From NCBI GenBank assembly GCA_012519845.1, contig JAAYPK010000082.1:1-64000 (forward strand): 64,000 nucleotides of DNA. Reading direction: 5' to 3'. The notes under the pieces are model-generated. The model saw only the letters and a list, made by a program, of their open reading frames with translations, was not told where the DNA came from and did no database searches. This document shows, one piece after another, positions 1-64,000 of this stretch (the first letter of the stretch is position 1; every line of letters begins with the position of its first letter). The position numbers and the translations under genes are program-made. Source of the DNA: Clostridiales bacterium. Its GTDB lineage: Bacteria > Bacillota > Clostridia > Clostridiales > Clostridiaceae.

Positions 1-1
1 A

Positions 2-1087
2 GAATTAGTTAATATGAGTAATGATAATATTCCTGAAATATTTGATGTTATTAAGGGAGAAAAATCAATTTTCATAATAATGGATTATATTGAAGGAGGA
101 TTTTTAAGAGATATTATTAGGGAGAATGGAAGTATTTCTATTGACTCTTCTGTAAAATATGGAATACATATTTGTGATGTTATTACAACATTATTAAATA
201 AAAATATAGGAATATCAGGCAATATTAAAGATAATATTATAGTAAATAATAAAAATCAGCTTTATTTTATTGGCATTACTTTTGCAAATAATAATGATGA
301 TTTAATAGAGAACATTGGGAAAGCATTATTTTTTATTTCAGAAGGAAAAGAAATAGATGATAATATTGTTTTCTTAAATAATAGTAATAAAAGATTTACT
401 AAATTAATAGAAGAAATGTTAGAAGGAAAATATAATGAAATAAGTGAAGTAAAAAAGGCTTTAGAAAAAATTAATAAAAGGAAAAATAAAGTTATTTTAA
501 TAACTTCCATTGCAATAATATTACTTATTATTGGGGCAGCATCTTATTATTATAACGTCTCAAAATCAAAGGATAATAATATACAAAGTCAAGATATACA
601 AGCAACTAATAATGAGTCTACAGACGAATCAATAAATGAAACAAGTAATAATGATAAAACAGAGGATGGTAGTGAAAAAAATAAGTCTACCTCAAAAACT
701 AAAGAAGATAAGGATCAGGTGAAAACTAAGGATACAAGTAGTGATGTTTTTGATGGTAAATTAAAAATAAATGTTAATTCATATAAAATAATAGATAAAA
801 GCGTTATGGTAGATTTTACTGTTGAAAATAATTATAGCAAAGACATAAAATTATGGTCTAGTGGAATATATTTAGTAAATGAAAATAATAAAAAGTTTGA
901 ATTAGATGAAGGTAAAAGATTAGAAGATAACATTGGAGAAATTGAAATCGCAAAAGGTAATAAAAACACTTATAAAGTTTATTTTAGAAATTATGAAGAA
1001 AGTAATGAATTAACTTTTGTAGTTAGTCAAATATGGTGTTTGGGATCAGAATCTATGAGTAAGGTAGTTAAGATAAAAATAAAATAA
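2..1087 (+). CDS. Membrane-anchored protein kinase-like protein (pseudokinase), 5' end cut by window
   Basis: The reading frame is open from the window edge, so the N-terminal lobe is missing; the first ATG at 14 is internal. The text NIPEIFDVI, then IIMDYIEGGFL, matches the HPNIP and hinge regions of PknB-type Ser/Thr kinases. The catalytic loop that should read HRDIKPxN is GNIKDN, and the DFG position reads FIGIT, so the catalytic Asp and the Mg-binding Asp are both gone. One membrane segment follows (about residues 160-180 from the ATG at 14), then a Ser/Thr/Asn/Lys-rich linker and a C-terminal beta-rich domain (about 250-357) that looks like the DUF4352 type of exported domain. I infer a non-catalytic sensor or scaffold in the membrane with its C-terminus outside. 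It ends directly against the convergent gene at 1088. Confidence 0.6.
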   Translation, partial: ELVNMSNDNIPEIFDVIKGEKSIFIIMDYIEGGFLRDIIRENGSISIDSSVKYGIHICDVITTLLNKNIGISGNIKDNIIVNNKNQLYFIGITFANNNDDLIENIGKALFFISEGKEIDDNIVFLNNSNKRFTKLIEEMLEGKYNEISEVKKALEKINKRKNKVILITSIAIILLIIGAASYYYNVSKSKDNNIQSQDIQATNNESTDESINETSNNDKTEDGSEKNKSTSKTKEDKDQVKTKDTSSDVFDGKLKINVNSYKIIDKSVMVDFTVENNYSKDIKLWSSGIYLVNENNKKFELDEGKRLEDNIGEIEIAKGNKNTYKVYFRNYEESNELTFVVSQIWCLGSESMSKVVKIKIK

Positions 1088-1621
1088 TTAAATTTCCATA
1101 TAACCATTTGGAAATATCTTAAGAAGCTTTTTAATATTTTCATTATCAATTTCATCATCTATTTTTAAAAAGGAAATATAAATAGCTTCCTTATTAGCAC
1201 CATTTAATTTGGATTTATTACTGCAACCATTAGTAAAGTTTATTGAGGCTTTTTCTAAGGTAAGGTTATTATTTTGAATTAGTGAGGACACTAGATTATA
1301 AGAGGTAGAATCATTTGGAGGACTTAAAATACCAGTAAAGAAGTTAATAGTAACATTTAAATAATATGCAATAAAAATATAACATTTATTTCTTAGTGTA
1401 TAATCTTTGAGATGTATATAGTGAAGCATAGTATCAATTACCATAATACTTTTGTTATAGTTTTCATAAAATATATGGTAAATTTCATGTTTATTAATTT
1501 CTTCGACCCAAGAATAGGATGGCATAGATTTTTTAATATTATCAATATTATCCAATACTTGTTCTAATTCATCTTTATTTTCAAGTAAATATAAAGCAAT
1601 GAAATTATTAATTAAACGCAT
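1088..1621 (-). CDS. Hypothetical protein, 177 aa
   Basis: I do not recognise this protein. It has a good ribosome binding site (AAGGAGATGAT) just before the ATG. The sequence is probably soluble and alpha-helical at the N-terminus, rich in Ile, Asn and Tyr, with no signal peptide and no clear membrane segment. It has two Cys residues, one inside a stretch NGCSNKSK. Its stop codon abuts the stop of the convergent pseudokinase gene with no gap and no terminator between them. It is divergent from the Cys-rich peptide/radical SAM cassette that starts at 1749, so it could be linked to that cassette, but nothing in the sequence shows this. Confidence 0.6.
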   Translation of the reverse strand: MRLINNFIALYLLENKDELEQVLDNIDNIKKSMPSYSWVEEINKHEIYHIFYENYNKSIMVIDTMLHYIHLKDYTLRNKCYIFIAYYLNVTINFFTGILSPPNDSTSYNLVSSLIQNNNLTLEKASINFTNGCSNKSKLNGANKEAIYISFLKIDDEIDNENIKKLLKIFPNGYMEI

Positions 1622-1748
1622 AATATCATCTCCTTATCTTACTTTAATTATACGCTAAAAATGTTGTAAAATTAAGCGATTTCAATGATTTTTTTGTCGG
1701 AATTAATGATATAATTATTTTAAACAAATTATTGCAGGGAGTGATCAC

Positions 1749-1886
1749 ATGAAATTTGAATTAATTGAAGTAAAAAATAAAAATAATTGTAATATTGATT
1801 GTTATCCAGATTTTTTTGATGATTGTAATCCAACCGCAGATGATTGTATGCCAATGGATTTACCAGAAGGAAATGTAAGTGAATAA
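1749..1886 (+). CDS. Candidate RiPP precursor peptide, 45 aa, Cys-rich with DCxP repeats
   Basis: A 45-codon frame with ATG at 1749 preceded by GGGAGTGATC. The N-terminal third (MKFELIEVKNKNN) looks like a leader. The rest holds four Cys at residues 14, 18, 26 and 33 and shows a motif D-C-x-P three times (DCYP, DCNP, DCMP) among many Asp residues. It ends in LPEGNVSE and overlaps the start of the radical SAM gene by 8 bases, so the two are translationally coupled. Small Cys-rich peptides next to radical SAM/SPASM enzymes are typical substrates of Cys-thioether (ranthipeptide) maturation. The clostridial Clo7bot, SCIFF and CLI_3235 precursor classes are the nearest concepts I know, but I cannot place this peptide in one. 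The maturation itself is inference. Confidence 0.7.
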   Translation: MKFELIEVKNKNNCNIDCYPDFFDDCNPTADDCMPMDLPEGNVSE

Positions 1887-3048
1887 TTATTTTGCATTTA
1901 ATGATAATGTGATTTTAGTTAAAGGTTATAAAAGAGCTCTTATACAAGATTTAATTAAGGGTAGAATATTTTCTATAAATGAAGACTCTAAAATAATATT
2001 AGAACAACTTTTACAGGGTAAATCTATAAATGAGGTAGTAAACAATGAAAAAAGAATTACAGGATTTTATGGCAAAGAAAAGGAATTAACAAAAAAAATA
2101 GATACTGCTTGGCTAGAACTTAGAAGAGCTTGCAATTTAAATTGTTGCCATTGTTATTTGGATTGTAATATAGATGGTGATAAGAATTTAGAATTAATGA
2201 CTATAGATAATTGGGAAAAAGTAATTATTCAATTAAAGGCATTAAAAGTTAAAACAATAATTCTAATAGGTGGAGAGCCCTTATTATTTAGGGAAATAAA
2301 TGAATTATTGAAATATTGTAAAGAAACAATACCAAAAGTTACTTTAGTTTTATACTCCAATTTAACTTTATTAAATAAGAATCATGTTAAAGCTATAAAG
2401 GAGACTAACACTAAGGTAATCACCTCCATTTATTCAAAAGATCCTAAGGTACATGATAGTATTACAGGAGTAAATGGGAGCTTCTATAAAACTGTCAATT
2501 CTGTAAAATTATTAACAAATGAAGAAATATTTGTTAAAGCTAATACAGTTTTAATGAATAAGAACGAATATAATATTGAAGAGACTTTACAATTTACTTA
2601 TGAATTAACAGGAGTTAAAAGTAAAATAGATAAAGTGAGAGATGTTGGACAGTCTAAAATTAGTTTATCACCTATAAATAAAATAGATACTAATTTTAAC
2701 ATTAAAGGAATAAAAGAAAATGAGTTTTTAAGAAATTATTCTGGTAATAGTTGTTTACAGGGAAAAATAAATATTTGTTGCAATGGAGATGTAACTCCTT
2801 GTATAATGGGTGATACATTTAAATCTTTGGATTTGAATGTAAAGAATAATTCTATAATGGAAATAGTACAGAAGTATCTTATACCACAATTTTGGAGATT
2901 GACTAAAGACAAAATTGAAAAGTGTAAGGATTGTGAATATAGATATGTTTGTAAAGATTGTAGACCTACTGCAGTTAATAAAAAGAATATTTGTAATTAC
3001 AATCCCTATAAAGGAGAATATGAAAATATTAAGCCTTCCATGAATTAA
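1879..3048 (+). CDS. Radical SAM/SPASM peptide maturase
   Basis: Starts at GTG 1879, inside the last codons of the 45-aa peptide gene, with AGAAGGAAA as ribosome binding site. Residues 1-60 resemble the short N-terminal region of Cys-rich-peptide maturases that can act as a precursor-recognition (PqqD-like) element. The radical SAM cluster motif is CNLNCCHC (C85, C89, C92). The SAM-binding GGEPL follows near residue 132. The C-terminal third carries a SPASM-type set of Cys (SCLQGK, ICCNGDVTPC, CKDCEYRYVCKDC, ICNYNP) for auxiliary iron-sulfur clusters. The length of 389 aa fits peptide-modifying SPASM enzymes. I infer that it crosslinks Cys in the upstream peptide. No exporter, protease or immunity gene is adjacent, so export would rely on genes elsewhere. 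Confidence 0.8.
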   Translation: MNNYFAFNDNVILVKGYKRALIQDLIKGRIFSINEDSKIILEQLLQGKSINEVVNNEKRITGFYGKEKELTKKIDTAWLELRRACNLNCCHCYLDCNIDGDKNLELMTIDNWEKVIIQLKALKVKTIILIGGEPLLFREINELLKYCKETIPKVTLVLYSNLTLLNKNHVKAIKETNTKVITSIYSKDPKVHDSITGVNGSFYKTVNSVKLLTNEEIFVKANTVLMNKNEYNIEETLQFTYELTGVKSKIDKVRDVGQSKISLSPINKIDTNFNIKGIKENEFLRNYSGNSCLQGKINICCNGDVTPCIMGDTFKSLDLNVKNNSIMEIVQKYLIPQFWRLTKDKIEKCKDCEYRYVCKDCRPTAVNKKNICNYNPYKGEYENIKPSMN

Positions 3049-3070
3049 TGTATCATGAAGGCTTAATATT
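3025..3070. terminator. Long inverted repeat, probable bidirectional terminator
   Basis: Arms AATATTAAGCCTTC and GAAGGCTTAATATT with an inner CATGA/TCATG pairing. It spans the stop codon of the radical SAM gene and the stop of the small convergent gene at 3069. The T-run is weak on both sides, so termination may be partial. Confidence 0.55.
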
Positions 3071-3203
3071 AATAAAAGTGATGAACTTTATTTTCTGATT
3101 CCTTTGCTTCAGGAAAGGAATATTGTAAATTACTTATAGGATTTATAGGAAATTTATCATTATTATAAATGTCATCATTATTTTTTTTATTTCTATTCTT
3201 CAT
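3069..3203 (-). CDS. Small hypothetical protein, 44 aa
   Basis: Read on the minus strand, an ATG at 3203 is preceded by AAAGGGTGATTTT, a strong ribosome binding site. The 44-residue product starts MKNRNKKNNDDIYNN, continues with DKFPINPISNLQYSFPEA and ends KVHHFY. It is hydrophilic, Asn/Lys/Asp-rich and has no Cys or membrane segment. I do not recognise it. It is convergent with the radical SAM gene and divergent from the next radical SAM gene at 3327. The good ribosome binding site and non-random composition argue that it is real. Confidence 0.5.
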   Translation of the reverse strand: MKNRNKKNNDDIYNNDKFPINPISNLQYSFPEAKESENKVHHFY

Positions 3204-3263
3204 AAAATCACCCTTTCTACTTATAGTATTGTCCTAAAAATAATTATTTATTCAGAATTTAAT

Positions 3264-3291
3264 TTGACATAAAAAAAGTAGAGTATATACT
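3264..3291 (+). promoter_or_regulatory. Sigma-A-type promoter for the radical SAM gene at 3327
   Basis: TTGACA, a 16-base spacer, then TATACT. The predicted start is about 30 bases before the ATG at 3327. It shows that this gene is transcribed separately from the cassette at 1749. Confidence 0.6.
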
Positions 3292-3326
3292 ATTCAATGG
3301 AGACTAAAAAATAGTAAGGAAAAAGT

Positions 3327-4202
3327 ATGAGAAAATTTAAAAGAATATACATTGAAACAACAAACATATGCAATTTAAATTGTGATTTCTGTCCAAAAAC
3401 CTCTCGTAGTGAAAGAGTAATGTCCATTGAAGACTTTGAAATAATAATTAATAAAATAAAACATATATCAGATCATATTTATTTGCATTTAATGGGAGAG
3501 CCATTAATTAATCCAAAATTAGAGAGCTTTTTAAAAATTGCCAATGATAATGATATAAAAGTAAATATTACAACAAATGGTACTTTGCTAAATAAAAATA
3601 CTGAAGTATTAATAAATTCAAAAGCTGTTAGACAAATAAATATTTCGTTACATAGCTTTGAAGGTAATAATAACAATATAGATTTTTATGAATATATAAA
3701 TAAAGTATTAGAATTCGTAAATTTGGTTTTAAAGAATACAGATATAATTGTAGGACTTAGGCTTTGGAATTTTGATAGTTTAAAAAATAAAGGTAATAAT
3801 AAACTTAATAAAGATATTATTCAGATTATTAAGAGCTTTTTCAATTATGAAGAAGATATTTTAGAAAATTTAAATAGAGATAAAAGGATAAAATTACAAA
3901 ATAAATTATATTTAAATTCTGCAGAGAAATTTAGTTGGCCTGACATTAATATTTCCTCATTAGGTAATAGAGGATTTTGCCATGGCTTAAGAGATCATTT
4001 TGGAATTTTATGCGATGGTACAGTAGTACCATGTTGTTTAGATAGTGAAGGTAATATTCCACTTGGTAATATATTTGAAGACAGTATAGAGAATATTATT
4101 AATGGAGATAGGGCTTTAAATATTTATAATGGTTTTTCCAATAGAAATAGAGTTGAAGCTTTATGCAAAAGATGTGGATATAGTGAAAAATTTAACAAAT
4201 AA
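3327..4202 (+). CDS. Radical SAM/SPASM domain protein, 291 aa
   Basis: The start ATG follows AAGGAAAAAGT. The cluster motif CNLNCDFC (C15, C19, C22) near the N-terminus and LMGEPLINP (the GGEP equivalent) define a radical SAM core. The C-terminal region has further Cys groups (GFCHG, ILCDGTVVPCCLDSEG, LCKRCGYS), a SPASM or twitch-type auxiliary cluster domain. There is no N-terminal precursor-binding extension, unlike the neighbour at 1879. Its substrate is not evident. It may be a free-standing clostridial radical SAM enzyme or a second modifier of the same peptide; its own promoter favours the first. Confidence 0.75.
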   Translation: MRKFKRIYIETTNICNLNCDFCPKTSRSERVMSIEDFEIIINKIKHISDHIYLHLMGEPLINPKLESFLKIANDNDIKVNITTNGTLLNKNTEVLINSKAVRQINISLHSFEGNNNNIDFYEYINKVLEFVNLVLKNTDIIVGLRLWNFDSLKNKGNNKLNKDIIQIIKSFFNYEEDILENLNRDKRIKLQNKLYLNSAEKFSWPDINISSLGNRGFCHGLRDHFGILCDGTVVPCCLDSEGNIPLGNIFEDSIENIINGDRALNIYNGFSNRNRVEALCKRCGYSEKFNK

Positions 4203-4245
4203 TAAAGATAAGAATGATTTATTTAATTTTTTAACGTTTATGTCG

Positions 4246-4275
4246 TTGGAATTCAATAATTAATTAAGATATAAT
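4246..4275 (+). promoter_or_regulatory. Sigma-A-type promoter for the L,D-transpeptidase gene
   Basis: TTGGAA, an 18-base spacer and a perfect TATAAT, about 30 bases before the ATG at 4305. Confidence 0.55.
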
Positions 4276-4304
4276 TATTATATTAACTACAGGGGGAATA
4301 TTTA

Positions 4305-5693
4305 ATGAATTTAATTACAAATAACAAAAAGAAAACAATTATTGTTATTTCTACAATAATAGGCATTATACTTTTGATATATTTTGGATATGCAATATAT
4401 TTTATGAATCATTTTTATTTTGGATCTAAAGTAAACGGAAGTAACATATCGCATAAAACGGTAGATGAAGTTGAAAACCAAATAAAATCATATATTTCAT
4501 CTTATTCTATTATGATAAAATGTAGGGATAATGTTGAAGAAACAATAAATGCAGAAGATTTAGGACTTGAATATATTTCAGATGGGAAAATTAAAGAGCT
4601 TAAGAATAACCAAAATCCTTTTACATGGGTAAAATCTCCTTTCCAAAGTGATGAATTAGAAATGAAGGTAAATATTAAGTATGATGAGGATTTATTTAAT
4701 AGTAAATTTAATGATTTATCTTGTTTAAAAGATGAAAATGTAATAGAACCTAAGAATGCATACATAGATTTTAACGGTAATGAATTTGAAATAAAAAGTG
4801 AAACTATGGGAAATAGAATTAAAAAGGATGACTTTTATAATAAACTTGTAGATGCAATTTTAAGTGGAAATCCAACTTTAGATTTAGAATCAGAAGATTT
4901 ATATGAAAAGCCAGCTTTTTATATGAATAGTGAAGCAGTAATAAATGCAAAGGATAATTTAAATAAATTTATATCAACTGCTATTACATATCAAATAGGC
5001 TCAGCCGTGGAAGGAATAGACGGTAAAACAATTAAGGATTGGGTAGGAGTAAATGAGGATTTTACAACTTACATAGATGAAGGAAAAGTTAGAAACTATA
5101 TAAATCAGCTAGCTTATAAATACAATACAGTTGGAAAAAATAAAAAATTCAAAACCACTGAAGGAAATGAAATTGAAATTGCAGGTGGTAATTATGGTTG
5201 GAGAATTAATATTGAAAAAGAAGTTCAGGATTTATATAATTCAATAGAAAATGGAGAAGTTGCAACAAGAGAGATTAATTATATCCAAAAAGCGCATGGA
5301 TATGGTGATAATGAAATAGGACAAACATATGTAGAAATTGATTTTACAAAGCAGCATATGTGGTTTTATAAAGATGGTAATTTAATTATTGATGGAGATA
5401 TAGTAACAGGTAATGTGTCATTAGGACATACTACACCAACTGGTGCCTACAGATTAAATTATAAAGAAGCTAACACTAATTTAGTTGGAGAAGATTATGT
5501 AAGTCCAGTGGCATTCTGGATGCCTTTTAACGGGAATATAGGCATACATGATGCAAGTTGGAGAGATGAGTTTGGTAAAGATATTTACTTAACTAACGGT
5601 TCTCATGGATGTGTAAATGCACCTTATGACCTTGCACAAGGAATATTTAATTTAATACAACCAGGAGATCCAGTTATATGTTATTATAGTTAG
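4305..5693 (+). CDS. L,D-transpeptidase (YkuD) with peptidoglycan-binding domain
   Basis: ATG at 4305 follows AGGGGGAATATTTA. The N-terminus has one uncleaved membrane anchor (about residues 10-35), so the protein faces the cell wall. Residues of roughly 40-320 contain two copies of the YoaR-like putative peptidoglycan-binding fold (repeats around IEPKNAYIDF and the ITYQIGS region). The C-terminal 130 residues form the YkuD domain with the invariant HDASWR and SHGCVNAP, whose Cys is the catalytic nucleophile. It makes 3-3 crosslinks in peptidoglycan. Length and domain order are as in the common clostridial ErfK/YbiS/YcfS/YnhG family proteins. It is transcribed alone, with a terminator at 5768. 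Confidence 0.88.
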   Translation: MNLITNNKKKTIIVISTIIGIILLIYFGYAIYFMNHFYFGSKVNGSNISHKTVDEVENQIKSYISSYSIMIKCRDNVEETINAEDLGLEYISDGKIKELKNNQNPFTWVKSPFQSDELEMKVNIKYDEDLFNSKFNDLSCLKDENVIEPKNAYIDFNGNEFEIKSETMGNRIKKDDFYNKLVDAILSGNPTLDLESEDLYEKPAFYMNSEAVINAKDNLNKFISTAITYQIGSAVEGIDGKTIKDWVGVNEDFTTYIDEGKVRNYINQLAYKYNTVGKNKKFKTTEGNEIEIAGGNYGWRINIEKEVQDLYNSIENGEVATREINYIQKAHGYGDNEIGQTYVEIDFTKQHMWFYKDGNLIIDGDIVTGNVSLGHTTPTGAYRLNYKEANTNLVGEDYVSPVAFWMPFNGNIGIHDASWRDEFGKDIYLTNGSHGCVNAPYDLAQGIFNLIQPGDPVICYYS

Positions 5694-5767
5694 AAATTAT
5701 TCTTTTTTGTTTTTAATCATTAAAGGGGATAAAGTAAGAACAAAAAGTTAATTTTAGAGAAAAACTA

Positions 5768-5826
5768 AGAGTGAATAGATAAGATTATTTGAGTAATATC
5801 TTAACTATTCACTCTCTTTTTTTTAT
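5768..5826. terminator. Intrinsic terminator, probably bidirectional
   Basis: Stem AGAGTGAATAG / CTATTCACTCT followed on the plus strand by CTTTTTTTT. On the minus strand the hairpin is followed by CTTAGTTTTTCT, so it can also end the nadABC transcript. Confidence 0.8.
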
Positions 5827-5881
5827 TGAGTTTTTTTTAACTTAATTATATTTTGGCTTGTCCAACAGAAACATAATTTAC

Positions 5882-6730
5882 TTATAATAAGGTTAAGTTC
5901 TTAAGTGATATATCAAGAACCTTAAATGAATGAGTTAAAGCACCTATTGAGATATAATCTACCCCTGTTTTAGCATAGTCTAAAATATTCTCTAAAACAA
6001 TGTTACCAGAAGTTTCAACAATCGCCTGGTGATTTATTAAATCTACCATTTCTTTTACCATATCTGGATTCATATTATCAAGCATTATAATATCTGCTTT
6101 TGCTTTTAATGCTTCAAGTACATCATTTTTACATTCAGTTTCTACTTCGATTTTTGTTGTAAAAGATGAATTTTGTCTAGCTAAATTTACTGCATTTTCT
6201 ATGCCTCCAGCTGCATCAATATGATTATCTTTTATTAATATTGAATCAGATAAAGAGTATCTGTGATTTTTTCCTCCACCACAAAAAACGGCATATTTAT
6301 CTAAATTTCTATATAAAGGTGTAACCTTTCTAGTGTCAACTACTTTTGCAGTAGTACCTTTAATGGCATCAACATATTTTTTAGTGAGAGTTGCAATACC
6401 ACTCATTCTTTGAAGTAAATTAAGAGCAATTCTTTCACCCATTAAAACATTTCTTGTGTTACCAGTAACCTCACCAATTTTATCACCTTTAGATACGGTG
6501 CTTCCTTCCTTAATATAAAAATTAACTTTTACATTGCCTACGATTTTATATACTCTTTCAAAAACAGGAAGACCACATATAATACCATCTTCTTTAGCAT
6601 GTAAATATACTATACAATTACTATTTTCATCTATTATACTATTTGTAGTAACATCGCCAAAAGGCATATCTTCATTTAATCCATCTTTAATTAACTTATC
6701 AATAATTAAATAATTTAACATAGTTTTCAT
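5882..6730 (-). CDS. nadC: Nicotinate-nucleotide pyrophosphorylase (quinolinate phosphoribosyltransferase)
   Basis: Third gene of the NAD operon: it converts quinolinate and PRPP to nicotinate mononucleotide and CO2. The text EDMPFGDVTTNSI, GERIALNLLQRMSGIAT, DTRKVTPLYRNLDKYAVFCGGGKNHR and KIEVETE are the family's conserved substrate-binding blocks. The length of 282 aa is normal. The frame overlaps the end of nadB by 32 bases; ATG at 6730 is kept because it lies just after AAAGGG, but an ATG three codons further in is also possible. The gene is the last in the operon; the terminator lies at 5768. Confidence 0.95.
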   Translation of the reverse strand: MKTMLNYLIIDKLIKDGLNEDMPFGDVTTNSIIDENSNCIVYLHAKEDGIICGLPVFERVYKIVGNVKVNFYIKEGSTVSKGDKIGEVTGNTRNVLMGERIALNLLQRMSGIATLTKKYVDAIKGTTAKVVDTRKVTPLYRNLDKYAVFCGGGKNHRYSLSDSILIKDNHIDAAGGIENAVNLARQNSSFTTKIEVETECKNDVLEALKAKADIIMLDNMNPDMVKEMVDLINHQAIVETSGNIVLENILDYAKTGVDYISIGALTHSFKVLDISLKNLTLL

Positions 6731-7973
6731 CTACCCTTTCTTTAAGGAAATTAATTAAATCTTCTTTAGAAGGATAATTAGAATTTTCATTACATGTAAG
6801 CTCTGAACTTATTTTTTTAGCGCATCTATAACCAAAAACTAAACCTTCAAGTAGTGAATTACTTGCAAGTCTATTATTACCATGAACTCCAGTACATGCA
6901 GTTTCACCTAATGCATATAATTGGCATAAGCTTGTTTCACCATAAGTATTTACTTTTATACCTCCCATAGCATAGTGGTGGGCTGGAGAAACTGGAAGCA
7001 TATCCTTTTCCATTGCATATCCTCTTTTTAAACATTCATTATAAAGATAAGGAAATCTTGTCATTAAAAATTCCTTTTTTAAATGGGTTAAATCAAGATA
7101 TACATAAGGCTTGTCTGCTGCTAACTCTATTTCTTTAAGTATTGCTCTTGAAACAACATCTCTTGGTTTTAATGGATTAACAAATTCTTCACCTTTAAGA
7201 TTTCTTAATTTACCACCTTCACCTCTTAAAGATTCAGAAAGTAAAAGCCTTTTACCAATAGTATTTTCTTCATATAAAACTGTAGGATGAAGCTGAAGAT
7301 ATCCTATGTCTTTTATTTCAATATTATTTTTTAAAGCAATTGCAATTCCATCACCTGTTAAGGAAGGAAAATTAGTAGTTGATTTAAATAATCCACCTAG
7401 TCCTCCTGTTGCTAAGATTGTACATCTTGAATGGATTTGAAAAGTATCATTATCATATTGACATATTCCACCTAAACATTTATCTTCTCGTTTAATAATG
7501 TCAACTAATTTACAATTTTCAATTACTTCTATGTTTTTTCTCTTAGATAATACTTGGTAGAGACTTTCCATAACGTATTTCCCAGTTTCATCTTTAACAT
7601 GTACAATCCTAAATTTACTATGACCACCTTCTCTAGTATAAGAAAAAGTATTATTTTCATTTCTATCAAATTGTACATTAAGATCAACTAATCTACTAAT
7701 GTTATCTCTTGATTCTTTAACTAAGGTTTCAACAGCTTCTACATTGTTTTTATAATTTCCAGCTATAAGAGTATCTTCAATATATGATTCATAATCATCT
7801 TTATTTAAAGCAGTAGAGATTCCCCCTTGAGCTAAATATGAATTGCAGTCTTTTAATCCTTCTTTTGTAATTAATATTACTTTTAAACTATCGTCTAAAT
7901 TTAAAGCTGAATAAACACCTGCTACTCCTGTACCAACTATTAAAACATCACAGGTCTTGATCACTTTAGTCAT
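6699..7973 (-). CDS. nadB: L-aspartate oxidase
   Basis: Flavoprotein that oxidises L-aspartate to iminoaspartate, the substrate of NadA. The N-terminus has the FAD-binding VLIVGTGVAGVYSALNL. YLAQGGIS, SLRGEGG and SPAHHYAMGGI are succinate dehydrogenase/aspartate oxidase family blocks around the active site, and GNNRLASNSLLEGLVFG closes the FAD domain. At 424 aa it lacks most of the C-terminal helical domain of the E. coli enzyme (about 540 aa); short forms like this are usual in clostridia. ATG lies inside the nadA stop (ATGACTAA overlap), so translation is coupled. Confidence 0.94.
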   Translation of the reverse strand: MTKVIKTCDVLIVGTGVAGVYSALNLDDSLKVILITKEGLKDCNSYLAQGGISTALNKDDYESYIEDTLIAGNYKNNVEAVETLVKESRDNISRLVDLNVQFDRNENNTFSYTREGGHSKFRIVHVKDETGKYVMESLYQVLSKRKNIEVIENCKLVDIIKREDKCLGGICQYDNDTFQIHSRCTILATGGLGGLFKSTTNFPSLTGDGIAIALKNNIEIKDIGYLQLHPTVLYEENTIGKRLLLSESLRGEGGKLRNLKGEEFVNPLKPRDVVSRAILKEIELAADKPYVYLDLTHLKKEFLMTRFPYLYNECLKRGYAMEKDMLPVSPAHHYAMGGIKVNTYGETSLCQLYALGETACTGVHGNNRLASNSLLEGLVFGYRCAKKISSELTCNENSNYPSKEDLINFLKERVDENYVKLFNY

Positions 7974-8874
7974 CTCCCAACAAATGCATATTTTGTAAAG
8001 CAGTTAATGCCTTAACTCTTTTTTCTTCATCGATTATTATTTCATTACTTTCATTTAATAAGCAGTTATACAGTTCGTCCAAAGTTGTCATTTTCATATT
8101 TGGACAAATCATAGGTTCCTTTAATGGTATAAATTCTTTATTTGGACTTTTGTTTTTCATTTGATATAGAACACCTTCTTCAGTAACTACAATAAAGCCT
8201 TTAGAAGGAGATTTAACTGAATAATTTATTAATTCAGAAGTACTTCCAATGTAATCAGCTATACTTCTTACACCTTTATTACATTCAGGATGGACAAGTA
8301 CTTCATAGTTAGGGTATTCTTCTTTTAATTTAAGAATATCTTCTTTTTCAACTCTTTCATGTGTAGGGCAGAAGCCTTGATATAGAATAAAGTTTTTATC
8401 TTCAAAATGCTCACTAATATATTCTCCAAGATTTCTATCAGGAACAAAAATAATATCTTTTTCTTTAATATTATTCATGATTTTTAAGGCTGAAGAGGAA
8501 GTTACACAAACATCAGAAATTGCCTTTATGTCTAAATTAGTATTAATATAACTAATTATTTTGGCATTTGGATGTTCTTCTTTAAGCTTTAAAACTCTAT
8601 CTAATATAGCCATATCAGCCATTGGGCATCGTGCCTCTTTAGCAGGTAATAAAACTCTTTTATTAGGAGATAATATTTTAGCACTTTCTGCCATAAATCC
8701 AACTCCACAAAAAATTATAAGATTTGAAGTGGATTCAACTGCTTTTTTGCTTAAAAAGTATGAGTCTCCAACAATATCTGCAATTTCTTGTATTTCTGGT
8801 CTTTGGTAAAGGTGAGCTAAAATTAATGCCCCTTTTTCTTCTTTAAGTCTAAGTATTTCTTTTACTAAATCCAA
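7966..8874 (-). CDS. nadA: Quinolinate synthase
   Basis: Condenses iminoaspartate with dihydroxyacetone phosphate to quinolinate on a [4Fe-4S] cluster. The expected Cys occur in FCGVGFMAESAKIL, GFCPTH and MICPNMKMT; HPECN and YIGST are substrate contacts. Its 302 aa is normal for the family. The start is TTG at 8874, set 10 bases after AAGGAG; no ATG fits. It is the first gene of the operon, with promoter and candidate operator directly upstream. Confidence 0.95.
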   Translation of the reverse strand: MDLVKEILRLKEEKGALILAHLYQRPEIQEIADIVGDSYFLSKKAVESTSNLIIFCGVGFMAESAKILSPNKRVLLPAKEARCPMADMAILDRVLKLKEEHPNAKIISYINTNLDIKAISDVCVTSSSALKIMNNIKEKDIIFVPDRNLGEYISEHFEDKNFILYQGFCPTHERVEKEDILKLKEEYPNYEVLVHPECNKGVRSIADYIGSTSELINYSVKSPSKGFIVVTEEGVLYQMKNKSPNKEFIPLKEPMICPNMKMTTLDELYNCLLNESNEIIIDEEKRVKALTALQNMHLLGDD

Positions 8875-8893
8875 ACTAATACAACTCCTTAAC

Positions 8894-8911
8894 GTGTGAA
8901 ATGTTTAACAC
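8894..8911 (-). promoter_or_regulatory. Candidate operator of the NAD operon (imperfect palindrome)
   Basis: GTGT and ACAC arms 18 bases end to end (GTGTGAAATGTTTAACAC on the plus strand), just downstream of the predicted transcription start of nadA. A repressor here would block the operon. The NiaR family represses NAD genes in many Firmicutes; assigning this site to NiaR is inference. Confidence 0.4.
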
Positions 8912-8921
8912 TATTTCCTAA

Positions 8922-8950
8922 AGTTTAAAACAGAAGAATTTTTTTGTCAA
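8922..8950 (-). promoter_or_regulatory. Sigma-A promoter of nadABC
   Basis: Minus strand TTGACA (8950-8945), a 17-base spacer, TAAACT (8927-8922). The predicted start near 8915 places the palindrome at 8894-8911 immediately downstream. Confidence 0.65.
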
Positions 8951-8963
8951 TTGTATTTTGCTC

Positions 8964-8992
8964 TGAATAAATATGAGGGAAATGTCAATAAT
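8964..8992 (+). promoter_or_regulatory. Candidate forespore (sigma-G-like) promoter of the BofC-like gene
   Basis: TGAATA, a 16-base spacer, then CAATAAT, close to the sigma-G pattern TGAATA / CATAATA. It sits 20 bases before the start codon at 9013. In Bacillus subtilis bofC is made in the forespore, which agrees, but this is a pattern match only. Confidence 0.35.
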
Positions 8993-9012
8993 CATTTGTA
9001 AGGAGTGATTAT

Positions 9013-9573
9013 ATGAAGAGGAAGATTCAAACTGTTATTATTATATGTATGTTATTATTGACATTTTTTTCTGTTAGTTATCTTGTTTCAAATATTATTA
9101 TTTTAGATAAAAGGGAAAATAATAGTGTTAATGTTAATACTAATAATGAAGTTTTTATAAAGGATGATATGAAAATATCTTTAAGTAAAAGTGGTTTAGT
9201 AATTGAAGAAAAAAATTTAAGTGAGTTAAAAGAAAAATATGGACTTAATGGGCAGGTTACAGAAGAAAGCCTTAATGAAGCCTTAAGCAAAGAAGGGTAC
9301 GTATTAACTGAAAATACTACTAATACAATTTATTATTCAAGAACAGTTGCACCTAATAAGTATTATGTAATGAATTATAATGATAATTTAGCAATATATA
9401 TAAGTAATGATAAATGTGAACTTAAAATTGAAGATAAAGAGAAGGATATTTATACAGATAGTAAAAAATTCTCTCATTTAAGGGAGATGGATAAAAATAA
9501 AATTCTAAATTATGAAATGGAGTTTAATACAAAACAAGAAGCAGAGGCTGCTTTATCAGAATTAATATCATAA
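9013..9573 (+). CDS. BofC-like sporulation protein
   Basis: The product (186 aa) has one N-terminal membrane segment (about residues 5-30, rich in Ile/Leu/Val), so its bulk is outside the membrane or in the intermembrane space of the forespore. The C-terminal part, from YYVMNYNDNLAIYIS to KQEAEAALSELIS, has the layout of the BofC C-terminal domain (a beta hairpin with N-x-L-A-I-Y, then a Lys/Glu-rich stretch ending in a helix xEAExxLxxxxS). Position supports this: bofC lies just upstream of ruvA-ruvB in Bacillus subtilis, and the same order holds here. BofC tunes pro-sigma-K processing in Bacillus; whether it does so in clostridia is not settled. The start follows AAGGAGTG. Confidence 0.55.
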   Translation: MKRKIQTVIIICMLLLTFFSVSYLVSNIIILDKRENNSVNVNTNNEVFIKDDMKISLSKSGLVIEEKNLSELKEKYGLNGQVTEESLNEALSKEGYVLTENTTNTIYYSRTVAPNKYYVMNYNDNLAIYISNDKCELKIEDKEKDIYTDSKKFSHLREMDKNKILNYEMEFNTKQEAEAALSELIS

Positions 9574-9590
9574 TGAATTTTAATATAAAG

Positions 9591-9632
9591 AGGTAAAAAT
9601 TAAAGGAAAGGGCCTTTAGTTTTTACCTTTTA
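9591..9632 (+). terminator. Intrinsic terminator after the BofC-like gene
   Basis: A 16-bp stem, AGGTAAAAATTAAAGG / CCTTTAGTTTTTACCT with one G-U pair, followed by TTTT. It separates the sporulation gene from the ruvAB operon. Confidence 0.8.
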
Positions 9633-9723
9633 GTTATTACTTAAATATGATTTACTTTTCACGTTAATTTTGATAAAGTATAATAATGAGAACATACTTT
9701 CACATTTGTTGGAGGAAAGAAGC

Positions 9724-10332
9724 ATGTATGAGTACATAAAAGGTAAATTTATAGGTATAAATAAAGATTATGTTATAATTGAAAACAATAATATTGGATA
9801 TAAAATCTTTACATCAGGAGCTACAATGGCAGAGATGCCTAAAAGTGGTGAAGAAATAACTCTTTTTTTAGAGCAAATAGTCAGAGAAGATTTTATTGGT
9901 CTTTATGGTTTTTATTCAAAAGAAGAATTAGAAATGTTTAATTTATTATTAGGTATTAATGGAGTTGGCGCAAAAGCTGCATTATCCTTGTTATCTATTA
10001 GCAGAGTTAATAATTTGAAATATGCTATTATAACAGAAGATGATAAGCATATATGCAGAGCACCAGGAATAGGTAAAAAAACTGCTGGAAGAATAATATT
10101 AGAACTTAAAGACAAGTTGAAAAAAGAAGATATGGTTATTAATAAAGATAGTGATTTGAATTTATATAATAATGAAGATATTCAGTCAGAGACAAATGTT
10201 TTAGAAGCAATTGGTGCTTTAGTAGCCTTAGGATATACAGAAAAGGAAGCGGAAATGGCTGTTAAAAAGGCTGATAAGGGAGACAATGTTGAGAATATTA
10301 TTAAAAGCTGTTTAAAAACTCTTATGGGGTAA
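9724..10332 (+). CDS. ruvA: Holliday junction branch migration protein RuvA
   Basis: The DNA-binding subunit of the RuvAB branch migration complex. The start is ATG 9724 (MYEYIKGKF), the family's normal N-terminus, 7 bases after GGAGGAAAG; the frame is open further upstream but that part is not conserved. Domain I is an OB fold (residues 1-65), domain II has the helix-hairpin-helix motifs LLGINGVGAKAAL and APGIGKKTAGRII, and the C-terminal three-helix domain (EAIGALVALGYTEKEAEMAVKKA) contacts RuvB. The length of 202 aa is normal. It is followed 13 bases later by ruvB. Confidence 0.97.
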   Translation: MYEYIKGKFIGINKDYVIIENNNIGYKIFTSGATMAEMPKSGEEITLFLEQIVREDFIGLYGFYSKEELEMFNLLLGINGVGAKAALSLLSISRVNNLKYAIITEDDKHICRAPGIGKKTAGRIILELKDKLKKEDMVINKDSDLNLYNNEDIQSETNVLEAIGALVALGYTEKEAEMAVKKADKGDNVENIIKSCLKTLMG

Positions 10333-10345
10333 GGAGGAAAATTAG

Positions 10346-11386
10346 ATGGAAAGAATAATAACTCCTAAAGAACTATCAGAAGATTCATCTGAACTTAGTT
10401 TAAGACCACAAAAAATAAGTGAGTATATTGGACAGGAAAAAGTTAAAGAAAGACTTAATATATTTATTAAAGCAGCTCAAAAAAGAGAAGAGGCTTTAGA
10501 TCATGTCCTTTTATATGGACCACCAGGTCTTGGTAAAACAACTTTAGCTAATATTATAGCTAAGGAAATGAAAGGGGATTTAAAAATAACTTCTGGACCT
10601 GCTATAGAAAGAGCAGGAGATTTAGCGGCAATTTTAACTACACTAAAGGATAATGATGTATTATTTATTGATGAAATTCATCGACTTAATAGAAGCGTAG
10701 AGGAAATACTATATCCGGCAATGGAAGATTATGCACTAGATATAGTTATAGGTAAAGGAGCACAAGCAAAATCAATTAGGCTTGACCTTCCAGCCTTTAC
10801 ATTAATAGGTGCAACTACAAGAATAGGAATGTTAACATCCCCTTTAAGAGATAGATTTGGTGTATTATGTTCTATGGAATACTACACTATATCAGAACTT
10901 AAAGAAATAGTAATAAGAAGTGCTTTAGTTTTAGGAGCACATATTACTGAAGAAGGAGCTACTGAAATTGCTAAAAGGTCTAGAGGAACTCCTAGAGTTG
11001 CAAATAGACTTTTAAAAAGGGTTCGTGATTATTCAGAAGTTTATTCTAATAATGTAATTAGCTTAAAAGAGACAAAAGCGGCTCTTGATTTATTAGAAGT
11101 AGATAATGAAGGCTTTGATAGAGTAGATAACAAAATACTCGAAGCTATTATTGATAATTTTAATGGTGGACCAGTAGGAATAGAAACCTTATCTTATTTT
11201 ATAGGTGAGGAACTTGGAACTTTAGAGGATGTTTATGAACCTTATTTATTGCAAAAAGGATTTATAATTAGAACCCCAAGGGGTAGGGTAGCAACAGAGA
11301 AAGCTTATAAGCATCTTGGAAGACAAGTTAATAAAAATAAGAAAAATAATAATACAGGGGTTCAAGGGAACTTTTTTAAAGAATAG
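10346..11386 (+). CDS. ruvB: Holliday junction branch migration helicase RuvB
   Basis: AAA+ motor of the RuvAB complex. Walker A is [12 protein letters not shown], Walker B is LFIDEIHRL, and [17 protein letters not shown] is the sensor-1/arginine finger region. The C-terminal winged helix ends with [16 protein letters not shown]. The 346 aa length is normal. Start ATG follows AAGGAGG. It lies 13 bases after ruvA and 13 before queA, so the three are one operon. Confidence 0.97.
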
Positions 11387-11399
11387 GAGATATGTATAA

Positions 11400-12425
11400 A
11401 TGAAAGCAAGTGACTTTGATTTTTACCTTCCAGAAGAATTAATCGCACAACATCCCTTATTAAGAAGAGACGAATCAAGATTAATGGTACTAGATAAAAA
11501 GACAGGTAAAATAGAACATAAGAAATTTTATGAAATTATTGATTTTTTAAATGAAGGTGACACTTTAGTATTAAACGATACTAGAGTATTACCAGCTAGA
11601 TTAATAGGGGAAAAAGAAAATACAGGCGGTAAAATTGAATTTCTTCTACTTAAAAGAATAGAAGGAGATAAATGGGAATGCCTTGCAAAGCCTGGGAAAA
11701 GTGCAAGGGTAGGACGTAAATTTCTTTTTGGAAATGGCAAATTAAAGACAGAAGTAGTAGATGTTTTAGAAAATGGTAATAGAATTGTAGAGTTTTATTA
11801 TGAAGGGATTTTTGAGGAAGTTCTTGATTCATTAGGAGAAATGCCACTACCACCTTACATACATGAAAAGCTTGAAGATAAGGAAAGATATCAAACAGTT
11901 TACTCTAAAGAAGAAGGATCAGCTGCAGCTCCAACTGCTGGATTACATTTCACTAAGGAATTGCTACAAAAAATAGAGGATAAAGGAGTTAACATTGTAT
12001 ACTTAACTTTACATGTAGGACTTGGAACCTTTAGACCAGTGCAAGTAGAGGATATTGAAAATCATGAAATGCATTCTGAGTATTATTCCTTATCAAAGGA
12101 AAGTGCAGATATAATAAATAATACAAAAATTAATGGGAAAAAGGTAATTTCAGTTGGAACAACTTCTACTAGAACTTTAGAAACTATTGGTGATGAAAAT
12201 GGAATGGTAAGAGAACAAAGTGGATGGACTGATATTTTTATTTATCCTGGATATAAATTTAAAGTTGTAGATAATTTAATTACGAATTTCCATTTGCCTG
12301 AATCAACATTAATAATGCTTGTTTCTACCTTAGCAGGTAAGGAAAATGTACTAAATGCTTATAATATTGCCGTAAAAGAAAAATATAGATTCTTTTCTTT
12401 TGGAGATGCAATGTATATAAAATAA
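11400..12425 (+). CDS. queA: S-adenosylmethionine:tRNA ribosyltransferase-isomerase
   Basis: Adds the cyclopentenediol ring precursor (epoxyqueuosine) to preQ1-modified tRNA. The N-terminus [23 protein letters not shown], then [32 protein letters not shown] and TTSTRTLET are the conserved family blocks. The 341 aa length is normal. It sits between ruvB and tgt, as in Bacillus; queA and tgt act in the same queuosine pathway. Confidence 0.97.
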
Positions 12426-12429
12426 TTAA

Positions 12430-13581
<1,152 letters not shown>

Positions 13582-13600
13582 TTTTGTTTATACAATACTA

Positions 13601-13629
13601 TTGACATAGTATTAATAAGGTAATAAACT
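13601..13629 (+). promoter_or_regulatory. Sigma-A promoter of yajC
   Basis: TTGACA, a 17-base spacer, TAAACT, 40 bases before the yajC start. The same -35 and -10 hexamers and spacing are seen at nadA. Confidence 0.65.
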
Positions 13630-13669
13630 ACTCTACAAAGAGAAATTAATATGGAAGGAAGAATTATTC

Positions 13670-13939
13670 ATGGAACAACTACTAAGCTTTTTACCAATAA
13701 TAATAGTATTTGTAGTATTTTATTTTGTACTATTATTACCAGAAAAGAAAAGAAAAAAGCAATATGATGCAATGCTATCAGAATTAAAGGTAAATGATGA
13801 AGTTATGACAAGAGGAGGAGTTATAGGTAGAATTATCAACCTAGATGATGACTCAATTGTTTTAGAATCAGGACCAGACAGAACTAAATTAAGATTTTCT
13901 AAAAACGCAATAAGTAATAAGATTTATAAAGAAAATTAG
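13670..13939 (+). CDS. yajC: Preprotein translocase accessory subunit YajC
   Basis: An 89-residue protein with one N-terminal membrane helix (LLSFLPIIIVFVVFYFVLLL) followed by PEKKRKKQYDAMLSELKVNDEVMTRGGVIG, the YajC signature, and a small cytoplasmic domain. It associates with SecDF in the membrane. The start ATG follows GGAAGGAAG. In clostridia and bacilli it lies between tgt and secDF, as here. Confidence 0.95.
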   Translation: MEQLLSFLPIIIVFVVFYFVLLLPEKKRKKQYDAMLSELKVNDEVMTRGGVIGRIINLDDDSIVLESGPDRTKLRFSKNAISNKIYKEN

Positions 13940-13942
13940 AAT

Positions 13943-13990
13943 AGTACCTTCTAACAGGTCATAAAATAAACTGTTAGGAGGTGCTTTTTT
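13943..13990 (+). terminator. Hairpin with T-run that buries the ribosome binding site of the next gene
   Basis: Arms AGTACCTTCTAACAG (13943-13957) and CTGTTAGGAGGTGCT (13971-13985), 15 bp with two G-U pairs, then TTTTT running straight into the ATG at 13991. The GGAGG at 13977 is the ribosome binding site of the downstream gene and lies in the 3' arm. It can act as intrinsic terminator and as a translation block. Confidence 0.75.
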
Positions 13991-14353
13991 ATGGGAAGAT
14001 ATTTTAAAATAATTTTAAAAGGCTTATTAATTTCTATAATTATTACTTTTGCTTTTTTATTAGTTTTATCATTAATAATGGTAATATTTGATCTACCTGA
14101 AGATAAATATAATTTTATTTTTGGATTAATTTCAATTATAGCTCTTGTAATTGGAAGTGTTATTTCGGCAAAATATAATGAAAAAAAAGGATTTATTACA
14201 GGGGGAGTTCTTGGAATATTATTTTTTATCTTTATTTTTTTATTGTCATCCATTATTAACGGTGATATGTCCTTTGATACAAGTGATGTAATAAGGTTTT
14301 TTATGTATTTTTTTGTTGGAACAGTATCTGGTATTTTAGGAGTAAACATGTAA
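13991..14353 (+). CDS. TIGR04086-type four-helix membrane protein
   Basis: A 120-residue, very hydrophobic protein with four predicted membrane helices and little else; SAKYNEKKGFITGGVLGILF links helices two and three. Small membrane proteins of the TIGR04086 family lie between yajC and secD in many clostridia, which is exactly this position. Their function is unknown; a link to Sec translocation is only suggested by location. Its ribosome binding site lies in the hairpin at 13943-13985. Confidence 0.75.
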   Translation: MGRYFKIILKGLLISIIITFAFLLVLSLIMVIFDLPEDKYNFIFGLISIIALVIGSVISAKYNEKKGFITGGVLGILFFIFIFLLSSIINGDMSFDTSDVIRFFMYFFVGTVSGILGVNM

Positions 14354-14467
14354 AATATCTTTATTCTAAAATATTGGTATGTTATAATGTTAGCGTATTA
14401 AAAATATTATGCCTATTTTTGTATTAATTTATGTAAACGATAATTAATTGTGCTGAGGAGGAAAAAT

Positions 14468-16585
14468 ATGAAGACAAAAAGAAAAAGCTCTATTATTTTG
14501 ATACTTTGCATTCTAGTCATTTGCTCACTATGCTTTTTAGGATTTCATGGATTAGAAGTAGCAGGTATAAGATTTAAGCCTTTTAATGAAGCAATAACAA
14601 AAGGGCTTGATTTACAAGGGGGAGTTTCAGTTGTTATGGAAATTCAAGATGATGAAGTTACAGCTGAAGATTTAGAAAAAACAAAAAGCCAATTAGAACT
14701 AAGAGTTAATAAAATTGGTGTTTCTGAAACTGTAGTTGCCACAGAAGGTGATAAAAGAATCAGAATTGATATTCCAGGTGTTTATGATTCATCAGAAATT
14801 GTTGATAGTTTAAGTAAAACTGGTGAATTAACTTTTAGGTCACCAAATGGAGATACACTATTAACTGGACAAGACATTGAAAAAGCGTCAGTAACTACAG
14901 ATAATACTACTGGTAAGCCTGTTGTTTCATTAGTAATGAATTCTGAAGGAACTACAAAATTTGCTGATGCTACATCAAAATATGTAGGTCAAAATATCTC
15001 AATATATATGGATGAAGAGGAACTTACAAGTCCTCAGGTTTCATCAGCAATTACTGACGGAAAAGCAGTAATATCAGGAGACTTTACTATTAGTAAAGCT
15101 AAAAGTATTGCAGGAGTAATAAATGCAGGAGCTTTACCTGTAACAGTTAAAGCAGCTAATGTAAAAACTGTAGGTGCTCAATTAGGTGCAGATGCTCTGC
15201 CAAATGCAATGAAAGCTGCAGCTGTTGGAATAGGTTTAATATTTATTTTTATGATAATTTATTATAGAGGACCAGGGGTAGTAGCAAGTTTTGCTTTATC
15301 ATTATTTATTGTATTAGTTTTATTATGCATGATTGAAATTGGAGCAACATTAACATTACCAGGTATAGCAGCCTTATTACTTACAATAGGTATGGCTGTA
15401 GATGCTAATGTTCTGATATTTGAAAGAATAAAAGAAGAATTAAAGAAAGGGGTTAGTATAAAAACCTCTGTTGAAAAAGGATTCGAAAATGCCTTATCTT
15501 CAATAATTGATTCAAATGTAACAACTATAATTGCAGGTTTAGTTTTATACTTTTTAGGCTCTGGATCTGTAAAAGGCTTTGCCGTAACTTTATTAATAGG
15601 TATTATTGTTAGTATGATTACTGCATTATTTATTTCAAAGTTCTTTATGAGGAATGCAGTAAATGCAGGCTGGCTTTCAAAACCATCACAATTTGTAGTT
15701 AAAATAGGGCAAAAAAATGATAAAGTTATAAAAGCAGTTGAAAGAAAAAAGATCTGGTTTTCAATTTCAATTTTAATTATTCTAATTGGGATTGTCTCTT
15801 TTGCAATAAAAGGAGCAAATATAGGTATAGATTTTAAAGGTGGAACAATAATAGTTTTAGAATATACAGATGGTTTTGATAAGGAAGCTACTGATGCTAA
15901 AGTAAAAAGTTATGTAAGTGATGCCGTAACTAATACTATAGATGATAATCAATATGAAATTAAGTCGGCAGATTTAGATACTGAAACTTTTTCAAAGCTA
16001 TTTGAAGAATTAAAGGCAGATTATAATATTGCTGATGAAGTTGTATCACAAGATGAAACTGGTGCATCAGTGGGAAAAGATTTAACAGTAGGAGCAATAA
16101 AGGCATTAATTATTGCATTTATAGCAATGCTTATATATATTGCAATAAGATTTGAATATAAATTTGGAATAGTTGCAATTATATCTCTATTACATGATGT
16201 AATTGTTACTATGAGCGTTTACTTTGTATTTGGTATTTCAATTAATTCGCCTTTTATAGCGGCAATATTAACTATTGTTGGTTATTCAATAAATGCAGCT
16301 ATAGTAATATTTGATAGAATTAGAGAAAACACTAAGCTTATGAGAAGAGCAACTTCAGATGAAATTATTAATACTAGTGTTACTCAAACAATGACAAGGT
16401 CTATTAACACAACATTAACTACATTATTTACAATTATAGCAGTACATATATTTGTACCAGCAGTTAGAGATTTTTCATTCCCATTAATAATAGGAATTAT
16501 TTCTGGTGCATACTCTTCAGTATTTATTGCACCTTCATTATATTCTTTAATTAAAAATAGAGAAGGAAAGAAAAAAACAGCCTAG
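14468..16585 (+). CDS. secDF: Protein translocase SecDF, fused
   Basis: Proton-driven accessory subunit that aids the late steps of Sec-dependent export. SecD and SecF are fused in one chain of 705 aa, as in Bacillus. SecD part: GLDLQGGVSVVMEI, the periplasmic P1 domain, then ALLLTIGMAVDANVLIFERIKEE. SecF part: IGIDFKGGTIIVLEY and AAILTIVGYSINAAIVIFDRIREN. There are 12 membrane helices in the expected two sets of 6. Start ATG 14468 follows GAGGAGG with normal spacing; an upstream ATG at 14450 lies before that site. A terminator follows at 16600. Confidence 0.95.
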   Translation: MKTKRKSSIILILCILVICSLCFLGFHGLEVAGIRFKPFNEAITKGLDLQGGVSVVMEIQDDEVTAEDLEKTKSQLELRVNKIGVSETVVATEGDKRIRIDIPGVYDSSEIVDSLSKTGELTFRSPNGDTLLTGQDIEKASVTTDNTTGKPVVSLVMNSEGTTKFADATSKYVGQNISIYMDEEELTSPQVSSAITDGKAVISGDFTISKAKSIAGVINAGALPVTVKAANVKTVGAQLGADALPNAMKAAAVGIGLIFIFMIIYYRGPGVVASFALSLFIVLVLLCMIEIGATLTLPGIAALLLTIGMAVDANVLIFERIKEELKKGVSIKTSVEKGFENALSSIIDSNVTTIIAGLVLYFLGSGSVKGFAVTLLIGIIVSMITALFISKFFMRNAVNAGWLSKPSQFVVKIGQKNDKVIKAVERKKIWFSISILIILIGIVSFAIKGANIGIDFKGGTIIVLEYTDGFDKEATDAKVKSYVSDAVTNTIDDNQYEIKSADLDTETFSKLFEELKADYNIADEVVSQDETGASVGKDLTVGAIKALIIAFIAMLIYIAIRFEYKFGIVAIISLLHDVIVTMSVYFVFGISINSPFIAAILTIVGYSINAAIVIFDRIRENTKLMRRATSDEIINTSVTQTMTRSINTTLTTLFTIIAVHIFVPAVRDFSFPLIIGIISGAYSSVFIAPSLYSLIKNREGKKKTA

Positions 16586-16599
16586 GAAAAAGACTTAAT

Positions 16600-16639
16600 A
16601 TGGACTGGATGTTTTCATCTAGTCCATTTAGTATTTTTC
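16600..16639 (+). terminator. Intrinsic terminator after secDF
   Basis: Stem ATGGACTGGATG / CATCTAGTCCAT (one G-U pair), loop TTTT, then TTTAGTATTTTT. Confidence 0.75.
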
Positions 16640-16715
16640 TTCAATTCAATATATAGTTGTTAATAACAGACTTAACACTATAAATTGTATCGCTTTATAA
16701 TTATTTAAATTTTAT

Positions 16716-16744
16716 TTGATATTGTAGTAAATATAATCTATAAT
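16716..16744 (+). promoter_or_regulatory. Sigma-A promoter of the RecJ-like/apt unit
   Basis: TTGATA, a 17-base spacer and a perfect TATAAT, 33 bases before the ATG at 16778. Confidence 0.65.
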
Positions 16745-16777
16745 ATACTTGTTTTCTTATTTTATGGAGGAGTAGCT

Positions 16778-17638
16778 ATGCGTAAATTTTGGGAGAGTAT
16801 TTATAGCCCTAATTACATAACAGGATATAATCCCTTTTTACTTAAGTATATGAATAAAGCAATAGAAAAGTTATCATATGCAATTAATAATAGAAAAAAA
16901 ATTGTTGTATATGGGACTTCGACAGTAGATGGAATATGTGGCATATCATCTCTAAGTTTGGTTTTAATGTACTTAAATGCCGATGTTGAATATTTAATTC
17001 ATGATAATAAAGAGGGAAAGAAGGAATCAATAAACTGTGAAGATATAAGAGAAGATATAGATTTTCTTGGAGCAGATTTATTAATTACTTTAGGGGTGGA
17101 TTTAAAATCTAAAGAAGAGGTTAATCTATGTAAGGAACTTAACATAGATTTAATTGTATTAGAAAATAAACAAACAGTTAGAGAAAGAGAATATGTGTAC
17201 ATAAATCCAAGACAGAAGGGCTGTCAATATAGATATAAAAATTTATCTTTAAGTGTATTAACATTTAAATTAATGCAGGCCGTAGCTATATATTATAATA
17301 TGAAAAGTATTAATAAATACTTAGATATAATTTTACTTGGTGTAGAGTGGGCTAAAGTTACAGTAAAGGGTGAAAATGCTGTAATACTTAAAGAAGGAAG
17401 AAAATTTTTAGATAATACAAACAATTTTGGACTTAGAGCAGTTATGGAATCTAAAAATATAGTTAATCTAGATGACAAAGGCATAGCTGAAATTATTGAA
17501 CTTATTACTCCTACAATAAATACCGTTGGTGTAGTGAATAATGCAAGAATAGTATTAGAATTATTGACTACAAACGATAAAGATAGGGCTGAACAAATAG
17601 TAAAATACTTACATAATCTAAAAAAAGTTGTAATATAA
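16778..17638 (+). CDS. Short, degenerate RecJ/DHH-like protein at the recJ position
   Basis: The product (286 aa) follows the layout of the RecJ DHH domain: NPFLLKYMNKAIEKLSYAI, then IVVYGTSTVDGICGISSL where active RecJ has YGDYDxDG, then a Rossmann-like LLITLGVDL where a catalytic Asp is expected, IDLIVLENKQ where DHH should be, and YINPRQKGCQYRYKNLSLSVLTFKLMQ, matching the RecJ INP...C.YPFK..SG block. So at least three metal-binding Asp/His sites are replaced. Full RecJ is near 570-800 aa; the DHHA1 and OB parts are absent. It lies between secDF and apt, where recJ lies in Bacillus subtilis. I infer a non-catalytic paralogue or remnant that is still expressed, given its good promoter and ribosome binding site. 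Confidence 0.6.
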   Translation: MRKFWESIYSPNYITGYNPFLLKYMNKAIEKLSYAINNRKKIVVYGTSTVDGICGISSLSLVLMYLNADVEYLIHDNKEGKKESINCEDIREDIDFLGADLLITLGVDLKSKEEVNLCKELNIDLIVLENKQTVREREYVYINPRQKGCQYRYKNLSLSVLTFKLMQAVAIYYNMKSINKYLDIILLGVEWAKVTVKGENAVILKEGRKFLDNTNNFGLRAVMESKNIVNLDDKGIAEIIELITPTINTVGVVNNARIVLELLTTNDKDRAEQIVKYLHNLKKVVI

Positions 17639-17665
17639 TATTGTAAATAAGGTGGAGGTTTCGTT

Positions 17666-18184
17666 ATGGACTTAAGAAATAAAATTAGAGTTATTGATGG
17701 TTTCCCAAAAGAAGGTATTAGCTTCAAAGATATAACAACATTAGTTGGAGATGGGAAAGGTTTAAAAAATTCTATTGACAGTATTGCCAAGCACTTAAAG
17801 GATAAAAATATAGATGTTATCGTAGGTCCAGAAGCAAGAGGATTTATTTTTGGAGTACCTGTTGCCTATGCTCTTGGTATTGGGTTTGCTCCAGTTAGAA
17901 AAAAAGGTAAATTGCCTTGTGAAACAGTTTCTATAGATTACGGCTTAGAATATGGTACAGATACATTAGAAATTCATAAAGATGCCATTAAGAAGGGACA
18001 AAAAGTTGCAATAGTTGATGATTTATTAGCTACAGGTGGAACTATAAAAGCAGTAGTTGATTTAGTAGAATCAGTAGGTGGAGAAGTAGTATCATTAGAT
18101 TTTGCAATAGAGCTTACAGGTTTAAAAGGAAGAGATAAATTAAAAGGATATGATATATATTCTTTAGTTGATTATGAATTTTAA
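17666..18184 (+). CDS. apt: Adenine phosphoribosyltransferase
   Basis: Salvages adenine with PRPP to [17 protein letters not shown] near the N-terminus, [21 protein letters not shown] and the PRPP loop [13 protein letters not shown] are the family's diagnostic blocks. The 172 aa length is normal. It starts 27 bases after the RecJ-like gene with GGTGGAGGT as ribosome binding site, so the two are probably cotranscribed. A perfect terminator follows its stop. Confidence 0.97.
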
Positions 18185-18232
18185 AAAGGAATGTAGTAAA
18201 ATGATTATTTATTTTACTACATTCCTTTTTAA
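18183..18232 (+). terminator. Strong terminator after apt
   Basis: A perfect 20-bp stem starting AAAAAGGAATG and ending CATTCCTTTTT, with an 8-base loop (18203-18210). The T-run is part of the 3' arm. A-rich and T-rich ends make it usable in both directions. Confidence 0.85.
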
Positions 18233-18278
18233 ATTGATTTCTAATAAAAAGAAAATTTTGATTTGTACTTGGTGAACG

Positions 18279-18307
18279 TTGAAAATGAGAATATAATAAT
18301 ATATAAT
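18279..18307 (+). promoter_or_regulatory. Sigma-A promoter of rel
   Basis: TTGAAA, a 17-base spacer and a perfect TATAAT; predicted start near 18314. Confidence 0.65.
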
Positions 18308-18319
18308 AAAAATAAAGCT

Positions 18320-18350
18320 AAGGCTGGTTTTTTAACCAGCCTTTGATTTT
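18320..18350 (+). promoter_or_regulatory. Leader hairpin of the rel transcript
   Basis: A perfect 10-bp stem AAGGCTGGTT / AACCAGCCTT with loop TTTT, followed by TGATTTT. It begins only a few bases after the predicted start of transcription and 38 bases before the start codon region. It may be a weak terminator (attenuator) or a 5'-stabilising stem. Confidence 0.5.
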
Positions 18351-18381
18351 AGATTATTTGTTTTGAGGGAGCGTAATCTTA

Positions 18382-20559
18382 ATGATAGATAGTTTGCTAG
18401 ATAAGATAGAAAAGAATAACAATAATGTTGATATAGAAGTAATAAAAAAAGCCTACACATTTGCAGAAAAAGCTCATGAAGGTCAAATGAGAGATTCTGG
18501 GGAGCCATATATAATTCATCCAATTGAAGTTGCTAAAATTCTATCAGATTTAGGTATGGACACAAGTACAATAGCAGCAGGTTTATTACATGATGTTTTA
18601 GAGGATACCTCATGTACTTACGAAGAAATGAGCCAAATGTTTGGAGTGGAAATTGCGGATTTAGTAAATGGAGTTACTAAATTAGGTAAAATTGAGTATA
18701 AGACAAAAGAAGAGCAACAAGCAGATAATGTACGAAAAATGCTTCTTGCTATGGCAAAGGATATTAGAGTTATTATTATAAAGCTGGCTGATAGACTTCA
18801 TAATTTAAGGACTCTAAAATATAAGAAAAAGGATAAACAAAAAATAAAGGCTCAAGAAACACTAGATATTTATGCTCCTTTAGCACATAGATTAGGAATG
18901 TCTAAAATAAAATGGGAATTAGAAGATCTATCCTTCAGATATTTACATGAAGAAGAATATTATGACCTAGTAAATCAAATAGCTGAAAAAAGGGTAGAAA
19001 GAGAAAGTTATATAACTGAAATAATAAAAGAACTTAAAAGTAATTTAGAAAACTCAGGAATTGATTCAGATATAGATGGAAGACCAAAACATTTCTATAG
19101 TATATATAGAAAAATGGTTAATAAAAATAAAACAATTGAACAAATCTTTGATTTAACAGCAATAAGAATACTTGTTAATTCAGTAAAGGATTGTTATGGA
19201 GTATTAGGGATAGTTCATACCATATACAAGCCTATTCCAGGAAGATTTAAAGATTATATTGCAATGCCAAAGCCTAATATGTATCAGTCTTTACATACTA
19301 CAGTTATAGGGCCTCAAGGGAAAACCTTTGAAATTCAAATTAGAACTTTTGATATGCACAAAACTGCTGAATATGGTATTGCTGCTCATTGGAAGTATAA
19401 AGAAGGGGATTCATCTTCAATTAATAAAGATACCAATATTGATAAAAAATTAGTATGGCTTCGTGACATGTTGGAATGGCAAAAAGAAACGTCAGATCCT
19501 AATGAATTTATGGAAGGCTTCAAAATGGACTTATTTACAGATGAAGTATTTGTATTTACTCCAAAAGGAGTTGTAATAAATTTATGTAGTGGATCTACAC
19601 CTATAGATTTTGCTTACAGAATACATACAGATGTTGGTAATAAGTGTGTTGGAGCTAAGGTTAGTGGAAAAATCGTGCCTTTAGATTATGAATTAAAAAC
19701 AGGTGAAATAGTAGAAATTATTACATCTCAATCTTCTAAGGGGCCAAATATGAACTGGTTAAACATTGCAAAAACGAACCAGGCTAAAAGTAAAATTAGA
19801 TCTTGGTTTAAAAAGGCTCAAAAGGAAGAAAACATAGTAAAGGGTAGAGAATTACTTGAAAAAGAACTTAAAAAGCAAAATGTTCATTTTATTGATATTG
19901 CAAAAGGTGATGCATACATAAGACTTCAAAAAAGATATAATCTTCATAATATGGATGATATTTATTCAGCAATTGGCTTAGGTCAAATAACTGCAAGTAA
20001 TTTTGTGTCAAAATTAAAAGGTGAAAATATAGCTGAAAAAGTTCAAACTGTTGAAAGTATAAATAAATCTTTAGAAGAACATAACCAACATAAGAAAAAA
20101 GTAAATAATTATTATGGAATAAGCGTTAAAGGTGAAACTAATTTAATGGTTAGATTTGCCAGATGTTGTAATCCAGTACCTGGGGATGAAATATTAGGGT
20201 ATATAACAAAAGGTAGAGGTGTTTCAGTACATAGAATGGATTGTAGTAATTTACAATCACTAATTAAAAATGATCCTGATAAAGTAATTGAAGTAAGTTG
20301 GGGAACTGATAAAGGAGCTTCATATATTGCAGAAATTACAGTAAAATCTCATGATAAAATGGGAATACTTCAAGAGGTTATGAAAGTAATAACAGATTCT
20401 GGTGTTTCTCTTACTGCATTAAATGCAAATACAATAAAGTCAGAGGATGCATTAATTAATATAAAGGTGAAAATAAATTCTGTTGATGAATTAAAGAACT
20501 TAATGAAAAAATTAAGAAAAATCAGTGGAGTTATAGATGTATATAGAGTAAATAGTTAG
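18382..20559 (+). CDS. relA: Bifunctional (p)ppGpp synthetase/hydrolase
   Basis: Makes and degrades the stringent-response alarmone. The HD hydrolase domain is intact (KAHEGQMRDSGEPYIIHP, LLHDVLEDT, LADRLHNLRTL). The synthetase domain has RPKHFYSIYRKM, DLTAIRILV, MYQSLHTTV and EIQIRTFDMHKTAEYGIAAHWKYKE. TGS follows (DEVFVFTPKGVVINL), then a zinc-finger/helical region (ARCCNPVPGDEILGYITKGRGVSVHR) and a C-terminal ACT domain. The 725 aa length is normal for the long Rel of Firmicutes. Start ATG 18382 follows GAGGGAG. The dtd gene begins 12 bases after the stop, as in Bacillus. Confidence 0.97.
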   Translation: MIDSLLDKIEKNNNNVDIEVIKKAYTFAEKAHEGQMRDSGEPYIIHPIEVAKILSDLGMDTSTIAAGLLHDVLEDTSCTYEEMSQMFGVEIADLVNGVTKLGKIEYKTKEEQQADNVRKMLLAMAKDIRVIIIKLADRLHNLRTLKYKKKDKQKIKAQETLDIYAPLAHRLGMSKIKWELEDLSFRYLHEEEYYDLVNQIAEKRVERESYITEIIKELKSNLENSGIDSDIDGRPKHFYSIYRKMVNKNKTIEQIFDLTAIRILVNSVKDCYGVLGIVHTIYKPIPGRFKDYIAMPKPNMYQSLHTTVIGPQGKTFEIQIRTFDMHKTAEYGIAAHWKYKEGDSSSINKDTNIDKKLVWLRDMLEWQKETSDPNEFMEGFKMDLFTDEVFVFTPKGVVINLCSGSTPIDFAYRIHTDVGNKCVGAKVSGKIVPLDYELKTGEIVEIITSQSSKGPNMNWLNIAKTNQAKSKIRSWFKKAQKEENIVKGRELLEKELKKQNVHFIDIAKGDAYIRLQKRYNLHNMDDIYSAIGLGQITASNFVSKLKGENIAEKVQTVESINKSLEEHNQHKKKVNNYYGISVKGETNLMVRFARCCNPVPGDEILGYITKGRGVSVHRMDCSNLQSLIKNDPDKVIEVSWGTDKGASYIAEITVKSHDKMGILQEVMKVITDSGVSLTALNANTIKSEDALINIKVKINSVDELKNLMKKLRKISGVIDVYRVNS

Positions 20560-20571
20560 GAAGTGTATTGG

Positions 20572-21021
20572 TTGCGAGTAGTGGTTCAAAGAGTAACTTC
20601 ATCTAAGGTTACAGTAGAAAATAACGTTATTGGCAGTATTAATAAGGGCCTAAATTTATTAATTGGTTTTTCAAAGGAAGATACAATTGATGACTTAGTA
20701 TATATGAAAGATAAAATTTTAAACTTAAGAATATTTGAAGATGAAAATGAAAAAATGAATAAATCTGTTTTAGATATAAAGGGAGAAATTCTTGCAATTT
20801 CACAATTTACTTTATACGGAGATTGCAGAAAAGGAAGAAGACCTAACTTTATGGATGCCATGAGTGGTGAAGCTGCAGTAGGTTTATTTGATAATTTTGT
20901 TAATATGCTGTGTCAAAGTGGATTAAAAATTGAAACAGGTAAATTTGGTGCTTATATGAAGGTAGACATTGAAAATGATGGACCAGTAACACTGTTAATT
21001 GACAGTAAAAAAGAATTTTAA
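20572..21021 (+). CDS. dtd: D-aminoacyl-tRNA deacylase
   Basis: Hydrolyses D-amino acids (and Gly from tRNA-Ala) off tRNA. I choose TTG 20572, giving the family's N-terminus [14 protein letters not shown] lies 8 bases after AGGAAG, while the upstream GTG at 20563 overlaps that site. Active-site blocks are [18 protein letters not shown] and the cis-Gly-Pro motif [10 protein letters not shown]. The 149 aa length is normal. It follows rel by 12 bases. Confidence 0.95.
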
Positions 21022-21033
21022 GAGGGTGGAAAA

Positions 21034-21633
21034 ATGATTATTAATACAATACCAGTAGGTGCATATGAAGCAAATTGCTATTTATTAATGGATGAAAACA
21101 ACAAAGAAATAGCCATAATAGATCCAGGAGGAGATGCAGCTTCAATTGAAAAACAAATTACAAATCTTTCTGGCAAACCCAAATATATATTATTAACTCA
21201 TGGACATTTTGATCATGTAGGAGCTGTAGAATTTCTTGCAGATAAATATAAAATTCCATTTTACATTAGTGAAAAGGATGAAAAATTAATGGAATCTGAT
21301 AATTCTGTATTTGGTAATATAAGAAAAGCAGATGGATATATAAAAGAAGGAGATAAAATAAATCTTGGAGATTTAGAAATAAAAGTTCTTGAAACTCCAG
21401 GACATTCTAAAGGTGGATTATGCTTTGTAGCTCAAGATAATGTATTTACAGGTGATACTTTATTTCAAGGTTCAATAGGAAGAACAGATTTTGTATCAGG
21501 AAGTCTTGAAGAAATATTAGCAAGTATAAAAAACAAATTACTACCACTAGGTAGTGATGTAAAAGTATATCCAGGTCATGGGCCTTCTTCAACAATTGGT
21601 TATGAGGAAAGAAATAACCCATTTTTAGATTAA
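21034..21633 (+). CDS. MBL-fold metallo-hydrolase (glyoxalase II-like)
   Basis: The zinc-binding motif LLTHGHFDHVG is complete, followed by the metal ligands ETPGHSKGG, FTGDTLFQGSIGRTD and YPGHGPSST in the right order. The 199 aa length matches the short bacterial branch of the glyoxalase II-like family (YqgX group in Bacillus), whose true substrate is not fixed. It is placed in the rel-dtd-...-hemZ-hisS-aspS run, with AGAGGGTGG before the ATG and 12 bases after dtd. Confidence 0.9.
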   Translation: MIINTIPVGAYEANCYLLMDENNKEIAIIDPGGDAASIEKQITNLSGKPKYILLTHGHFDHVGAVEFLADKYKIPFYISEKDEKLMESDNSVFGNIRKADGYIKEGDKINLGDLEIKVLETPGHSKGGLCFVAQDNVFTGDTLFQGSIGRTDFVSGSLEEILASIKNKLLPLGSDVKVYPGHGPSSTIGYEERNNPFLD

Positions 21634-21642
21634 GGAGAGAAC

Positions 21643-23073
21643 ATGGATATAAATGTACAATTAAATAATTACAAATATAGGTATGATGTTTATCATGTTT
21701 TTAATATATATTTTAATTTAAAAAAAATAAATTTCTCTACTACAGAAGGAGATTATATTATTTTTGTTTCTGATGATTATGTTTCATTTTCTTACAAAGA
21801 CATAAATAGTAAAGCATATTTTAGCGAGGATGAAAAACCTAAAGAAACCATTAAAAAGTTAATTTTTAGAGAATTAAAAAAATTAACTGGAGATATATAT
21901 CCCTGGGGAACATTAATAGGTATAAGACCTTCTAAAATTGCTTTGAAACATTTGCGAGATGGAAAAAATAATAAAGAAATTCAAGATATATTTTATAAAG
22001 AACATTACACAATGCCTGATAAAGTTAATATATGTATTGATGTAGCAAAAATCGAAGATAAATTTGTTAATAAAGATGAAAGAACAGTATCAATATATAT
22101 TGGAATGGCATTTTGTCCAACTAGATGCCTTTATTGTTCTTTTGCCTCAAATCCTACCACTGGTAAATTTAAGTCTTTGATAAAGCCATATTTAAATGCC
22201 TTAGAGTATGAAATAAATGAAATAAAAAAATACATTGAAGAAAAACAATTAAAAATTGAAACTGTGTATTTTGGAGGGGGTACTCCAACCTCCATTTCAG
22301 AAGAAGAATTTGAAAAAATAATGAATAAGATTTATAATTCATTCGTTAAGGATAAATCTATTAAGGAATTTACAGTAGAATGTGGAAGACCTGATTCTAT
22401 AACAGAAGAAAAGCTTAAAACCATGCTTTTATATGATGTTACAAGAATTAGTATTAATCCTCAAACTATGAATGATGAAACTCTAAAAATTATTGGAAGA
22501 GGCCATACATCAAAAGATGTGGTTGATAAATTTATTATGGCTAAATCTATGGGATTTAAGGACATTAATATGGACATAATTATTGGATTACCAGGAGAAG
22601 GTCTTAAAGAAGCAAAACATACTTTTTCAGAAATTCAAAAGCTATCACCTGATAGTATTACTGTTCATGGTTTAGCTTTAAAAAGAGGATCTATTATGTT
22701 TGATAACTTTATACTAAAAAAAGGCTTAGGAGTAAAAAGCCAAGATGAAATTATGAAAATGTATGAGGAAAGCAAAAATATAGCTAAAACTCTTAATTTA
22801 CATCCATATTATATGTATAGGCAAAAAAATATGGTAGGAAATATGGAGAATTTAGGGTATGCTAAAAAAGGAAAAGAATGTTTATATAATATTGAAATGA
22901 TAGAAGATAAACAGACGATTATAGCTCTTGGTGCTGATGCAGTATCTAAAGTTGTATTTTTAAAAGAAAATAGAATAGAGCGATATGGTAATGTTAAAGA
23001 TGTTAAAGAATATATAAATAGAATTAAGGAATTAACAGAAGGTAAGATTAATTTACTTAATACATTATATTAG
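21643..23073 (+). CDS. hemZ: HemZ-type coproporphyrinogen III dehydrogenase-like radical SAM protein
   Basis: A radical SAM protein with the cluster motif [10 protein letters not shown] near residue 160, [20 protein letters not shown] and GLPGE, the blocks of the HemN/HemZ group. An N-terminal region of about 150 residues precedes the core and includes [17 protein letters not shown], typical of HemZ. At 476 aa the length fits. HemZ is annotated in heme synthesis, but many clostridia that carry it have no heme pathway and the reaction is unproven. It starts 9 bases after the MBL gene and ends 13 before hisS. Confidence 0.88.
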
Positions 23074-23086
23074 AAGGAGGAGAATA

Positions 23087-24334
23087 ATGGAATTACAAGC
23101 ACCTAAAGGTACTAAAGATATGTTGCCACAAGATAGCTATAAATGGCACTATGTTGAAAATACCTTTAAGAATATAGCAAAATTTTATGGGATGAGGGAA
23201 ATCAGAACACCTATGTTTGAAAGTACAGACTTATTTCAAAGAGGTGTTGGAGATACCACAGATATAGTTCAAAAAGAGATGTATACATTTAATGATAAAG
23301 GTAATAGAAGTGTTACATTAAAACCAGAAGGAACAGCTCCTATTGTAAGAGCTTTTATAGAAAATAGATTATTTAATGAAGCACAACCTACAAAACTATA
23401 TTATGTAATTCCTTGCTTTAGATATGAAAATGTTCAAAAAGGAAGATTAAGACAATTTCATCAATGTGGAGTTGAAGTATTTGGGTCAAAGGAACCAACA
23501 ATAGATGCTGAAATAATGTCTTTTGCTATGGAAGTACTTAAAGAATTAGGATTAAAAGATTTAAGCTTACACATTAATAATTTAGGATGTCCAAATTGTA
23601 GACCAAAGTATAATGAGGCATTAAAAAAATATTTAAAAGAAAATTATGATGATTTATGCCCAACATGTAAAGAAAGATTTGAAAAAAATCCTATGAGGAT
23701 TTTAGATTGTAAAGAAAAGAAGTGTAAAGAAATTACTAAAAACGCTCCAATAATTTTAGATTATGTTTGTGAAGAGTGTGAAACTCACTTTAATTCTGTT
23801 AAAGAATATTTAGACTTATTAAATATAAAATATGAAGTTGATCCTGGTATTGTTAGAGGTCTAGACTATTATACAAAAACAATATTTGAAATAATTAATG
23901 ATGACTTTACTGTATGTGGTGGAGGACGATATGATAAACTAATTGGTGAACTTGGTGGACCAGATATGGCATCCTTTGGATTTGCAATGGGCATTGAAAG
24001 ATTAATTATGACTCTTCAAAAAGAAGGTATAGAAATACCAAATGATGATGGCTTTGATTTATATATTGGTTCAAGAGGAGAAGTAGAATATAAAGAAGCC
24101 TTTAAATTAGCCTATGAATTAAGAAATGCAGGCATAAAGGTGGAAATTAATCATATGGGTAGAAGTGTAAAGGCAGAAATGAAATATGCTAATAAATTAG
24201 GGGCAAAGTTTACAACTATTATTGGTGAAGATGAAGTTACATCTAAAACTATAAAATTAAAAAGAATGAGTGATGGAGAAATATTTAATTCATCCCTAAA
24301 TAATATAGAAGAACTTGCTAAAATATTGAAATAA
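23087..24334 (+). CDS. hisS: Histidyl-tRNA synthetase
   Basis: Class II synthetase. It has [38 protein letters not shown]-like [23 protein letters not shown]-like [13 protein letters not shown] and [10 protein letters not shown], the HisRS motifs, and a C-terminal anticodon-binding domain. The 415 aa length is normal. The start ATG follows AGAAGGAGGAG. No T-box precedes it; it is expressed from the upstream operon. aspS follows after 15 bases, the usual order in Firmicutes. Confidence 0.97.
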
Positions 24335-24349
24335 GAAAGGATGAGTAAA

Positions 24350-26134
24350 ATGGCTGAATCTTTAAGTGGATTAAAGAGGACAATGTACTGTGGGGAACCT
24401 AGAGAAGAACACATAGGACAAACAATAACACTTATGGGGTGGGTTCAAAGAAATAGAAAACTTGGAGGACTTGAATTTATTGATTTAAGAGATAGAGAAG
24501 GGATAATGCAAGTAGTTTTTGGTGAAGAAATTAATGCAGAAGCCTTTGAAAAAGCTAAAACAGTAAAGCCTGAATATTGTATTTGTGTAACTGGAGAAGT
24601 TGTAAAAAGAGAATCTCCAAATGAATCAATGCCAACAGGAATGGTAGAGCTTAAATGTTTTAATATTAAAATATTATCAGAATCTGAAACACCGCCAATT
24701 TATATTAAAGAAGGATTAGATGCTGGTGAACAGATAAGATTAAAATATAGATATTTGGATTTAAGAAGACCAGATATGCAAAAAATATTTATGATTAGAA
24801 GCAAAACTTCTAAAGCAATAAGAGATTTCTTAGATAATAATGGATTTTTAGAAGTAGAAACACCTGTTTTAACAAAATCTACTCCAGAAGGAGCAAGGGA
24901 CTATTTAGTACCTTCAAGAAATTATCCAGGAATGTTTTATGCATTGCCTCAATCACCTCAAATATTTAAACAATTATTAATGGTATCAGGTTTTGATAAA
25001 TACTACCAAATAACTAAATGTTTTAGAGATGAAGATCTAAGAGCAAACAGACAGCCAGAATTTACTCAAGTAGACCTTGAAATGAGCTTTGTTGAGCAAG
25101 AAGACATTATTTCATTAAATGAAAAACTTATTGCTCATGTCTTTAAGGAAGTTATTGGATATGAAGTAAAGCTTCCAATAAAAAGAATGACTTTTAAAGA
25201 AGCTATGGAAAAGTATGGATCAGATAAACCAGATTTAAGATTTGGAATGGAAATTACTGATTTAACTGAAGTAGTTAATAATGTTGATTTTATGGTATTT
25301 AAAAATGCCATAGAAGGAAATGGATCAGTTAGAGCTCTATGTTTAAAAGGTGGAGCTTCAATGGGAAGAAAAGATATAGATAGACTTGGTGAATTTGTAA
25401 AAACTTACAAAGCAAAAGGTCTAGCATATATTCAGCTAAAAGAAGAAGGTATAAAATCACCTATAGCAAAATTCCTATCAGATGAAGATATGAATAATAT
25501 AATTTCAAAAATGAATGCAGAAACTGGTGATTTAATATTAATTGTAGCAGATAAAAATTCTGTTGTTTTCCAAAGCCTTGGAGCTTTAAGATTAGAATTA
25601 GCTAAAAAATATGATTTAATAAAAGACAAAAATGAATTTAACTTTACATGGATAACTGAATTCCCACTATTTGAATACAGTGAAGAGGAAGGTAGATATA
25701 CTGCTTGTCACCATCCGTTTACAGCTCCAATGGAAGAAGATATTGATATGATAGAATCAGATCCAGGAAAAGTTAGATCAATAGCTTATGATTTAGTTTT
25801 AAATGGTGAAGAACTTGGTGGAGGTTCTATTAGAATACATGATACAAAATTACAAGAGAGAATGTTTAAGGCATTAGGCTTTACTCAAGAAGAAGCTTGG
25901 AGAAGATTTGGATTCTTATTAGAAGCCTTTAAGTTTGGACCACCACCACATGGAGGATTAGCTTTTGGTCTTGATAGAATGATAATGTTCTTAGCTGGAA
26001 CAGATAACATTAAGGATGTTATTGCCTTCCCTAAAAACCAAAATGCTTATTGTTACTTAAGTGAAGCACCAAACATAATCGATGAAAAGCAATTAGATGA
26101 ACTTGGAATTAAAATAGACGTAAAAAGTGAATAA
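24350..26134 (+). CDS. aspS: Aspartyl-tRNA synthetase
   Basis: Bacterial-type class II AspRS. I choose ATG 24350 (MAESLSGLKRT) because AGAAAGG abuts the upstream ATG 24341 with no spacer but lies 9 bases before this one. It has the N-terminal OB anticodon domain (ITLMGWVQRNRKLGG), then QSPQIFKQLLMVSGFDKYYQI and FRDEDLRANRQPEFTQVD in the catalytic core, the GAD insert, and GLAFGLDRM as motif 3. The length of 594 aa is normal. A terminator follows at 26150. Confidence 0.96.
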   Translation: MAESLSGLKRTMYCGEPREEHIGQTITLMGWVQRNRKLGGLEFIDLRDREGIMQVVFGEEINAEAFEKAKTVKPEYCICVTGEVVKRESPNESMPTGMVELKCFNIKILSESETPPIYIKEGLDAGEQIRLKYRYLDLRRPDMQKIFMIRSKTSKAIRDFLDNNGFLEVETPVLTKSTPEGARDYLVPSRNYPGMFYALPQSPQIFKQLLMVSGFDKYYQITKCFRDEDLRANRQPEFTQVDLEMSFVEQEDIISLNEKLIAHVFKEVIGYEVKLPIKRMTFKEAMEKYGSDKPDLRFGMEITDLTEVVNNVDFMVFKNAIEGNGSVRALCLKGGASMGRKDIDRLGEFVKTYKAKGLAYIQLKEEGIKSPIAKFLSDEDMNNIISKMNAETGDLILIVADKNSVVFQSLGALRLELAKKYDLIKDKNEFNFTWITEFPLFEYSEEEGRYTACHHPFTAPMEEDIDMIESDPGKVRSIAYDLVLNGEELGGGSIRIHDTKLQERMFKALGFTQEEAWRRFGFLLEAFKFGPPPHGGLAFGLDRMIMFLAGTDNIKDVIAFPKNQNAYCYLSEAPNIIDEKQLDELGIKIDVKSE

Positions 26135-26149
26135 TAGATATTAGCATAT

Positions 26150-26192
26150 GCTGCCATTTATTTTAATATAAAAATAAATGGCAGCTTTTTTA
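26150..26192 (+). terminator. Intrinsic terminator after aspS
   Basis: Stem GCTGCCATTTATTTT / AATAAATGGCAGC followed by TTTTTT; ends the long rel-to-aspS unit. Confidence 0.85.
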
Positions 26193-26233
26193 AAAAAATT
26201 TTTTTTGAAAACTTTTACTGTAAAATTAAGTTA

Positions 26234-26263
26234 TTGACTATTAGTCATTATTGGGTGTATTCT
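26234..26263 (+). promoter_or_regulatory. Promoter with overlapping palindrome, candidate TetR-type operator
   Basis: TTGACT, an 18-base spacer and TATTCT. The -35 is inside the perfect palindrome TGACTATTAGTCA (26235-26247). TetR-family repressors bind such short palindromes and often control YhgE/Pip-type membrane proteins; no TetR gene lies in this window, so the regulator would be elsewhere. Confidence 0.4.
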
Positions 26264-26297
26264 TCTATTATACAAAAAAATGAAAGGAAGATATTAT

Positions 26298-28382
26298 ATG
26301 AATTGTTTTAAAGTAGCTTGGAAAGATTTAAAAAAAATTTGTAAAAGTAAATTTATAATAGTATGCTTAATAGCAATTATTATAGTACCAATACTATATT
26401 CTTTCTTATATTTAGGAGCATTTTGGGATCCTTATGGGAATATGTCTAATATGCCTGTGGCGGTAGTAAATTTAGATAAAGGCTATACCATAGATGGAAT
26501 AGAATATAATTTTGGAAATGATTTTGTGGAAGAGTTAAAGGATAATGATAAAGTAAAATGGGAATTTGTTTCCTTAGAAGATGCTGATAGTGGTCTTGAA
26601 GGTAATAAATATTATGATAAATTTGAAATTCCAGAAAGTTTTTCTAAAGACATAACAAGTGCTAAAATTGGTTTGCCAGTTCAAGCAGAATTAAAATTTT
26701 CATGTAATGAAAAGAAGAATTTCCTTGCAGCTCAGGTTTCTTCAAAGGTTGAGTCTGAACTTAAGTCAAATATTATTAAAAGTGTAACTAATGAATATGT
26801 ATCAAAAACCTTTGATAGTTTATATGAAGCAAAAGATGGTTTTGCAAAAGCAGCAGATGGAAGTAGTCAGCTAAATGATGGAATGAATCAATTAAGTAGT
26901 CAAATTCCAACATTACAAAATGGAATAACTGACTTAGATGAAGGCTCTAATGCTTTATATACATCATATACCAATACTATATTTCCTACTATAGTAAAGC
27001 TTAATGATGGTTCAAGTAAACTAAATAATGCATTAAATTCAGCTCAAGGTGATATAAATAAATTATCAAGTGGTGCAGCTCTTATATCACAAAATAGTGA
27101 TGCAATAATCTCTGGTTACGGAAATGTTCAAAATGGATACTTAGCAGTATATAATGGCGCAAACAAATTAGTATCAGGGGTTAATGAGGCTTCTACACTT
27201 ATGAGTTCTATTGGAGCAGAACTCATAAGTGCAATGGTAGCATATCAAAGTGGTGATACTAGCAAATTAGTACCAGCAGTAATGGATGTATTGCAAAATT
27301 TACAAAAATATAGCACAGAAAATAGTGGATCTTCAGAACAGATTGCAGCATTAGTTAAAGGTCTAAATGATTTAAAAACTGGTATGAATACTTATAATGA
27401 AGGTTTAAATGAATATGTTGGTGGAGTAAAACAAGTTACAGATGGTACAAATACTTTAATTGGAAATATATCAGACATTCAAAATGGAGTAGGACAATTA
27501 AATAGTGGTCTTTCACAGCTTCAATCAGGATTGAATAGTCAATTTGGACCAGGATTAGGAGCATTAAGCAATGGAATAGGAACATTAAATTCAAATGTAC
27601 CTACATTAAAGGATGGAGTAACAAAACTTAATGATGGAACTAATGAACTTTATACAGAATTAAATAAAGGTGCAAATAAAATAGAAGATGGGTTAGTTAA
27701 TTCAGCTGATAATATGGGAAACTTTGTATCTGAACCAATAACTTTAAATGTAGAGCCTGTAAATGCTGTTCCTAATTATGGAAGCGGCTTTGCACCATAT
27801 TTTATGAATTTATCTATATGGGTAGGAGCAATAATGATGTTCTTTGTAATATCTACTAAAGTGGATTTATCTAACTATGATGAAAATGTAAGTAATTTTT
27901 CAAAGGTTACAGGAAGATATTTATTATCTGCAGGTGTAGGTATATTACAAGCAGTTTTCCTTGGAATAGCAATACTAGGCTTAGGATTAAAACCTGGTAA
28001 TTACCTATTGTACTTTTTACTTCTTATATTCTTCTCATTAGTATATGTCTCAATTGTGTATTGTTTAGTACTAGTATTTGGAGATGCAGGAAGATTAATA
28101 AGCATAGTATTATTAATATTACAATTAACAACATGTGCAGGTACATTCCCATTAGAATTAATTCCAAATTTCTTTGGAGCATTAAATCCATATCTACCAT
28201 TTACCTATGGTGTAGAAGCATTAAGAGAAGCATGTTTTGCAACTACAGTAAATTATGGAGTCATTGGAAAAGACGTAATAGTGCTTTTAGTATATTTAAT
28301 TGTTTTTGAACTATTAGCAGTAGTATTAAGGAAATTTGGAAGCAAAATAAATGGTCTTTTTGAAGTAAGGAAAATGAAGTAG
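26298..28382 (+). CDS. YhgE/Pip-type membrane protein (ABC-2-like)
   Basis: Start ATG 26298 follows GAAAGGAAG; an in-frame ATG at 26280 precedes that site. One membrane helix near residues 20-40, then an extracellular region of about 450 residues with many GxxxLxxG and DGxxxLxxG repeats (SQLNDGMNQLSSQ, LNDGSSKLNNAL and others) that should form coiled-coil-like rods. The C-terminal 200 residues hold five or six helices with the ABC-2 permease look (TTCAGTFPLELIP). This layout is that of YhgE/Pip proteins; Lactococcus Pip is a phage infection protein and relatives act in secretion or drug export. No ATPase partner is adjacent. 694 aa is usual. Confidence 0.82.
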   Translation: MNCFKVAWKDLKKICKSKFIIVCLIAIIIVPILYSFLYLGAFWDPYGNMSNMPVAVVNLDKGYTIDGIEYNFGNDFVEELKDNDKVKWEFVSLEDADSGLEGNKYYDKFEIPESFSKDITSAKIGLPVQAELKFSCNEKKNFLAAQVSSKVESELKSNIIKSVTNEYVSKTFDSLYEAKDGFAKAADGSSQLNDGMNQLSSQIPTLQNGITDLDEGSNALYTSYTNTIFPTIVKLNDGSSKLNNALNSAQGDINKLSSGAALISQNSDAIISGYGNVQNGYLAVYNGANKLVSGVNEASTLMSSIGAELISAMVAYQSGDTSKLVPAVMDVLQNLQKYSTENSGSSEQIAALVKGLNDLKTGMNTYNEGLNEYVGGVKQVTDGTNTLIGNISDIQNGVGQLNSGLSQLQSGLNSQFGPGLGALSNGIGTLNSNVPTLKDGVTKLNDGTNELYTELNKGANKIEDGLVNSADNMGNFVSEPITLNVEPVNAVPNYGSGFAPYFMNLSIWVGAIMMFFVISTKVDLSNYDENVSNFSKVTGRYLLSAGVGILQAVFLGIAILGLGLKPGNYLLYFLLLIFFSLVYVSIVYCLVLVFGDAGRLISIVLLILQLTTCAGTFPLELIPNFFGALNPYLPFTYGVEALREACFATTVNYGVIGKDVIVLLVYLIVFELLAVVLRKFGSKINGLFEVRKMK

Positions 28383-28424
28383 AGAAGTGCTGAGAAATTT
28401 CTCAAACAAGCTGAGAAACATGAA

Positions 28425-28456
28425 TTTATAGGATGTCCTTTTGGACATCCTATAAA
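28425..28456. terminator. Hairpin after the YhgE/Pip gene
   Basis: A perfect 14-bp stem TTTATAGGATGTCC / GGACATCCTATAAA with loop TTTT. It lacks a T-run on the plus strand, so termination is likely but not certain. Confidence 0.55.
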
Positions 28457-28597
28457 TATATATACAGAAATTAAAAAATAGTGACTACTTAAGGGAATTA
28501 CTCAAATAAGTATTATATTGTAAGATTATCTTAATTCTTATTAATTATAAATAATATATAATATTGTCAACAAATAGAAATGAAAGGTATAAAATGT

Positions 28598-29281
28598 ATG
28601 AAGAAGAAATATACAAAGGTTCTGATGAAAATGTTACTAACAATAGCAGTTTTAGGACTAGCAGTATTGGCAATGTGTTTGATTATAATTAATATTGTTG
28701 AAAAAGAGGAAAAGAATATTGTAAATATAAATGATTTACCTAAGGAGGTAGATGCAATTATTGTTCTTGGAGCTGGAGTTAAAGAAGATGGAACTCCTTC
28801 AGATATTTTGGTAGATAGACTAGATACAGCTATAAAAATTCATAATGAAAATGTAAATGGTAAGATTTTAGTAAGTGGTGATCATGGTAGCGATAATTAT
28901 AATGAAGTAAAAATAATGAAAGAGTATATTTTAAATAATAGTGATATTGATGAAGATGATATTTTTATGGACCATGCAGGTTTTAGTACTTATGATTCAA
29001 TATATAGGGCTTGCAATATTTTCAAAATTAAAAAAGCTATTATTGTAACTAATGAATATCATTTAAAAAGAGCATTATATATTGGAGAAAAAATGAATAT
29101 TAAGGTTTATGGTGTTTCTTCTGATATAAGAAATTATATTGGAATTGATTATTATAAATTTAGAGAAAGGGCAGCTCAAATAAAAGACTTCTTTTTAGTT
29201 AATGTTTTAAAGCCTGAATCTAAATATTTAGGAAAGGAAATTCCAATAGATTCTTCAAAGGGAAGTGAAACAAATGATTAA
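28598..29281 (+). CDS. YdcF/SanA/ElyC-family envelope protein (DUF218)
   Basis: Start ATG 28598 lies 10 bases after GAAAGG; the upstream ATG 28580 overlaps the site. An N-terminal membrane helix (residues 10-35) anchors the protein, with the main domain outside. The domain has DAIIVLGAGVKEDGTPSDILVDRLDTAI, ILVSGDHGSDNYNEV, DHAGFSTYDSIYRA and IVTNEYHLKRALYI, the DUF218 blocks. Relatives (SanA, ElyC, YdcF) affect envelope integrity and vancomycin exclusion in Escherichia coli; the biochemical role is not known. The 227 aa length is normal. Confidence 0.85.
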   Translation: MKKKYTKVLMKMLLTIAVLGLAVLAMCLIIINIVEKEEKNIVNINDLPKEVDAIIVLGAGVKEDGTPSDILVDRLDTAIKIHNENVNGKILVSGDHGSDNYNEVKIMKEYILNNSDIDEDDIFMDHAGFSTYDSIYRACNIFKIKKAIIVTNEYHLKRALYIGEKMNIKVYGVSSDIRNYIGIDYYKFRERAAQIKDFFLVNVLKPESKYLGKEIPIDSSKGSETND

Positions 29282-29407
29282 TTATGAATAAAAAATAAAA
29301 AAATTCATAAAAAATTCAAAATTACTATAAAGTATATTAAATATCCTCCGATAATAATAATAACAAAAGAAATTTCATAATTAAAACTCAAATGAGGGGT
29401 GATTTTT

Positions 29408-29728
29408 ATGTTAGATAGTGTTGGAGTAGCAATGGACAGACTTATTAAGGCTGAAAATTCAAAAGTAAGTAAAACAAATTCTGCAACTAGAATTAAAAAA
29501 GAAGGTGATGATGATGGAAGATCATCACATAATTTTAAGGAAGACTTATATAAGGCAAGAGAGAAAAAAGTTTTTAAAGTGGAAGCAGAAAAAGAAGTTA
29601 TTGACCCGGATATTATTGTTTCTTCAAGTTTAAGTGAGAAATTAGAAGAGCAAAAACGTATTGGTAAATTAGTAGAAGAAAAATTCGTTAAAAATCCAAA
29701 GGTTAATAAAATTATTAAATTCAAGTAA
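29408..29728 (+). CDS. Hypothetical protein, 106 aa, charged and partly coiled
   Basis: Start ATG 29408 lies 8 bases after GAGGGG; an in-frame GTG at 29399 overlaps that site. The product is highly charged, with an N-terminal helix (MLDSVGVAMDRLIKAEN), a Ser/Asp/Lys-rich middle and a C-terminal coil (SSSLSEKLEEQKRIGKLVEEK). No signal peptide, no Cys, no membrane helix. I do not recognise it. It is a single gene between the DUF218 gene and a perfect bidirectional terminator. Confidence 0.6.
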   Translation: MLDSVGVAMDRLIKAENSKVSKTNSATRIKKEGDDDGRSSHNFKEDLYKAREKKVFKVEAEKEVIDPDIIVSSSLSEKLEEQKRIGKLVEEKFVKNPKVNKIIKFK

Positions 29729-29770
29729 AAAAACACCTAAGAATTTGGGGGAATTCTTAGGTGTTTTTTT
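29727..29770. terminator. Perfect bidirectional terminator
   Basis: A 19-bp perfect stem from AAAAAAACACC to GGTGTTTTTTT with a 6-base loop (29746-29751). It serves the 106-aa gene and the convergent patatin/DUF5685/J-like operon. Confidence 0.9.
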
Positions 29771-29800
29771 ATTACCACTGTCACAATTATTTAGAACCTC

Positions 29801-30310
29801 TTAACATAAGCCTCCTTTATTTGAGTTTGAAGAAGAATTATTACAAAGGTTTAAATTATTTTTCTTATTAGTGGATGTATTATTTTTATATGATCTTACT
29901 TTTTTGTTTAATTCTGATAATGTATCTTTATATTCTGAATTATAGGGATTTAACTTGCAAGCTTCTTTAACATGATTAACTCCTGATTCAATTAAACCTT
30001 TTTTAATAAGAAGAATTCCAATTAAGAAATTCCATTCAGCAGAAGAAAAATCAGATATAAGATTAAGCTTTGCTTCAGCCTTAACAAATTCATCTTCTTC
30101 AATTAAATCACGTACTTCTTCTAAAGTTATATTATGATTTATCATTCTAAAGGCTTCATTTGCCTCATTAACTTTTTCAGTGTAAAGTTCTTTAAAGCTA
30201 TTATCATCTAAATCATCTTCATTATATGTTTTTAATTTCTCTTCATAGGCTATTTTAATATCTTTTATTGAAGAATTTGGAGTTATACCTAAAACTTTAT
30301 ATGGATCCAT
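29801..30310 (-). CDS. J-domain-like protein with missing HPD, last of a three-gene operon
   Basis: Residues 1-60 (MDPYKVLGITPNSSIKDIKIAYEEKL then VNEANEAFRMI) have the shape of a DnaJ J-domain, but the loop that should read YHPD reads YNED, so it should not stimulate a DnaK ATPase in the normal way. Residues 65-130 are helical and TPR-like (AEWNFLIGILLIKKGLIESGVNHVKEACKLNPYN). The tail is Asn/Ser-rich and ends GGLC. The start follows AAAGGAG. It lies 17 bases downstream of the DUF5685 gene, in one operon with it and the patatin gene. A scaffold or assembly role is only a guess. Confidence 0.65.
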   Translation of the reverse strand: MDPYKVLGITPNSSIKDIKIAYEEKLKTYNEDDLDDNSFKELYTEKVNEANEAFRMINHNITLEEVRDLIEEDEFVKAEAKLNLISDFSSAEWNFLIGILLIKKGLIESGVNHVKEACKLNPYNSEYKDTLSELNKKVRSYKNNTSTNKKNNLNLCNNSSSNSNKGGLC

Positions 30311-30327
30311 AATAAATCTCCTTTATA

Positions 30328-31176
30328 TTATATTTTTGATAGAACATAATTATTTTTACTTGGCAAACCTAAGTCTATTACATTTAGAATTAAATCATTG
30401 TTTTTTATTAAAGAAAGTTTATTTACTGCATTTTTACAATTATCAATTAATAGAACTAATTGAAATTCTATTATTTCTTTTATTGTAGATACATCACAAG
30501 TATTGTAACAAGAAAGAATTGGATTAAATCTATTACTATCTTTATCCTCCTTTAGATCATCAAGAGCATCAATTAAATAAATCCATTTCCCTAATGAATA
30601 TCCTAAAGAATATAATAATTCTCTATTATTATAAGATTCATAGTCTAATTCAATAGGTGCTTCTTTAAAAATTTCCCCTAAAATAGAACTAAAGGGATGA
30701 CAAATATAATCTATAGAATAAAAAGACTTATTATTTTCAAGTGAATTTAAAAAATCTAAATTTCTTTCCATACTGGTTATTATATTTTTGTTTTTAATTT
30801 TAGTGTAAAATGGTTTAATAATTTTTCTTAAATATATGTTTTTAGCTTTTTTTTCATCATTGCAATCATCTAATATTTTAAAATATGTTAAAGCAATATT
30901 AAATTCTGTAATATAATTTAGTATTTTGCTGTTCACTAATATGTTTTTTTTAGTAAAAGGATATTTTATACAATTTGAAAGTCTAGTATTTCCAGAGGAT
31001 TTATTTAATCCGTCTAATAATACAATAAAAAATGTACTATCATAATTAAGAAAAAACCTTGGAATGTGGCCAAAAACATCTTTTATTGAATGGCATAGAC
31101 TACAATAGTAACTTTGAAATAATTCGAAATCTGATACTTTTAATTCATCCTTTATTGGAGTTATATAACCAAACAT
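30328..31176 (-). CDS. DUF5685-family protein
   Basis: The N-terminus MFGYITPIKDELKVSDFELFQSYYCSLCHSI is the hallmark of the DUF5685 family, with its CxxC pair. The rest is a helical domain with an SLGKWIYLIDALDDLKEDKDSNRFNP block, where the Asp-rich DxxxD resembles the metal-binding helices of polyprenyl synthase-type folds. The function is not known. The 282 aa length is normal for the family. It starts 11 bases after the patatin gene, AAGGAG before the ATG, and is followed by the J-like gene, an arrangement seen as a small conserved operon. Confidence 0.8.
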   Translation of the reverse strand: MFGYITPIKDELKVSDFELFQSYYCSLCHSIKDVFGHIPRFFLNYDSTFFIVLLDGLNKSSGNTRLSNCIKYPFTKKNILVNSKILNYITEFNIALTYFKILDDCNDEKKAKNIYLRKIIKPFYTKIKNKNIITSMERNLDFLNSLENNKSFYSIDYICHPFSSILGEIFKEAPIELDYESYNNRELLYSLGYSLGKWIYLIDALDDLKEDKDSNRFNPILSCYNTCDVSTIKEIIEFQLVLLIDNCKNAVNKLSLIKNNDLILNVIDLGLPSKNNYVLSKI

Positions 31177-31187
31177 ATAAAATCTCC

Positions 31188-32096
31188 TTATAAGTAATAA
31201 TTTTCAATATATTTTTCAGTTTCCTTTAAATCATAAGAATTAGCCATTTCCTTTAAATGAGGCACCTTTTTATAATCATCAATTTCTATATCTTTAAATA
31301 ATGTTGGGTTTATTCTAAAATAATTTTTCTCTAGTAATACTGAAATAAGCAAATGCTCAAGTGAGGCAGTGTCGTTTAATAATACTGAGGTTAATGGAAG
31401 CTTAACAGTGGAAAAAGGATTAAAAGCCCATTGTAAAAGTCCCCAATTTTTAGTATTACCTATAATTCTTTTAGGGGTAACTCCTGTTCCAATTGATAAT
31501 ACTCTAAAGTCTTCAAGTTTATATTTATTAGGTAATTCCTTCATAACACCAATCACAGAAGCAATACCAGGAGAATTTGTAATAATGCCACCATCTATAA
31601 AATCATTATGAGAAGGAAAATAAGTTGGTGCAGCAGAACTTGCTAAAGCTATATTTATTAATTTTTCATCTAAATAATGATTTTTACATAGATTATTAAA
31701 GAATATACCTTGCCAATGTCGTTTGTTTATTCCTTTTACATTAAAGGATGGAATGAATATATATTTTTTTAGGTCTTTAATAGTTGAATTATTTGGAATA
31801 ATTGAATTAAAAGCTTCAGCTAAATGTTTATTTGAAAATTTAGGTTTAAATAGATTAAGTCTTTTTGGAGTAAATATTCTTTTTATATTATTAAAGCTAT
31901 ACATGTTATCAATAGTATTTATATTAATACCATAGGCTAATGCAATAGCAATAATTGCACCAGTAGATGCTCCTGTAAATAAATCTGTATCTTTTATTAA
32001 GTTAGGATAAGCATTGCATAATCTTTTGAGAAGTGCTGTAGATAATGACCCTTTAATTCCACCTCCATCAAAGGCAATTATTCTAAACTTTGGCAT
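31188..32096 (-). CDS. Patatin-like phospholipase
   Basis: Residues 1-20 (FRIIAFDGGGIKGSLSTALL) contain the oxyanion-hole glycine loop. The nucleophile motif is GASTGAI (GxSxG) near residue 43-47, and the catalytic Asp is in IDGGIITNSPG. All dyad residues are present, so it should be an active lipid acyl hydrolase. The 302 aa length fits the bacterial patatin family, part of which includes CBASS phospholipase effectors (CapV), but no cyclic nucleotide synthase lies here, so defence is not supported. It is the first gene of an operon with a DUF5685 protein and a J-like protein. Confidence 0.85.
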   Translation of the reverse strand: MPKFRIIAFDGGGIKGSLSTALLKRLCNAYPNLIKDTDLFTGASTGAIIAIALAYGININTIDNMYSFNNIKRIFTPKRLNLFKPKFSNKHLAEAFNSIIPNNSTIKDLKKYIFIPSFNVKGINKRHWQGIFFNNLCKNHYLDEKLINIALASSAAPTYFPSHNDFIDGGIITNSPGIASVIGVMKELPNKYKLEDFRVLSIGTGVTPKRIIGNTKNWGLLQWAFNPFSTVKLPLTSVLLNDTASLEHLLISVLLEKNYFRINPTLFKDIEIDDYKKVPHLKEMANSYDLKETEKYIENYYL

Positions 32097-32230
32097 TTTT
32101 ACCTCTAAGAAAATAATCTTATATTATTCTATGTAAAAGAAGAAAAAATGTTATTAAATCATTATGATAGAAAAGCAGGCAAAATTTATGTATAATGATA
32201 TTTATATGCTACTAAGGAGGAAATAGATAA

Positions 32231-32878
32231 ATGAAAAAAGAAACATTTGCAAAAGGTTTTAATTTCTACAAGTTGTTTTGGATTTTTTTTATAGGATGTT
32301 TTTTAGGTGTGGTTATTGAAACTATATGGTGTTTAGTAACTAGGTTTAAATTTGAAAGTAGAAGTGGATTAATATACGGACCATTTAATCTTGTTTATGG
32401 TTTTGGAGCTGTTTTTATAACAGTAGCACTTTATTGGTTAAGGAATAAGCGCGATTTATGGATTTTTTTAGGTGGAACAATACTTGGTGGTGCATTTGAA
32501 TATTTATGTAGTTATGTACAACAGGCCATGTTTAGCACTGTTTCATGGGAGTATTCTAATATGCCTTTTAATTTGCATGGGAGAATTAATTTAACATATT
32601 CATTCTTTTGGGGAATACTTGCATTATTATGGGTAAAGGAAGTTTATCCAAGAGTGTCAAATCTAATAGAAATAATACCAGCTAAAATTGGTAAGCCTTT
32701 AACATACATATTGTTATTATTTATGATATTCAATAGCGCAATATCTGCTATGGCAGTTAATAGACAAGTTGAAAGACGAAATAATATAGAAGCAACTTCT
32801 TCTGTAGATGTCTTTTTGGACAAGCATTATCCTGATGAATTGTTAAAAAAAGTTTACGCAAATATGATATTTAAATAG
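32231..32878 (+). CDS. CmpB-type putative ABC transporter permease
   Basis: The product (215 aa) has four to five membrane helices and the segment FKFESRSGLIYGPFNLVYGFGA, the signature of the family annotated as putative ABC-transporter type IV (CmpB). No ATPase or binding protein is adjacent, so transport is unproven. The ribosome binding site AAGGAGGAA precedes the ATG by 9 bases. The gene is divergent from the patatin operon and lies 47 bases before the helicase gene. Confidence 0.8.
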   Translation: MKKETFAKGFNFYKLFWIFFIGCFLGVVIETIWCLVTRFKFESRSGLIYGPFNLVYGFGAVFITVALYWLRNKRDLWIFLGGTILGGAFEYLCSYVQQAMFSTVSWEYSNMPFNLHGRINLTYSFFWGILALLWVKEVYPRVSNLIEIIPAKIGKPLTYILLLFMIFNSAISAMAVNRQVERRNNIEATSSVDVFLDKHYPDELLKKVYANMIFK

Positions 32879-32925
32879 GTTATAATATATTTAAGGACAT
32901 TTAAAATAGTACTGGAGGGGATAAT

Positions 32926-34683
32926 ATGAAAGATAATGCATTACAAAGGGAATTTAAAAAGCTAAAAAATCAATTTAATCAAATTGAAAATATTGCTCAT
33001 CATACTAAGGGTGGTGCTTTAATAGAGCATGAAACTACAGTAAGAAAAAAAATCCTCCTATTATTAGAAATGGAAAATGAAGGTTTTAAAGATTACGAAG
33101 AAGTATTAGATAAATATAATAATCTTTTACAAGATATATCTATTGAAATATTAACAGACTATAATAAGAAAAATAATACTGATTTTGATTACTATTCAGT
33201 AGCAAGAGGAAATTATAATTCTCTTGTTAATTCAGGCATAATTACTGTATTAACAAAAAATCATATTCCAAAATTAATTGCTAAAGAGTTTGAAGAAAAT
33301 TTTCCTAACAATCCTAAGGATGAATATAAAGAAGTAAGACACATTAAAAGAAAATTTGTTATTCATTTAGGTGACACTAATACAGGGAAAACCTATAATG
33401 CTATTCAAAGGTTAAAGGAAAGTGAAAGTGGTGTATATTTATCTCCTTTAAGGATTTTAGCTTTAGAAAATTATGAAAGATTAAATAATGAAGGAATATT
33501 ATGCGATCTTCAAACTGGAGAAGAGGAAATATTAAAAGAAGGTGCCTCTCATTTATCATGTACAATAGAAAAATTAAACTTAAAGAAAGAATATGATATA
33601 GCAATAATTGATGAGATACAAATGATAAATGATTCTGAAAGAGGAGCAGCATGGACAAGAGCACTTCTTGGAGTAAAAGCAAAAGAAGTTCATGTTTGTG
33701 GAGCAATAAATGCTTTAGGTATAATTAAAAAAATATTAGATGATTGCAAAGAGTCTTATGAAATAATTCAGTATAATAGAAGAATTCCTTTAATTGTAGA
33801 GGATAAGGAATTTTCCTCTAAAAATGTACTTGAAGGAGATGCTATAGTAGTATTTTCAAAGAAAAAGGTTCTTGAATTGGCAGATGAGTATTCTAATAGA
33901 GGTATTAAGGCAAGTATTATATATGGAGATTTACCACCAGAAGTAAGAAGAAAGCAATATAATCAATTTATTAATAATCAAAGTACTATATTAATTACTA
34001 CTGATGCAATTGGAATGGGAGTAAATTTACCTATTAGAAGAATAATATTCTTAGGCATTAGGAAATTTGATGGGGATGAAGTTAGAGAGCTAACTTCACA
34101 AGAAATAAAGCAAATTGCAGGTAGGGCAGGTAGAAAAGGCATTTATGATGAAGGATTTGTTTCATCTACTAAGGGTAATATTGAAATAATAAAAAACAAA
34201 CTTATGGAAGAAGATGAAAAAATAACACAGGCTGTTATAGGACCTTCAGAAGCAATACTAAAAATAAAAGCTTTACCCTTAATTGAAAAATTGGCATTAT
34301 GGAGTACCAGAAAAGAAAAGGTAGATTTTTATAGAAAAATGGATATTAGTAATTATATTATTGTACTTGATAAAATTAAGCAATTAAAGTTAAAAGAAGA
34401 AATTCAATGGAAATTACTAAAAATACCATTCGATGTGTTATCTGATGAATTAATGAAAGAGTTTTTATTTTATGTTGATGAGCTTTTCATATCAAAAAAT
34501 AAAACTATATCCAAGCCTACATTATTAGGTGGTTCTTTAGATGAATTAGAAATATATTATCAAAAAGTAAACATGTATTACGCTTTTGGAAAAGTATTTA
34601 ATTTAAATATTGATATAGATTGGGTATATAAAGAAAGGATTTCTATAAGTGAGGATATAAATTTAATATTACTTAGTATATAA
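32926..34683 (+). CDS. Suv3-like ATP-dependent RNA helicase
   Basis: A superfamily 2 DExH helicase. Walker A is GDTNTGKTYNAIQRL, motif Ia LSPLRILALENYERLN, motif II IAIIDEIQM, motif III AKEVHVCGA, motif V TTDAIGMGVNLP and motif VI QIAGRAGRKG. The text fits mitochondrial SUV3 and its bacterial relatives; the N-terminal 140 residues and the C-terminal helical part are the usual Suv3 extensions. In mitochondria Suv3 works with a 3'-5' exonuclease in RNA turnover; no RNase is adjacent here. The length of 585 aa is normal. It has GGAGGGG before the ATG and a terminator after the stop. Confidence 0.85.
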   Translation: MKDNALQREFKKLKNQFNQIENIAHHTKGGALIEHETTVRKKILLLLEMENEGFKDYEEVLDKYNNLLQDISIEILTDYNKKNNTDFDYYSVARGNYNSLVNSGIITVLTKNHIPKLIAKEFEENFPNNPKDEYKEVRHIKRKFVIHLGDTNTGKTYNAIQRLKESESGVYLSPLRILALENYERLNNEGILCDLQTGEEEILKEGASHLSCTIEKLNLKKEYDIAIIDEIQMINDSERGAAWTRALLGVKAKEVHVCGAINALGIIKKILDDCKESYEIIQYNRRIPLIVEDKEFSSKNVLEGDAIVVFSKKKVLELADEYSNRGIKASIIYGDLPPEVRRKQYNQFINNQSTILITTDAIGMGVNLPIRRIIFLGIRKFDGDEVRELTSQEIKQIAGRAGRKGIYDEGFVSSTKGNIEIIKNKLMEEDEKITQAVIGPSEAILKIKALPLIEKLALWSTRKEKVDFYRKMDISNYIIVLDKIKQLKLKEEIQWKLLKIPFDVLSDELMKEFLFYVDELFISKNKTISKPTLLGGSLDELEIYYQKVNMYYAFGKVFNLNIDIDWVYKERISISEDINLILLSI

Positions 34684-34713
34684 ATATATTAACTTATTTC
34701 AGAATAAGAAAGT

Positions 34714-34754
34714 AAAAAAGAAGCTAACTAGATTTAAATGCTAGCTTCTTTTTT
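34714..34754 (+). terminator. Intrinsic terminator after the helicase gene
   Basis: Stem AAAAAAGAAGCTA / TAGCTTCTTTTTT around a 15-base loop. Confidence 0.8.
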
Positions 34755-34825
34755 AGTGTATATTTATTATTATTTGTAACAAAATAATATAGAATAATTA
34801 GAAACGACAGTAATCTTAAAAATGA

Positions 34826-34948
34826 AATTATATTAATATTAGTTTTGTACAGTTCTTAAAATATGGAGATATATATGTATCCGTAGGACAAGCTCAAATA
34901 AATAAAGAAATCAGTGATATCTATCCAACTAGCTACGTTCTTCTTTAG
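34826..34948 (+). pseudogene. Possible coding remnant in a 320-base gap
   Basis: The gap 34684-35002 has a terminator at its left end and then this open stretch of 41 codons without a usable start. It translates to NYINISFVQFLKYGDIYVSV followed by GQAQINKEISDIYPTSYVLL and a stop. The codon use looks gene-like (more GC than the flanks) but the start is lost to an in-frame TGA at 34823. I do not recognise the parent. It could be chance; apart from it I see nothing in the gap. Confidence 0.25.
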
Positions 34949-35002
34949 TGTTTCATTTCTGTTGACTAGTTTTAAATTTTTACTTAATCCCCGTAATTCT
35001 CA

Positions 35003-35788
35003 TTAATTTAGAAAAAATACATGACTTAAAGGCATTATACAAATTCCAAGGACGATAGAAAAAATATATGTAAATTTGTCACCATTTTTTCTTGCCTCAG
35101 GTAATAGCTCCTCTAAAGAGATATAAAGCATAATTCCTGCAACTAATGCAAAGGTAATGCTAAGAATAACATCATTAATATATGGCCTTAAAAATAAAAA
35201 AGCAATAAGGGCACCAAAAGGCTCAGCAAGGGCAGAATATAAAGTATATTTTATTGCCAGTAATCTACTGTTTGTACCGTAATATATAGGTATGGCTATA
35301 GCTATTCCTTCAGGTATGTTATGAAGGGATATTGATAAAGCAACGTAAATACCTAATGACTTGTCATGATATCCAGAAATAAATGTAGCAATACCTTCAG
35401 GAAAATTATGAAGTATTAAAGCTATCATAGAAACTAAGCCTACCTTATAAATAACTGCAGAATTATTAGAATTAAGAGTTGTGTTACCTGTAGTGTCAGG
35501 AATAAAAGAATCGATAAGATAAGCAATTGCTATTCCAATAATTAAAAATAATAGTGATAAAAGCATTCCTTTTAAATTTCCATTATGTTTGATTAAAGTG
35601 GAACTAGCCTCAGGAAATAAATCAGTAAGGGAGATTGTAATCATAACTCCAGCTGAAAATCCCAAGGAAAAAGAAATTATTTTATTATTATTATTTTTTG
35701 TAAAGAAAACTAATAAGCCTCCTAGTACTGTTGATAAACCACTAAATAATGCTAAAATAAAAGGGAAAAGAATTTTAGAATCTAACAT
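35003..35788 (-). CDS. zupT: ZIP-family zinc transporter (ZupT-like)
   Basis: The product (261 aa) has eight membrane helices. Helices four and five carry the metal-site motifs HNFPEGIATFISG and HNIPEGIAIAIP, which define the ZIP family and its ZupT group (broad divalent metal uptake). The short N-terminal outside loop and the loop SFIPDTTGNTTLNSNN are normal. ATG follows AAAGGAG. It stands alone, divergent from ytvI. No Zur or Fur-like box was noticed upstream. Confidence 0.9.
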   Translation of the reverse strand: MLDSKILFPFILALFSGLSTVLGGLLVFFTKNNNNKIISFSLGFSAGVMITISLTDLFPEASSTLIKHNGNLKGMLLSLLFLIIGIAIAYLIDSFIPDTTGNTTLNSNNSAVIYKVGLVSMIALILHNFPEGIATFISGYHDKSLGIYVALSISLHNIPEGIAIAIPIYYGTNSRLLAIKYTLYSALAEPFGALIAFLFLRPYINDVILSITFALVAGIMLYISLEELLPEARKNGDKFTYIFSIVLGICIMPLSHVFFLN

Positions 35789-35916
35789 AAATACTCCTTT
35801 GTAAATTAATTTATTACTCTAATGTATTTATATGTGATTCCATTTATTCTTTAGATTCATTGTAAAAGTATATATTTTATTCTATAATTTAATAATAATT
35901 ATAAAGAAGGTGACTT

Positions 35917-36993
35917 ATGAAAAAATTCTTTAGTGCAGTGGCACAATATTTTTCAGAAGATTTGATTAAATCAATAAAGAAAATAAGCAAATTTTTATTA
36001 ATTTATTCTGTGTGTTTTATAATTTTAGCCATGGGTATTAAGTATGCCATACCTTTTGTTATTGCATATTTTATTGCTATATCTATAAGACCCTTAAAAA
36101 ACAAAATATTATTATTAAATAATAAAACTAAAAAAATTAAATTAACTGATGGTGTTGTTTCATTATTATTAACCTTGTTAATTATTGCAATTTTAGTTGT
36201 TATAGTTTTTGGAATTGGTTATAAAATTGTTGGAGAGTTCTATAATTTTTACATATATATTTCAAATGATAATAATGTGAATGAACTATATAAAGAGTTT
36301 ACATCAAAGGGAAATGAATTATTATCTAATTTTGATCCTGCAATTATAGAAAAAGCTAATGAAGTTTTAGGAAAGTTAATATCAACTATAACAGGATTAA
36401 TGGCTACCTTCGTAAATAATTTACTTGGAATAATTGTATCCATACCAACAGCAGTAATAATGGTATTAATTACGATTATAGCTACCTTTTTCTTTATAAA
36501 AGATATTGATAAAATTCATAGTAAATTAAGAGGAGCTTTTTCTAAAAAAGGTCTTGAATTAATTAATAAAATTAGGAAAAAGAAAAATGATATATTTGGA
36601 GGATATTTAAAAGCATTAGGAGTAATCCTCATTGCAATTACTATATATACAACAATTATTTACTATATAGCGGATGTAAAATATGCTTTTGTTCTTGCAG
36701 TATTAACAGCTTTAGTTGATGCTTTGCCTTTATTTGGAGCAGGAATTTTTTATGGAATACTTGCTATAATAGCTATAGTATCTGGTAACATTAAAGGATT
36801 TATTATTTTAATAATAGGATATATTGGAGTTGTTGTTATTAGACAGTACTTAGAACAAAAGTTAGTTTCAAGCTTTTTAGGGATACATCCCTTAATTGTT
36901 ATAATTGCAATATTTTTAGCCTTAACACCTTTAGGATTTATAGGTACATTTTATTTTTTAGGTGCTGTATTATTGTATGAGGTAATAACATAA
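35917..36993 (+). CDS. ytvI: YtvI-like sporulation membrane protein (AI-2E exporter family)
   Basis: The product (358 aa) has about eight membrane helices with the AI-2E family layout: two N-terminal helices, an amphipathic region (residues 100-160), then DALPLFGAGIFYGILAIIAI and the closing helices with LEQKLVSSFLGIHPLIVIIAIFLAL. Within that family the length, N-terminus and clostridial context fit YtvI, a membrane protein listed among sporulation genes; the molecular function is unknown. ATG follows GAAGGTGAC. It is a single gene. An alternative is a general AI-2E permease. Confidence 0.7.
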   Translation: MKKFFSAVAQYFSEDLIKSIKKISKFLLIYSVCFIILAMGIKYAIPFVIAYFIAISIRPLKNKILLLNNKTKKIKLTDGVVSLLLTLLIIAILVVIVFGIGYKIVGEFYNFYIYISNDNNVNELYKEFTSKGNELLSNFDPAIIEKANEVLGKLISTITGLMATFVNNLLGIIVSIPTAVIMVLITIIATFFFIKDIDKIHSKLRGAFSKKGLELINKIRKKKNDIFGGYLKALGVILIAITIYTTIIYYIADVKYAFVLAVLTALVDALPLFGAGIFYGILAIIAIVSGNIKGFIILIIGYIGVVVIRQYLEQKLVSSFLGIHPLIVIIAIFLALTPLGFIGTFYFLGAVLLYEVIT

Positions 36994-37080
36994 GGAAAAC
37001 TAGATATTTTGTTAGAAAAGTAATATAATTAATATATCTGTGTTTAGTTGGGGAACACAAAATAAAAGGGGGAAATGGAA

Positions 37081-38379
37081 ATGAAGACAGCAAAGATAGC
37101 TTTATTAGGATTAGGAAACGTAGGAAGAGGTGTCTGGAAAATCCTACAGGCTAATGGAGAAGAAATAAGAAAACGTTCTGGCTATAAAGTTGAAATAGCT
37201 AAAATATTAGTTAGAGATGCAAACAAACCTAGAGGAATTGAAGTTCCAAATGACATTATTACTACAAATTTTCAAGAGATATTAGATGATGACTCAATTA
37301 AAGTAGTTGTTGAAGTAATGGGTGGAATAGAGCCTGCAAGAGAATATATGTTAAAGGCTATGAGTAAAAAGAAACATATTGTAACTGCTAATAAAATGTT
37401 ACTTGCAAATTATGGAGATGAAATATTCCAAAAAGCAGACGATGAAGGAGTAATGTTTAATTATGAAGCAAGTGTTGCTGGTGGAATACCAATTATCCAA
37501 GGAATTAACGAAGCATTAACTGCAAACAAAATTAAAACATTATATGGAATAATAAATGGAACTACAAATTATATTCTAAGTAAAATGGAGCTTGAAGGTA
37601 GTAAATTTGCAGATGTTTTAAAAGAAGCACAAGAAAAAGGTTATGCTGAAGCAGACCCTACATCAGATATTGAAGGCTTTGATGCCCAATATAAATTAGC
37701 TATTTTAGCTTCTCTTGCCTTTGGTACAAAAATAGAAGTAGATAAAGTATATAGAGAAGGAATTACAAAAATATCAGATATAGATATTGAATATGCTAAA
37801 AGTTTTGGTATGGTGATTAAGCTTCTTGCAATTGTTAAAGATGTAGATGGAAAGCTTGAACTTAGAGTACATCCTACAATGATACCTGAAACTCATCCTT
37901 TAGCTAATGTTTATGATTCATTTAATGCTGTATTTGTTAATGGAAATGCAGTAGGTGACTTAATGTTTTATGGAAGAGGAGCAGGAGAATTACCTACAGG
38001 AAGTGCTGTAGTTGGAGATATTATTTCAATTCTTAGAAGTAATTTTGATGAAGAAAATCCAATACCAGTTGTTAAAAATAACTTATGGAATAAAGAAATT
38101 GTTAGTATGAATGAAATTAATAGTAAATATTACATAAGAGCAACAGTGCTTGATAAACCGGGTGTTCTTGGCGAAATTACAGCTATTTTAGGAAAGAATA
38201 ATGTTAGCTTACGTTCAGTAATTCAAAAGGGTGCTCACAAAGAATCACAAGTTCCTTTGGTACTTGTAACTCATTATACTGAAGAAGCAAAAATTCAAAA
38301 AGCTTTAGAAGAAATAAAATCCTTAGAAGCTGTTACAGGAATTGATAATATTATTAGAATTGAAGATTTTGAAGTATAA
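37081..38379 (+). CDS. hom: Homoserine dehydrogenase
   Basis: Reduces aspartate semialdehyde to homoserine, on the way to Thr and Met. Start ATG 37081 (MKTAKIALLGLGNVGRG) lies 7 bases after AAAGGGGGA; an ATG two codons upstream is too close. The NAD(P)-binding GLGNVGRG, then VVEVMGG, TANKMLLANYG, NYEASVAGGIPII and GTTNYILSKM, and the C-terminal ACT domain (ATVLDKPGVLGEITAILGKNNVSL) are all present. The 432 aa length is normal. The ACT domain suggests threonine feedback. No thrB or thrC adjoins. Confidence 0.96.
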   Translation: MKTAKIALLGLGNVGRGVWKILQANGEEIRKRSGYKVEIAKILVRDANKPRGIEVPNDIITTNFQEILDDDSIKVVVEVMGGIEPAREYMLKAMSKKKHIVTANKMLLANYGDEIFQKADDEGVMFNYEASVAGGIPIIQGINEALTANKIKTLYGIINGTTNYILSKMELEGSKFADVLKEAQEKGYAEADPTSDIEGFDAQYKLAILASLAFGTKIEVDKVYREGITKISDIDIEYAKSFGMVIKLLAIVKDVDGKLELRVHPTMIPETHPLANVYDSFNAVFVNGNAVGDLMFYGRGAGELPTGSAVVGDIISILRSNFDEENPIPVVKNNLWNKEIVSMNEINSKYYIRATVLDKPGVLGEITAILGKNNVSLRSVIQKGAHKESQVPLVLVTHYTEEAKIQKALEEIKSLEAVTGIDNIIRIEDFEV

Positions 38380-38554
38380 ATAAAAGTTAAAGGCGGGATG
38401 ATATAGTTTTGTATTGTATTTGTATTATGTAAATGGAGAATACTTGACTTTTATCACTCCCTTTTTTACATTCTAAATTAACTTTATATTTATTAAGGGC
38501 TAATGTATAATTAATATGGAATTATTTATACATTTTAGAATTAGGGGTGAATAT

Positions 38555-40564
38555 ATGAAATTAGCGAAGAAATTTATAGTTTTCTTTGGATCTATTTGGA
38601 TTCTATCTACATTAGCTATAATTTTTTCATCAAGTTATGTTATTAAATTTATTCAGAGTTCAGATATTGAAAAAAATCTAAAAATCTTATTTTTATTTAT
38701 AATTATTTTTAATGCTATTATATTAGTTATTATTTATATTGTTACAAGAAAGTTAATTGGAAAAAAAGTATCTAAATTAAATTATCAGATTAATCAAATA
38801 AATACAACTAGCAATCCTCAGGAAAGATTAACAGAAATTGATGATAATGATGAATTTGGACAACTTGCAAGAGATATAAACACAATTTTTCAATCTATTG
38901 AAGATACGAATGATATTGTTGTTTCAAATGAAAAAAAATATAGCACATTAGTTGAAGGATTAAATGATGGATATGCCTATTTTAAGATTTTGAAAGATAA
39001 TAATGGAGCAATTAAAGACGCTTTTATTGTAGAACTTAATGCTTCATTAGCTGAAATGATAGGAAAAAGTAAAGAAAATTTATTAACAGCTAGTTTTAAA
39101 AAATTATTTGAGGACTATGTAAAGGATAAGGATGTTGTACAAAAAATATTAAGACATGTAGGCGGAAAAAATCAGTCAGTATTAAAACTATCAGTAAGAC
39201 TTGGAGTAGATAGATGGGCATACTTAACAGTATATCCTATAGAAACAGAATATTTTGCAATGATTTTAACTGACATAAGTGAAAATAGAAAGTACGCTGA
39301 AGAGATGAAACGTATTGCAAATTACGATGTATTAACTAATATTCAAAATAGATTTAGTTTATATAATTATTTAGATGAACTTGCATTAAAAAATGAGAAA
39401 TTTGCTGTTTATTATATTGATTTAGATAATTTTAAAACTATAAATGATACATTAGGACATAATGTAGGTGATGAAGTATTAATTAGAGCAGCAGAAACCC
39501 TTGATAAAATAGATAATGATAATTTTATAATTGGTAGACTAGGTGGAGATGAATTTTTAGGAATATTAAAAGGTGAATATACTATTCATGAGGTAGAAAG
39601 TTTTGGACATAAGATTATTCATGAATTAAATTCAGTTGAAAGCTATAATAAGTATCCATATAAAATTAATGCAAGTTTAGGGGCAAGTAGATTTCCAATA
39701 GATTCAAATGATATTGAAGCATTGTTAAAGTGTGCTGATGTAGCAATGTATAAAAGTAAAAATAGCGGTGGAAATAAAATAAATGTTTTTAATGAAATAA
39801 TGGAAGAAGAAGCTAAAATACAAATGAGTTTAAAAAAAGCATTATCAAATGAGGAAATATTTGTGGAATTCCAACCGATTTATAGCTTAAAACAAAATCA
39901 AATAGTAGGAGCAGAAGCTTTATGTAGATGGATGAAGGATGGGGAAGTAATTATTCCAGACAGATTTATTCCAAGTGCAAAAAGAACTGGAGATATAGTT
40001 AATATTGATAATTATATATTTAATGAAGCAGTTAAATTTTGTTCAAATAAAAGAAAAGAACAAAAAGAATTTAAAGTTGCTATTAATGTTTCGAAAAGAT
40101 TTTTGCTTCAAAACAAATTAGTTGATAAAATAAAAACTCTTCTAAAAGACAATAACTTGGAACCATCAGCTATAAGAATTGAAATATTAGAAGAAGAATT
40201 TTTAGATGATGTTTCATCTATATCAAGTATTTTAGAAGAAATTAGAAAACTTGGAGTGGAAATAACATTAGATGATTTTGGAGCAGGTTATTCAAATTTT
40301 AAAGATATTAATATGCTTCCTATAACATCAATAAAAATAGACAGGTCTTTGTTAAAGAAAATAGAAAAAGATTTAAAAACTGTTGCAATAATATCAGCAT
40401 TATTAAAGTTAGCTAATACTTTAAATCTAGAAGTTATTGCAAGTGGAATTGAGTATAAAGAGCAATTAGACCTACTAAAGAAATTGCATGTTGATAAGAT
40501 ACAGGGATTCTTAATTCATGAACCTGTAGAGAAAGAAAAGTTTCCAAATGAAATATTTGTATAA
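38555..40564 (+). CDS. Membrane GGDEF-EAL protein (c-di-GMP turnover)
   Basis: Start ATG 38555 follows AGGGGTGA. Two membrane helices (about residues 7-30 and 42-62) with a very short outside loop, a HAMP-like linker, a PAS-like domain (about 125-235), GGDEF (about 250-410) and EAL (about 420-669). GGDEF is intact (RLGGDEFLG) and has no obvious RxxD inhibitory site. EAL keeps GAEALCRW, INVSKRF, DDFGAGYSN and IKIDRS, but the usual AEGVE reads ASGIE, so phosphodiesterase activity may be reduced. The net activity cannot be told from sequence. It is a single gene; no c-di-GMP riboswitch was found nearby. Confidence 0.88.
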   Translation: MKLAKKFIVFFGSIWILSTLAIIFSSSYVIKFIQSSDIEKNLKILFLFIIIFNAIILVIIYIVTRKLIGKKVSKLNYQINQINTTSNPQERLTEIDDNDEFGQLARDINTIFQSIEDTNDIVVSNEKKYSTLVEGLNDGYAYFKILKDNNGAIKDAFIVELNASLAEMIGKSKENLLTASFKKLFEDYVKDKDVVQKILRHVGGKNQSVLKLSVRLGVDRWAYLTVYPIETEYFAMILTDISENRKYAEEMKRIANYDVLTNIQNRFSLYNYLDELALKNEKFAVYYIDLDNFKTINDTLGHNVGDEVLIRAAETLDKIDNDNFIIGRLGGDEFLGILKGEYTIHEVESFGHKIIHELNSVESYNKYPYKINASLGASRFPIDSNDIEALLKCADVAMYKSKNSGGNKINVFNEIMEEEAKIQMSLKKALSNEEIFVEFQPIYSLKQNQIVGAEALCRWMKDGEVIIPDRFIPSAKRTGDIVNIDNYIFNEAVKFCSNKRKEQKEFKVAINVSKRFLLQNKLVDKIKTLLKDNNLEPSAIRIEILEEEFLDDVSSISSILEEIRKLGVEITLDDFGAGYSNFKDINMLPITSIKIDRSLLKKIEKDLKTVAIISALLKLANTLNLEVIASGIEYKEQLDLLKKLHVDKIQGFLIHEPVEKEKFPNEIFV

Positions 40565-40571
40565 GTATATT

Positions 40572-40602
40572 AAAGGATTCACTTAAGTGGATCCTTTTTT
40601 AA
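40572..40602 (+). terminator. Terminator after the GGDEF-EAL gene
   Basis: Stem AAAGGATTCAC / GTGGATCCTTT with one G-U pair, loop TTAA, then TTT. Confidence 0.75.
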
Positions 40603-40839
40603 TTCTTTAGAAGTACTTAAAAAAAGCTTGCCTAAAAATATAGCTGAAAGTTGTCTTTACGATTTTTTTATAGGAAATTATTAATGTAAAGAATTTAAAA
40701 ATAATAAAAATTGATAATATAATAAATTTTTTATAAAAATATAATTAAATTTAAAAAATATCAACAAATACGTTGAATAGATACATAAAAATGTTATAAT
40801 GTAGCATAGAAAATGGTGATTATAAAAAGGAGAGTAAAA

Positions 40840-42378
40840 ATGAAAACAAATGATAAAAAGAAAGTTGGGTTTATTGAAAGAGTTGGTAAAAAAATACCAG
40901 ATCCAGCAATAATATTTTCAGTATTTTTCGCAGTAGTAATGGTTCTTTCAATTTTCATGGGAGGAATGAAATTTGAAACTATTGGAGCTGATGGAGGTAC
41001 TATCACTTATGAAATTAAGAATATGTTTAAAGCAGAAAACTTTAGATGGATATTCGATAATGCACTTATTACAAACTGGTTAGCATACGGTGGTGGAGTA
41101 TTAGGTACTATTTTGGTTGTAATGCTTGGTGTAGGAATTGCCGAAGAAGCAGGATTGTTATCAACATTAATAAAAAAAATAGGGACTAAGGTATCAGATA
41201 AGTTTTTACCAGTAATTTTAGTTTTTATAGGAATAATGAGTAGTATAGCTACGGATGCAGGATATATAATATTAATACCTTTAGCAGGTTTATTATATGT
41301 AGGATTAAAGAAAAATCCTTTAATTGGTATGGCAGCAGCATTTGCAGGGGTATCAGCAGGATTTAGTGCAAATCTTCTTCCAGGTACGCCTATAGATGTT
41401 ATTGTAGGGAATAATGCCAAAGCCTTTGCAGAAGGTCAAGGGGTTCCTTTTGTTACCGCTCAAGGAGCACCAATTACTCCAGCTACAATGCATTACTATT
41501 TCATAGTTGTATCAACAATACTTCTAGCAGTAGTTGGATATTTTGTAACAGCTAAATTTGTTAAGCCAAAGCTTGAAAAAGAATCTTATGTTGTTCCAGA
41601 AGATTTAAATTTAGGCGATTTTAATGTTAAGGAAGAAGAAAACAAAGGCCTATTATGGGCTGGTTTAGGACTATTAATTGCACTTGTTTTAATAATTATT
41701 GCAGCTTTTGGACCATTAGCACCATATGTTAATGAAGATGGGAAAACAATTAAGCCAGTTTTAGATAATATCATATTATTAATTACATTTGCATTCTTTA
41801 TGCCAGGTTTATTTTATGGAATTAAAGTTAAAAAGTTTAATTCTGCAATGGATATTATAAAAGCAATGTCAAAGCAAATGTCTAATATGGGATATATATT
41901 AGTGTTAACATTTATATCATATAACTTCTTAGCAATATTAAGTTATTCAAATTTAGGAACTTATATAACATACTTAGGTGCTACTTTATTAGAGAACATA
42001 GGAGTAGCAGAATATCCACTATTATTATTAATAGGTTTTATACTAATAACATCTATAATTAATTTATTTGTAGGAGGATTAACTGCTAAATGGATGTTAC
42101 TTGGACCAATTTTTATTCCAATGTTATATCAAGTTAATTCATCATTAACTCCAGATATGGTATCTGCAGCATATAGAATAGCAGATTCATCAACTAATGT
42201 AATATCACCACTTATGTCATATGCGGGGATTATTCTTGTATTTATGAAAAAATATAAGCCAGAATATACTTTAGGAGATATGATTAAATTAATGTTCCCA
42301 TATTCAATAGCATTTTTAATAACTTGGACTGTACTATTAATAGTATTCTTTACATTTGGAATTCCACTAGGATTTTAA
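40840..42378 (+). CDS. AbgT-family transporter
   Basis: Start ATG 40840 follows AAGGAGAG; the frame is open upstream but lacks a ribosome binding site there. The product (512 aa) has about 12-13 membrane helices. GKKIPDPAIIFSVFF at the start, GVGIAEEAGLLSTLIKK, SSIATDAGYIILIPLAG, AAAFAGVSAGFSANLLPGTPID and RIADSSTNVISPLMSYAG are the family's conserved blocks. AbgT proteins take up p-aminobenzoyl-glutamate or export sulfonamides by proton exchange; which of these applies here is open. No abgAB hydrolase genes are adjacent. Confidence 0.9.
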   Translation: MKTNDKKKVGFIERVGKKIPDPAIIFSVFFAVVMVLSIFMGGMKFETIGADGGTITYEIKNMFKAENFRWIFDNALITNWLAYGGGVLGTILVVMLGVGIAEEAGLLSTLIKKIGTKVSDKFLPVILVFIGIMSSIATDAGYIILIPLAGLLYVGLKKNPLIGMAAAFAGVSAGFSANLLPGTPIDVIVGNNAKAFAEGQGVPFVTAQGAPITPATMHYYFIVVSTILLAVVGYFVTAKFVKPKLEKESYVVPEDLNLGDFNVKEEENKGLLWAGLGLLIALVLIIIAAFGPLAPYVNEDGKTIKPVLDNIILLITFAFFMPGLFYGIKVKKFNSAMDIIKAMSKQMSNMGYILVLTFISYNFLAILSYSNLGTYITYLGATLLENIGVAEYPLLLLIGFILITSIINLFVGGLTAKWMLLGPIFIPMLYQVNSSLTPDMVSAAYRIADSSTNVISPLMSYAGIILVFMKKYKPEYTLGDMIKLMFPYSIAFLITWTVLLIVFFTFGIPLGF

Positions 42379-42385
42379 AAATAAT

Positions 42386-42433
42386 AAGTTGATAGGTATA
42401 AATTTATATTTATATCTATCAACTTTTTTTTTA
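42386..42433 (+). terminator. Terminator after the AbgT gene
   Basis: Stem AAGTTGATAG / CTATCAACTT with a 20-base A/T-rich loop, then TTTTTTTT. Confidence 0.75.
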
Positions 42434-42597
42434 TGGAATAAAATAATATTAGATAAGTATATTCTAGTGAAGAATATATAAATAAAATAATAAAATTTGT
42501 TAATATTTAGGGCAAAGTTAATGAGGTTGTGATAGAATATAAAAAGTAATTGTATTATATATTGTAGAGAATTATTTTACGAAAGAGGTTGAGCATT

Positions 42598-44565
42598 ATG
42601 TTAAGTGGTAATATATTTAACAACTTAAATCAATATGATGGTGAATTAGGAGCTATTTATTCAAAAGACAAAACAGAGTTTATTATATGGGCTCCAACAG
42701 CAAATAAAGTAGAATTAAAGCTATACGAATCAACTAATAAGCCAATTTCAATGATAAAAGAAGAGAAAGGTATTTGGAAAACAGTAGTTTTAGGCGATTT
42801 AAATGGTGTTTATTATAATTATTTAGTGGATGTAGATGGAAAAGTCAATGAAGTTGTAGATCCTTATGCAAAAGCTGTTGGTGTTAATGGATTAAAATCA
42901 ATGGTAATTGATTTAGAATCAACCAATCCAGAGGGATGGGAAGAAGATAAAAAGCCTGATTTAAACAGAATTATTGATTCTATATTATATGAAGCTCATA
43001 TAAGAGATTTTTCTATAGATGAAAGTTCGGGAGTAAGCAAAAAAAATAGAGGAAAGTATAATGGAATGTGGGAAGAGAATACTACAATTCCTGGTACTAA
43101 TATAAAAACATGTATTGATCATCTAAAGGAATTAGGAATTACTACCTTGCATTTATTACCAACCTTTGATTATTGCACCGTAGATGAGTCAAAACCAGAA
43201 GTTCCACAATACAATTGGGGTTATGATCCACAAAACTTTAATGTACCTGAAGGATCTTATTCATTAGATCCATTTAATGGAGAGGTAAGAATAAAAGAAT
43301 TTAAAGAAATGATTTTACATCTTCATAAAGCTGGTATTAGAGTTGTAATGGATATGGTATACAATCATACTTTTGCTTCTTATGATTCTAATTTGAATAA
43401 AGCTGTACCAAATTATTATTATAGACAGGATTCAAATGGTAATTTTTCAAATGGATCTGGTTGTGGTTGTGAATTGGCTTCTGAAAGACCTATGGTTAGA
43501 AAATTAATTACTGATTCTGTGGTTTATTGGGCAAAAGAATATCATATTGACGGTTTTAGATTTGATCTAATGGGATTAACGGACATACAAACAATGAAGG
43601 AATTAAGGTTTAGATTAAATAAAATAGACAAAACTATTATTTTATATGGAGAAGGATGGCAAGGAGGGGCATCTCCACTTCCAGAACGAGAAGCAGCATT
43701 AAAATATAATACTGTAAAATATGGAAGTTCACAAATTGCAGTCTTTAATGATAATACTAGAGATGGTATTAAGGGACATGTATTTAATGCAAAAGAACGA
43801 GGATTTGTAAATGATCAGCCAGGATATGAAGAAACAATAAAGTTTGGAGTTGTTGCTGCAACTTATCATTCGGATATTAACTATTCAATGGTGGCAAATT
43901 CAAAGGACCCTTGGGCAAATGAACCATATCAGACTGTTAATTATGATTCTGCTCATGATAACTTTACATTATGGGATAAGCTACAAGTATCTACAGAAGG
44001 AAAAAGTGAAGAAGAACTTATTCAAATGAATAAATTAGCTGCAGCTATTGTGTTTACTTCTCAAGGAATACCTTTTATTCAAGCAGGTGAAGAATTAGCA
44101 AGAACTAAAGTCAATCCTGATGGAACTTTAAATGAAAATAGCTACAATTCACCAGATAGTGTAAATAGAATTGACTGGAACAGAAAAATAAAATATAAAG
44201 AATTATTTGATTATTATAAAGGATTAATTAAACTTAGAAAAAATCATAAAGCTTTTAGAATGGATTTTAATTCTGAAATTCAAGATAATTTGAAATTTTT
44301 AAATCCAGGTATTTCAAATGTGGTTGCATATAGTATTAATGGTGGAGCTGTTAAGGATAAATATAATGAGATAATAGTAATATGTAATGCAAATAATTTT
44401 AATATTAAAATTGACTTGCCAAATAAAGAATATGTAATAATAGTAAATGAAAAAAGTGCAGGTACAGAGAAACTTGATGAGATAAAAGAAGGATCAATTG
44501 AAGTGAAAAGTAAAAGCTGTTATGTATTAGTAGATAGTAATAGTTATAATAATTGGAATTCTTAA
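42598..44565 (+). CDS. pulA: Type I pullulanase
   Basis: Debranches alpha-1,6 links in pullulan, glycogen and starch. ATG 42598 lies 9 bases after AAAGAGG. It has an N-terminal CBM48-like domain (TEFIIWAPTANKVELKLYE) then a GH13 barrel with YNWGYDPQNFNVPEGSYS, region I VVMDMVYNHT, region II DGFRFDLMG (catalytic Asp), region III ILYGEGWQG (acid Glu) and region IV DSAHDN. There is no signal peptide, so the 655-aa enzyme is intracellular and probably acts on stored glycogen or imported dextrins. The gene is alone, with a terminator after it. Confidence 0.95.
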   Translation: MLSGNIFNNLNQYDGELGAIYSKDKTEFIIWAPTANKVELKLYESTNKPISMIKEEKGIWKTVVLGDLNGVYYNYLVDVDGKVNEVVDPYAKAVGVNGLKSMVIDLESTNPEGWEEDKKPDLNRIIDSILYEAHIRDFSIDESSGVSKKNRGKYNGMWEENTTIPGTNIKTCIDHLKELGITTLHLLPTFDYCTVDESKPEVPQYNWGYDPQNFNVPEGSYSLDPFNGEVRIKEFKEMILHLHKAGIRVVMDMVYNHTFASYDSNLNKAVPNYYYRQDSNGNFSNGSGCGCELASERPMVRKLITDSVVYWAKEYHIDGFRFDLMGLTDIQTMKELRFRLNKIDKTIILYGEGWQGGASPLPEREAALKYNTVKYGSSQIAVFNDNTRDGIKGHVFNAKERGFVNDQPGYEETIKFGVVAATYHSDINYSMVANSKDPWANEPYQTVNYDSAHDNFTLWDKLQVSTEGKSEEELIQMNKLAAAIVFTSQGIPFIQAGEELARTKVNPDGTLNENSYNSPDSVNRIDWNRKIKYKELFDYYKGLIKLRKNHKAFRMDFNSEIQDNLKFLNPGISNVVAYSINGGAVKDKYNEIIVICNANNFNIKIDLPNKEYVIIVNEKSAGTEKLDEIKEGSIEVKSKSCYVLVDSNSYNNWNS

Positions 44566-44599
44566 GAAAAATATAAGAGATTAAATGTTTTCAAAGTTT

Positions 44600-44642
44600 A
44601 TGTGAACTAGTATAATAAATAGGAGACTAGTTCACATTTTTA
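44600..44642 (+). terminator. Terminator after pulA
   Basis: Perfect 12-bp stem ATGTGAACTAGT / ACTAGTTCACAT followed by TTTTTAT. Confidence 0.8.
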
Positions 44643-44712
44643 TATAATTTAGCGTTGTAATTAGAAATCAACATTTATTTAAAACTGAGCTTGATATAAT
44701 TTAGGAGTATAT

Positions 44713-45546
44713 ATGAAAAGAAAATTAAGTATTGCTTTAATATTAATATTTTTAATATTATTTTGCATATATGAGCTATTTCAAAATTTTATAATTGATA
44801 TTGAAACCATTAACGTTGAAAATACAAAATACAATAAAAATTTAGATGAAATAAAAATAGCAAATATTTCAGATATTCATATGCCTACAAGCAAGATTTT
44901 AATTGATGAAATTGTTGAAAGTCTTGAAAAAGAAAAACCAGATGTTATTTTATTAACAGGAGATATAATTGATAGAAAAACAGATATTTTTAATAGCGGA
45001 CTTAGTGATTTTTGCAACAGAATATCGAAGATTGCAAAGTGTTATGCTGTAAGTGGAAATCATGAGATTGACAACTTTTACAGTCTATGGGAACAAGTAT
45101 TAAGGGAGAACAATATAATTTTAATTGAAAACAAATGTGAGATTTATGAGAAAGGTAGGAATAAAATAGCGTTTTTAGGATTAAAATACGGCAGTAATTA
45201 TAGTAGTAAATTATTCAAAGATATAGATGAAATACAAGATATACCAAAGATTGTTTTAGTACATAATCCCAATAAATTTTCAGCAGTTTTTTCAGATAAA
45301 AATTCTATAATTCCAGATTATATGTTTTCAGGTCATGCACATGGAGGACAAATCAGGATTCCTATTATTAATCAAGGCTTATTTGCACCAGGTCAGGGAT
45401 TTTTACCAAAGTTTACTTCAGGTTTATATGAAGCAGATAATGGAGGTAAAATGATAGTAAGTCGTGGACTTGGAAATGGAACTTTGCCAATAAGGATTAA
45501 TGATAGAGTTCATATTCCAATTTTAGTTATTAAAACTAATAATTAA
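44713..45546 (+). CDS. Membrane-anchored metallophosphoesterase (YkuE-like)
   Basis: An N-terminal membrane helix (residues 4-24) is followed by a calcineurin-like phosphoesterase domain with all metal-binding blocks: ISDIHMP, LLTGDIID, AVSGNHEID, VHNPN and FSGHAHGGQIRIP. The 277 aa length fits the YkuE/YaeI group, some of which act on lipid or wall substrates. The substrate cannot be told from sequence. It stands between pulA and an SseB-like gene, 78 bases apart from the latter. Confidence 0.88.
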   Translation: MKRKLSIALILIFLILFCIYELFQNFIIDIETINVENTKYNKNLDEIKIANISDIHMPTSKILIDEIVESLEKEKPDVILLTGDIIDRKTDIFNSGLSDFCNRISKIAKCYAVSGNHEIDNFYSLWEQVLRENNIILIENKCEIYEKGRNKIAFLGLKYGSNYSSKLFKDIDEIQDIPKIVLVHNPNKFSAVFSDKNSIIPDYMFSGHAHGGQIRIPIINQGLFAPGQGFLPKFTSGLYEADNGGKMIVSRGLGNGTLPIRINDRVHIPILVIKTNN

Positions 45547-45624
45547 AAGTTTACAATTTGTTAAAATTAATAAAACTAGTTTCAAGGTATAATAAAAAAG
45601 ATAAAATTAAAAGGGTTGGTAAAA

Positions 45625-46476
45625 ATGTTATTTAGTAAAAATAAAAGATTTGTTGAGATTAACAAAGAAATTGAAAATATAAACAGTATTAAGGACGTAA
45701 ACGAAAGGCTAGAAGGCTGTAATAAGTTATTTGAAAGTGTATTGAAAGAATCAAATTTATATGTTGTTGCTGTGAATAATACAACAGAAGAAGAGTGGAA
45801 ATCAAATAAATTTAGAGCTTATGTTGATGAAATAGGGCAAGGGGATTCCTACTATTTAAGAGTATTTACAGAAGCAGAGCTTGCTAAAAACTGTGCTAAA
45901 AGAATAAATTCCGTATGTAAAGACGGTTCTGAAATGTTTAGTGAAATATCTAATGAACAACTAACTTCATTAGTTAGAGATTTATATGTAATGGGATTAG
46001 ATGGTATTATTTTAAATGAAGGGGAAAATTGGATAACATTAAATTGTGAAGCGTTTTTATACATAGCAATGTGTAACGTTTTAAATATTCCAGAGCATTA
46101 TAATAAAGATTTTGTTAATATGGTTAAGGTAATATATGATATTGCCAAAAAAAGAGTTAGAGTAGTAGCACCATACAAATATTATGATGGTATTTGTGAG
46201 GATGATATAATTAATGGAAAAGGAGAATTATATCCTTTTGGCGATGAAGTTTTATTCCTAGAGTATTATGATAAATACAAGGTAGAAAAAATATTTAAAG
46301 AAAAAGTTTATTGGTATGATTTAAATATAATTAAGTTTTATTCATCCATTGAAACTGCAAAGGAAGCCAATATAAGAAATATAAAAATAGCATATAGAAA
46401 CAAGGAAGCAAATGGAAGTCCAAAAGAAATTATAGAATTACTTAAGGTTGTAGGATTTACAGGATATAAAAACTAA
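45625..46476 (+). CDS. SseB-like domain protein
   Basis: Start ATG 45625 follows AAAGGGTTGG; the in-frame TTG at 45616 overlaps that site. The middle part (DSYYLRVFTEAELAKNCAKR through GLDGIILNEGENWITLNCEAFLY) has the layout of the SseB N-terminal domain, where a strand ending in FTS/FTE leads into a helix and a buried-strand block DGIVLNPG. The rest is not recognised. No membrane segment or signal peptide. SseB domains occur in type III-related enhancer proteins and in many stand-alone clostridial proteins with no known role. The 283 aa product ends with a strong terminator. Confidence 0.5.
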   Translation: MLFSKNKRFVEINKEIENINSIKDVNERLEGCNKLFESVLKESNLYVVAVNNTTEEEWKSNKFRAYVDEIGQGDSYYLRVFTEAELAKNCAKRINSVCKDGSEMFSEISNEQLTSLVRDLYVMGLDGIILNEGENWITLNCEAFLYIAMCNVLNIPEHYNKDFVNMVKVIYDIAKKRVRVVAPYKYYDGICEDDIINGKGELYPFGDEVLFLEYYDKYKVEKIFKEKVYWYDLNIIKFYSSIETAKEANIRNIKIAYRNKEANGSPKEIIELLKVVGFTGYKN

Positions 46477-46481
46477 AATAT

Positions 46482-46526
46482 AAAAACAGTATTTTATGTT
46501 ATTAACATGAAATACTGTTTTTTTTT
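46482..46526 (+). terminator. Terminator after the SseB-like gene
   Basis: Stem AAAAACAGTATTTTATG / CATGAAATACTGTTTTT then a long T-run. Confidence 0.85.
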
Positions 46527-46649
46527 ATTTATTAATGAAAAATATTCCTAATTTGTAAAAATTTAATTAATAGTTTTAAATTGGAATTTTTTTGTGCAAA
46601 AATCATTTATAATTAATATATGAAAACATTAGAAATGGGAGGATTATAT

Positions 46650-48167
46650 ATGGAAAATGAAATATATACTAGAAAATATGCTTCTGATGAAGAAAGACTT
46701 AATAAAACAAATAGATTTATGTGCTGGGGATCTATTATCATACATATTATATCAATTATAGCTATTTTTATAGGTAAAGGAGTTTTGGCAATAAAATTGC
46801 CTATACTTCCAATTATATTATTAATATATGCTTTAATATGTGGAGCGATATCAATATATAGATGTTACATTAATGTGAAAAATCCAAAGGGAACAAGAAA
46901 AATTATAATAGTAACTATGATATTGTTTTATTTAATGGCAAATGCACTAACACAAAGTGTAGCAGTGGCTTTTATGATATTTTCATTAGTTTTTACTGCA
47001 TTATTATATTATGATTCAAAACTAATATATAAAATTACCTCAATAATAATGGCTGAGTTAATACTTAGAACTATTATTATAATTAATATATCCGTAAATA
47101 GTACGGTTCTCGAAAGCCAATCATACTTTTTCCAAGTTATTTTAGGTATTGTATTAGTATTTTCAACTTGTTCAGTTAGTTTTCTTCAAGATAAATATAA
47201 TAAAGATATTTTCGGGGAGATATCAGATGAGAAAAAGAAACAAGAGAATATGTTAAGAGATGTTTTAGAAATAACAGGTACAGTTAAAAATAAGACAAAG
47301 GAAATTGGAGAAATAGTAAATGAGCTTGAGGAATCTACAGGTGAAGTGCAAGTTGCTATAGATGAAATTGGTAAAGGAACTAAAAATACCTGTGATAATA
47401 CAAGGCAGCAAACTGTTATGACAGAAGCAATTCAAACTGCTATAGGAACTACAGCAGATAAATCGAAAAATATAGTAGGAATTTCAAAAAAGGTTGGAAT
47501 AACTGTAGACAATGGTATAGAATTAATGAATGATTTGCAACTTCATTCAAAATTAATTTCTGAAACAAATGAATCAGTAGTTGATGCCATGAATAAAGTT
47601 AGAGATAAAACAGGTAAAATGAAAAATTTTGCTGAAATTATATTTAGTATATCATCACAAACAGATCTATTAGCATTAAATGCATCAATTGAAAGTGCAA
47701 GGGCAGGCGATGCAGGGAAAGGATTTGCTGTAGTAGCAAATCAAATAAGATCATTAGCAGATCAAACAAGGCAATCAACAGAAAGTATTACACATTTAAT
47801 TGAAGAGCTAAATAAGGAAACACTTAATGCATCAGATGTTATTAATCTATCTGTAAAATCTACAGAAAAACAAGAACAGATTATTAGTAAAATAAATGGT
47901 AACTTCCATGATGTAGATTCTGGAATAAAAGAATTAAAGAAAGATATTTCAGGTATAAATACTATGGTGGAAGAATTAGTAGATTCTAATAACAATATTG
48001 TAGAAAGTATATCACAATTATCAGCAGTAAGTGAAGAAGTAACAGCAAATACTGAATCTGTTACATATATTGCAAATTCTAATAAAAATAAGGCTGAAGA
48101 AGCAAAGAGTTTGTTAGAAAAAGTAATGGAAATATCAAGTTCCTTAGATAATTATGTTAATGAATAA
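46650..48167 (+). CDS. Methyl-accepting chemotaxis protein without outside sensor domain
   Basis: Start ATG 46650 follows GGGAGGA; an ATG at 46620 precedes that site. The N-terminal 180 residues hold about six closely spaced membrane helices instead of the usual two helices with an outside ligand domain. There is no clear HAMP. The C-terminal signalling region is typical, with the hairpin tip FSISSQTDLLALNASIESARAGDAGKGFAVVANQIRSLADQT. Such receptors may sense membrane or cytoplasmic cues. The 505-aa protein is a single gene. No other chemotaxis or flagellar gene lies in the window. Confidence 0.9.
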   Translation: MENEIYTRKYASDEERLNKTNRFMCWGSIIIHIISIIAIFIGKGVLAIKLPILPIILLIYALICGAISIYRCYINVKNPKGTRKIIIVTMILFYLMANALTQSVAVAFMIFSLVFTALLYYDSKLIYKITSIIMAELILRTIIIINISVNSTVLESQSYFFQVILGIVLVFSTCSVSFLQDKYNKDIFGEISDEKKKQENMLRDVLEITGTVKNKTKEIGEIVNELEESTGEVQVAIDEIGKGTKNTCDNTRQQTVMTEAIQTAIGTTADKSKNIVGISKKVGITVDNGIELMNDLQLHSKLISETNESVVDAMNKVRDKTGKMKNFAEIIFSISSQTDLLALNASIESARAGDAGKGFAVVANQIRSLADQTRQSTESITHLIEELNKETLNASDVINLSVKSTEKQEQIISKINGNFHDVDSGIKELKKDISGINTMVEELVDSNNNIVESISQLSAVSEEVTANTESVTYIANSNKNKAEEAKSLLEKVMEISSSLDNYVNE

Positions 48168-48375
48168 AGTTTATGTTAGAGAAGAGATGGGATTAGAGAA
48201 GAACTAAGAGTAGCATATTAATGTAAAATTCAGAATTAATGTAAATTTTAAATTTTTAATCAAATTGTCCTAGGTGAAATTATTGAAGATCATAGTTTAT
48301 TTAATATGTAGTGAATATTTGGATTTATATTAAGGAATAATACATGTTAGTAACTATGATTGGAGGATAAAATTA

Positions 48376-49047
48376 ATGTTTGAACACAAAAAACAATTAT
48401 TGCATGAAGTAAAAGTTGAAAGACCTAATCCACAGTATGCAGTATTAATGCAAGAACAATTAGGTGGTGGAAATGGAGAACTTAAAGCAGCTATGCAATA
48501 TATTTCCCAAAGCTTTAGGATAAAGGATCCTGAAATTAAGGATTTATTTTTAGATATAGGTGCTGAAGAGTTAAGCCATATGGAAATGGTTGCACAAACT
48601 ATTAATTTATTAAATGGGCATGATGTTAATAATACTGAAGTTGGTAGTGGAGAAATTCAAACTCATGTACAATGTGGATTATCTCCAGTTTTAATCAATT
48701 CATCAGGTGCACCATGGACATCAGATTATGTAACAGTTACTGGAGATTTAGTGGCTGATCTTTTATCTAATATTGCATCTGAACAAAGAGCAAAGGTAGT
48801 ATATGAATATCTTTATAGACAAATAGAAGATAAAGAGGTAAGAGCAACAATAGATTTTTTATTAAATAGAGAAGAAGCTCATAATGCACTATTTAGAGAA
48901 GCACTAAATAAAGTTCAAAAGACTGGATCTAATAAGGATTTTGGCGTTACAGAGGATTCAAAGTTATATTTTGATCTATCAACACCAGGACCTTCACATG
49001 AAGCTCCTAATCCTACTGCTCCATCATTTGAAAATCCTAGAAAATAG
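48376..49047 (+). CDS. Manganese catalase family protein (spore-type)
   Basis: The product (223 aa) has the four-helix ferritin-like fold of Mn catalases. Metal-ligand blocks are GGNGELKAAMQYISQ, GAEELSHMEMV, SEQRAKVVYEYLY and NREEAHNALFREAL, with both Glu-x-x-His pairs. The Pro-rich C-terminus (STPGPSHEAPNPTAPSFENPRK) is usual for clostridial and CotJC-type proteins of spores. It should dismutate hydrogen peroxide. GGAGGAT precedes the ATG. It is followed by two coat-like genes, which supports a spore location. Confidence 0.88.
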   Translation: MFEHKKQLLHEVKVERPNPQYAVLMQEQLGGGNGELKAAMQYISQSFRIKDPEIKDLFLDIGAEELSHMEMVAQTINLLNGHDVNNTEVGSGEIQTHVQCGLSPVLINSSGAPWTSDYVTVTGDLVADLLSNIASEQRAKVVYEYLYRQIEDKEVRATIDFLLNREEAHNALFREALNKVQKTGSNKDFGVTEDSKLYFDLSTPGPSHEAPNPTAPSFENPRK

Positions 49048-49130
49048 TAATGGTGAATATTAACAGGTTTATTAAATTGAAAAAAAACAATAATATAGAG
49101 GAGTAAAACTATATTATAGGTGGTGAATAT

Positions 49131-49346
49131 ATGAGAACACTTTCAGAAGTTGAAAACTTATCTCTAGCAGCAATTTTAAAGATGGAATCAGATGGGCTAA
49201 TTATGCAAAAATCAATAAATGCATTAATATCAGATGAAGAATTAAAAAGACAATCTGAAGCCAGTATATTAGCAACTGAGGGAAGAATAAAAGGAATACA
49301 TCAATTTATAATTGAAAATAAAGTGCCAATTACTGAGGAGGGATAA
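49131..49346 (+). CDS. Small spore coat-associated protein, 71 aa
   Basis: An alpha-helical, cytoplasmic protein (MRTLSEVENLSLAAILKMESDG, then SDEELKRQSEASILATEGRIKGIHQFI) that resembles the helical fragments of CotF-type clostridial coat proteins, which often come in pairs of one small and one larger gene. The next gene begins 4 bases after its stop. GGTGGTGAAT precedes the ATG. Function is inferred from the neighbours. Confidence 0.55.
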   Translation: MRTLSEVENLSLAAILKMESDGLIMQKSINALISDEELKRQSEASILATEGRIKGIHQFIIENKVPITEEG

Positions 49347-49350
49347 TACT

Positions 49351-49653
49351 ATGAGAAACTTAATTGGAAATCTAATTAAAAATAATGTGGATATTGACGA
49401 TAAAATAATTGCGTCAAGTATGTTAGCATCTTCAAAAGAGGCTGCAGAAATGTATCTTAATTCTGCTCTTACTAGTTGTACTCCTGAGTTAAGAGCGGCA
49501 TATACGGCGTCATTAGTTCAAATGATTGAAGGTCATACAGCATTAACACAATTAAGTGTAAATAAGGATTGGATTAAGCCATATGACAAACCTATCCAAG
49601 TGTTATCTTGTGCATATAATGAATCCAATAAATTAATAAGTGAACATAAATAG
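49351..49653 (+). CDS. CotF-like spore coat protein, 100 aa
   Basis: Start ATG 49351 follows GAGGAGGG; the frame is open into the previous gene but that part is not real. The product is an alpha-helical bundle, with NVDIDDKIIASSMLASSKEAAEMYLNSAL and TPELRAAYTASLVQMIEGHTALTQLSVNKDWIKPY, the CotF-like domain, including the end motif WIKPYDKP. CotF-type proteins form part of the spore coat. It is in one unit with the 71-aa gene and probably the Mn catalase gene. Confidence 0.7.
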   Translation: MRNLIGNLIKNNVDIDDKIIASSMLASSKEAAEMYLNSALTSCTPELRAAYTASLVQMIEGHTALTQLSVNKDWIKPYDKPIQVLSCAYNESNKLISEHK

Positions 49654-49663
49654 AGAATTTTAT

Positions 49664-49690
49664 AAGAATCCTGGCAATGGGATTCTTTTT
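49664..49690 (+). terminator. Terminator after the coat genes
   Basis: Stem AAGAATCC / GGATTCTT with an 8-base loop, then TTTC. Confidence 0.65.
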
Positions 49691-49722
49691 CTATACCTAA
49701 AATTAAGGAGGGAACGTAAACA

Positions 49723-50005
49723 ATGAATGAAAAAGAGTTTTTAGAATGGTATAAACAAGAGGTATGTAAATTAGGATATGTAGATAGAGGAATTAATAAA
49801 GGAAATTTATATGTAGTTAAAAATACAAATGCTCCAGCTATATTAATAGAGTGCGGATTTATATAATGCAGCTGCACAACAAATGCAAAATAGTTTATCT
49901 GATAATTGGGTATTAAGACTTCAAAATGAATTAAATACTCAAGGATTTGGCTTCCTTGATGTTGATGGCAAATGGCTTATTAGTAGAGGGGATAGTTGGG
50001 ATTAA
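49723..50005 (+). pseudogene. Decayed N-acetylmuramoyl-L-alanine amidase (endolysin-like)
   Basis: A good ribosome binding site (AAGGAGGG) and ATG 49723 open a 47-codon frame ending DRGINKGNLYVVKNTNAP then AILIECGFI and TAA at 49864. This is the C-terminal part of an Amidase_3 catalytic domain, lacking the N-terminal zinc-binding part. In the next frame (49862-50005) the text YNAAAQQMQ and then DNWVLRLQNELNTQGFGF, ending RGDSWD, resembles the cell-wall-binding tail seen on clostridial phage-type amidases. So there is an internal deletion of the front and a frameshift in the middle. The first part may still be translated as a 47-aa peptide but cannot be active. Confidence 0.65.
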
Positions 50006-50050
50006 CATTAAAGAATTATAATAAACTACAAGATAAGGTAATAGATAAAG

Positions 50051-50080
50051 AGATAGCACTAAATAGTGTTATCTTTTTTA
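50051..50080 (+). terminator. Terminator after the decayed amidase
   Basis: Stem AGATAGCACT / AGTGTTATCT with one G-U pair, loop AAAT, then TTTTT. Confidence 0.75.
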
Positions 50081-50200
50081 GGTTATTATGAGAATAAAAA
50101 ATATACTTTAATTATTACCATGTATAAGAAATACATACATAGATTTACAAAATATATCAAATATAGTAATATATAAATATGTGGAAGGGAGGAATGTAAA

Positions 50201-50377
50201 ATGAAATGTCCTAAGTGTGGAAATCAAAATTTGCAAGCTGTAAGTGATGTTAAAGGAAAAGGAGCTAGCTTCTGGAAAATATGTTTTTGTGGGTTATTGG
50301 GTTTGTGCGGTACAGGGAAAACTAAAACAACTCATTTTTGGGCGTGTCCTGACTGTGGGTATAAATTTAAAATGTGA
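50201..50377 (+). CDS. Small zinc-ribbon protein, 58 aa
   Basis: ATG 50201 follows GGGAGGAATGTAAA. The product has a zinc ribbon with CPKCGN at the start and ACPDCGYKFKM at the end, four ligands in all, plus further Cys in the middle (KICFCGLLGLCGTG). The middle is hydrophobic and may dip into the membrane. Its TGA overlaps the start of the DUF2085 gene, so the two are translationally coupled. Function unknown. Confidence 0.7.
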   Translation: MKCPKCGNQNLQAVSDVKGKGASFWKICFCGLLGLCGTGKTKTTHFWACPDCGYKFKM

Positions 50378-50736
50378 TGGAAAAGAAAATTAAAATATGG
50401 ATTAAATCAATGGAACTATGTGAAAGATACTGGGGTTGTCACCAAATGTCAGAAAGAAGCTTGTTTATAAGAGGATATCAAATGCCAGTATGTGCAAGGT
50501 GTACTGGGATTATATTTGGTGAAATTATTTCATTTATATTGTTTATGTTTAATTATAGATTAAATTATGCACTTAGCCTTTTGATGCTTTTACCAATGGT
50601 GGCAGATGGATTAATTCAATATTTTACAAAGTATTTGTCTAATAATATTAAAAGATTATTTACTGGTTTTATTTTTGGCATTGGATTTATGCAAATACTT
50701 TGCTATATTATTTATTCATTAATACATATCATATAA
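50377..50736 (+). CDS. DUF2085-family membrane protein
   Basis: Start ATG 50377 shares one base with the TGA of the zinc-ribbon gene (a GTG at 50374 is the alternative). The segment CERYWGCHQMSERSLFIRGYQMPVCARCTGI is the DUF2085 hallmark, with CxxxxxxC and CARC and a His that may bind metal or heme. Three membrane helices follow. The 119-aa product is of normal length. The function is unknown; coupling to a zinc-ribbon protein suggests a joint role. Confidence 0.85.
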   Translation: MEKKIKIWIKSMELCERYWGCHQMSERSLFIRGYQMPVCARCTGIIFGEIISFILFMFNYRLNYALSLLMLLPMVADGLIQYFTKYLSNNIKRLFTGFIFGIGFMQILCYIIYSLIHII

Positions 50737-50738
50737 AG

Positions 50739-50770
50739 AAAGCTAGGTTATCAGCCTAGCTTTTGCATTT
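50739..50770 (+). terminator. Terminator after the DUF2085 gene
   Basis: Stem AAAGCTAGG / CCTAGCTTT with loop TTATCAG, followed by TGCATTTT. Confidence 0.75.
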
Positions 50771-50844
50771 TCAAACTGAATGTAGAAATTTATATAATAT
50801 TTTATAAATTTACAATTAAGTTTTACATTAAAAATTATATATAG

Positions 50845-50937
50845 CTACTAAAGAATACTGGATCAAATGCTACTTTAACATTTAGTGATTCGAATAAGAT
50901 TAGAGTAAAATAAGCTAGCACATGCCTAGCTTATTTT
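50845..50937 (+). pseudogene. Possible 3' remnant of a gene with its terminator
   Basis: The gap 50737-51078 holds the DUF2085 terminator, then an open stretch reading LLKNTGSNATLTFSDSNKIR and VK before a TAA at 50911, followed at once by a perfect hairpin AAAATAAGCTAG / CTAGCTTATTTT (50907-50937). The open stretch looks like the C-terminal end of a secreted beta-rich protein, but there is no start and the parent is unknown. The hairpin is sound; the coding remnant is weak. A further hairpin at 51015 belongs to pflB. Confidence 0.3.
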
Positions 50938-51003
50938 ATTTGCCGTCAAAAATTCGTCAAAAAAATAATAAAGTTATAAAATTTAATTTAGATTAATTTA
51001 TCT

Positions 51004-51043
51004 ATGAAATAGAAATCGGCTAAAACACTAGGCTTTAGCCGAT
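51004..51043 (-). terminator. Terminator of pflB
   Basis: Minus strand stem ATCGGCTAAA / TTTAGCCGAT (51043-51015) followed by TTCTATTTC. The T-run is interrupted, but it is the only stem near the stop. Confidence 0.6.
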
Positions 51044-51078
51044 ATAAATATTATTTTTGAAAATCTTTTGAAAGCATT

Positions 51079-53307
51079 CTACATTTTTGAATGGAAAGTT
51101 CTGTTAATAACATCTAATTGTTGTTCTTTAGTAAGCTTAATGAAATTAACAGCATATCCAGAAACTCTAATAGTTAATTGTGGGTATAATTCTGGATGTT
51201 CCATTGCGTCTAATAATGTTTCTCTATTAAATACATTTACATTTAGGTGATGTGCATCTTGACCAAAATATCCATCAAGCATTGCACTTAAATTTGTAAT
51301 TCTTTGTTCAAGAGTCTTACCTAAAGCATCAGGTATTATTGAGAAAGTATTAGAAATTCCATCTTGTGATTCTTCATATGGTAGTTTAGCTACAGAATTT
51401 AATGAAGCTAAAGAACCACTCATATCTCTACCATGCATTGGATTTGCACCAGGTGCAAAAGGTTCTCCTGCTTTTCTTCCACATGGAGTAGTACCAGTTT
51501 TCTTACCATAAACAACATTAGATGTTATTGTTAATATTGATTGTGTATGATAAGCATTTCTATAAGTTTTATTCTTCCTTATTTTCTTCATCATATTCTC
51601 AACTAAGAATACTGCAATATCATCAACTCTATCATCATCATTTCCGTATTTAGGGAAATCACCAGTTACCTCAAAGTCTACAGCAATTCCTTCTTCATTT
51701 CTTATTGGTTTAACTTTAGCATATTTTATAGCAGATAGAGAATCACAACAAACAGAAAGTCCTGCAATACCGCAAGCCATGGTTCTAAATACATCTCTAT
51801 CGTGTAGAGCCATTTGTAATGCTTCATAAGAGTATTTGTCATGCATATAGTGAATTACATTTAAAGTATTAACATATAAGTTAGCTAACCAATCTGTCAT
51901 TACATCAAATTTTTCCATTACTTCATCATAATCTAAATATTCAGAAGTAATTGGTTCCATTTTTGGAGCAACTTGAACTCCAGATTTTTCATCTTTACCA
52001 CCGTTAATAGTATAAAGAAGAGTTTTAGCAAGGTTTACTCTTGCACCAAAGAATTGCATTTGTTTTCCAACTCTCATAGCAGATACACAACATGCAATTG
52101 CATAATCATCTCCCCAGTAAGGCATCATTAAATCATCATTTTCATATTGAACTGAACTAGTTTCAATTGAAACTTTTGAACAGAAATCTTTAAATCCTTG
52201 AGGAAGTCTTGTTGACCATAAAACAGTTAAATTAGGTTCTGGTGATGGTCCTAAGGTATATAAAGTGTTTAATACCCTAAATGAATTTTTAGTAACTAAA
52301 GTTCTTCCATCAAGAGACATACCTCCAATAGATTCAGTAACCCAAGTAGGATCTCCTGAGAAAAGATCGTTGTATTCTGGGGTTCTTAGGAATTTAACTA
52401 ATCTTAATTTCATAACAAAATGATCCATTAATTCTTGTGCTTCTTCTTCAGTTAAAGTCCCATTTTTAAGATCTCTTTCAATATAAATATCTAAGAAAGT
52501 TGAAGTTCTACCAAGAGACATAGCTGCACCATTTTGTTCTTTAATTGCAGCTAAATAACCAAAGTATAGCCATTGAACAGCTTCTGCTGCGTTTTTAGCT
52601 GGTTTAGATAAATCAAATCCATAAGAAGCCCCCATAGCTTTTAATTCCATAAGAGCAGATATTTGATCTGAAATCTCTTCTCTTAATCTAATAATCTCTT
52701 CGTCAATTGTACTTACTTCAAGGCTGTCTTTTTGATTATTTTTGTCAGCAATTAAGGCATCTACACCGTATAATGCAACTCTTCTATAGTCACCTATTAT
52801 TCTTCCGCGTCCATAAGCATCAGGTAATCCAGTTACAATACCATATTTTCTTGCTAATCTCATTTCCTTTGTATAGGCATCAAAAACACCTTGATTATGA
52901 GTTTTTCTGTATTTAGTAAATATCTCAGAAATTTTTGGGCTTACTTCATAACCATATGCTTTAGCTGCAGTTTCAGCCATTCTTATTCCACCTTGTGGCA
53001 TAACAGCTCTTTTTAATGGAGCATCTGTTTGAAGTCCAACTATCTTTTCAAGAGATTTATCAATATATCCTGGATTATAAGCATTAATCGATGAAACAGT
53101 ATCAGTGTCAACATCTAGAACGCCATTAGCCCTTTCTTTTTCAAAAAGTAAACTAACATCATCCCAAAGTTTTTTTGTGGCATCAGTGGCACCAGTTAAG
53201 AAACTGTCATCACCTGTATATTCAGTATAGTTAGTTTGTATAAAGTTTCTTACATCAATGTGCTTTGACCATTTTCCAGGTTTAAAATTAAGCCATTGTT
53301 CTTTCAT
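51079..53307 (-). CDS. pflB: Pyruvate formate-lyase
   Basis: Glycyl-radical enzyme cleaving pyruvate and CoA to acetyl-CoA and formate under anaerobic growth. Start ATG 53307 ([13 protein letters not shown]) lies 8 bases after AGAGGTG; the frame runs 3 codons further but without a spacer. The catalytic Cys pair is in [22 protein letters not shown], and the glycyl radical loop is [15 protein letters not shown] close to the C-terminus. The 742 aa length is normal. The activase gene pflA, which often follows, is not in the window, so activation depends on a gene elsewhere. It is divergent from the guanylate kinase-like gene. Confidence 0.96.
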
Positions 53308-53486
53308 AATATACACCTCTTTTACATAAAAAATCTATTGTTGGCAAAATGTGAATAATTATTTTTAGATAACAATTATTATATAAAATATAACATTAGT
53401 ACAACCTTCTTGCAATATAAAAATAAAAAACAATAAAAGGTTTTCATAAAATTATTTCCTTACTTTTGGATTTTTTTATAAATAAA

Positions 53487-53516
53487 TTTACAAAATATAT
53501 TGTTTATTGTTATAAT
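53487..53516 (+). promoter_or_regulatory. Sigma-A promoter of the guanylate kinase-like gene
   Basis: TTTACA, an 18-base spacer and TATAAT. The 290-base gap between pflB and this gene holds this promoter and otherwise plain A/T-rich DNA. Confidence 0.55.
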
Positions 53517-53597
53517 ATATTAATACTAGTCCATATTCTAATAGAATTTAAAGATTTCTGAGCAAGAAATTTTCTATAAAAGATTGGGGGAATCATA

Positions 53598-54197
53598 ATG
53601 AGTAATGAAGGATTGTTATTAGTGGTTTCAGGTCCAACTGGAGCTGGTAAAGATAAAGTAATTAATGCTTTATTAAAAAAGCATAATGAAATATATACTC
53701 AAATATCATTAACTACAAGACCAAAAAAAGAAGATGACATAGAAGGCGTTTATGATTTTGTTTCAAATAAAGAGTTTTTTAAAAAAGTTGAACAAGGCGC
53801 ATTTTTAGAATGGTCAGAGGTATATGGAAACTATTATGGAACACCTAAGTATCCTGTAAGGAAAGCATTAAAAAATGGGAAAGATGTTTTATTAGAGGTA
53901 GATATAAAAGGTGCACTTCAAATTAAAGAAACTGAACCAGGAGCAATTTTGATTTTCATCTTACCAACTTCTATAAATGAATTAAAAGAAAATATTCTAA
54001 AAAGTAATAAGGATACTCCAGAAAATCTATTAAGAAGATTTAATTCAGCTTATAATGGTATTCAACTTATTTCAACTTATAATTATGGAATTATTAATAA
54101 TAATGTTGAACAAGCAGTTGAAAAAATAGAAAATATAATTCAAGCTGAAAAGTGTAGAGTAGATAGAATAAATTTTGATTTAAATAAAAATAATTAA
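53598..54197 (+). CDS. Divergent guanylate kinase
   Basis: The product (199 aa) has the guanylate kinase fold: P-loop VVSGPTGAGKDKV, a GMP-binding YGNYYGTPKYPV, LLEVDIKGALQIK and LLRRFNSA. It differs from the standard family in two places: the P-loop has Asp where GKS/GKG-T is usual, and the GMP-contact block TTRxPRxGE reads TTRPKKEDD. The housekeeping gmk of clostridia normally lies in the rpoZ/coaBC region, so this is likely a second, specialised copy. It is transcribed alone, with its own promoter and terminator. Confidence 0.75.
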   Translation: MSNEGLLLVVSGPTGAGKDKVINALLKKHNEIYTQISLTTRPKKEDDIEGVYDFVSNKEFFKKVEQGAFLEWSEVYGNYYGTPKYPVRKALKNGKDVLLEVDIKGALQIKETEPGAILIFILPTSINELKENILKSNKDTPENLLRRFNSAYNGIQLISTYNYGIINNNVEQAVEKIENIIQAEKCRVDRINFDLNKNN

Positions 54198-54226
54198 GGA
54201 GCCAATAATAATTGACTCCTTATTTT
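54194..54226 (+). terminator. Terminator after the guanylate kinase-like gene
   Basis: Stem TAAGGAGCCAAT / ATTGACTCCTTA with one mismatch, followed by TTTTA; it includes the stop codon. Confidence 0.7.
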
Positions 54227-54312
54227 ATAAATTAATAATGTAATTAAATACTATATATGGTAAAATGGATAATAAAGGGCATGATTCAAAAATATAACAA
54301 GGGGGTAAGTGA

Positions 54313-55686
54313 ATGATTAATTTACTTGATAAAAATTATAATGAGGTAACGGAAGAAATAATTAATCTAAAAGATATTTGCTTAAAAAATAGTAGTATTG
54401 AACCTCAATTATATAAAGATTTCAAAGTAAATAGAGGACTTAGAGATCTAAATGGTAAAGGGGTATTAACAGGCCTTACTGAAATTTCAGATATTCAATC
54501 AAAGAAAATTGTTGATGGAATTGAAATACCTTGTGATGGTAAGTTGTTTTATAGGGGAATAAATATTGAGGAAATTGTAAATGGATTTATAAAGGAAAAA
54601 AGATTTGGCTTTGAAGAAACAACATATTTACTACTACTTGGGGAGCTTCCAAGGGAAGAACAACTTAATGATTTTACAGAATTACTAGCTAATTATAGAA
54701 CTCTTCCAACTTCTTTTGTTAGGGATATTATTATGAAAGCACCAAGTTTTGATATGATGAATACTTTAGCAAGAAGTGTACTTACTTTGTATTCTTACGA
54801 TGAAAATGCTAATGATACATCCATTCCTAATATATTAAGACAGTGTTTGCAACTTATTGCATTATTTCCATTGTTATCAGTATATGGATATCAAGCATAT
54901 GATCATTATTATAATGACAATAGCTTGATTATTCATACTCCAAACCCTAAACTTTCTACAGCAGAAAATATATTATATATGTTAAGACCAGATTCAGTAT
55001 ATAGTGAACTTGAAGCAAGAATATTAGACTTGGCTTTAGTTTTACATGCAGAACATGGAGGAGGAAACAATTCTACATTTACAACTCATGTTGTATCATC
55101 ATCAGGAACAGACACATATTCAGCTATTTCTGCTGCATTAGGGTCTTTAAAAGGACCTAAGCATGGTGGTGCTAATATAAAGGTAATGCAAATGTTTAAT
55201 GAAATGAAAAATAAGATAAAAGATTGGAAGGATGAAGAAGAAGTTTCTAATTATCTTAAGGCTTTACTTCATAAAGAAGCCTTTGATAAATCTGGGTTAA
55301 TTTACGGTATGGGACATGCTGTTTATTCTTTATCAGATCCGAGAGCAAATATCTTTAAGAAATTTGTTAAAAGCCTTTCTGAAGAAAAAGGAAGAACAGA
55401 AGAATATGAACTTTATTCCTTGGTTGAGAAATTAGCTCCAAAAGTTATAGAAGAAGAAAGAAAAACATTTAAAGGTGTTAGTGCTAACATTGATTTTTAT
55501 AGTGGATTTGTATATAGTATGTTGGATTTACCTTTAGAATTATATACTCCTATTTTTGCAATAGCTAGGATTTCTGGTTGGTCTGCCCATAGAATGGAAG
55601 AATTAATTAACCAAGACAAAATAATAAGACCTGCATATATGAATGTTTCACAGGTAAAGAAATATGTTTCTTTAAATGATAGATAA
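54313..55686 (+). CDS. gltA: Citrate/2-methylcitrate synthase
   Basis: Condenses oxaloacetate with acetyl-CoA. The catalytic blocks are ALHAEHGGGNNSTFT-like HAEHGGGNNSTFTTHVVSS (His), GPKHGGAN (His) and YGMGHAVYSLSDPRA, with SANIDFYSGFVYSML (Asp) near the C-terminus. The 457 aa length is the long form common in clostridia, with an N-terminal extension of about 80 residues. It may supply citrate for glutamate synthesis. No aconitase or isocitrate dehydrogenase gene is adjacent. ATG follows AAGGGGG. Confidence 0.93.
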   Translation: MINLLDKNYNEVTEEIINLKDICLKNSSIEPQLYKDFKVNRGLRDLNGKGVLTGLTEISDIQSKKIVDGIEIPCDGKLFYRGINIEEIVNGFIKEKRFGFEETTYLLLLGELPREEQLNDFTELLANYRTLPTSFVRDIIMKAPSFDMMNTLARSVLTLYSYDENANDTSIPNILRQCLQLIALFPLLSVYGYQAYDHYYNDNSLIIHTPNPKLSTAENILYMLRPDSVYSELEARILDLALVLHAEHGGGNNSTFTTHVVSSSGTDTYSAISAALGSLKGPKHGGANIKVMQMFNEMKNKIKDWKDEEEVSNYLKALLHKEAFDKSGLIYGMGHAVYSLSDPRANIFKKFVKSLSEEKGRTEEYELYSLVEKLAPKVIEEERKTFKGVSANIDFYSGFVYSMLDLPLELYTPIFAIARISGWSAHRMEELINQDKIIRPAYMNVSQVKKYVSLNDR

Positions 55687-55769
55687 TAATATTGTGTTAA
55701 TTTTTGTTTTTCTTAGATTATTTAAGTAGATATTATGCTATACTTACCTTAAAGTAAGGGGGGAGGAGT

Positions 55770-56156
55770 ATGGTAGAAAATATAAAAAATAATCCGTGGA
55801 GAATACAGGATAATACTTATGCCATTAAATTAGTAGATAGGGACATAATTGATAGTAAAAAAATAATTATTCCTAAAAAGCTAAGAAAATTTTTTGGGGT
55901 AGATAATTGTAATGAGGATTTTAGCAAAGATATTATTGTAATCTATTTAAGTGGAAAATATAAATTTAATGTAAGCTATAATCATAAAAAGGATGAAAGC
56001 ATTCTCTCAATAAATGATGATTTATACTTAACTTTGAAAGGCTTTTTATTTAGTTTAAATAGAGAAATTGGTGGAGGAGATATTTACTTAGCTTTTTATA
56101 GAAAAAGTAGTGGGAATTACGGACTTAAAATAGGTATGGCAAAAGATAAGAAGTGA
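55770..56156 (+). CDS. Hypothetical protein, 128 aa
   Basis: I do not recognise this protein. ATG follows a strong AGGGGGGAGGAG. It is a soluble, probably beta-rich protein, with PWRIQDNTYAIKLVDRDI at the start and SKKIIIPKKLRKFFGV, which has the look of a small DNA- or ligand-binding barrel, and a Gly-rich REIGGGDIYLAFYRKSSGNY near the end. It has one Cys and no signal peptide. It lies alone between gltA and the convergent aspA, with a shared terminator. Confidence 0.6.
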   Translation: MVENIKNNPWRIQDNTYAIKLVDRDIIDSKKIIIPKKLRKFFGVDNCNEDFSKDIIVIYLSGKYKFNVSYNHKKDESILSINDDLYLTLKGFLFSLNREIGGGDIYLAFYRKSSGNYGLKIGMAKDKK

Positions 56157-56165
56157 AGTATTAAC

Positions 56166-56214
56166 TAAAAAGAGCTATGGCTTACAGAATTATATCTGTT
56201 AAAGCCATAGCTTT
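56166..56214. terminator. Bidirectional terminator between the 128-aa gene and aspA
   Basis: Stem AGCTATGGCTT-ACAG / CTGT-TAAAGCCATAGCT with a small bulge. Minus-strand side is followed by CTTTTTA, plus-strand side by TTAATAAT. Confidence 0.75.
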
Positions 56215-56228
56215 AATAATGCTATTTT

Positions 56229-57638
56229 TTAAATAGCAGAAAGGGTGTCATTATTAATAGTAAGTACTTCAGTAAGTTTATATGGATCTAATATTCTATC
56301 AATATCCTTTTCATCTATTAAACCTTCTTTTAGAATTAATTCCTTAACTGGAACATTTGTTTTTAATGATTTTTTAGCAATTTCAGAGGATTTTTTATAT
56401 CCGATGTATGGACATAGTGCTGTAACTATTCCTACACTTGAATTAACTAAATCTTCACAACGTTTGTCATTTGCAGTAATTCCTAATATACAATTATCAG
56501 TAAATGTTTTTACTGCACCTGTTAATGTTTCAATAGATTCAAATATATTATAAAATAGAACTGGTTCAAAGGCATTTAGTTCCAATTGACCGGCTTCAGC
56601 AGCCATGGTAATAGTTGCATCATTACCTATAATATTAAAAGCAACTTGAGATACAACTTCTGGTATAACAGGATTTATTTTACCAGGCATTATTGAAGAA
56701 CCATTTTGCATAGGAGGAAGGTTGATTTCTCCAAAACCTGTTTTTGGTCCACTTGACAATAATCTTAAATCATTAGCAATTTTAGAAAGATCAACTGCAC
56801 AAGTTTTTAAAGCACTTGAAACAGAAACAAAGCTATCTAAATTTTGTGTGGCATCTATTAAGTCATCTGCCTGTATTAATCTTTCATTAGTTACAGCTTG
56901 CAAAGTTCTAGTTATATTATTTAGATAGTATTCAGATACATTAATAGAAGTTCCAACTGCAGTTCCACCAATATTTATTACTCTAATTTCATCTTGAACT
57001 TTTGTTAGTCTTATAATATCTCTTTTAATAACAGATGCATATGCATTAAAACATTGACCTAATCTTATAGGGACAGCATCTTGCAATTGAGTTCTTCCCA
57101 TTTTAATAATATTGTCGAATTGAATTGCTTTACTTGTTAAAGCTCGTTCTAATCTTTTTAATTCCTTTATAGCTTTTGGCATTAATTTTAGTATAGTAAG
57201 CTTCCCAGCAGTAGGGAATACATCATTTGTTGATTGACACATATTAACATGATCATTTGGGTGAACAATGGAATAATCACCTTTATTTCCATTTAAGAAT
57301 TCTATAGCTCTATTAGCAATCACTTCGTTAGCGTTCATATTTGCTGAAGTTCCAGCTCCTCCTTGAATTGGATCAACAATAAACTGGTTATGTAATTCAC
57401 CTTTAATTATTTCATTACAAGCCTGTATTATAGCGTTTCCTATATTTTCATCAAGGTTTTTAGACTCCATATTTGTAATAGCAGCTGCTTTTTTTATTTC
57501 ACATAAACTAACTATTAAATTTTCATTCATTTTTCTACCTGTAATATGAAAATTCTTATTTGCCCTTAATGATTGAACTCCATAATAAGCATCATCTGGT
57601 ACATTCATATTTCCAATTGAATCATTTTCTAACCTCAT
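56229..57638 (-). CDS. aspA: Aspartate ammonia-lyase
   Basis: Deaminates aspartate to fumarate and ammonia. The start is ATG 57638 (MRLENDSIGNMNVPDDAYYGVQS), 10 bases after AAGGTGGG; the in-frame GTG at 57650 is inside that site. The superfamily signature GSSIMPGKINPVIPE is intact, as are TSANMNANEVIANRA and MGRTQLQDAVPIRLGQ. YYGVQSLRANKNFHITG favours aspartase over fumarase. The 469 aa length is normal. It is divergent from an Lrp/AsnC-type regulator at 58009, which may control it. Confidence 0.92.
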   Translation of the reverse strand: MRLENDSIGNMNVPDDAYYGVQSLRANKNFHITGRKMNENLIVSLCEIKKAAAITNMESKNLDENIGNAIIQACNEIIKGELHNQFIVDPIQGGAGTSANMNANEVIANRAIEFLNGNKGDYSIVHPNDHVNMCQSTNDVFPTAGKLTILKLMPKAIKELKRLERALTSKAIQFDNIIKMGRTQLQDAVPIRLGQCFNAYASVIKRDIIRLTKVQDEIRVINIGGTAVGTSINVSEYYLNNITRTLQAVTNERLIQADDLIDATQNLDSFVSVSSALKTCAVDLSKIANDLRLLSSGPKTGFGEINLPPMQNGSSIMPGKINPVIPEVVSQVAFNIIGNDATITMAAEAGQLELNAFEPVLFYNIFESIETLTGAVKTFTDNCILGITANDKRCEDLVNSSVGIVTALCPYIGYKKSSEIAKKSLKTNVPVKELILKEGLIDEKDIDRILDPYKLTEVLTINNDTLSAI

Positions 57639-57891
57639 TGTTAATCCCACCTTACATTTATTAATGATTTTTTCTATGTTTTGAGGTTATCACTTAAAAA
57701 TTAATAAGTAAATAACATTTGGAAATATGTGAAAAAATAGTGGGAAATTGCGTTTTTTACTTTAAATAAATAAACAAATCATATTTAAAGTATTAGAAAA
57801 TGAAGCATAAAAGTATTTTAGGAAAATAGTTTATTTTATTATGAATTTCATGTAAATACTTAATAAATTTACGTATAAGGTATTTTATTCC

Positions 57892-57920
57892 TTGAAATAT
57901 CCTTACTAATAATGTATTAT
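57892..57920 (+). promoter_or_regulatory. Sigma-A promoter of the Lrp-type gene
   Basis: TTGAAA, a 17-base spacer, TATTAT, predicted start near 57927. In the 370-base gap 57639-58008 this and the hairpin after it are the only structures I could read; the part next to aspA is plain A/T-rich. Confidence 0.6.
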
Positions 57921-57928
57921 ATTAATAT

Positions 57929-57978
57929 AAGCAAAGGAGCTTATACCGTAAAAGGTATATTTTTCTTTGCTTTTTTTT
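57929..57978 (+). promoter_or_regulatory. Leader terminator upstream of the Lrp-type gene
   Basis: Outer stem AAGCAAAG / CTTTGCTT, inner hairpin TATACC / GGTATA, then a run of eight T. It starts at or 2 bases after the predicted transcription start, so it would stop transcription before the gene unless read through. No upstream plus-strand gene needs it. Confidence 0.6.
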
Positions 57979-58008
57979 ATATTCTAATTAATAAAGGAAG
58001 GGAATAAT

Positions 58009-58470
58009 ATGGGGTGTATAGAAAAATTAGATAAAATTGATTTAAGAATAATTCATTTATTACAAGAAAATGCAAGGTATCCATTGAAATATTTAGCAGA
58101 GCAAGTATATTTATCAACTCCTGCAGTATCATCTAGGATAGAAAAGCTTGAATCTGCAGGAATAATAAAGGGATATACCGCTCAAATTGATAATTTCAAA
58201 TTAGGATTTAATATCACAGCATTTATTAATTTAGAAGTTTCGCCAAAAGAGAAGGAAGTTTTTTATCCTTTTATAAATGAATGTCCTAATGTAATAGAAT
58301 GTAATTGTGTTACAGGAAAATATTCAATGTTAATTAAAGTAGCTTTTCATTCCACAATGGAGCTTGATGCTTTTATTGGCAAATTACAAAAATTCGGAGT
58401 TACAGAAACACAAATTGTTTTTTCTACAGCTGTGGAGCATAGAAATGTGAATTTAGATAAAATTAAATAG
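58009..58470 (+). CDS. Lrp/AsnC-family regulator
   Basis: The product (153 aa) has the N-terminal winged helix (LDKIDLRIIHLLQENARYPLKYLAEQVYLSTPAVSSRIEKLESAGIIKGY) and the C-terminal RAM ligand-binding domain (NITAFINLEVSPKEKEV through CNCVTGKYSMLIKVAF). It should bind an amino acid or related effector. The divergent aspA gene is the natural candidate target. The ATG follows GGAAGGGAA. Its leader holds a terminator-like hairpin (57929-57978). Confidence 0.9.
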   Translation: MGCIEKLDKIDLRIIHLLQENARYPLKYLAEQVYLSTPAVSSRIEKLESAGIIKGYTAQIDNFKLGFNITAFINLEVSPKEKEVFYPFINECPNVIECNCVTGKYSMLIKVAFHSTMELDAFIGKLQKFGVTETQIVFSTAVEHRNVNLDKIK

Positions 58471-58553
58471 AATTCATCCTTTATTTACTAATTTTACTAG
58501 CTAGTGTATTATATAATTATACAAATAAGTTAATTTTTGAAAGGAAAAGTTAT

Positions 58554-60023
58554 ATGAATAAGGGATTTACTAAGCTAGGCTATTTAATGGATTTAGTTAA
58601 AATTACAGGAAAAGAATTATCGGAAAAAATAAATATTGATAATACAACAATTAGCAAATGGAAAAACAACCAACGTAAAATAAATCCTCGTTCAGAGTAT
58701 CCAAGGACTTTAGCAAAATTTTTTTTAGAAGATGAATTTGAACTACAAAGAAATCAAATAATTAATATTTTAAGTAATTATAAAGCAGGAATAAACGTTG
58801 AATCAAAGGAACAGTTAATCGAAACATTGTCTATGTGGCTTGTTGATAACAAAAGCGAAATTCAAGAAGAGGAATATAGCGAAAAGAACTATTCCTATAG
58901 AGCTTTAATAGATATATTTGTTGGGGAGTTAGGGTGGAATGAGGCTTTTGAAGAATTTTGGAAGTATACTTCTAATATTATTCCTGGACAAGACATATTA
59001 ATTGGTGATTTTGGTAATGTTAACTGGAATGAAAATGATGAAATTTTAATTAATAAAGCCATTAAACAAATACATAATACTCTAGCCCTTGGTAATAAAG
59101 TTAGAATAATAGATAGAATTACTGGTGATTATAAACCTTACCAATTAATGCTTAAGTGGTTGCCTATATATTTATCAGAAGGTGTCGAAATACGGTATTT
59201 TGAAGAAAAGGATTCTATTTTTAATAAGATAGGTATTTGTTGTGTGAAAAATCAAATAGCTTTAATTGGTAAGAAAATAAGTTACTCTAACGAGAAATAT
59301 TTAAGTACAATATATAAAAATAAAGAATGTGTTGATTATTACTGTGATTTAATGGATGAAGTTTTTAAGAAATCTAGAAAATTAATAGAAATAATAAATT
59401 ATTCTGATGTATTTACAATTTTAGAATTGTTAGAAGGATCATTAAGAACCTATCAAATTACATATTTATTAAACAATATGCCAACCTTTAGAAATATGCC
59501 ATTAAGTTTATTAGAAAACATATTGAAAGAAAATGAAGTAGAAGATGAAAAAAGAAAAATATGCATTGAAGCTTATAAAAAAGGAAGAGAATTAAGAAAT
59601 AGGTGTAATTATAGACAAATATATAATTTAGATTCTTTAGAGAAAAACATTGATAAAGACTATATTGTTGATTACGATTTATCTAAAATAATTGGAAAAG
59701 AAATAAGAATTTCTAATAAGAATTATAAAAAACAACTAGAATATATTATGAAAAATACAACTACAGATAATTACCAGATAGCTCTTGTTTCATTTTCTAA
59801 TGAACAACTGTTAAAGGAAACAACAGATATGATTGTTCAGGAAGATAGTATACTTTTAGCCTGGGATGCTACAAAATATGAAAGACGAATGTACTGTAAA
59901 GAGTTAACTATTGTTGGTGGATTTTTTGAGTATATGGAAGAGGTTTGGAATAACATTCCTTTAGTATGTAGAAATGATAATTGGTTCAGAAAACAGATAA
60001 AAAGAATCTTAGACAAAAAGTAG
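58554..60023 (+). CDS. HTH regulator of the eut genes, 489 aa
   Basis: Residues 8-50 (LGYLMDLVKITGKELSEKIN then IDNTTISKWKNNQRKI) form an XRE-like helix-turn-helix. The remaining 430 residues are helical and not recognised; they show no membrane segment or kinase or ATPase motif. Clostridial ethanolamine operons are usually driven by the EutV/EutW two-component antiterminator system; none is seen here, and this gene lies 37 bases before eutA. I infer a dedicated one-component regulator for the small eut operon, with an unknown ligand domain. ATG follows GAAAGGAAAAG. Confidence 0.6.
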   Translation: MNKGFTKLGYLMDLVKITGKELSEKINIDNTTISKWKNNQRKINPRSEYPRTLAKFFLEDEFELQRNQIINILSNYKAGINVESKEQLIETLSMWLVDNKSEIQEEEYSEKNYSYRALIDIFVGELGWNEAFEEFWKYTSNIIPGQDILIGDFGNVNWNENDEILINKAIKQIHNTLALGNKVRIIDRITGDYKPYQLMLKWLPIYLSEGVEIRYFEEKDSIFNKIGICCVKNQIALIGKKISYSNEKYLSTIYKNKECVDYYCDLMDEVFKKSRKLIEIINYSDVFTILELLEGSLRTYQITYLLNNMPTFRNMPLSLLENILKENEVEDEKRKICIEAYKKGRELRNRCNYRQIYNLDSLEKNIDKDYIVDYDLSKIIGKEIRISNKNYKKQLEYIMKNTTTDNYQIALVSFSNEQLLKETTDMIVQEDSILLAWDATKYERRMYCKELTIVGGFFEYMEEVWNNIPLVCRNDNWFRKQIKRILDKK

Positions 60024-60060
60024 ATATATATTAGTACATTGTTTTTTTAGGAGGGAGAGT

Positions 60061-61479
60061 GTGGAAGAATACATATATAGTGTAGGAATAGACATAGGTA
60101 CATCAACTACTCAAATAATATTTAGTAAAATGTTAATTAACAATGTTTCTGGATTTGGATGTGTCCCAAAGGTAGAAATAGTATCAAAAGAAGTAATTTA
60201 TAAGAGCCCTATATATTTCACTCCCTTATTATCAGAAGAGGAAATTGATGGAGAAAAAGTTAGGGAAATTATAGAGGCTGAATATATAAAGTCAAAAATT
60301 TACAGGGGAGATTTGACCTCTGGAGCGGTAATAATTACAGGGGAAACATCAAGAAAAAGAAATGCAAGAGATGTAGTTAATGCCATTTCTAATATAGCTG
60401 GAGATTTTGTTGTAGCAACAGCAGGACCAGATTTGGAATCAATACTTGCAGGAAAAGGTTCTGGAGCTTCAAGGTTATCAGAAGAAAAAAATAGAATAGT
60501 TGCCAATTTAGATATTGGAGGAGGGACAACAAATATCTGTTATTTTAAAAATGGAGAAGTAATTGATACTGCATGTTTAGATATTGGAGGAAGAATTTTA
60601 AAAGTCCATAATAATAAAATAACTTATATATCTAAAAAACTACAGAAGCTTATGAGTAATTACAACTTAAACTTAAAGGTTGGAGATGAAATTAACAATA
60701 GGATTTCAACCTATATTTCAAAGGAGTTAAGTAGGATTTTGGAAGAAGCTGTAGGTCTTACTAATAAAAGTGATGATTTAGATTTTATGATTACAAATCA
60801 TGGAATTACTTGCGAAAGTAAAGCAGATATATTTACTTTTTCTGGAGGGGTAGCCGATTGTGTATATAATGAAGAAATAGAAGGATATCCATATGATGAT
60901 ATAGGAGTATTTCTTGGAAAAGGTATAAGAAATTCAAAATTTTTTAAAAATGGAAAAGTAGAAAAAGCAAATGAGACTATGAGAGCAACAGTAATTGGAG
61001 CAGGAAATTACAGTATGAATGTTTCTGGAAGTACAATAGAGTATAGGAATTGTAATTTTCCATATAGAAATATACCGGTTATTAAAATTACTTTAGAAAA
61101 ATCTGAAGATATAAGTGAGCTTCATAGAAATATTTCAAAATCCATAAAAAAGTATTGTGAGGATGAAATAACTCAGATTGCTATTTCTTTTAAGGGTCTT
61201 CCTTGCCCTTCATATATTGAAATTAAAGAAATAGCAAAAGAAATAGTATTAGGTGTACAGTGTAATTTAAACAAAAATAAAACTCTTATTATAGTTGTAG
61301 AAACTGACATTTCAAAGGCTTTAGGACAAGCTATAAAAAGAATAATTGGTAAAGATGAAGCCCTTTTATGCATTGATGGAATAAGTTGTAATACTGGAGA
61401 TTATATTGACATAGGAGAACCAATGGCAAATGGAAGTATTGTCCCAGTGGTAGTAAAAACTTTGATATTTTCAAATTAA
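60061..61479 (+). CDS. eutA: Ethanolamine ammonia-lyase reactivating factor
   Basis: Chaperone that exchanges damaged B12 cofactor in ethanolamine ammonia-lyase. It starts at GTG 60061 with GGAGGGAG just before. The Hsp70-like actin fold is evident: VGIDIGTSTTQIIFSK, VITGETSRKRNARDV, NLDIGGGTTNICYFKNGEV and FSGGVADCVY. The 472 aa length is normal. It is followed 17 bases later by eutB. Confidence 0.93.
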   Translation: MEEYIYSVGIDIGTSTTQIIFSKMLINNVSGFGCVPKVEIVSKEVIYKSPIYFTPLLSEEEIDGEKVREIIEAEYIKSKIYRGDLTSGAVIITGETSRKRNARDVVNAISNIAGDFVVATAGPDLESILAGKGSGASRLSEEKNRIVANLDIGGGTTNICYFKNGEVIDTACLDIGGRILKVHNNKITYISKKLQKLMSNYNLNLKVGDEINNRISTYISKELSRILEEAVGLTNKSDDLDFMITNHGITCESKADIFTFSGGVADCVYNEEIEGYPYDDIGVFLGKGIRNSKFFKNGKVEKANETMRATVIGAGNYSMNVSGSTIEYRNCNFPYRNIPVIKITLEKSEDISELHRNISKSIKKYCEDEITQIAISFKGLPCPSYIEIKEIAKEIVLGVQCNLNKNKTLIIVVETDISKALGQAIKRIIGKDEALLCIDGISCNTGDYIDIGEPMANGSIVPVVVKTLIFSN

Positions 61480-61496
61480 GTTGAGGTGCATGTAAT

Positions 61497-62858
61497 ATGA
61501 ATTTAAAAACAATTTTATATGGGAAAACATACAAATTTAATAGTGCGCAGGAAGTAATGTGTAAAGCTAGTGAACTAAAATCGGGAGATGTCTTAGCAAA
61601 TGTTTCCGCAGCAGATACAAAAGAAAGAATAGCTGCAAAAGTTGTTTTAAGTGATTTAACAGTGCAGGATATAAGGGAAAATCCTGCTGTAGATTACGAT
61701 AAGGATGAAGTAACTAGAGTAATTCAAGATGATTTAAATATTAATATTTATAATGAGATAAAAGGATATACAATAGGAGAACTTAGAGAATTAATATTAG
61801 ATAATAATACTACATCTGAAATTCTTTTACGATTATCAAAAGGAATGACAAGTGAAGTAATTGCAGCAGTTTCAAAAATAATGGGTAATTTAGATTTAAT
61901 ATATGCATCAAAAAAATTTAAAATAACATCCCATTGTAATACAACATTAGGAATAAATAATACTTTTTCTTCAAGGCTTCAGCCAAATCATCCAACAGAT
62001 GATGTTAAAGGTGTGACTGCATCTTTATTGGAAGGGTTAAGTTATGGAGTTGGAGATGCATTAATTGGATTAAATCCAGCAATAGATACAGTAGATAGTG
62101 TTACTAGAATTTTGAATTTATTTCAAGAAGTAAAAGAAAAATAAAAAATACCAACTCAAAATTGTGTTCTTTCTCATGTTACTACTCAAATTGAAGCTAT
62201 TAAGAAAGGTGCTCCTGCGGATTTATGTTTTCAATCTATAGCAGGATCACAAATTGCATGTGAGGCCTTTGGAATTAATGTGAAAATGTTAGAGGAAGCA
62301 AATGAGTTAATGAAAACTAATGGAACTTCTACAGGACCTAATTATATGTATTTTGAAACAGGGCAAGGTTCAGAATTATCTTCTTCAGGTCATAATAACT
62401 GGGATCAACAAACTATGGAAAGTAGATGTTATGGGCTTGCAAGACATTTTAACCCTTATTTAGTTAATACTGTAGTTGGGTTTATTGGTCCAGAATATAT
62501 ATATGACTCTAAACAACTAATAAGAGCTGGTCTTGAAGATAATTTTTGTGGTCACATGCATGGACTGCCAATGGGATGTGATGTTTGCTATACCAATCAT
62601 ATGCAAGCAGACCAAAATGATGTTGAGAATTTAGCAGTTCTTTTAGCAAATGCTGGATGTCACTATATAATGGGGTTACCTCATGGAGATGATGTAATGT
62701 TAATGTATCAGTCAACAGGATTTCAAGATGTGGCAGCATTAAGAGAATTACTTAGGTTAGAACCAAGTCCAGAATTCAAGTTATGGCTTGAAAAATGGGG
62801 AATATGGCAAGATGGAAAAATAGGTCCAAATGCTGGAGATCCTACAATATTTTTATAG
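61497..62858 (+). pseudogene. eutB: Ethanolamine ammonia-lyase large subunit with one in-frame stop
   Basis: The frame from ATG 61497 runs 215 codons to a TAA at 62142-62144 and then continues, in the same frame and without gap, to TAG at 62858. The total of 453 codons equals the family's usual length. The junction reads NLFQEVKEK-stop-KIPTQNCVLSHVTTQ; EutB proteins have a residue, usually Tyr, there, so TAT or TAC to TAA is the simplest cause. Both halves keep family blocks (VSAADTKERIAAKVVL, LEGLSYGVGDALIGLNP, MYFETGQGSELS, LPMGCDVCYTNHMQADQND). If no readthrough occurs the enzyme is dead: the product would lack the barrel's second half. A sequencing error is possible. Confidence 0.88.
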
Positions 62859-62868
62859 GAGGGGTATT

Positions 62869-63576
62869 ATGTATAAAGATATGGAAGGGTTAAAAGTACT
62901 TAAAAATTCTACTCCAGCTAGAATTGCATCAGGGCATGCTGGAGCAAGATATTGTACAAAATCCTATTTAAAATTTAGAGCTGATCAGGCACAGGCACAG
63001 GATGCTGTGTTTTCTGAAGTAGATGAGAATGTAGTTAAGGATTTAGGATTATTTGAAGTTAGAACAAAGTGCAGAGATAAATATGAAATGTTAACTAGAC
63101 CTGATTTAGGAAGATTATTTGATGAAGAAACTAAATCATTAATTAAAGAAAAATGTTTAAATAATCCTACTGTTCAAATTTATTGTGGTGATGGATTATG
63201 CTCTCCATCAATAAAAGCAAATGTTAAGGATTTACTTCCTGCAATTACAGAAGCTTTAGAAGATGAAGGAATAATTGTAGGTACTCCTTTTTTTGTAAGG
63301 TATTGCAGAGTAAATACAGCAAGAACTATTTCTACTCTTCTTAATGCAGAGGTTACATGTGTTTTAATTGGTGAGAGACCAGGATTAATAACCTCTGAAA
63401 GTATGTCTGCATATATTGCATACAAAGCACATGAAGATATGCAAGAATCTGAATACACAGTAGTATCCAATATAAGTAAGCATGGAATACCACCAGTTGA
63501 AGCAGCTGCTCATATAGTAAATATAATTAAAGCAATGCTAGAACAAAAAATTAGTGGAATAGGACTTAAAATATAA
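62869..63576 (+). CDS. eutC: Ethanolamine ammonia-lyase small subunit
   Basis: B12-binding small subunit partner of EutB. ATG 62869 follows AGGAGGGG; the frame is open 39 bases upstream but lacks a site. The text NSTPARIASGHAGARYCTKSYLKFRADQAQAQDAV is the conserved N-terminal block, followed by DGLCSPSIKAN, FVRYCRVN and LIGERPGLITSESMSAYI. At 235 aa it is shorter than the enteric form because the non-conserved N-terminal lead is absent. It is intact, although eutB is interrupted. No microcompartment genes follow. Confidence 0.93.
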   Translation: MYKDMEGLKVLKNSTPARIASGHAGARYCTKSYLKFRADQAQAQDAVFSEVDENVVKDLGLFEVRTKCRDKYEMLTRPDLGRLFDEETKSLIKEKCLNNPTVQIYCGDGLCSPSIKANVKDLLPAITEALEDEGIIVGTPFFVRYCRVNTARTISTLLNAEVTCVLIGERPGLITSESMSAYIAYKAHEDMQESEYTVVSNISKHGIPPVEAAAHIVNIIKAMLEQKISGIGLKI

Positions 63577-63666
63577 TAAAGATAAATTGTTAATTTTCCC
63601 TAAATGTATTATATACAAATATATTTGCTATATAATATAATTAAAGTTATTTGTTAGGAGGATACA

Positions 63667-64000
63667 ATGTTAAAGATAACTAACTTTAGTAAAACTTATA
63701 ATGGAAGTAAGGCTGCTGTAGACAATTTATCTTTAGAAGTGGAAGAAGGGGATATATACGGATTTATAGGTCATAATGGTGCAGGGAAAACTACAACAAT
63801 AAAAGCAATAGTAGGTATTATTGATTTTGATAAAGGAGATATAGAAATTGATGGTAGCTCAATTTTAACTAATAGTATTGAATGTAAAAGGAAAATATCA
63901 TATATACCTGATAATCCTGATTTATATGAATATTTAACTGGAATTCAATATTTGAATTTTATTTCAGATATTTATAAGGTTAATAAAACGGAGAGAAAAG
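63667..64000 (+). CDS. ABC transporter ATP-binding protein, 3' end cut by window
   Basis: ATG 63667 follows TTAGGAGGATAC. The frame stays open to the window edge (111 codons). It has MLKITNFSKTYNGSKAAVDN at the start and Walker A FIGHNGAGKTTTIKAIVGI, then ISYIPDNPDLYEYLTGIQYL, where the Q-loop Gln is replaced by a Pro-Asp pair as in some BcrA-like exporters. The signature and Walker B lie outside the window. Probably an ABC-2 type drug or peptide exporter subunit. Confidence 0.9.
   Translation, partial: MLKITNFSKTYNGSKAAVDNLSLEVEEGDIYGFIGHNGAGKTTTIKAIVGIIDFDKGDIEIDGSSILTNSIECKRKISYIPDNPDLYEYLTGIQYLNFISDIYKVNKTERK

Follow-up and report, generated by a model that had tools for sequence, protein, structure and literature searches.

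Sequence comparison suggests a radical SAM/SPASM enzyme acting at every Cys-any-Pro triplet of its partner peptide, three to twenty-eight per peptide

A precursor–maturase pair and its occurrence in the genus

A very short cysteine-containing ORF that runs into a radical SAM gene raises the questions of whether the two belong together, what feature of the peptide the enzyme recognizes, and what it makes of it. Such a pair occurs in the window, i.e., the whole stretch of 64,000 nucleotides of clostridial DNA analyzed here. The precursor peptide gene (1749..1886, plus strand) encodes 45 amino acids with a leader-like start, MKFELIEV, and the radical SAM/SPASM peptide maturase gene (1879..3048, plus strand), which has a GTG start, encodes 389 amino acids; the two ORFs overlap by 8 bases. 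The peptide has Cys at positions 14, 18, 26, and 33, of which C18, C26, and C33 stand in DCYP, DCNP, and DCMP and form three Cys-x-Pro (CxP) units. The two ORFs, their overlap, and the Cys positions are as the first-pass annotation had given them. Three CxP units arose in 218 of 200,000 shuffles of the peptide (about 1 in 1000), and chance is rejected as their source because homologous peptides exist. The window pair is a real gene pair.

The maturase matches the Pfam families Radical_SAM (PF04055, E 4.9e-17, above the cut-off) and SPASM (PF13186, scoring 22.9 bits where the cut-off is 21.5). Its radical SAM motif CX3CX2C is made up of C85, C89, and C92, and its SPASM Cys are C292, C308, C349, C352, C358, C361, and C372. 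Alignment and models place a shortened PqqD-like region, putatively leader-binding (RRE), at its N-terminus (1879..2040, plus strand). A stem-loop across the end of the maturase gene (3025..3070, plus strand; MFE -19.7 kcal/mol, z -7.55, 0 of 200 shuffles equally stable) is a candidate end of the two-gene transcript; it is followed by no T run, and a scan for terminator patterns found none. The promoter scan of the window was uninformative (16 found, shuffle mean 16.4), and Rfam gave no match at the gathering score over positions 1–8000.

The window peptide matched no Pfam, NCBIfam, or PHROG family, and none of the best 25 of 55 NCBIfam matches of the maturase reached its cut-off, in agreement with the earlier description of a compact precursor/maturase pair lacking a matching family model. 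The comparison with Clo7bot, SCIFF, and CLI_3235 precursor models that had been proposed for this peptide gave 0 families for it and for the L067 peptide. For three other CxP peptides, NCBIfam returned only lantibiotic or streptosactin matches below cut-off, with none for that of L036.

Of 68 genomes of the genus, 11 carry the enzyme (E 1e-25, counting fragments and broken copies) and seven the peptide (E 0.001 or better); every one of the seven also has the enzyme (Fisher p 3.4e-7, with related genomes not independent and kinship uncorrected). An eighth peptide match, at E 0.06, lies inside an unrelated 295-codon ORF. The peptide is encoded directly upstream of the orthologous enzyme in four genomes (G032, G027, G072, and G060), and the search for a conserved short peptide beside orthologous enzymes, put forward in the first-pass annotation as a check on its proposal, has a positive outcome. 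In G087, peptide and enzyme lie on different contigs, while G081, G086, G080, and G035 have the enzyme with no peptide match; another peptide query was equally negative in G081 and G086. The enzyme is sporadic in the family, as it is present at E 1e-80 in at least 10 of 206 genomes (up to eight candidates scored per genome).

The genus peptides have the leader start FELxE. C14 of the window peptide is an extra Cys that is not conserved in the genus, and the position of the Asp before C18 is occupied by A, E, or N in other genus peptides, only C-x-P being common to all. The window and G032 peptides differ over 19 aligned codons by four silent and four replacement changes, and the G032 and G087 peptides by seven silent and two replacement changes, so that constraint on the peptide is visible but modest.

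Cys-x-Pro peptides beside distant relatives of the enzyme

Nine encoded relatives of the enzyme were found in the genome collection (L032–L040). Eight of them, L032–L039, from Sporomusaceae, Selenomonadales, and unclassified Bacillota, share 28–30% identity over nearly the whole enzyme, and all eight adjoin a longer peptide with 8 to 20 CxP units and the leader motif PKWxxP (8/8); the ninth, L040, aligns over residues 76–359 only, with 25% identity, and was used as a control. In L032, from Pelosinus propionicus, the enzyme spans 7998–9230 and the peptide roughly 9267–9572. Broader searches added G198, G507, G532, and G537, each with the enzyme beside a CxP-rich peptide. The 161-residue peptide of G507 has 28 CxP units, that of G532 has seven, and the two peptides of G198 have 9–10 and seven, respectively; the CxP peptide gene of G537 contains masked bases. 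These broad draws gave at least 3 of 398 and at least 4 of 391 genomes (own genome counted), which are lower bounds as up to four candidates were scored per genome. Overall, enzyme relatives of 27–33% identity from Sporomusaceae, other Clostridia, and other groups adjoin peptides with 7–28 CxP units; the clade spans Clostridia and Sporomusaceae and is therefore not a curiosity of one genome. A search with the Lucifera peptide among 60 relatives of G507 gave no match and also missed the 28-unit peptide of G507 itself, and is uninformative. In G198, the two tandem CxP peptides and the maturase are directly preceded by the gene of a 202-aa protein (L071:116-721) that NCBIfam does not match.

Sixteen peptides were compared residue by residue, omitting L044 and L045 as duplicates of L003, the interrupted G085 peptide, and L074, whose gene holds a masked-base run and whose positive score rests on the part after that run. 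Among the 16, 177 of 183 Cys stand within CxP. The x is taken by 17 different residues, and the residues before Cys and after Pro are variable as well, with no aromatic or Lys partner fixed nearby. Only Cys and Pro are invariant, which makes Cys the natural target. Successive CxP Cys are never fewer than three residues apart (a spacing of two is impossible by the motif itself), which fits separate three-residue units. The triple DCxP of the first-pass annotation is present in the window peptide, but as a code it is rejected, because Asp precedes only 12 of the 177 CxP Cys; the code of the clade is CxP.

The association was set against controls by a fixed rule, under which a CxP-rich ORF has 30–220 codons, at least three CxP, and at least 60% of its Cys in CxP. 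Such an ORF adjoins 17 of 20 clade loci vs 0 of 34 other radical SAM loci (Fisher 2.4e-11). A nearly identical rule gave none among 80 loci on viral contigs. The 34 controls were L006–L031, L040, L072, L083, L084, and L087–L090; left out of the 20 clade loci, as broken or cut, were L005/L049, L042/L064, L046, L047, and L179. In a 48-row tree, for which 26 of the 30 control rows offered met the length limits, the 17 positives together with L041, L043, and L048 form one clade with a support of 99/95. L043 comes from a genome that carries the peptide elsewhere, while L048 is a maturase paralogue of G087, 31–33% identical and downstream of a B12-type radical SAM gene. The sister rows L072, L087, and L083 showed no neighboring CxP-rich ORF, although L083 stops at a contig edge upstream. 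Control L090 scored negative, its CxP-bearing 471-aa neighbor lying outside the length and fraction limits.

Some further observations were made at these loci. In G881 (L090:1468-4197), the gene of a papain-like protein (by reading) with eight CxP among 23 Cys and a tail of CACTPRPE, CRACSPVPE, and similar stretches has a different radical SAM/SPASM gene immediately downstream. A second cassette in G087 (L060:7871-11519) carries, on a single strand, genes for a small peptide containing DCGP once, a methyltransferase-like protein, a B12-binding radical SAM protein, and the maturase paralogue. A phage or plasmid origin was considered and rejected: 35 plasmid and two phage records match, none reaching 60% identity; both phage rows, like the 20 listed for plasmids, lie at 23.6–29.4%.

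Cluster ligands, related systems, and probable chemistry

Ten Cys are invariant in 22 sequences of the enzyme, comprising the three of the radical SAM motif and seven in the SPASM domain; no eighth SPASM Cys is common to all, and some subgroups carry further Cys of their own. An Asp situated between the last two SPASM Cys is likewise invariant. The clade spacing, CX10GX4CX40CX2CX5CX2CX10C, resembles that of the sactisynthases RumMC1/2, whose CX2CX5CX2C portion is identical to it and in which three Cys are consistent with holding AuxI (PMC8188230). The SPASM Cys set claimed for the window enzyme is borne out, with a spacing like that of thioether maturases. The closest solved enzyme by sequence profile is SkfB (E 1.6e-29), the Foldseek lists are headed by SkfB, SuiB, and CteB, and anSME (4k37) is the best solved match for the SPASM region.

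Systems that link a radical SAM/SPASM enzyme to a precursor are already known, and the window pair resembles several of them. Ranthipeptides (SCIFF/CteA-CteB and freyrasin PapA-PapB) likewise pair a precursor that is short and rich in Cys with a radical SAM enzyme bearing an N-terminal leader-binding and a C-terminal SPASM domain, and SCIFFs are widespread in Clostridia (PMC8326336). The window clade differs from them in using CxP, in up to 28 copies, with no fixed Asp or Thr acceptor; CteB matches the clade enzyme by profile and fold but not as an orthologue, and no named ranthipeptide maturase model is among the best 25 NCBIfam matches of each of four enzymes, all of which are below cut-off. 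Sactipeptide systems (SkfB, AlbA, and RumMC1/2) supply the best solved profile match, but the NCBIfam scores are far under their cut-offs (AlbA 82 vs 850 bits, SkfB 50 vs 300 bits), and sactipeptides are not known to feature CxP. Sactipeptide clusters usually carry export or immunity genes. The grasp-with-spasm maturase model (TIGR04193) is the top NCBIfam model for the Pelosinus enzyme among the matches listed, at 119 bits, yet under the cut-off of 175 bits.

The Asp-Cys repeat pathway "Cluster 59" also has a radical SAM enzyme, a small gene set, and a precursor with Asp-Cys up to six times; compared by description only (PMC9062424), it differs in having a recombinase gene, while in the CxP clade it is Pro that is fixed and Asp precedes Cys in 12 of 177 cases. 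A literature search, for which most subscription papers were beyond scope, found no paper on CxP with radical SAM enzymes, and Cluster 59 (PMC9062424) may overlap. The Cys-x-Pro code and its many-fold repetition were not found described.

As a whole, the best explanation, with a probability of roughly 0.58, is that the adjacent enzyme modifies the peptide, introducing one local thioether per CxP while the leader is held, for use in the cell. The comparisons establish the pairing, the CxP rule, the clade, and the conserved set of cluster ligands; beyond this, we infer the binding of the leader, the thioether chemistry, the atom that accepts the sulfur, and a use in the cell in preference to an antibiotic one, as follows. 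The peptide would be the substrate of the enzyme encoded beside it, and Cys-x-Pro would be the recognition unit of the maturase clade. The N-terminal PqqD-like domain probably holds the leader, through FELxE in the genus and PKWxxP in the Sporomusaceae-type peptides. The substrate Cys would be bound close to an auxiliary iron-sulfur cluster whose ligation is incomplete, and the 5'-deoxyadenosyl radical would activate a C-H bond inside or beside the same C-x-P unit, giving one small thioether ring per unit, in which the sulfur of Cys is bonded to a carbon of either x or Pro. Ring closure would be repeated unit by unit, three times in the window peptide and up to 28 times elsewhere. A thioether is favored by the set of seven SPASM Cys, by how close the enzyme is to thioether maturases, and by the thioether reported between Cys32 and Thr34 (i, i+2) of CteA made with CteB (PMC8326336).

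This local thioether reading competes with several others. One is suggested by anSME, a radical SAM/SPASM enzyme that acts on the motif C-x-P-x-R and so has C-x-P in common with the clade, besides being its best SPASM-region match: each CxP Cys might be oxidized at its beta carbon, to formylglycine or otherwise, resulting in a many-aldehyde peptide. This is unlikely, as none of the 22 rows keeps the anSME residue Asp277, which follows the second SPASM Cys of 4k37 and which we take to be the catalytic base (Ile, Val, or Glu stands there instead), the Arg at +4 is not conserved (six cases), and no anSME model is among the best 25 of 55 NCBIfam matches of the window maturase. Moreover, seven SPASM Cys are common to the rows, with further ones in some subgroups, and not eight as in anSME, whose auxiliary clusters are fully ligated by Cys (PMC8326336). 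The clade substrate also differs from that of anSME in being a repetitive short peptide.

Still less probable is chemistry of the PapB type, in which Cys would form a bond to the beta carbon of an Asp further along the peptide and Pro would just shape the chain. The first-pass annotation had read the layout as that of a ranthipeptide (Cys-Xn-Asp), and for the window peptide this is possible, an Asp lying within seven residues of each CxP Cys (3/3) and PapB accepting n of 0 to 6 (PMC9413430). It is not the rule of the clade: Asp or Glu occurs in the next seven residues for 37 of 177 CxP Cys, and counting Asn and Thr as well brings this to 102 of 177; 4 of 177 show precisely the CX3[DE] spacing, and repeats such as CWPRQQ and CRPCPPSQ contain neither Asp nor Glu. 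No CcpM-type model is among the best 25 NCBIfam matches listed per enzyme. Least likely of all is some other change (epimerization, a C-C crosslink, or Pro dehydrogenation), with the Cys serving as metal ligands or in disulfides of the finished peptide; it fits poorly with Cys and Pro being the sole invariants and with the lack of a fixed aromatic or Lys partner near Cys.

If the local thioether reading is extended to a class, these would be unnamed ribosomal peptides in which one radical SAM/SPASM enzyme makes the same sulfur-based modification at every CxP, from three in 45 residues to 28 in 161, to give a string of very small thioether rings, each of three residues, in which Pro is a partner or makes the turn; we hold this tentatively, at slightly below even odds. 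If true, Cys-x-Pro would join the short list of codes that direct where a radical SAM enzyme acts, and a code that is lenient toward the middle residue and recurs up to 28 times per chain would be of use in making peptides that contain numerous small rings. It would also test how far auxiliary-cluster chemistry is common to thioether maturases and sulfatase-activating enzymes. The interpretation of the first-pass annotation is, overall, partly supported.

Condition of the window copy and its surroundings

The window maturase lacks 26 residues after residue 54, corresponding to residues 55–80 of the G032 orthologue in the alignment. Among six same-genus relatives in this alignment, the stretch is complete in three, 23 residues long in the G081/G087 pair, and 11 in the paralogue L048. 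In the model of the G032 orthologue (mean pLDDT 90), the N-terminal domain, by its secondary structure, consists of strands followed by three helices in a winged-helix fold and, judged by eye, resembles known leader-binding (RRE, PqqD-like) domains; it is putatively one of them. The missing stretch includes the third helix (59–74), and leader peptides bind at the third helix of such winged-helix domains. The model of the window maturase (mean pLDDT 80) has no third helix, a junction of low confidence, and a confident barrel. The N-terminal region had earlier been called fit for leader binding, a view not supported for the window copy, from which these 26 residues are missing; the window cassette may act differently or be declining.

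A decaying remnant, with the peptide intact and an enzyme that may no longer act, would be compatible with any of the chemical readings. It is a minority possibility, favored by the residues lost from the putative leader-binding domain relative to orthologues and by the visibly broken copies elsewhere (G080, G035, G085, and G955), and opposed by the intact reading frame, the presence of all ten cluster Cys, and the confident barrel of the model. G080 and G035 have internal stops and no full-length enzyme match; in G085, the reading frame of the peptide is broken and that of the enzyme is split over two contigs; in G955, the enzyme matches only from profile position 99 onward and adjoins two genes read as IS21-like. 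The broken, split, or shortened copies in four genomes (L047, L005, L064/L042, and L181) include a peptide start beside an enzyme end with the middle missing, interrupted frames, a contig-split enzyme, and a truncated enzyme adjoined by IS21-like genes, a pattern that hints at loss on more than one occasion.

The surroundings of the cassette vary. When the five flanking proteins of the window were compared with 13 orthologue loci by tblastn, only a weak radical SAM similarity of the 3327–4202 gene was seen; flanking proteins are not kept, and the cassette is therefore a two-gene unit whose surroundings change. The radical SAM gene that follows it (3327–4202) and the other flanking genes were rejected as cassette members, being absent beside orthologous cassettes. 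Close relatives share some neighbors (G032 with G072, and G081 with G087). Pfam and NCBIfam recognized no exporter, protease, or immunity gene among the flanking window genes scanned, as had been noted before. In Lucifera butyrica (L034), the pair adjoins tig, clpP, clpX, and lonB, each above its NCBIfam cut-off, and the other seven distant loci of the L032–L039 set have neighboring ORFs similar in length and order. This neighborhood in Sporomusaceae-type genomes would suit a cellular rather than an antibiotic role.

Within the window, the 177-aa ORF at 1088–1621 matches nothing. A 44-codon ORF on the minus strand (3069–3203), situated between the two radical SAM genes, has no family match and is unseen at orthologous loci. 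The second radical SAM/SPASM gene (3327–4202) encodes 291 amino acids, and its best NCBIfam match, below cut-off, is a tungsten-cofactor maturase model. The start of the ORF at 14–1087 is weakly similar to the middle of protein kinases, and its position near the contig start indicates that it is probably the end of a longer gene.
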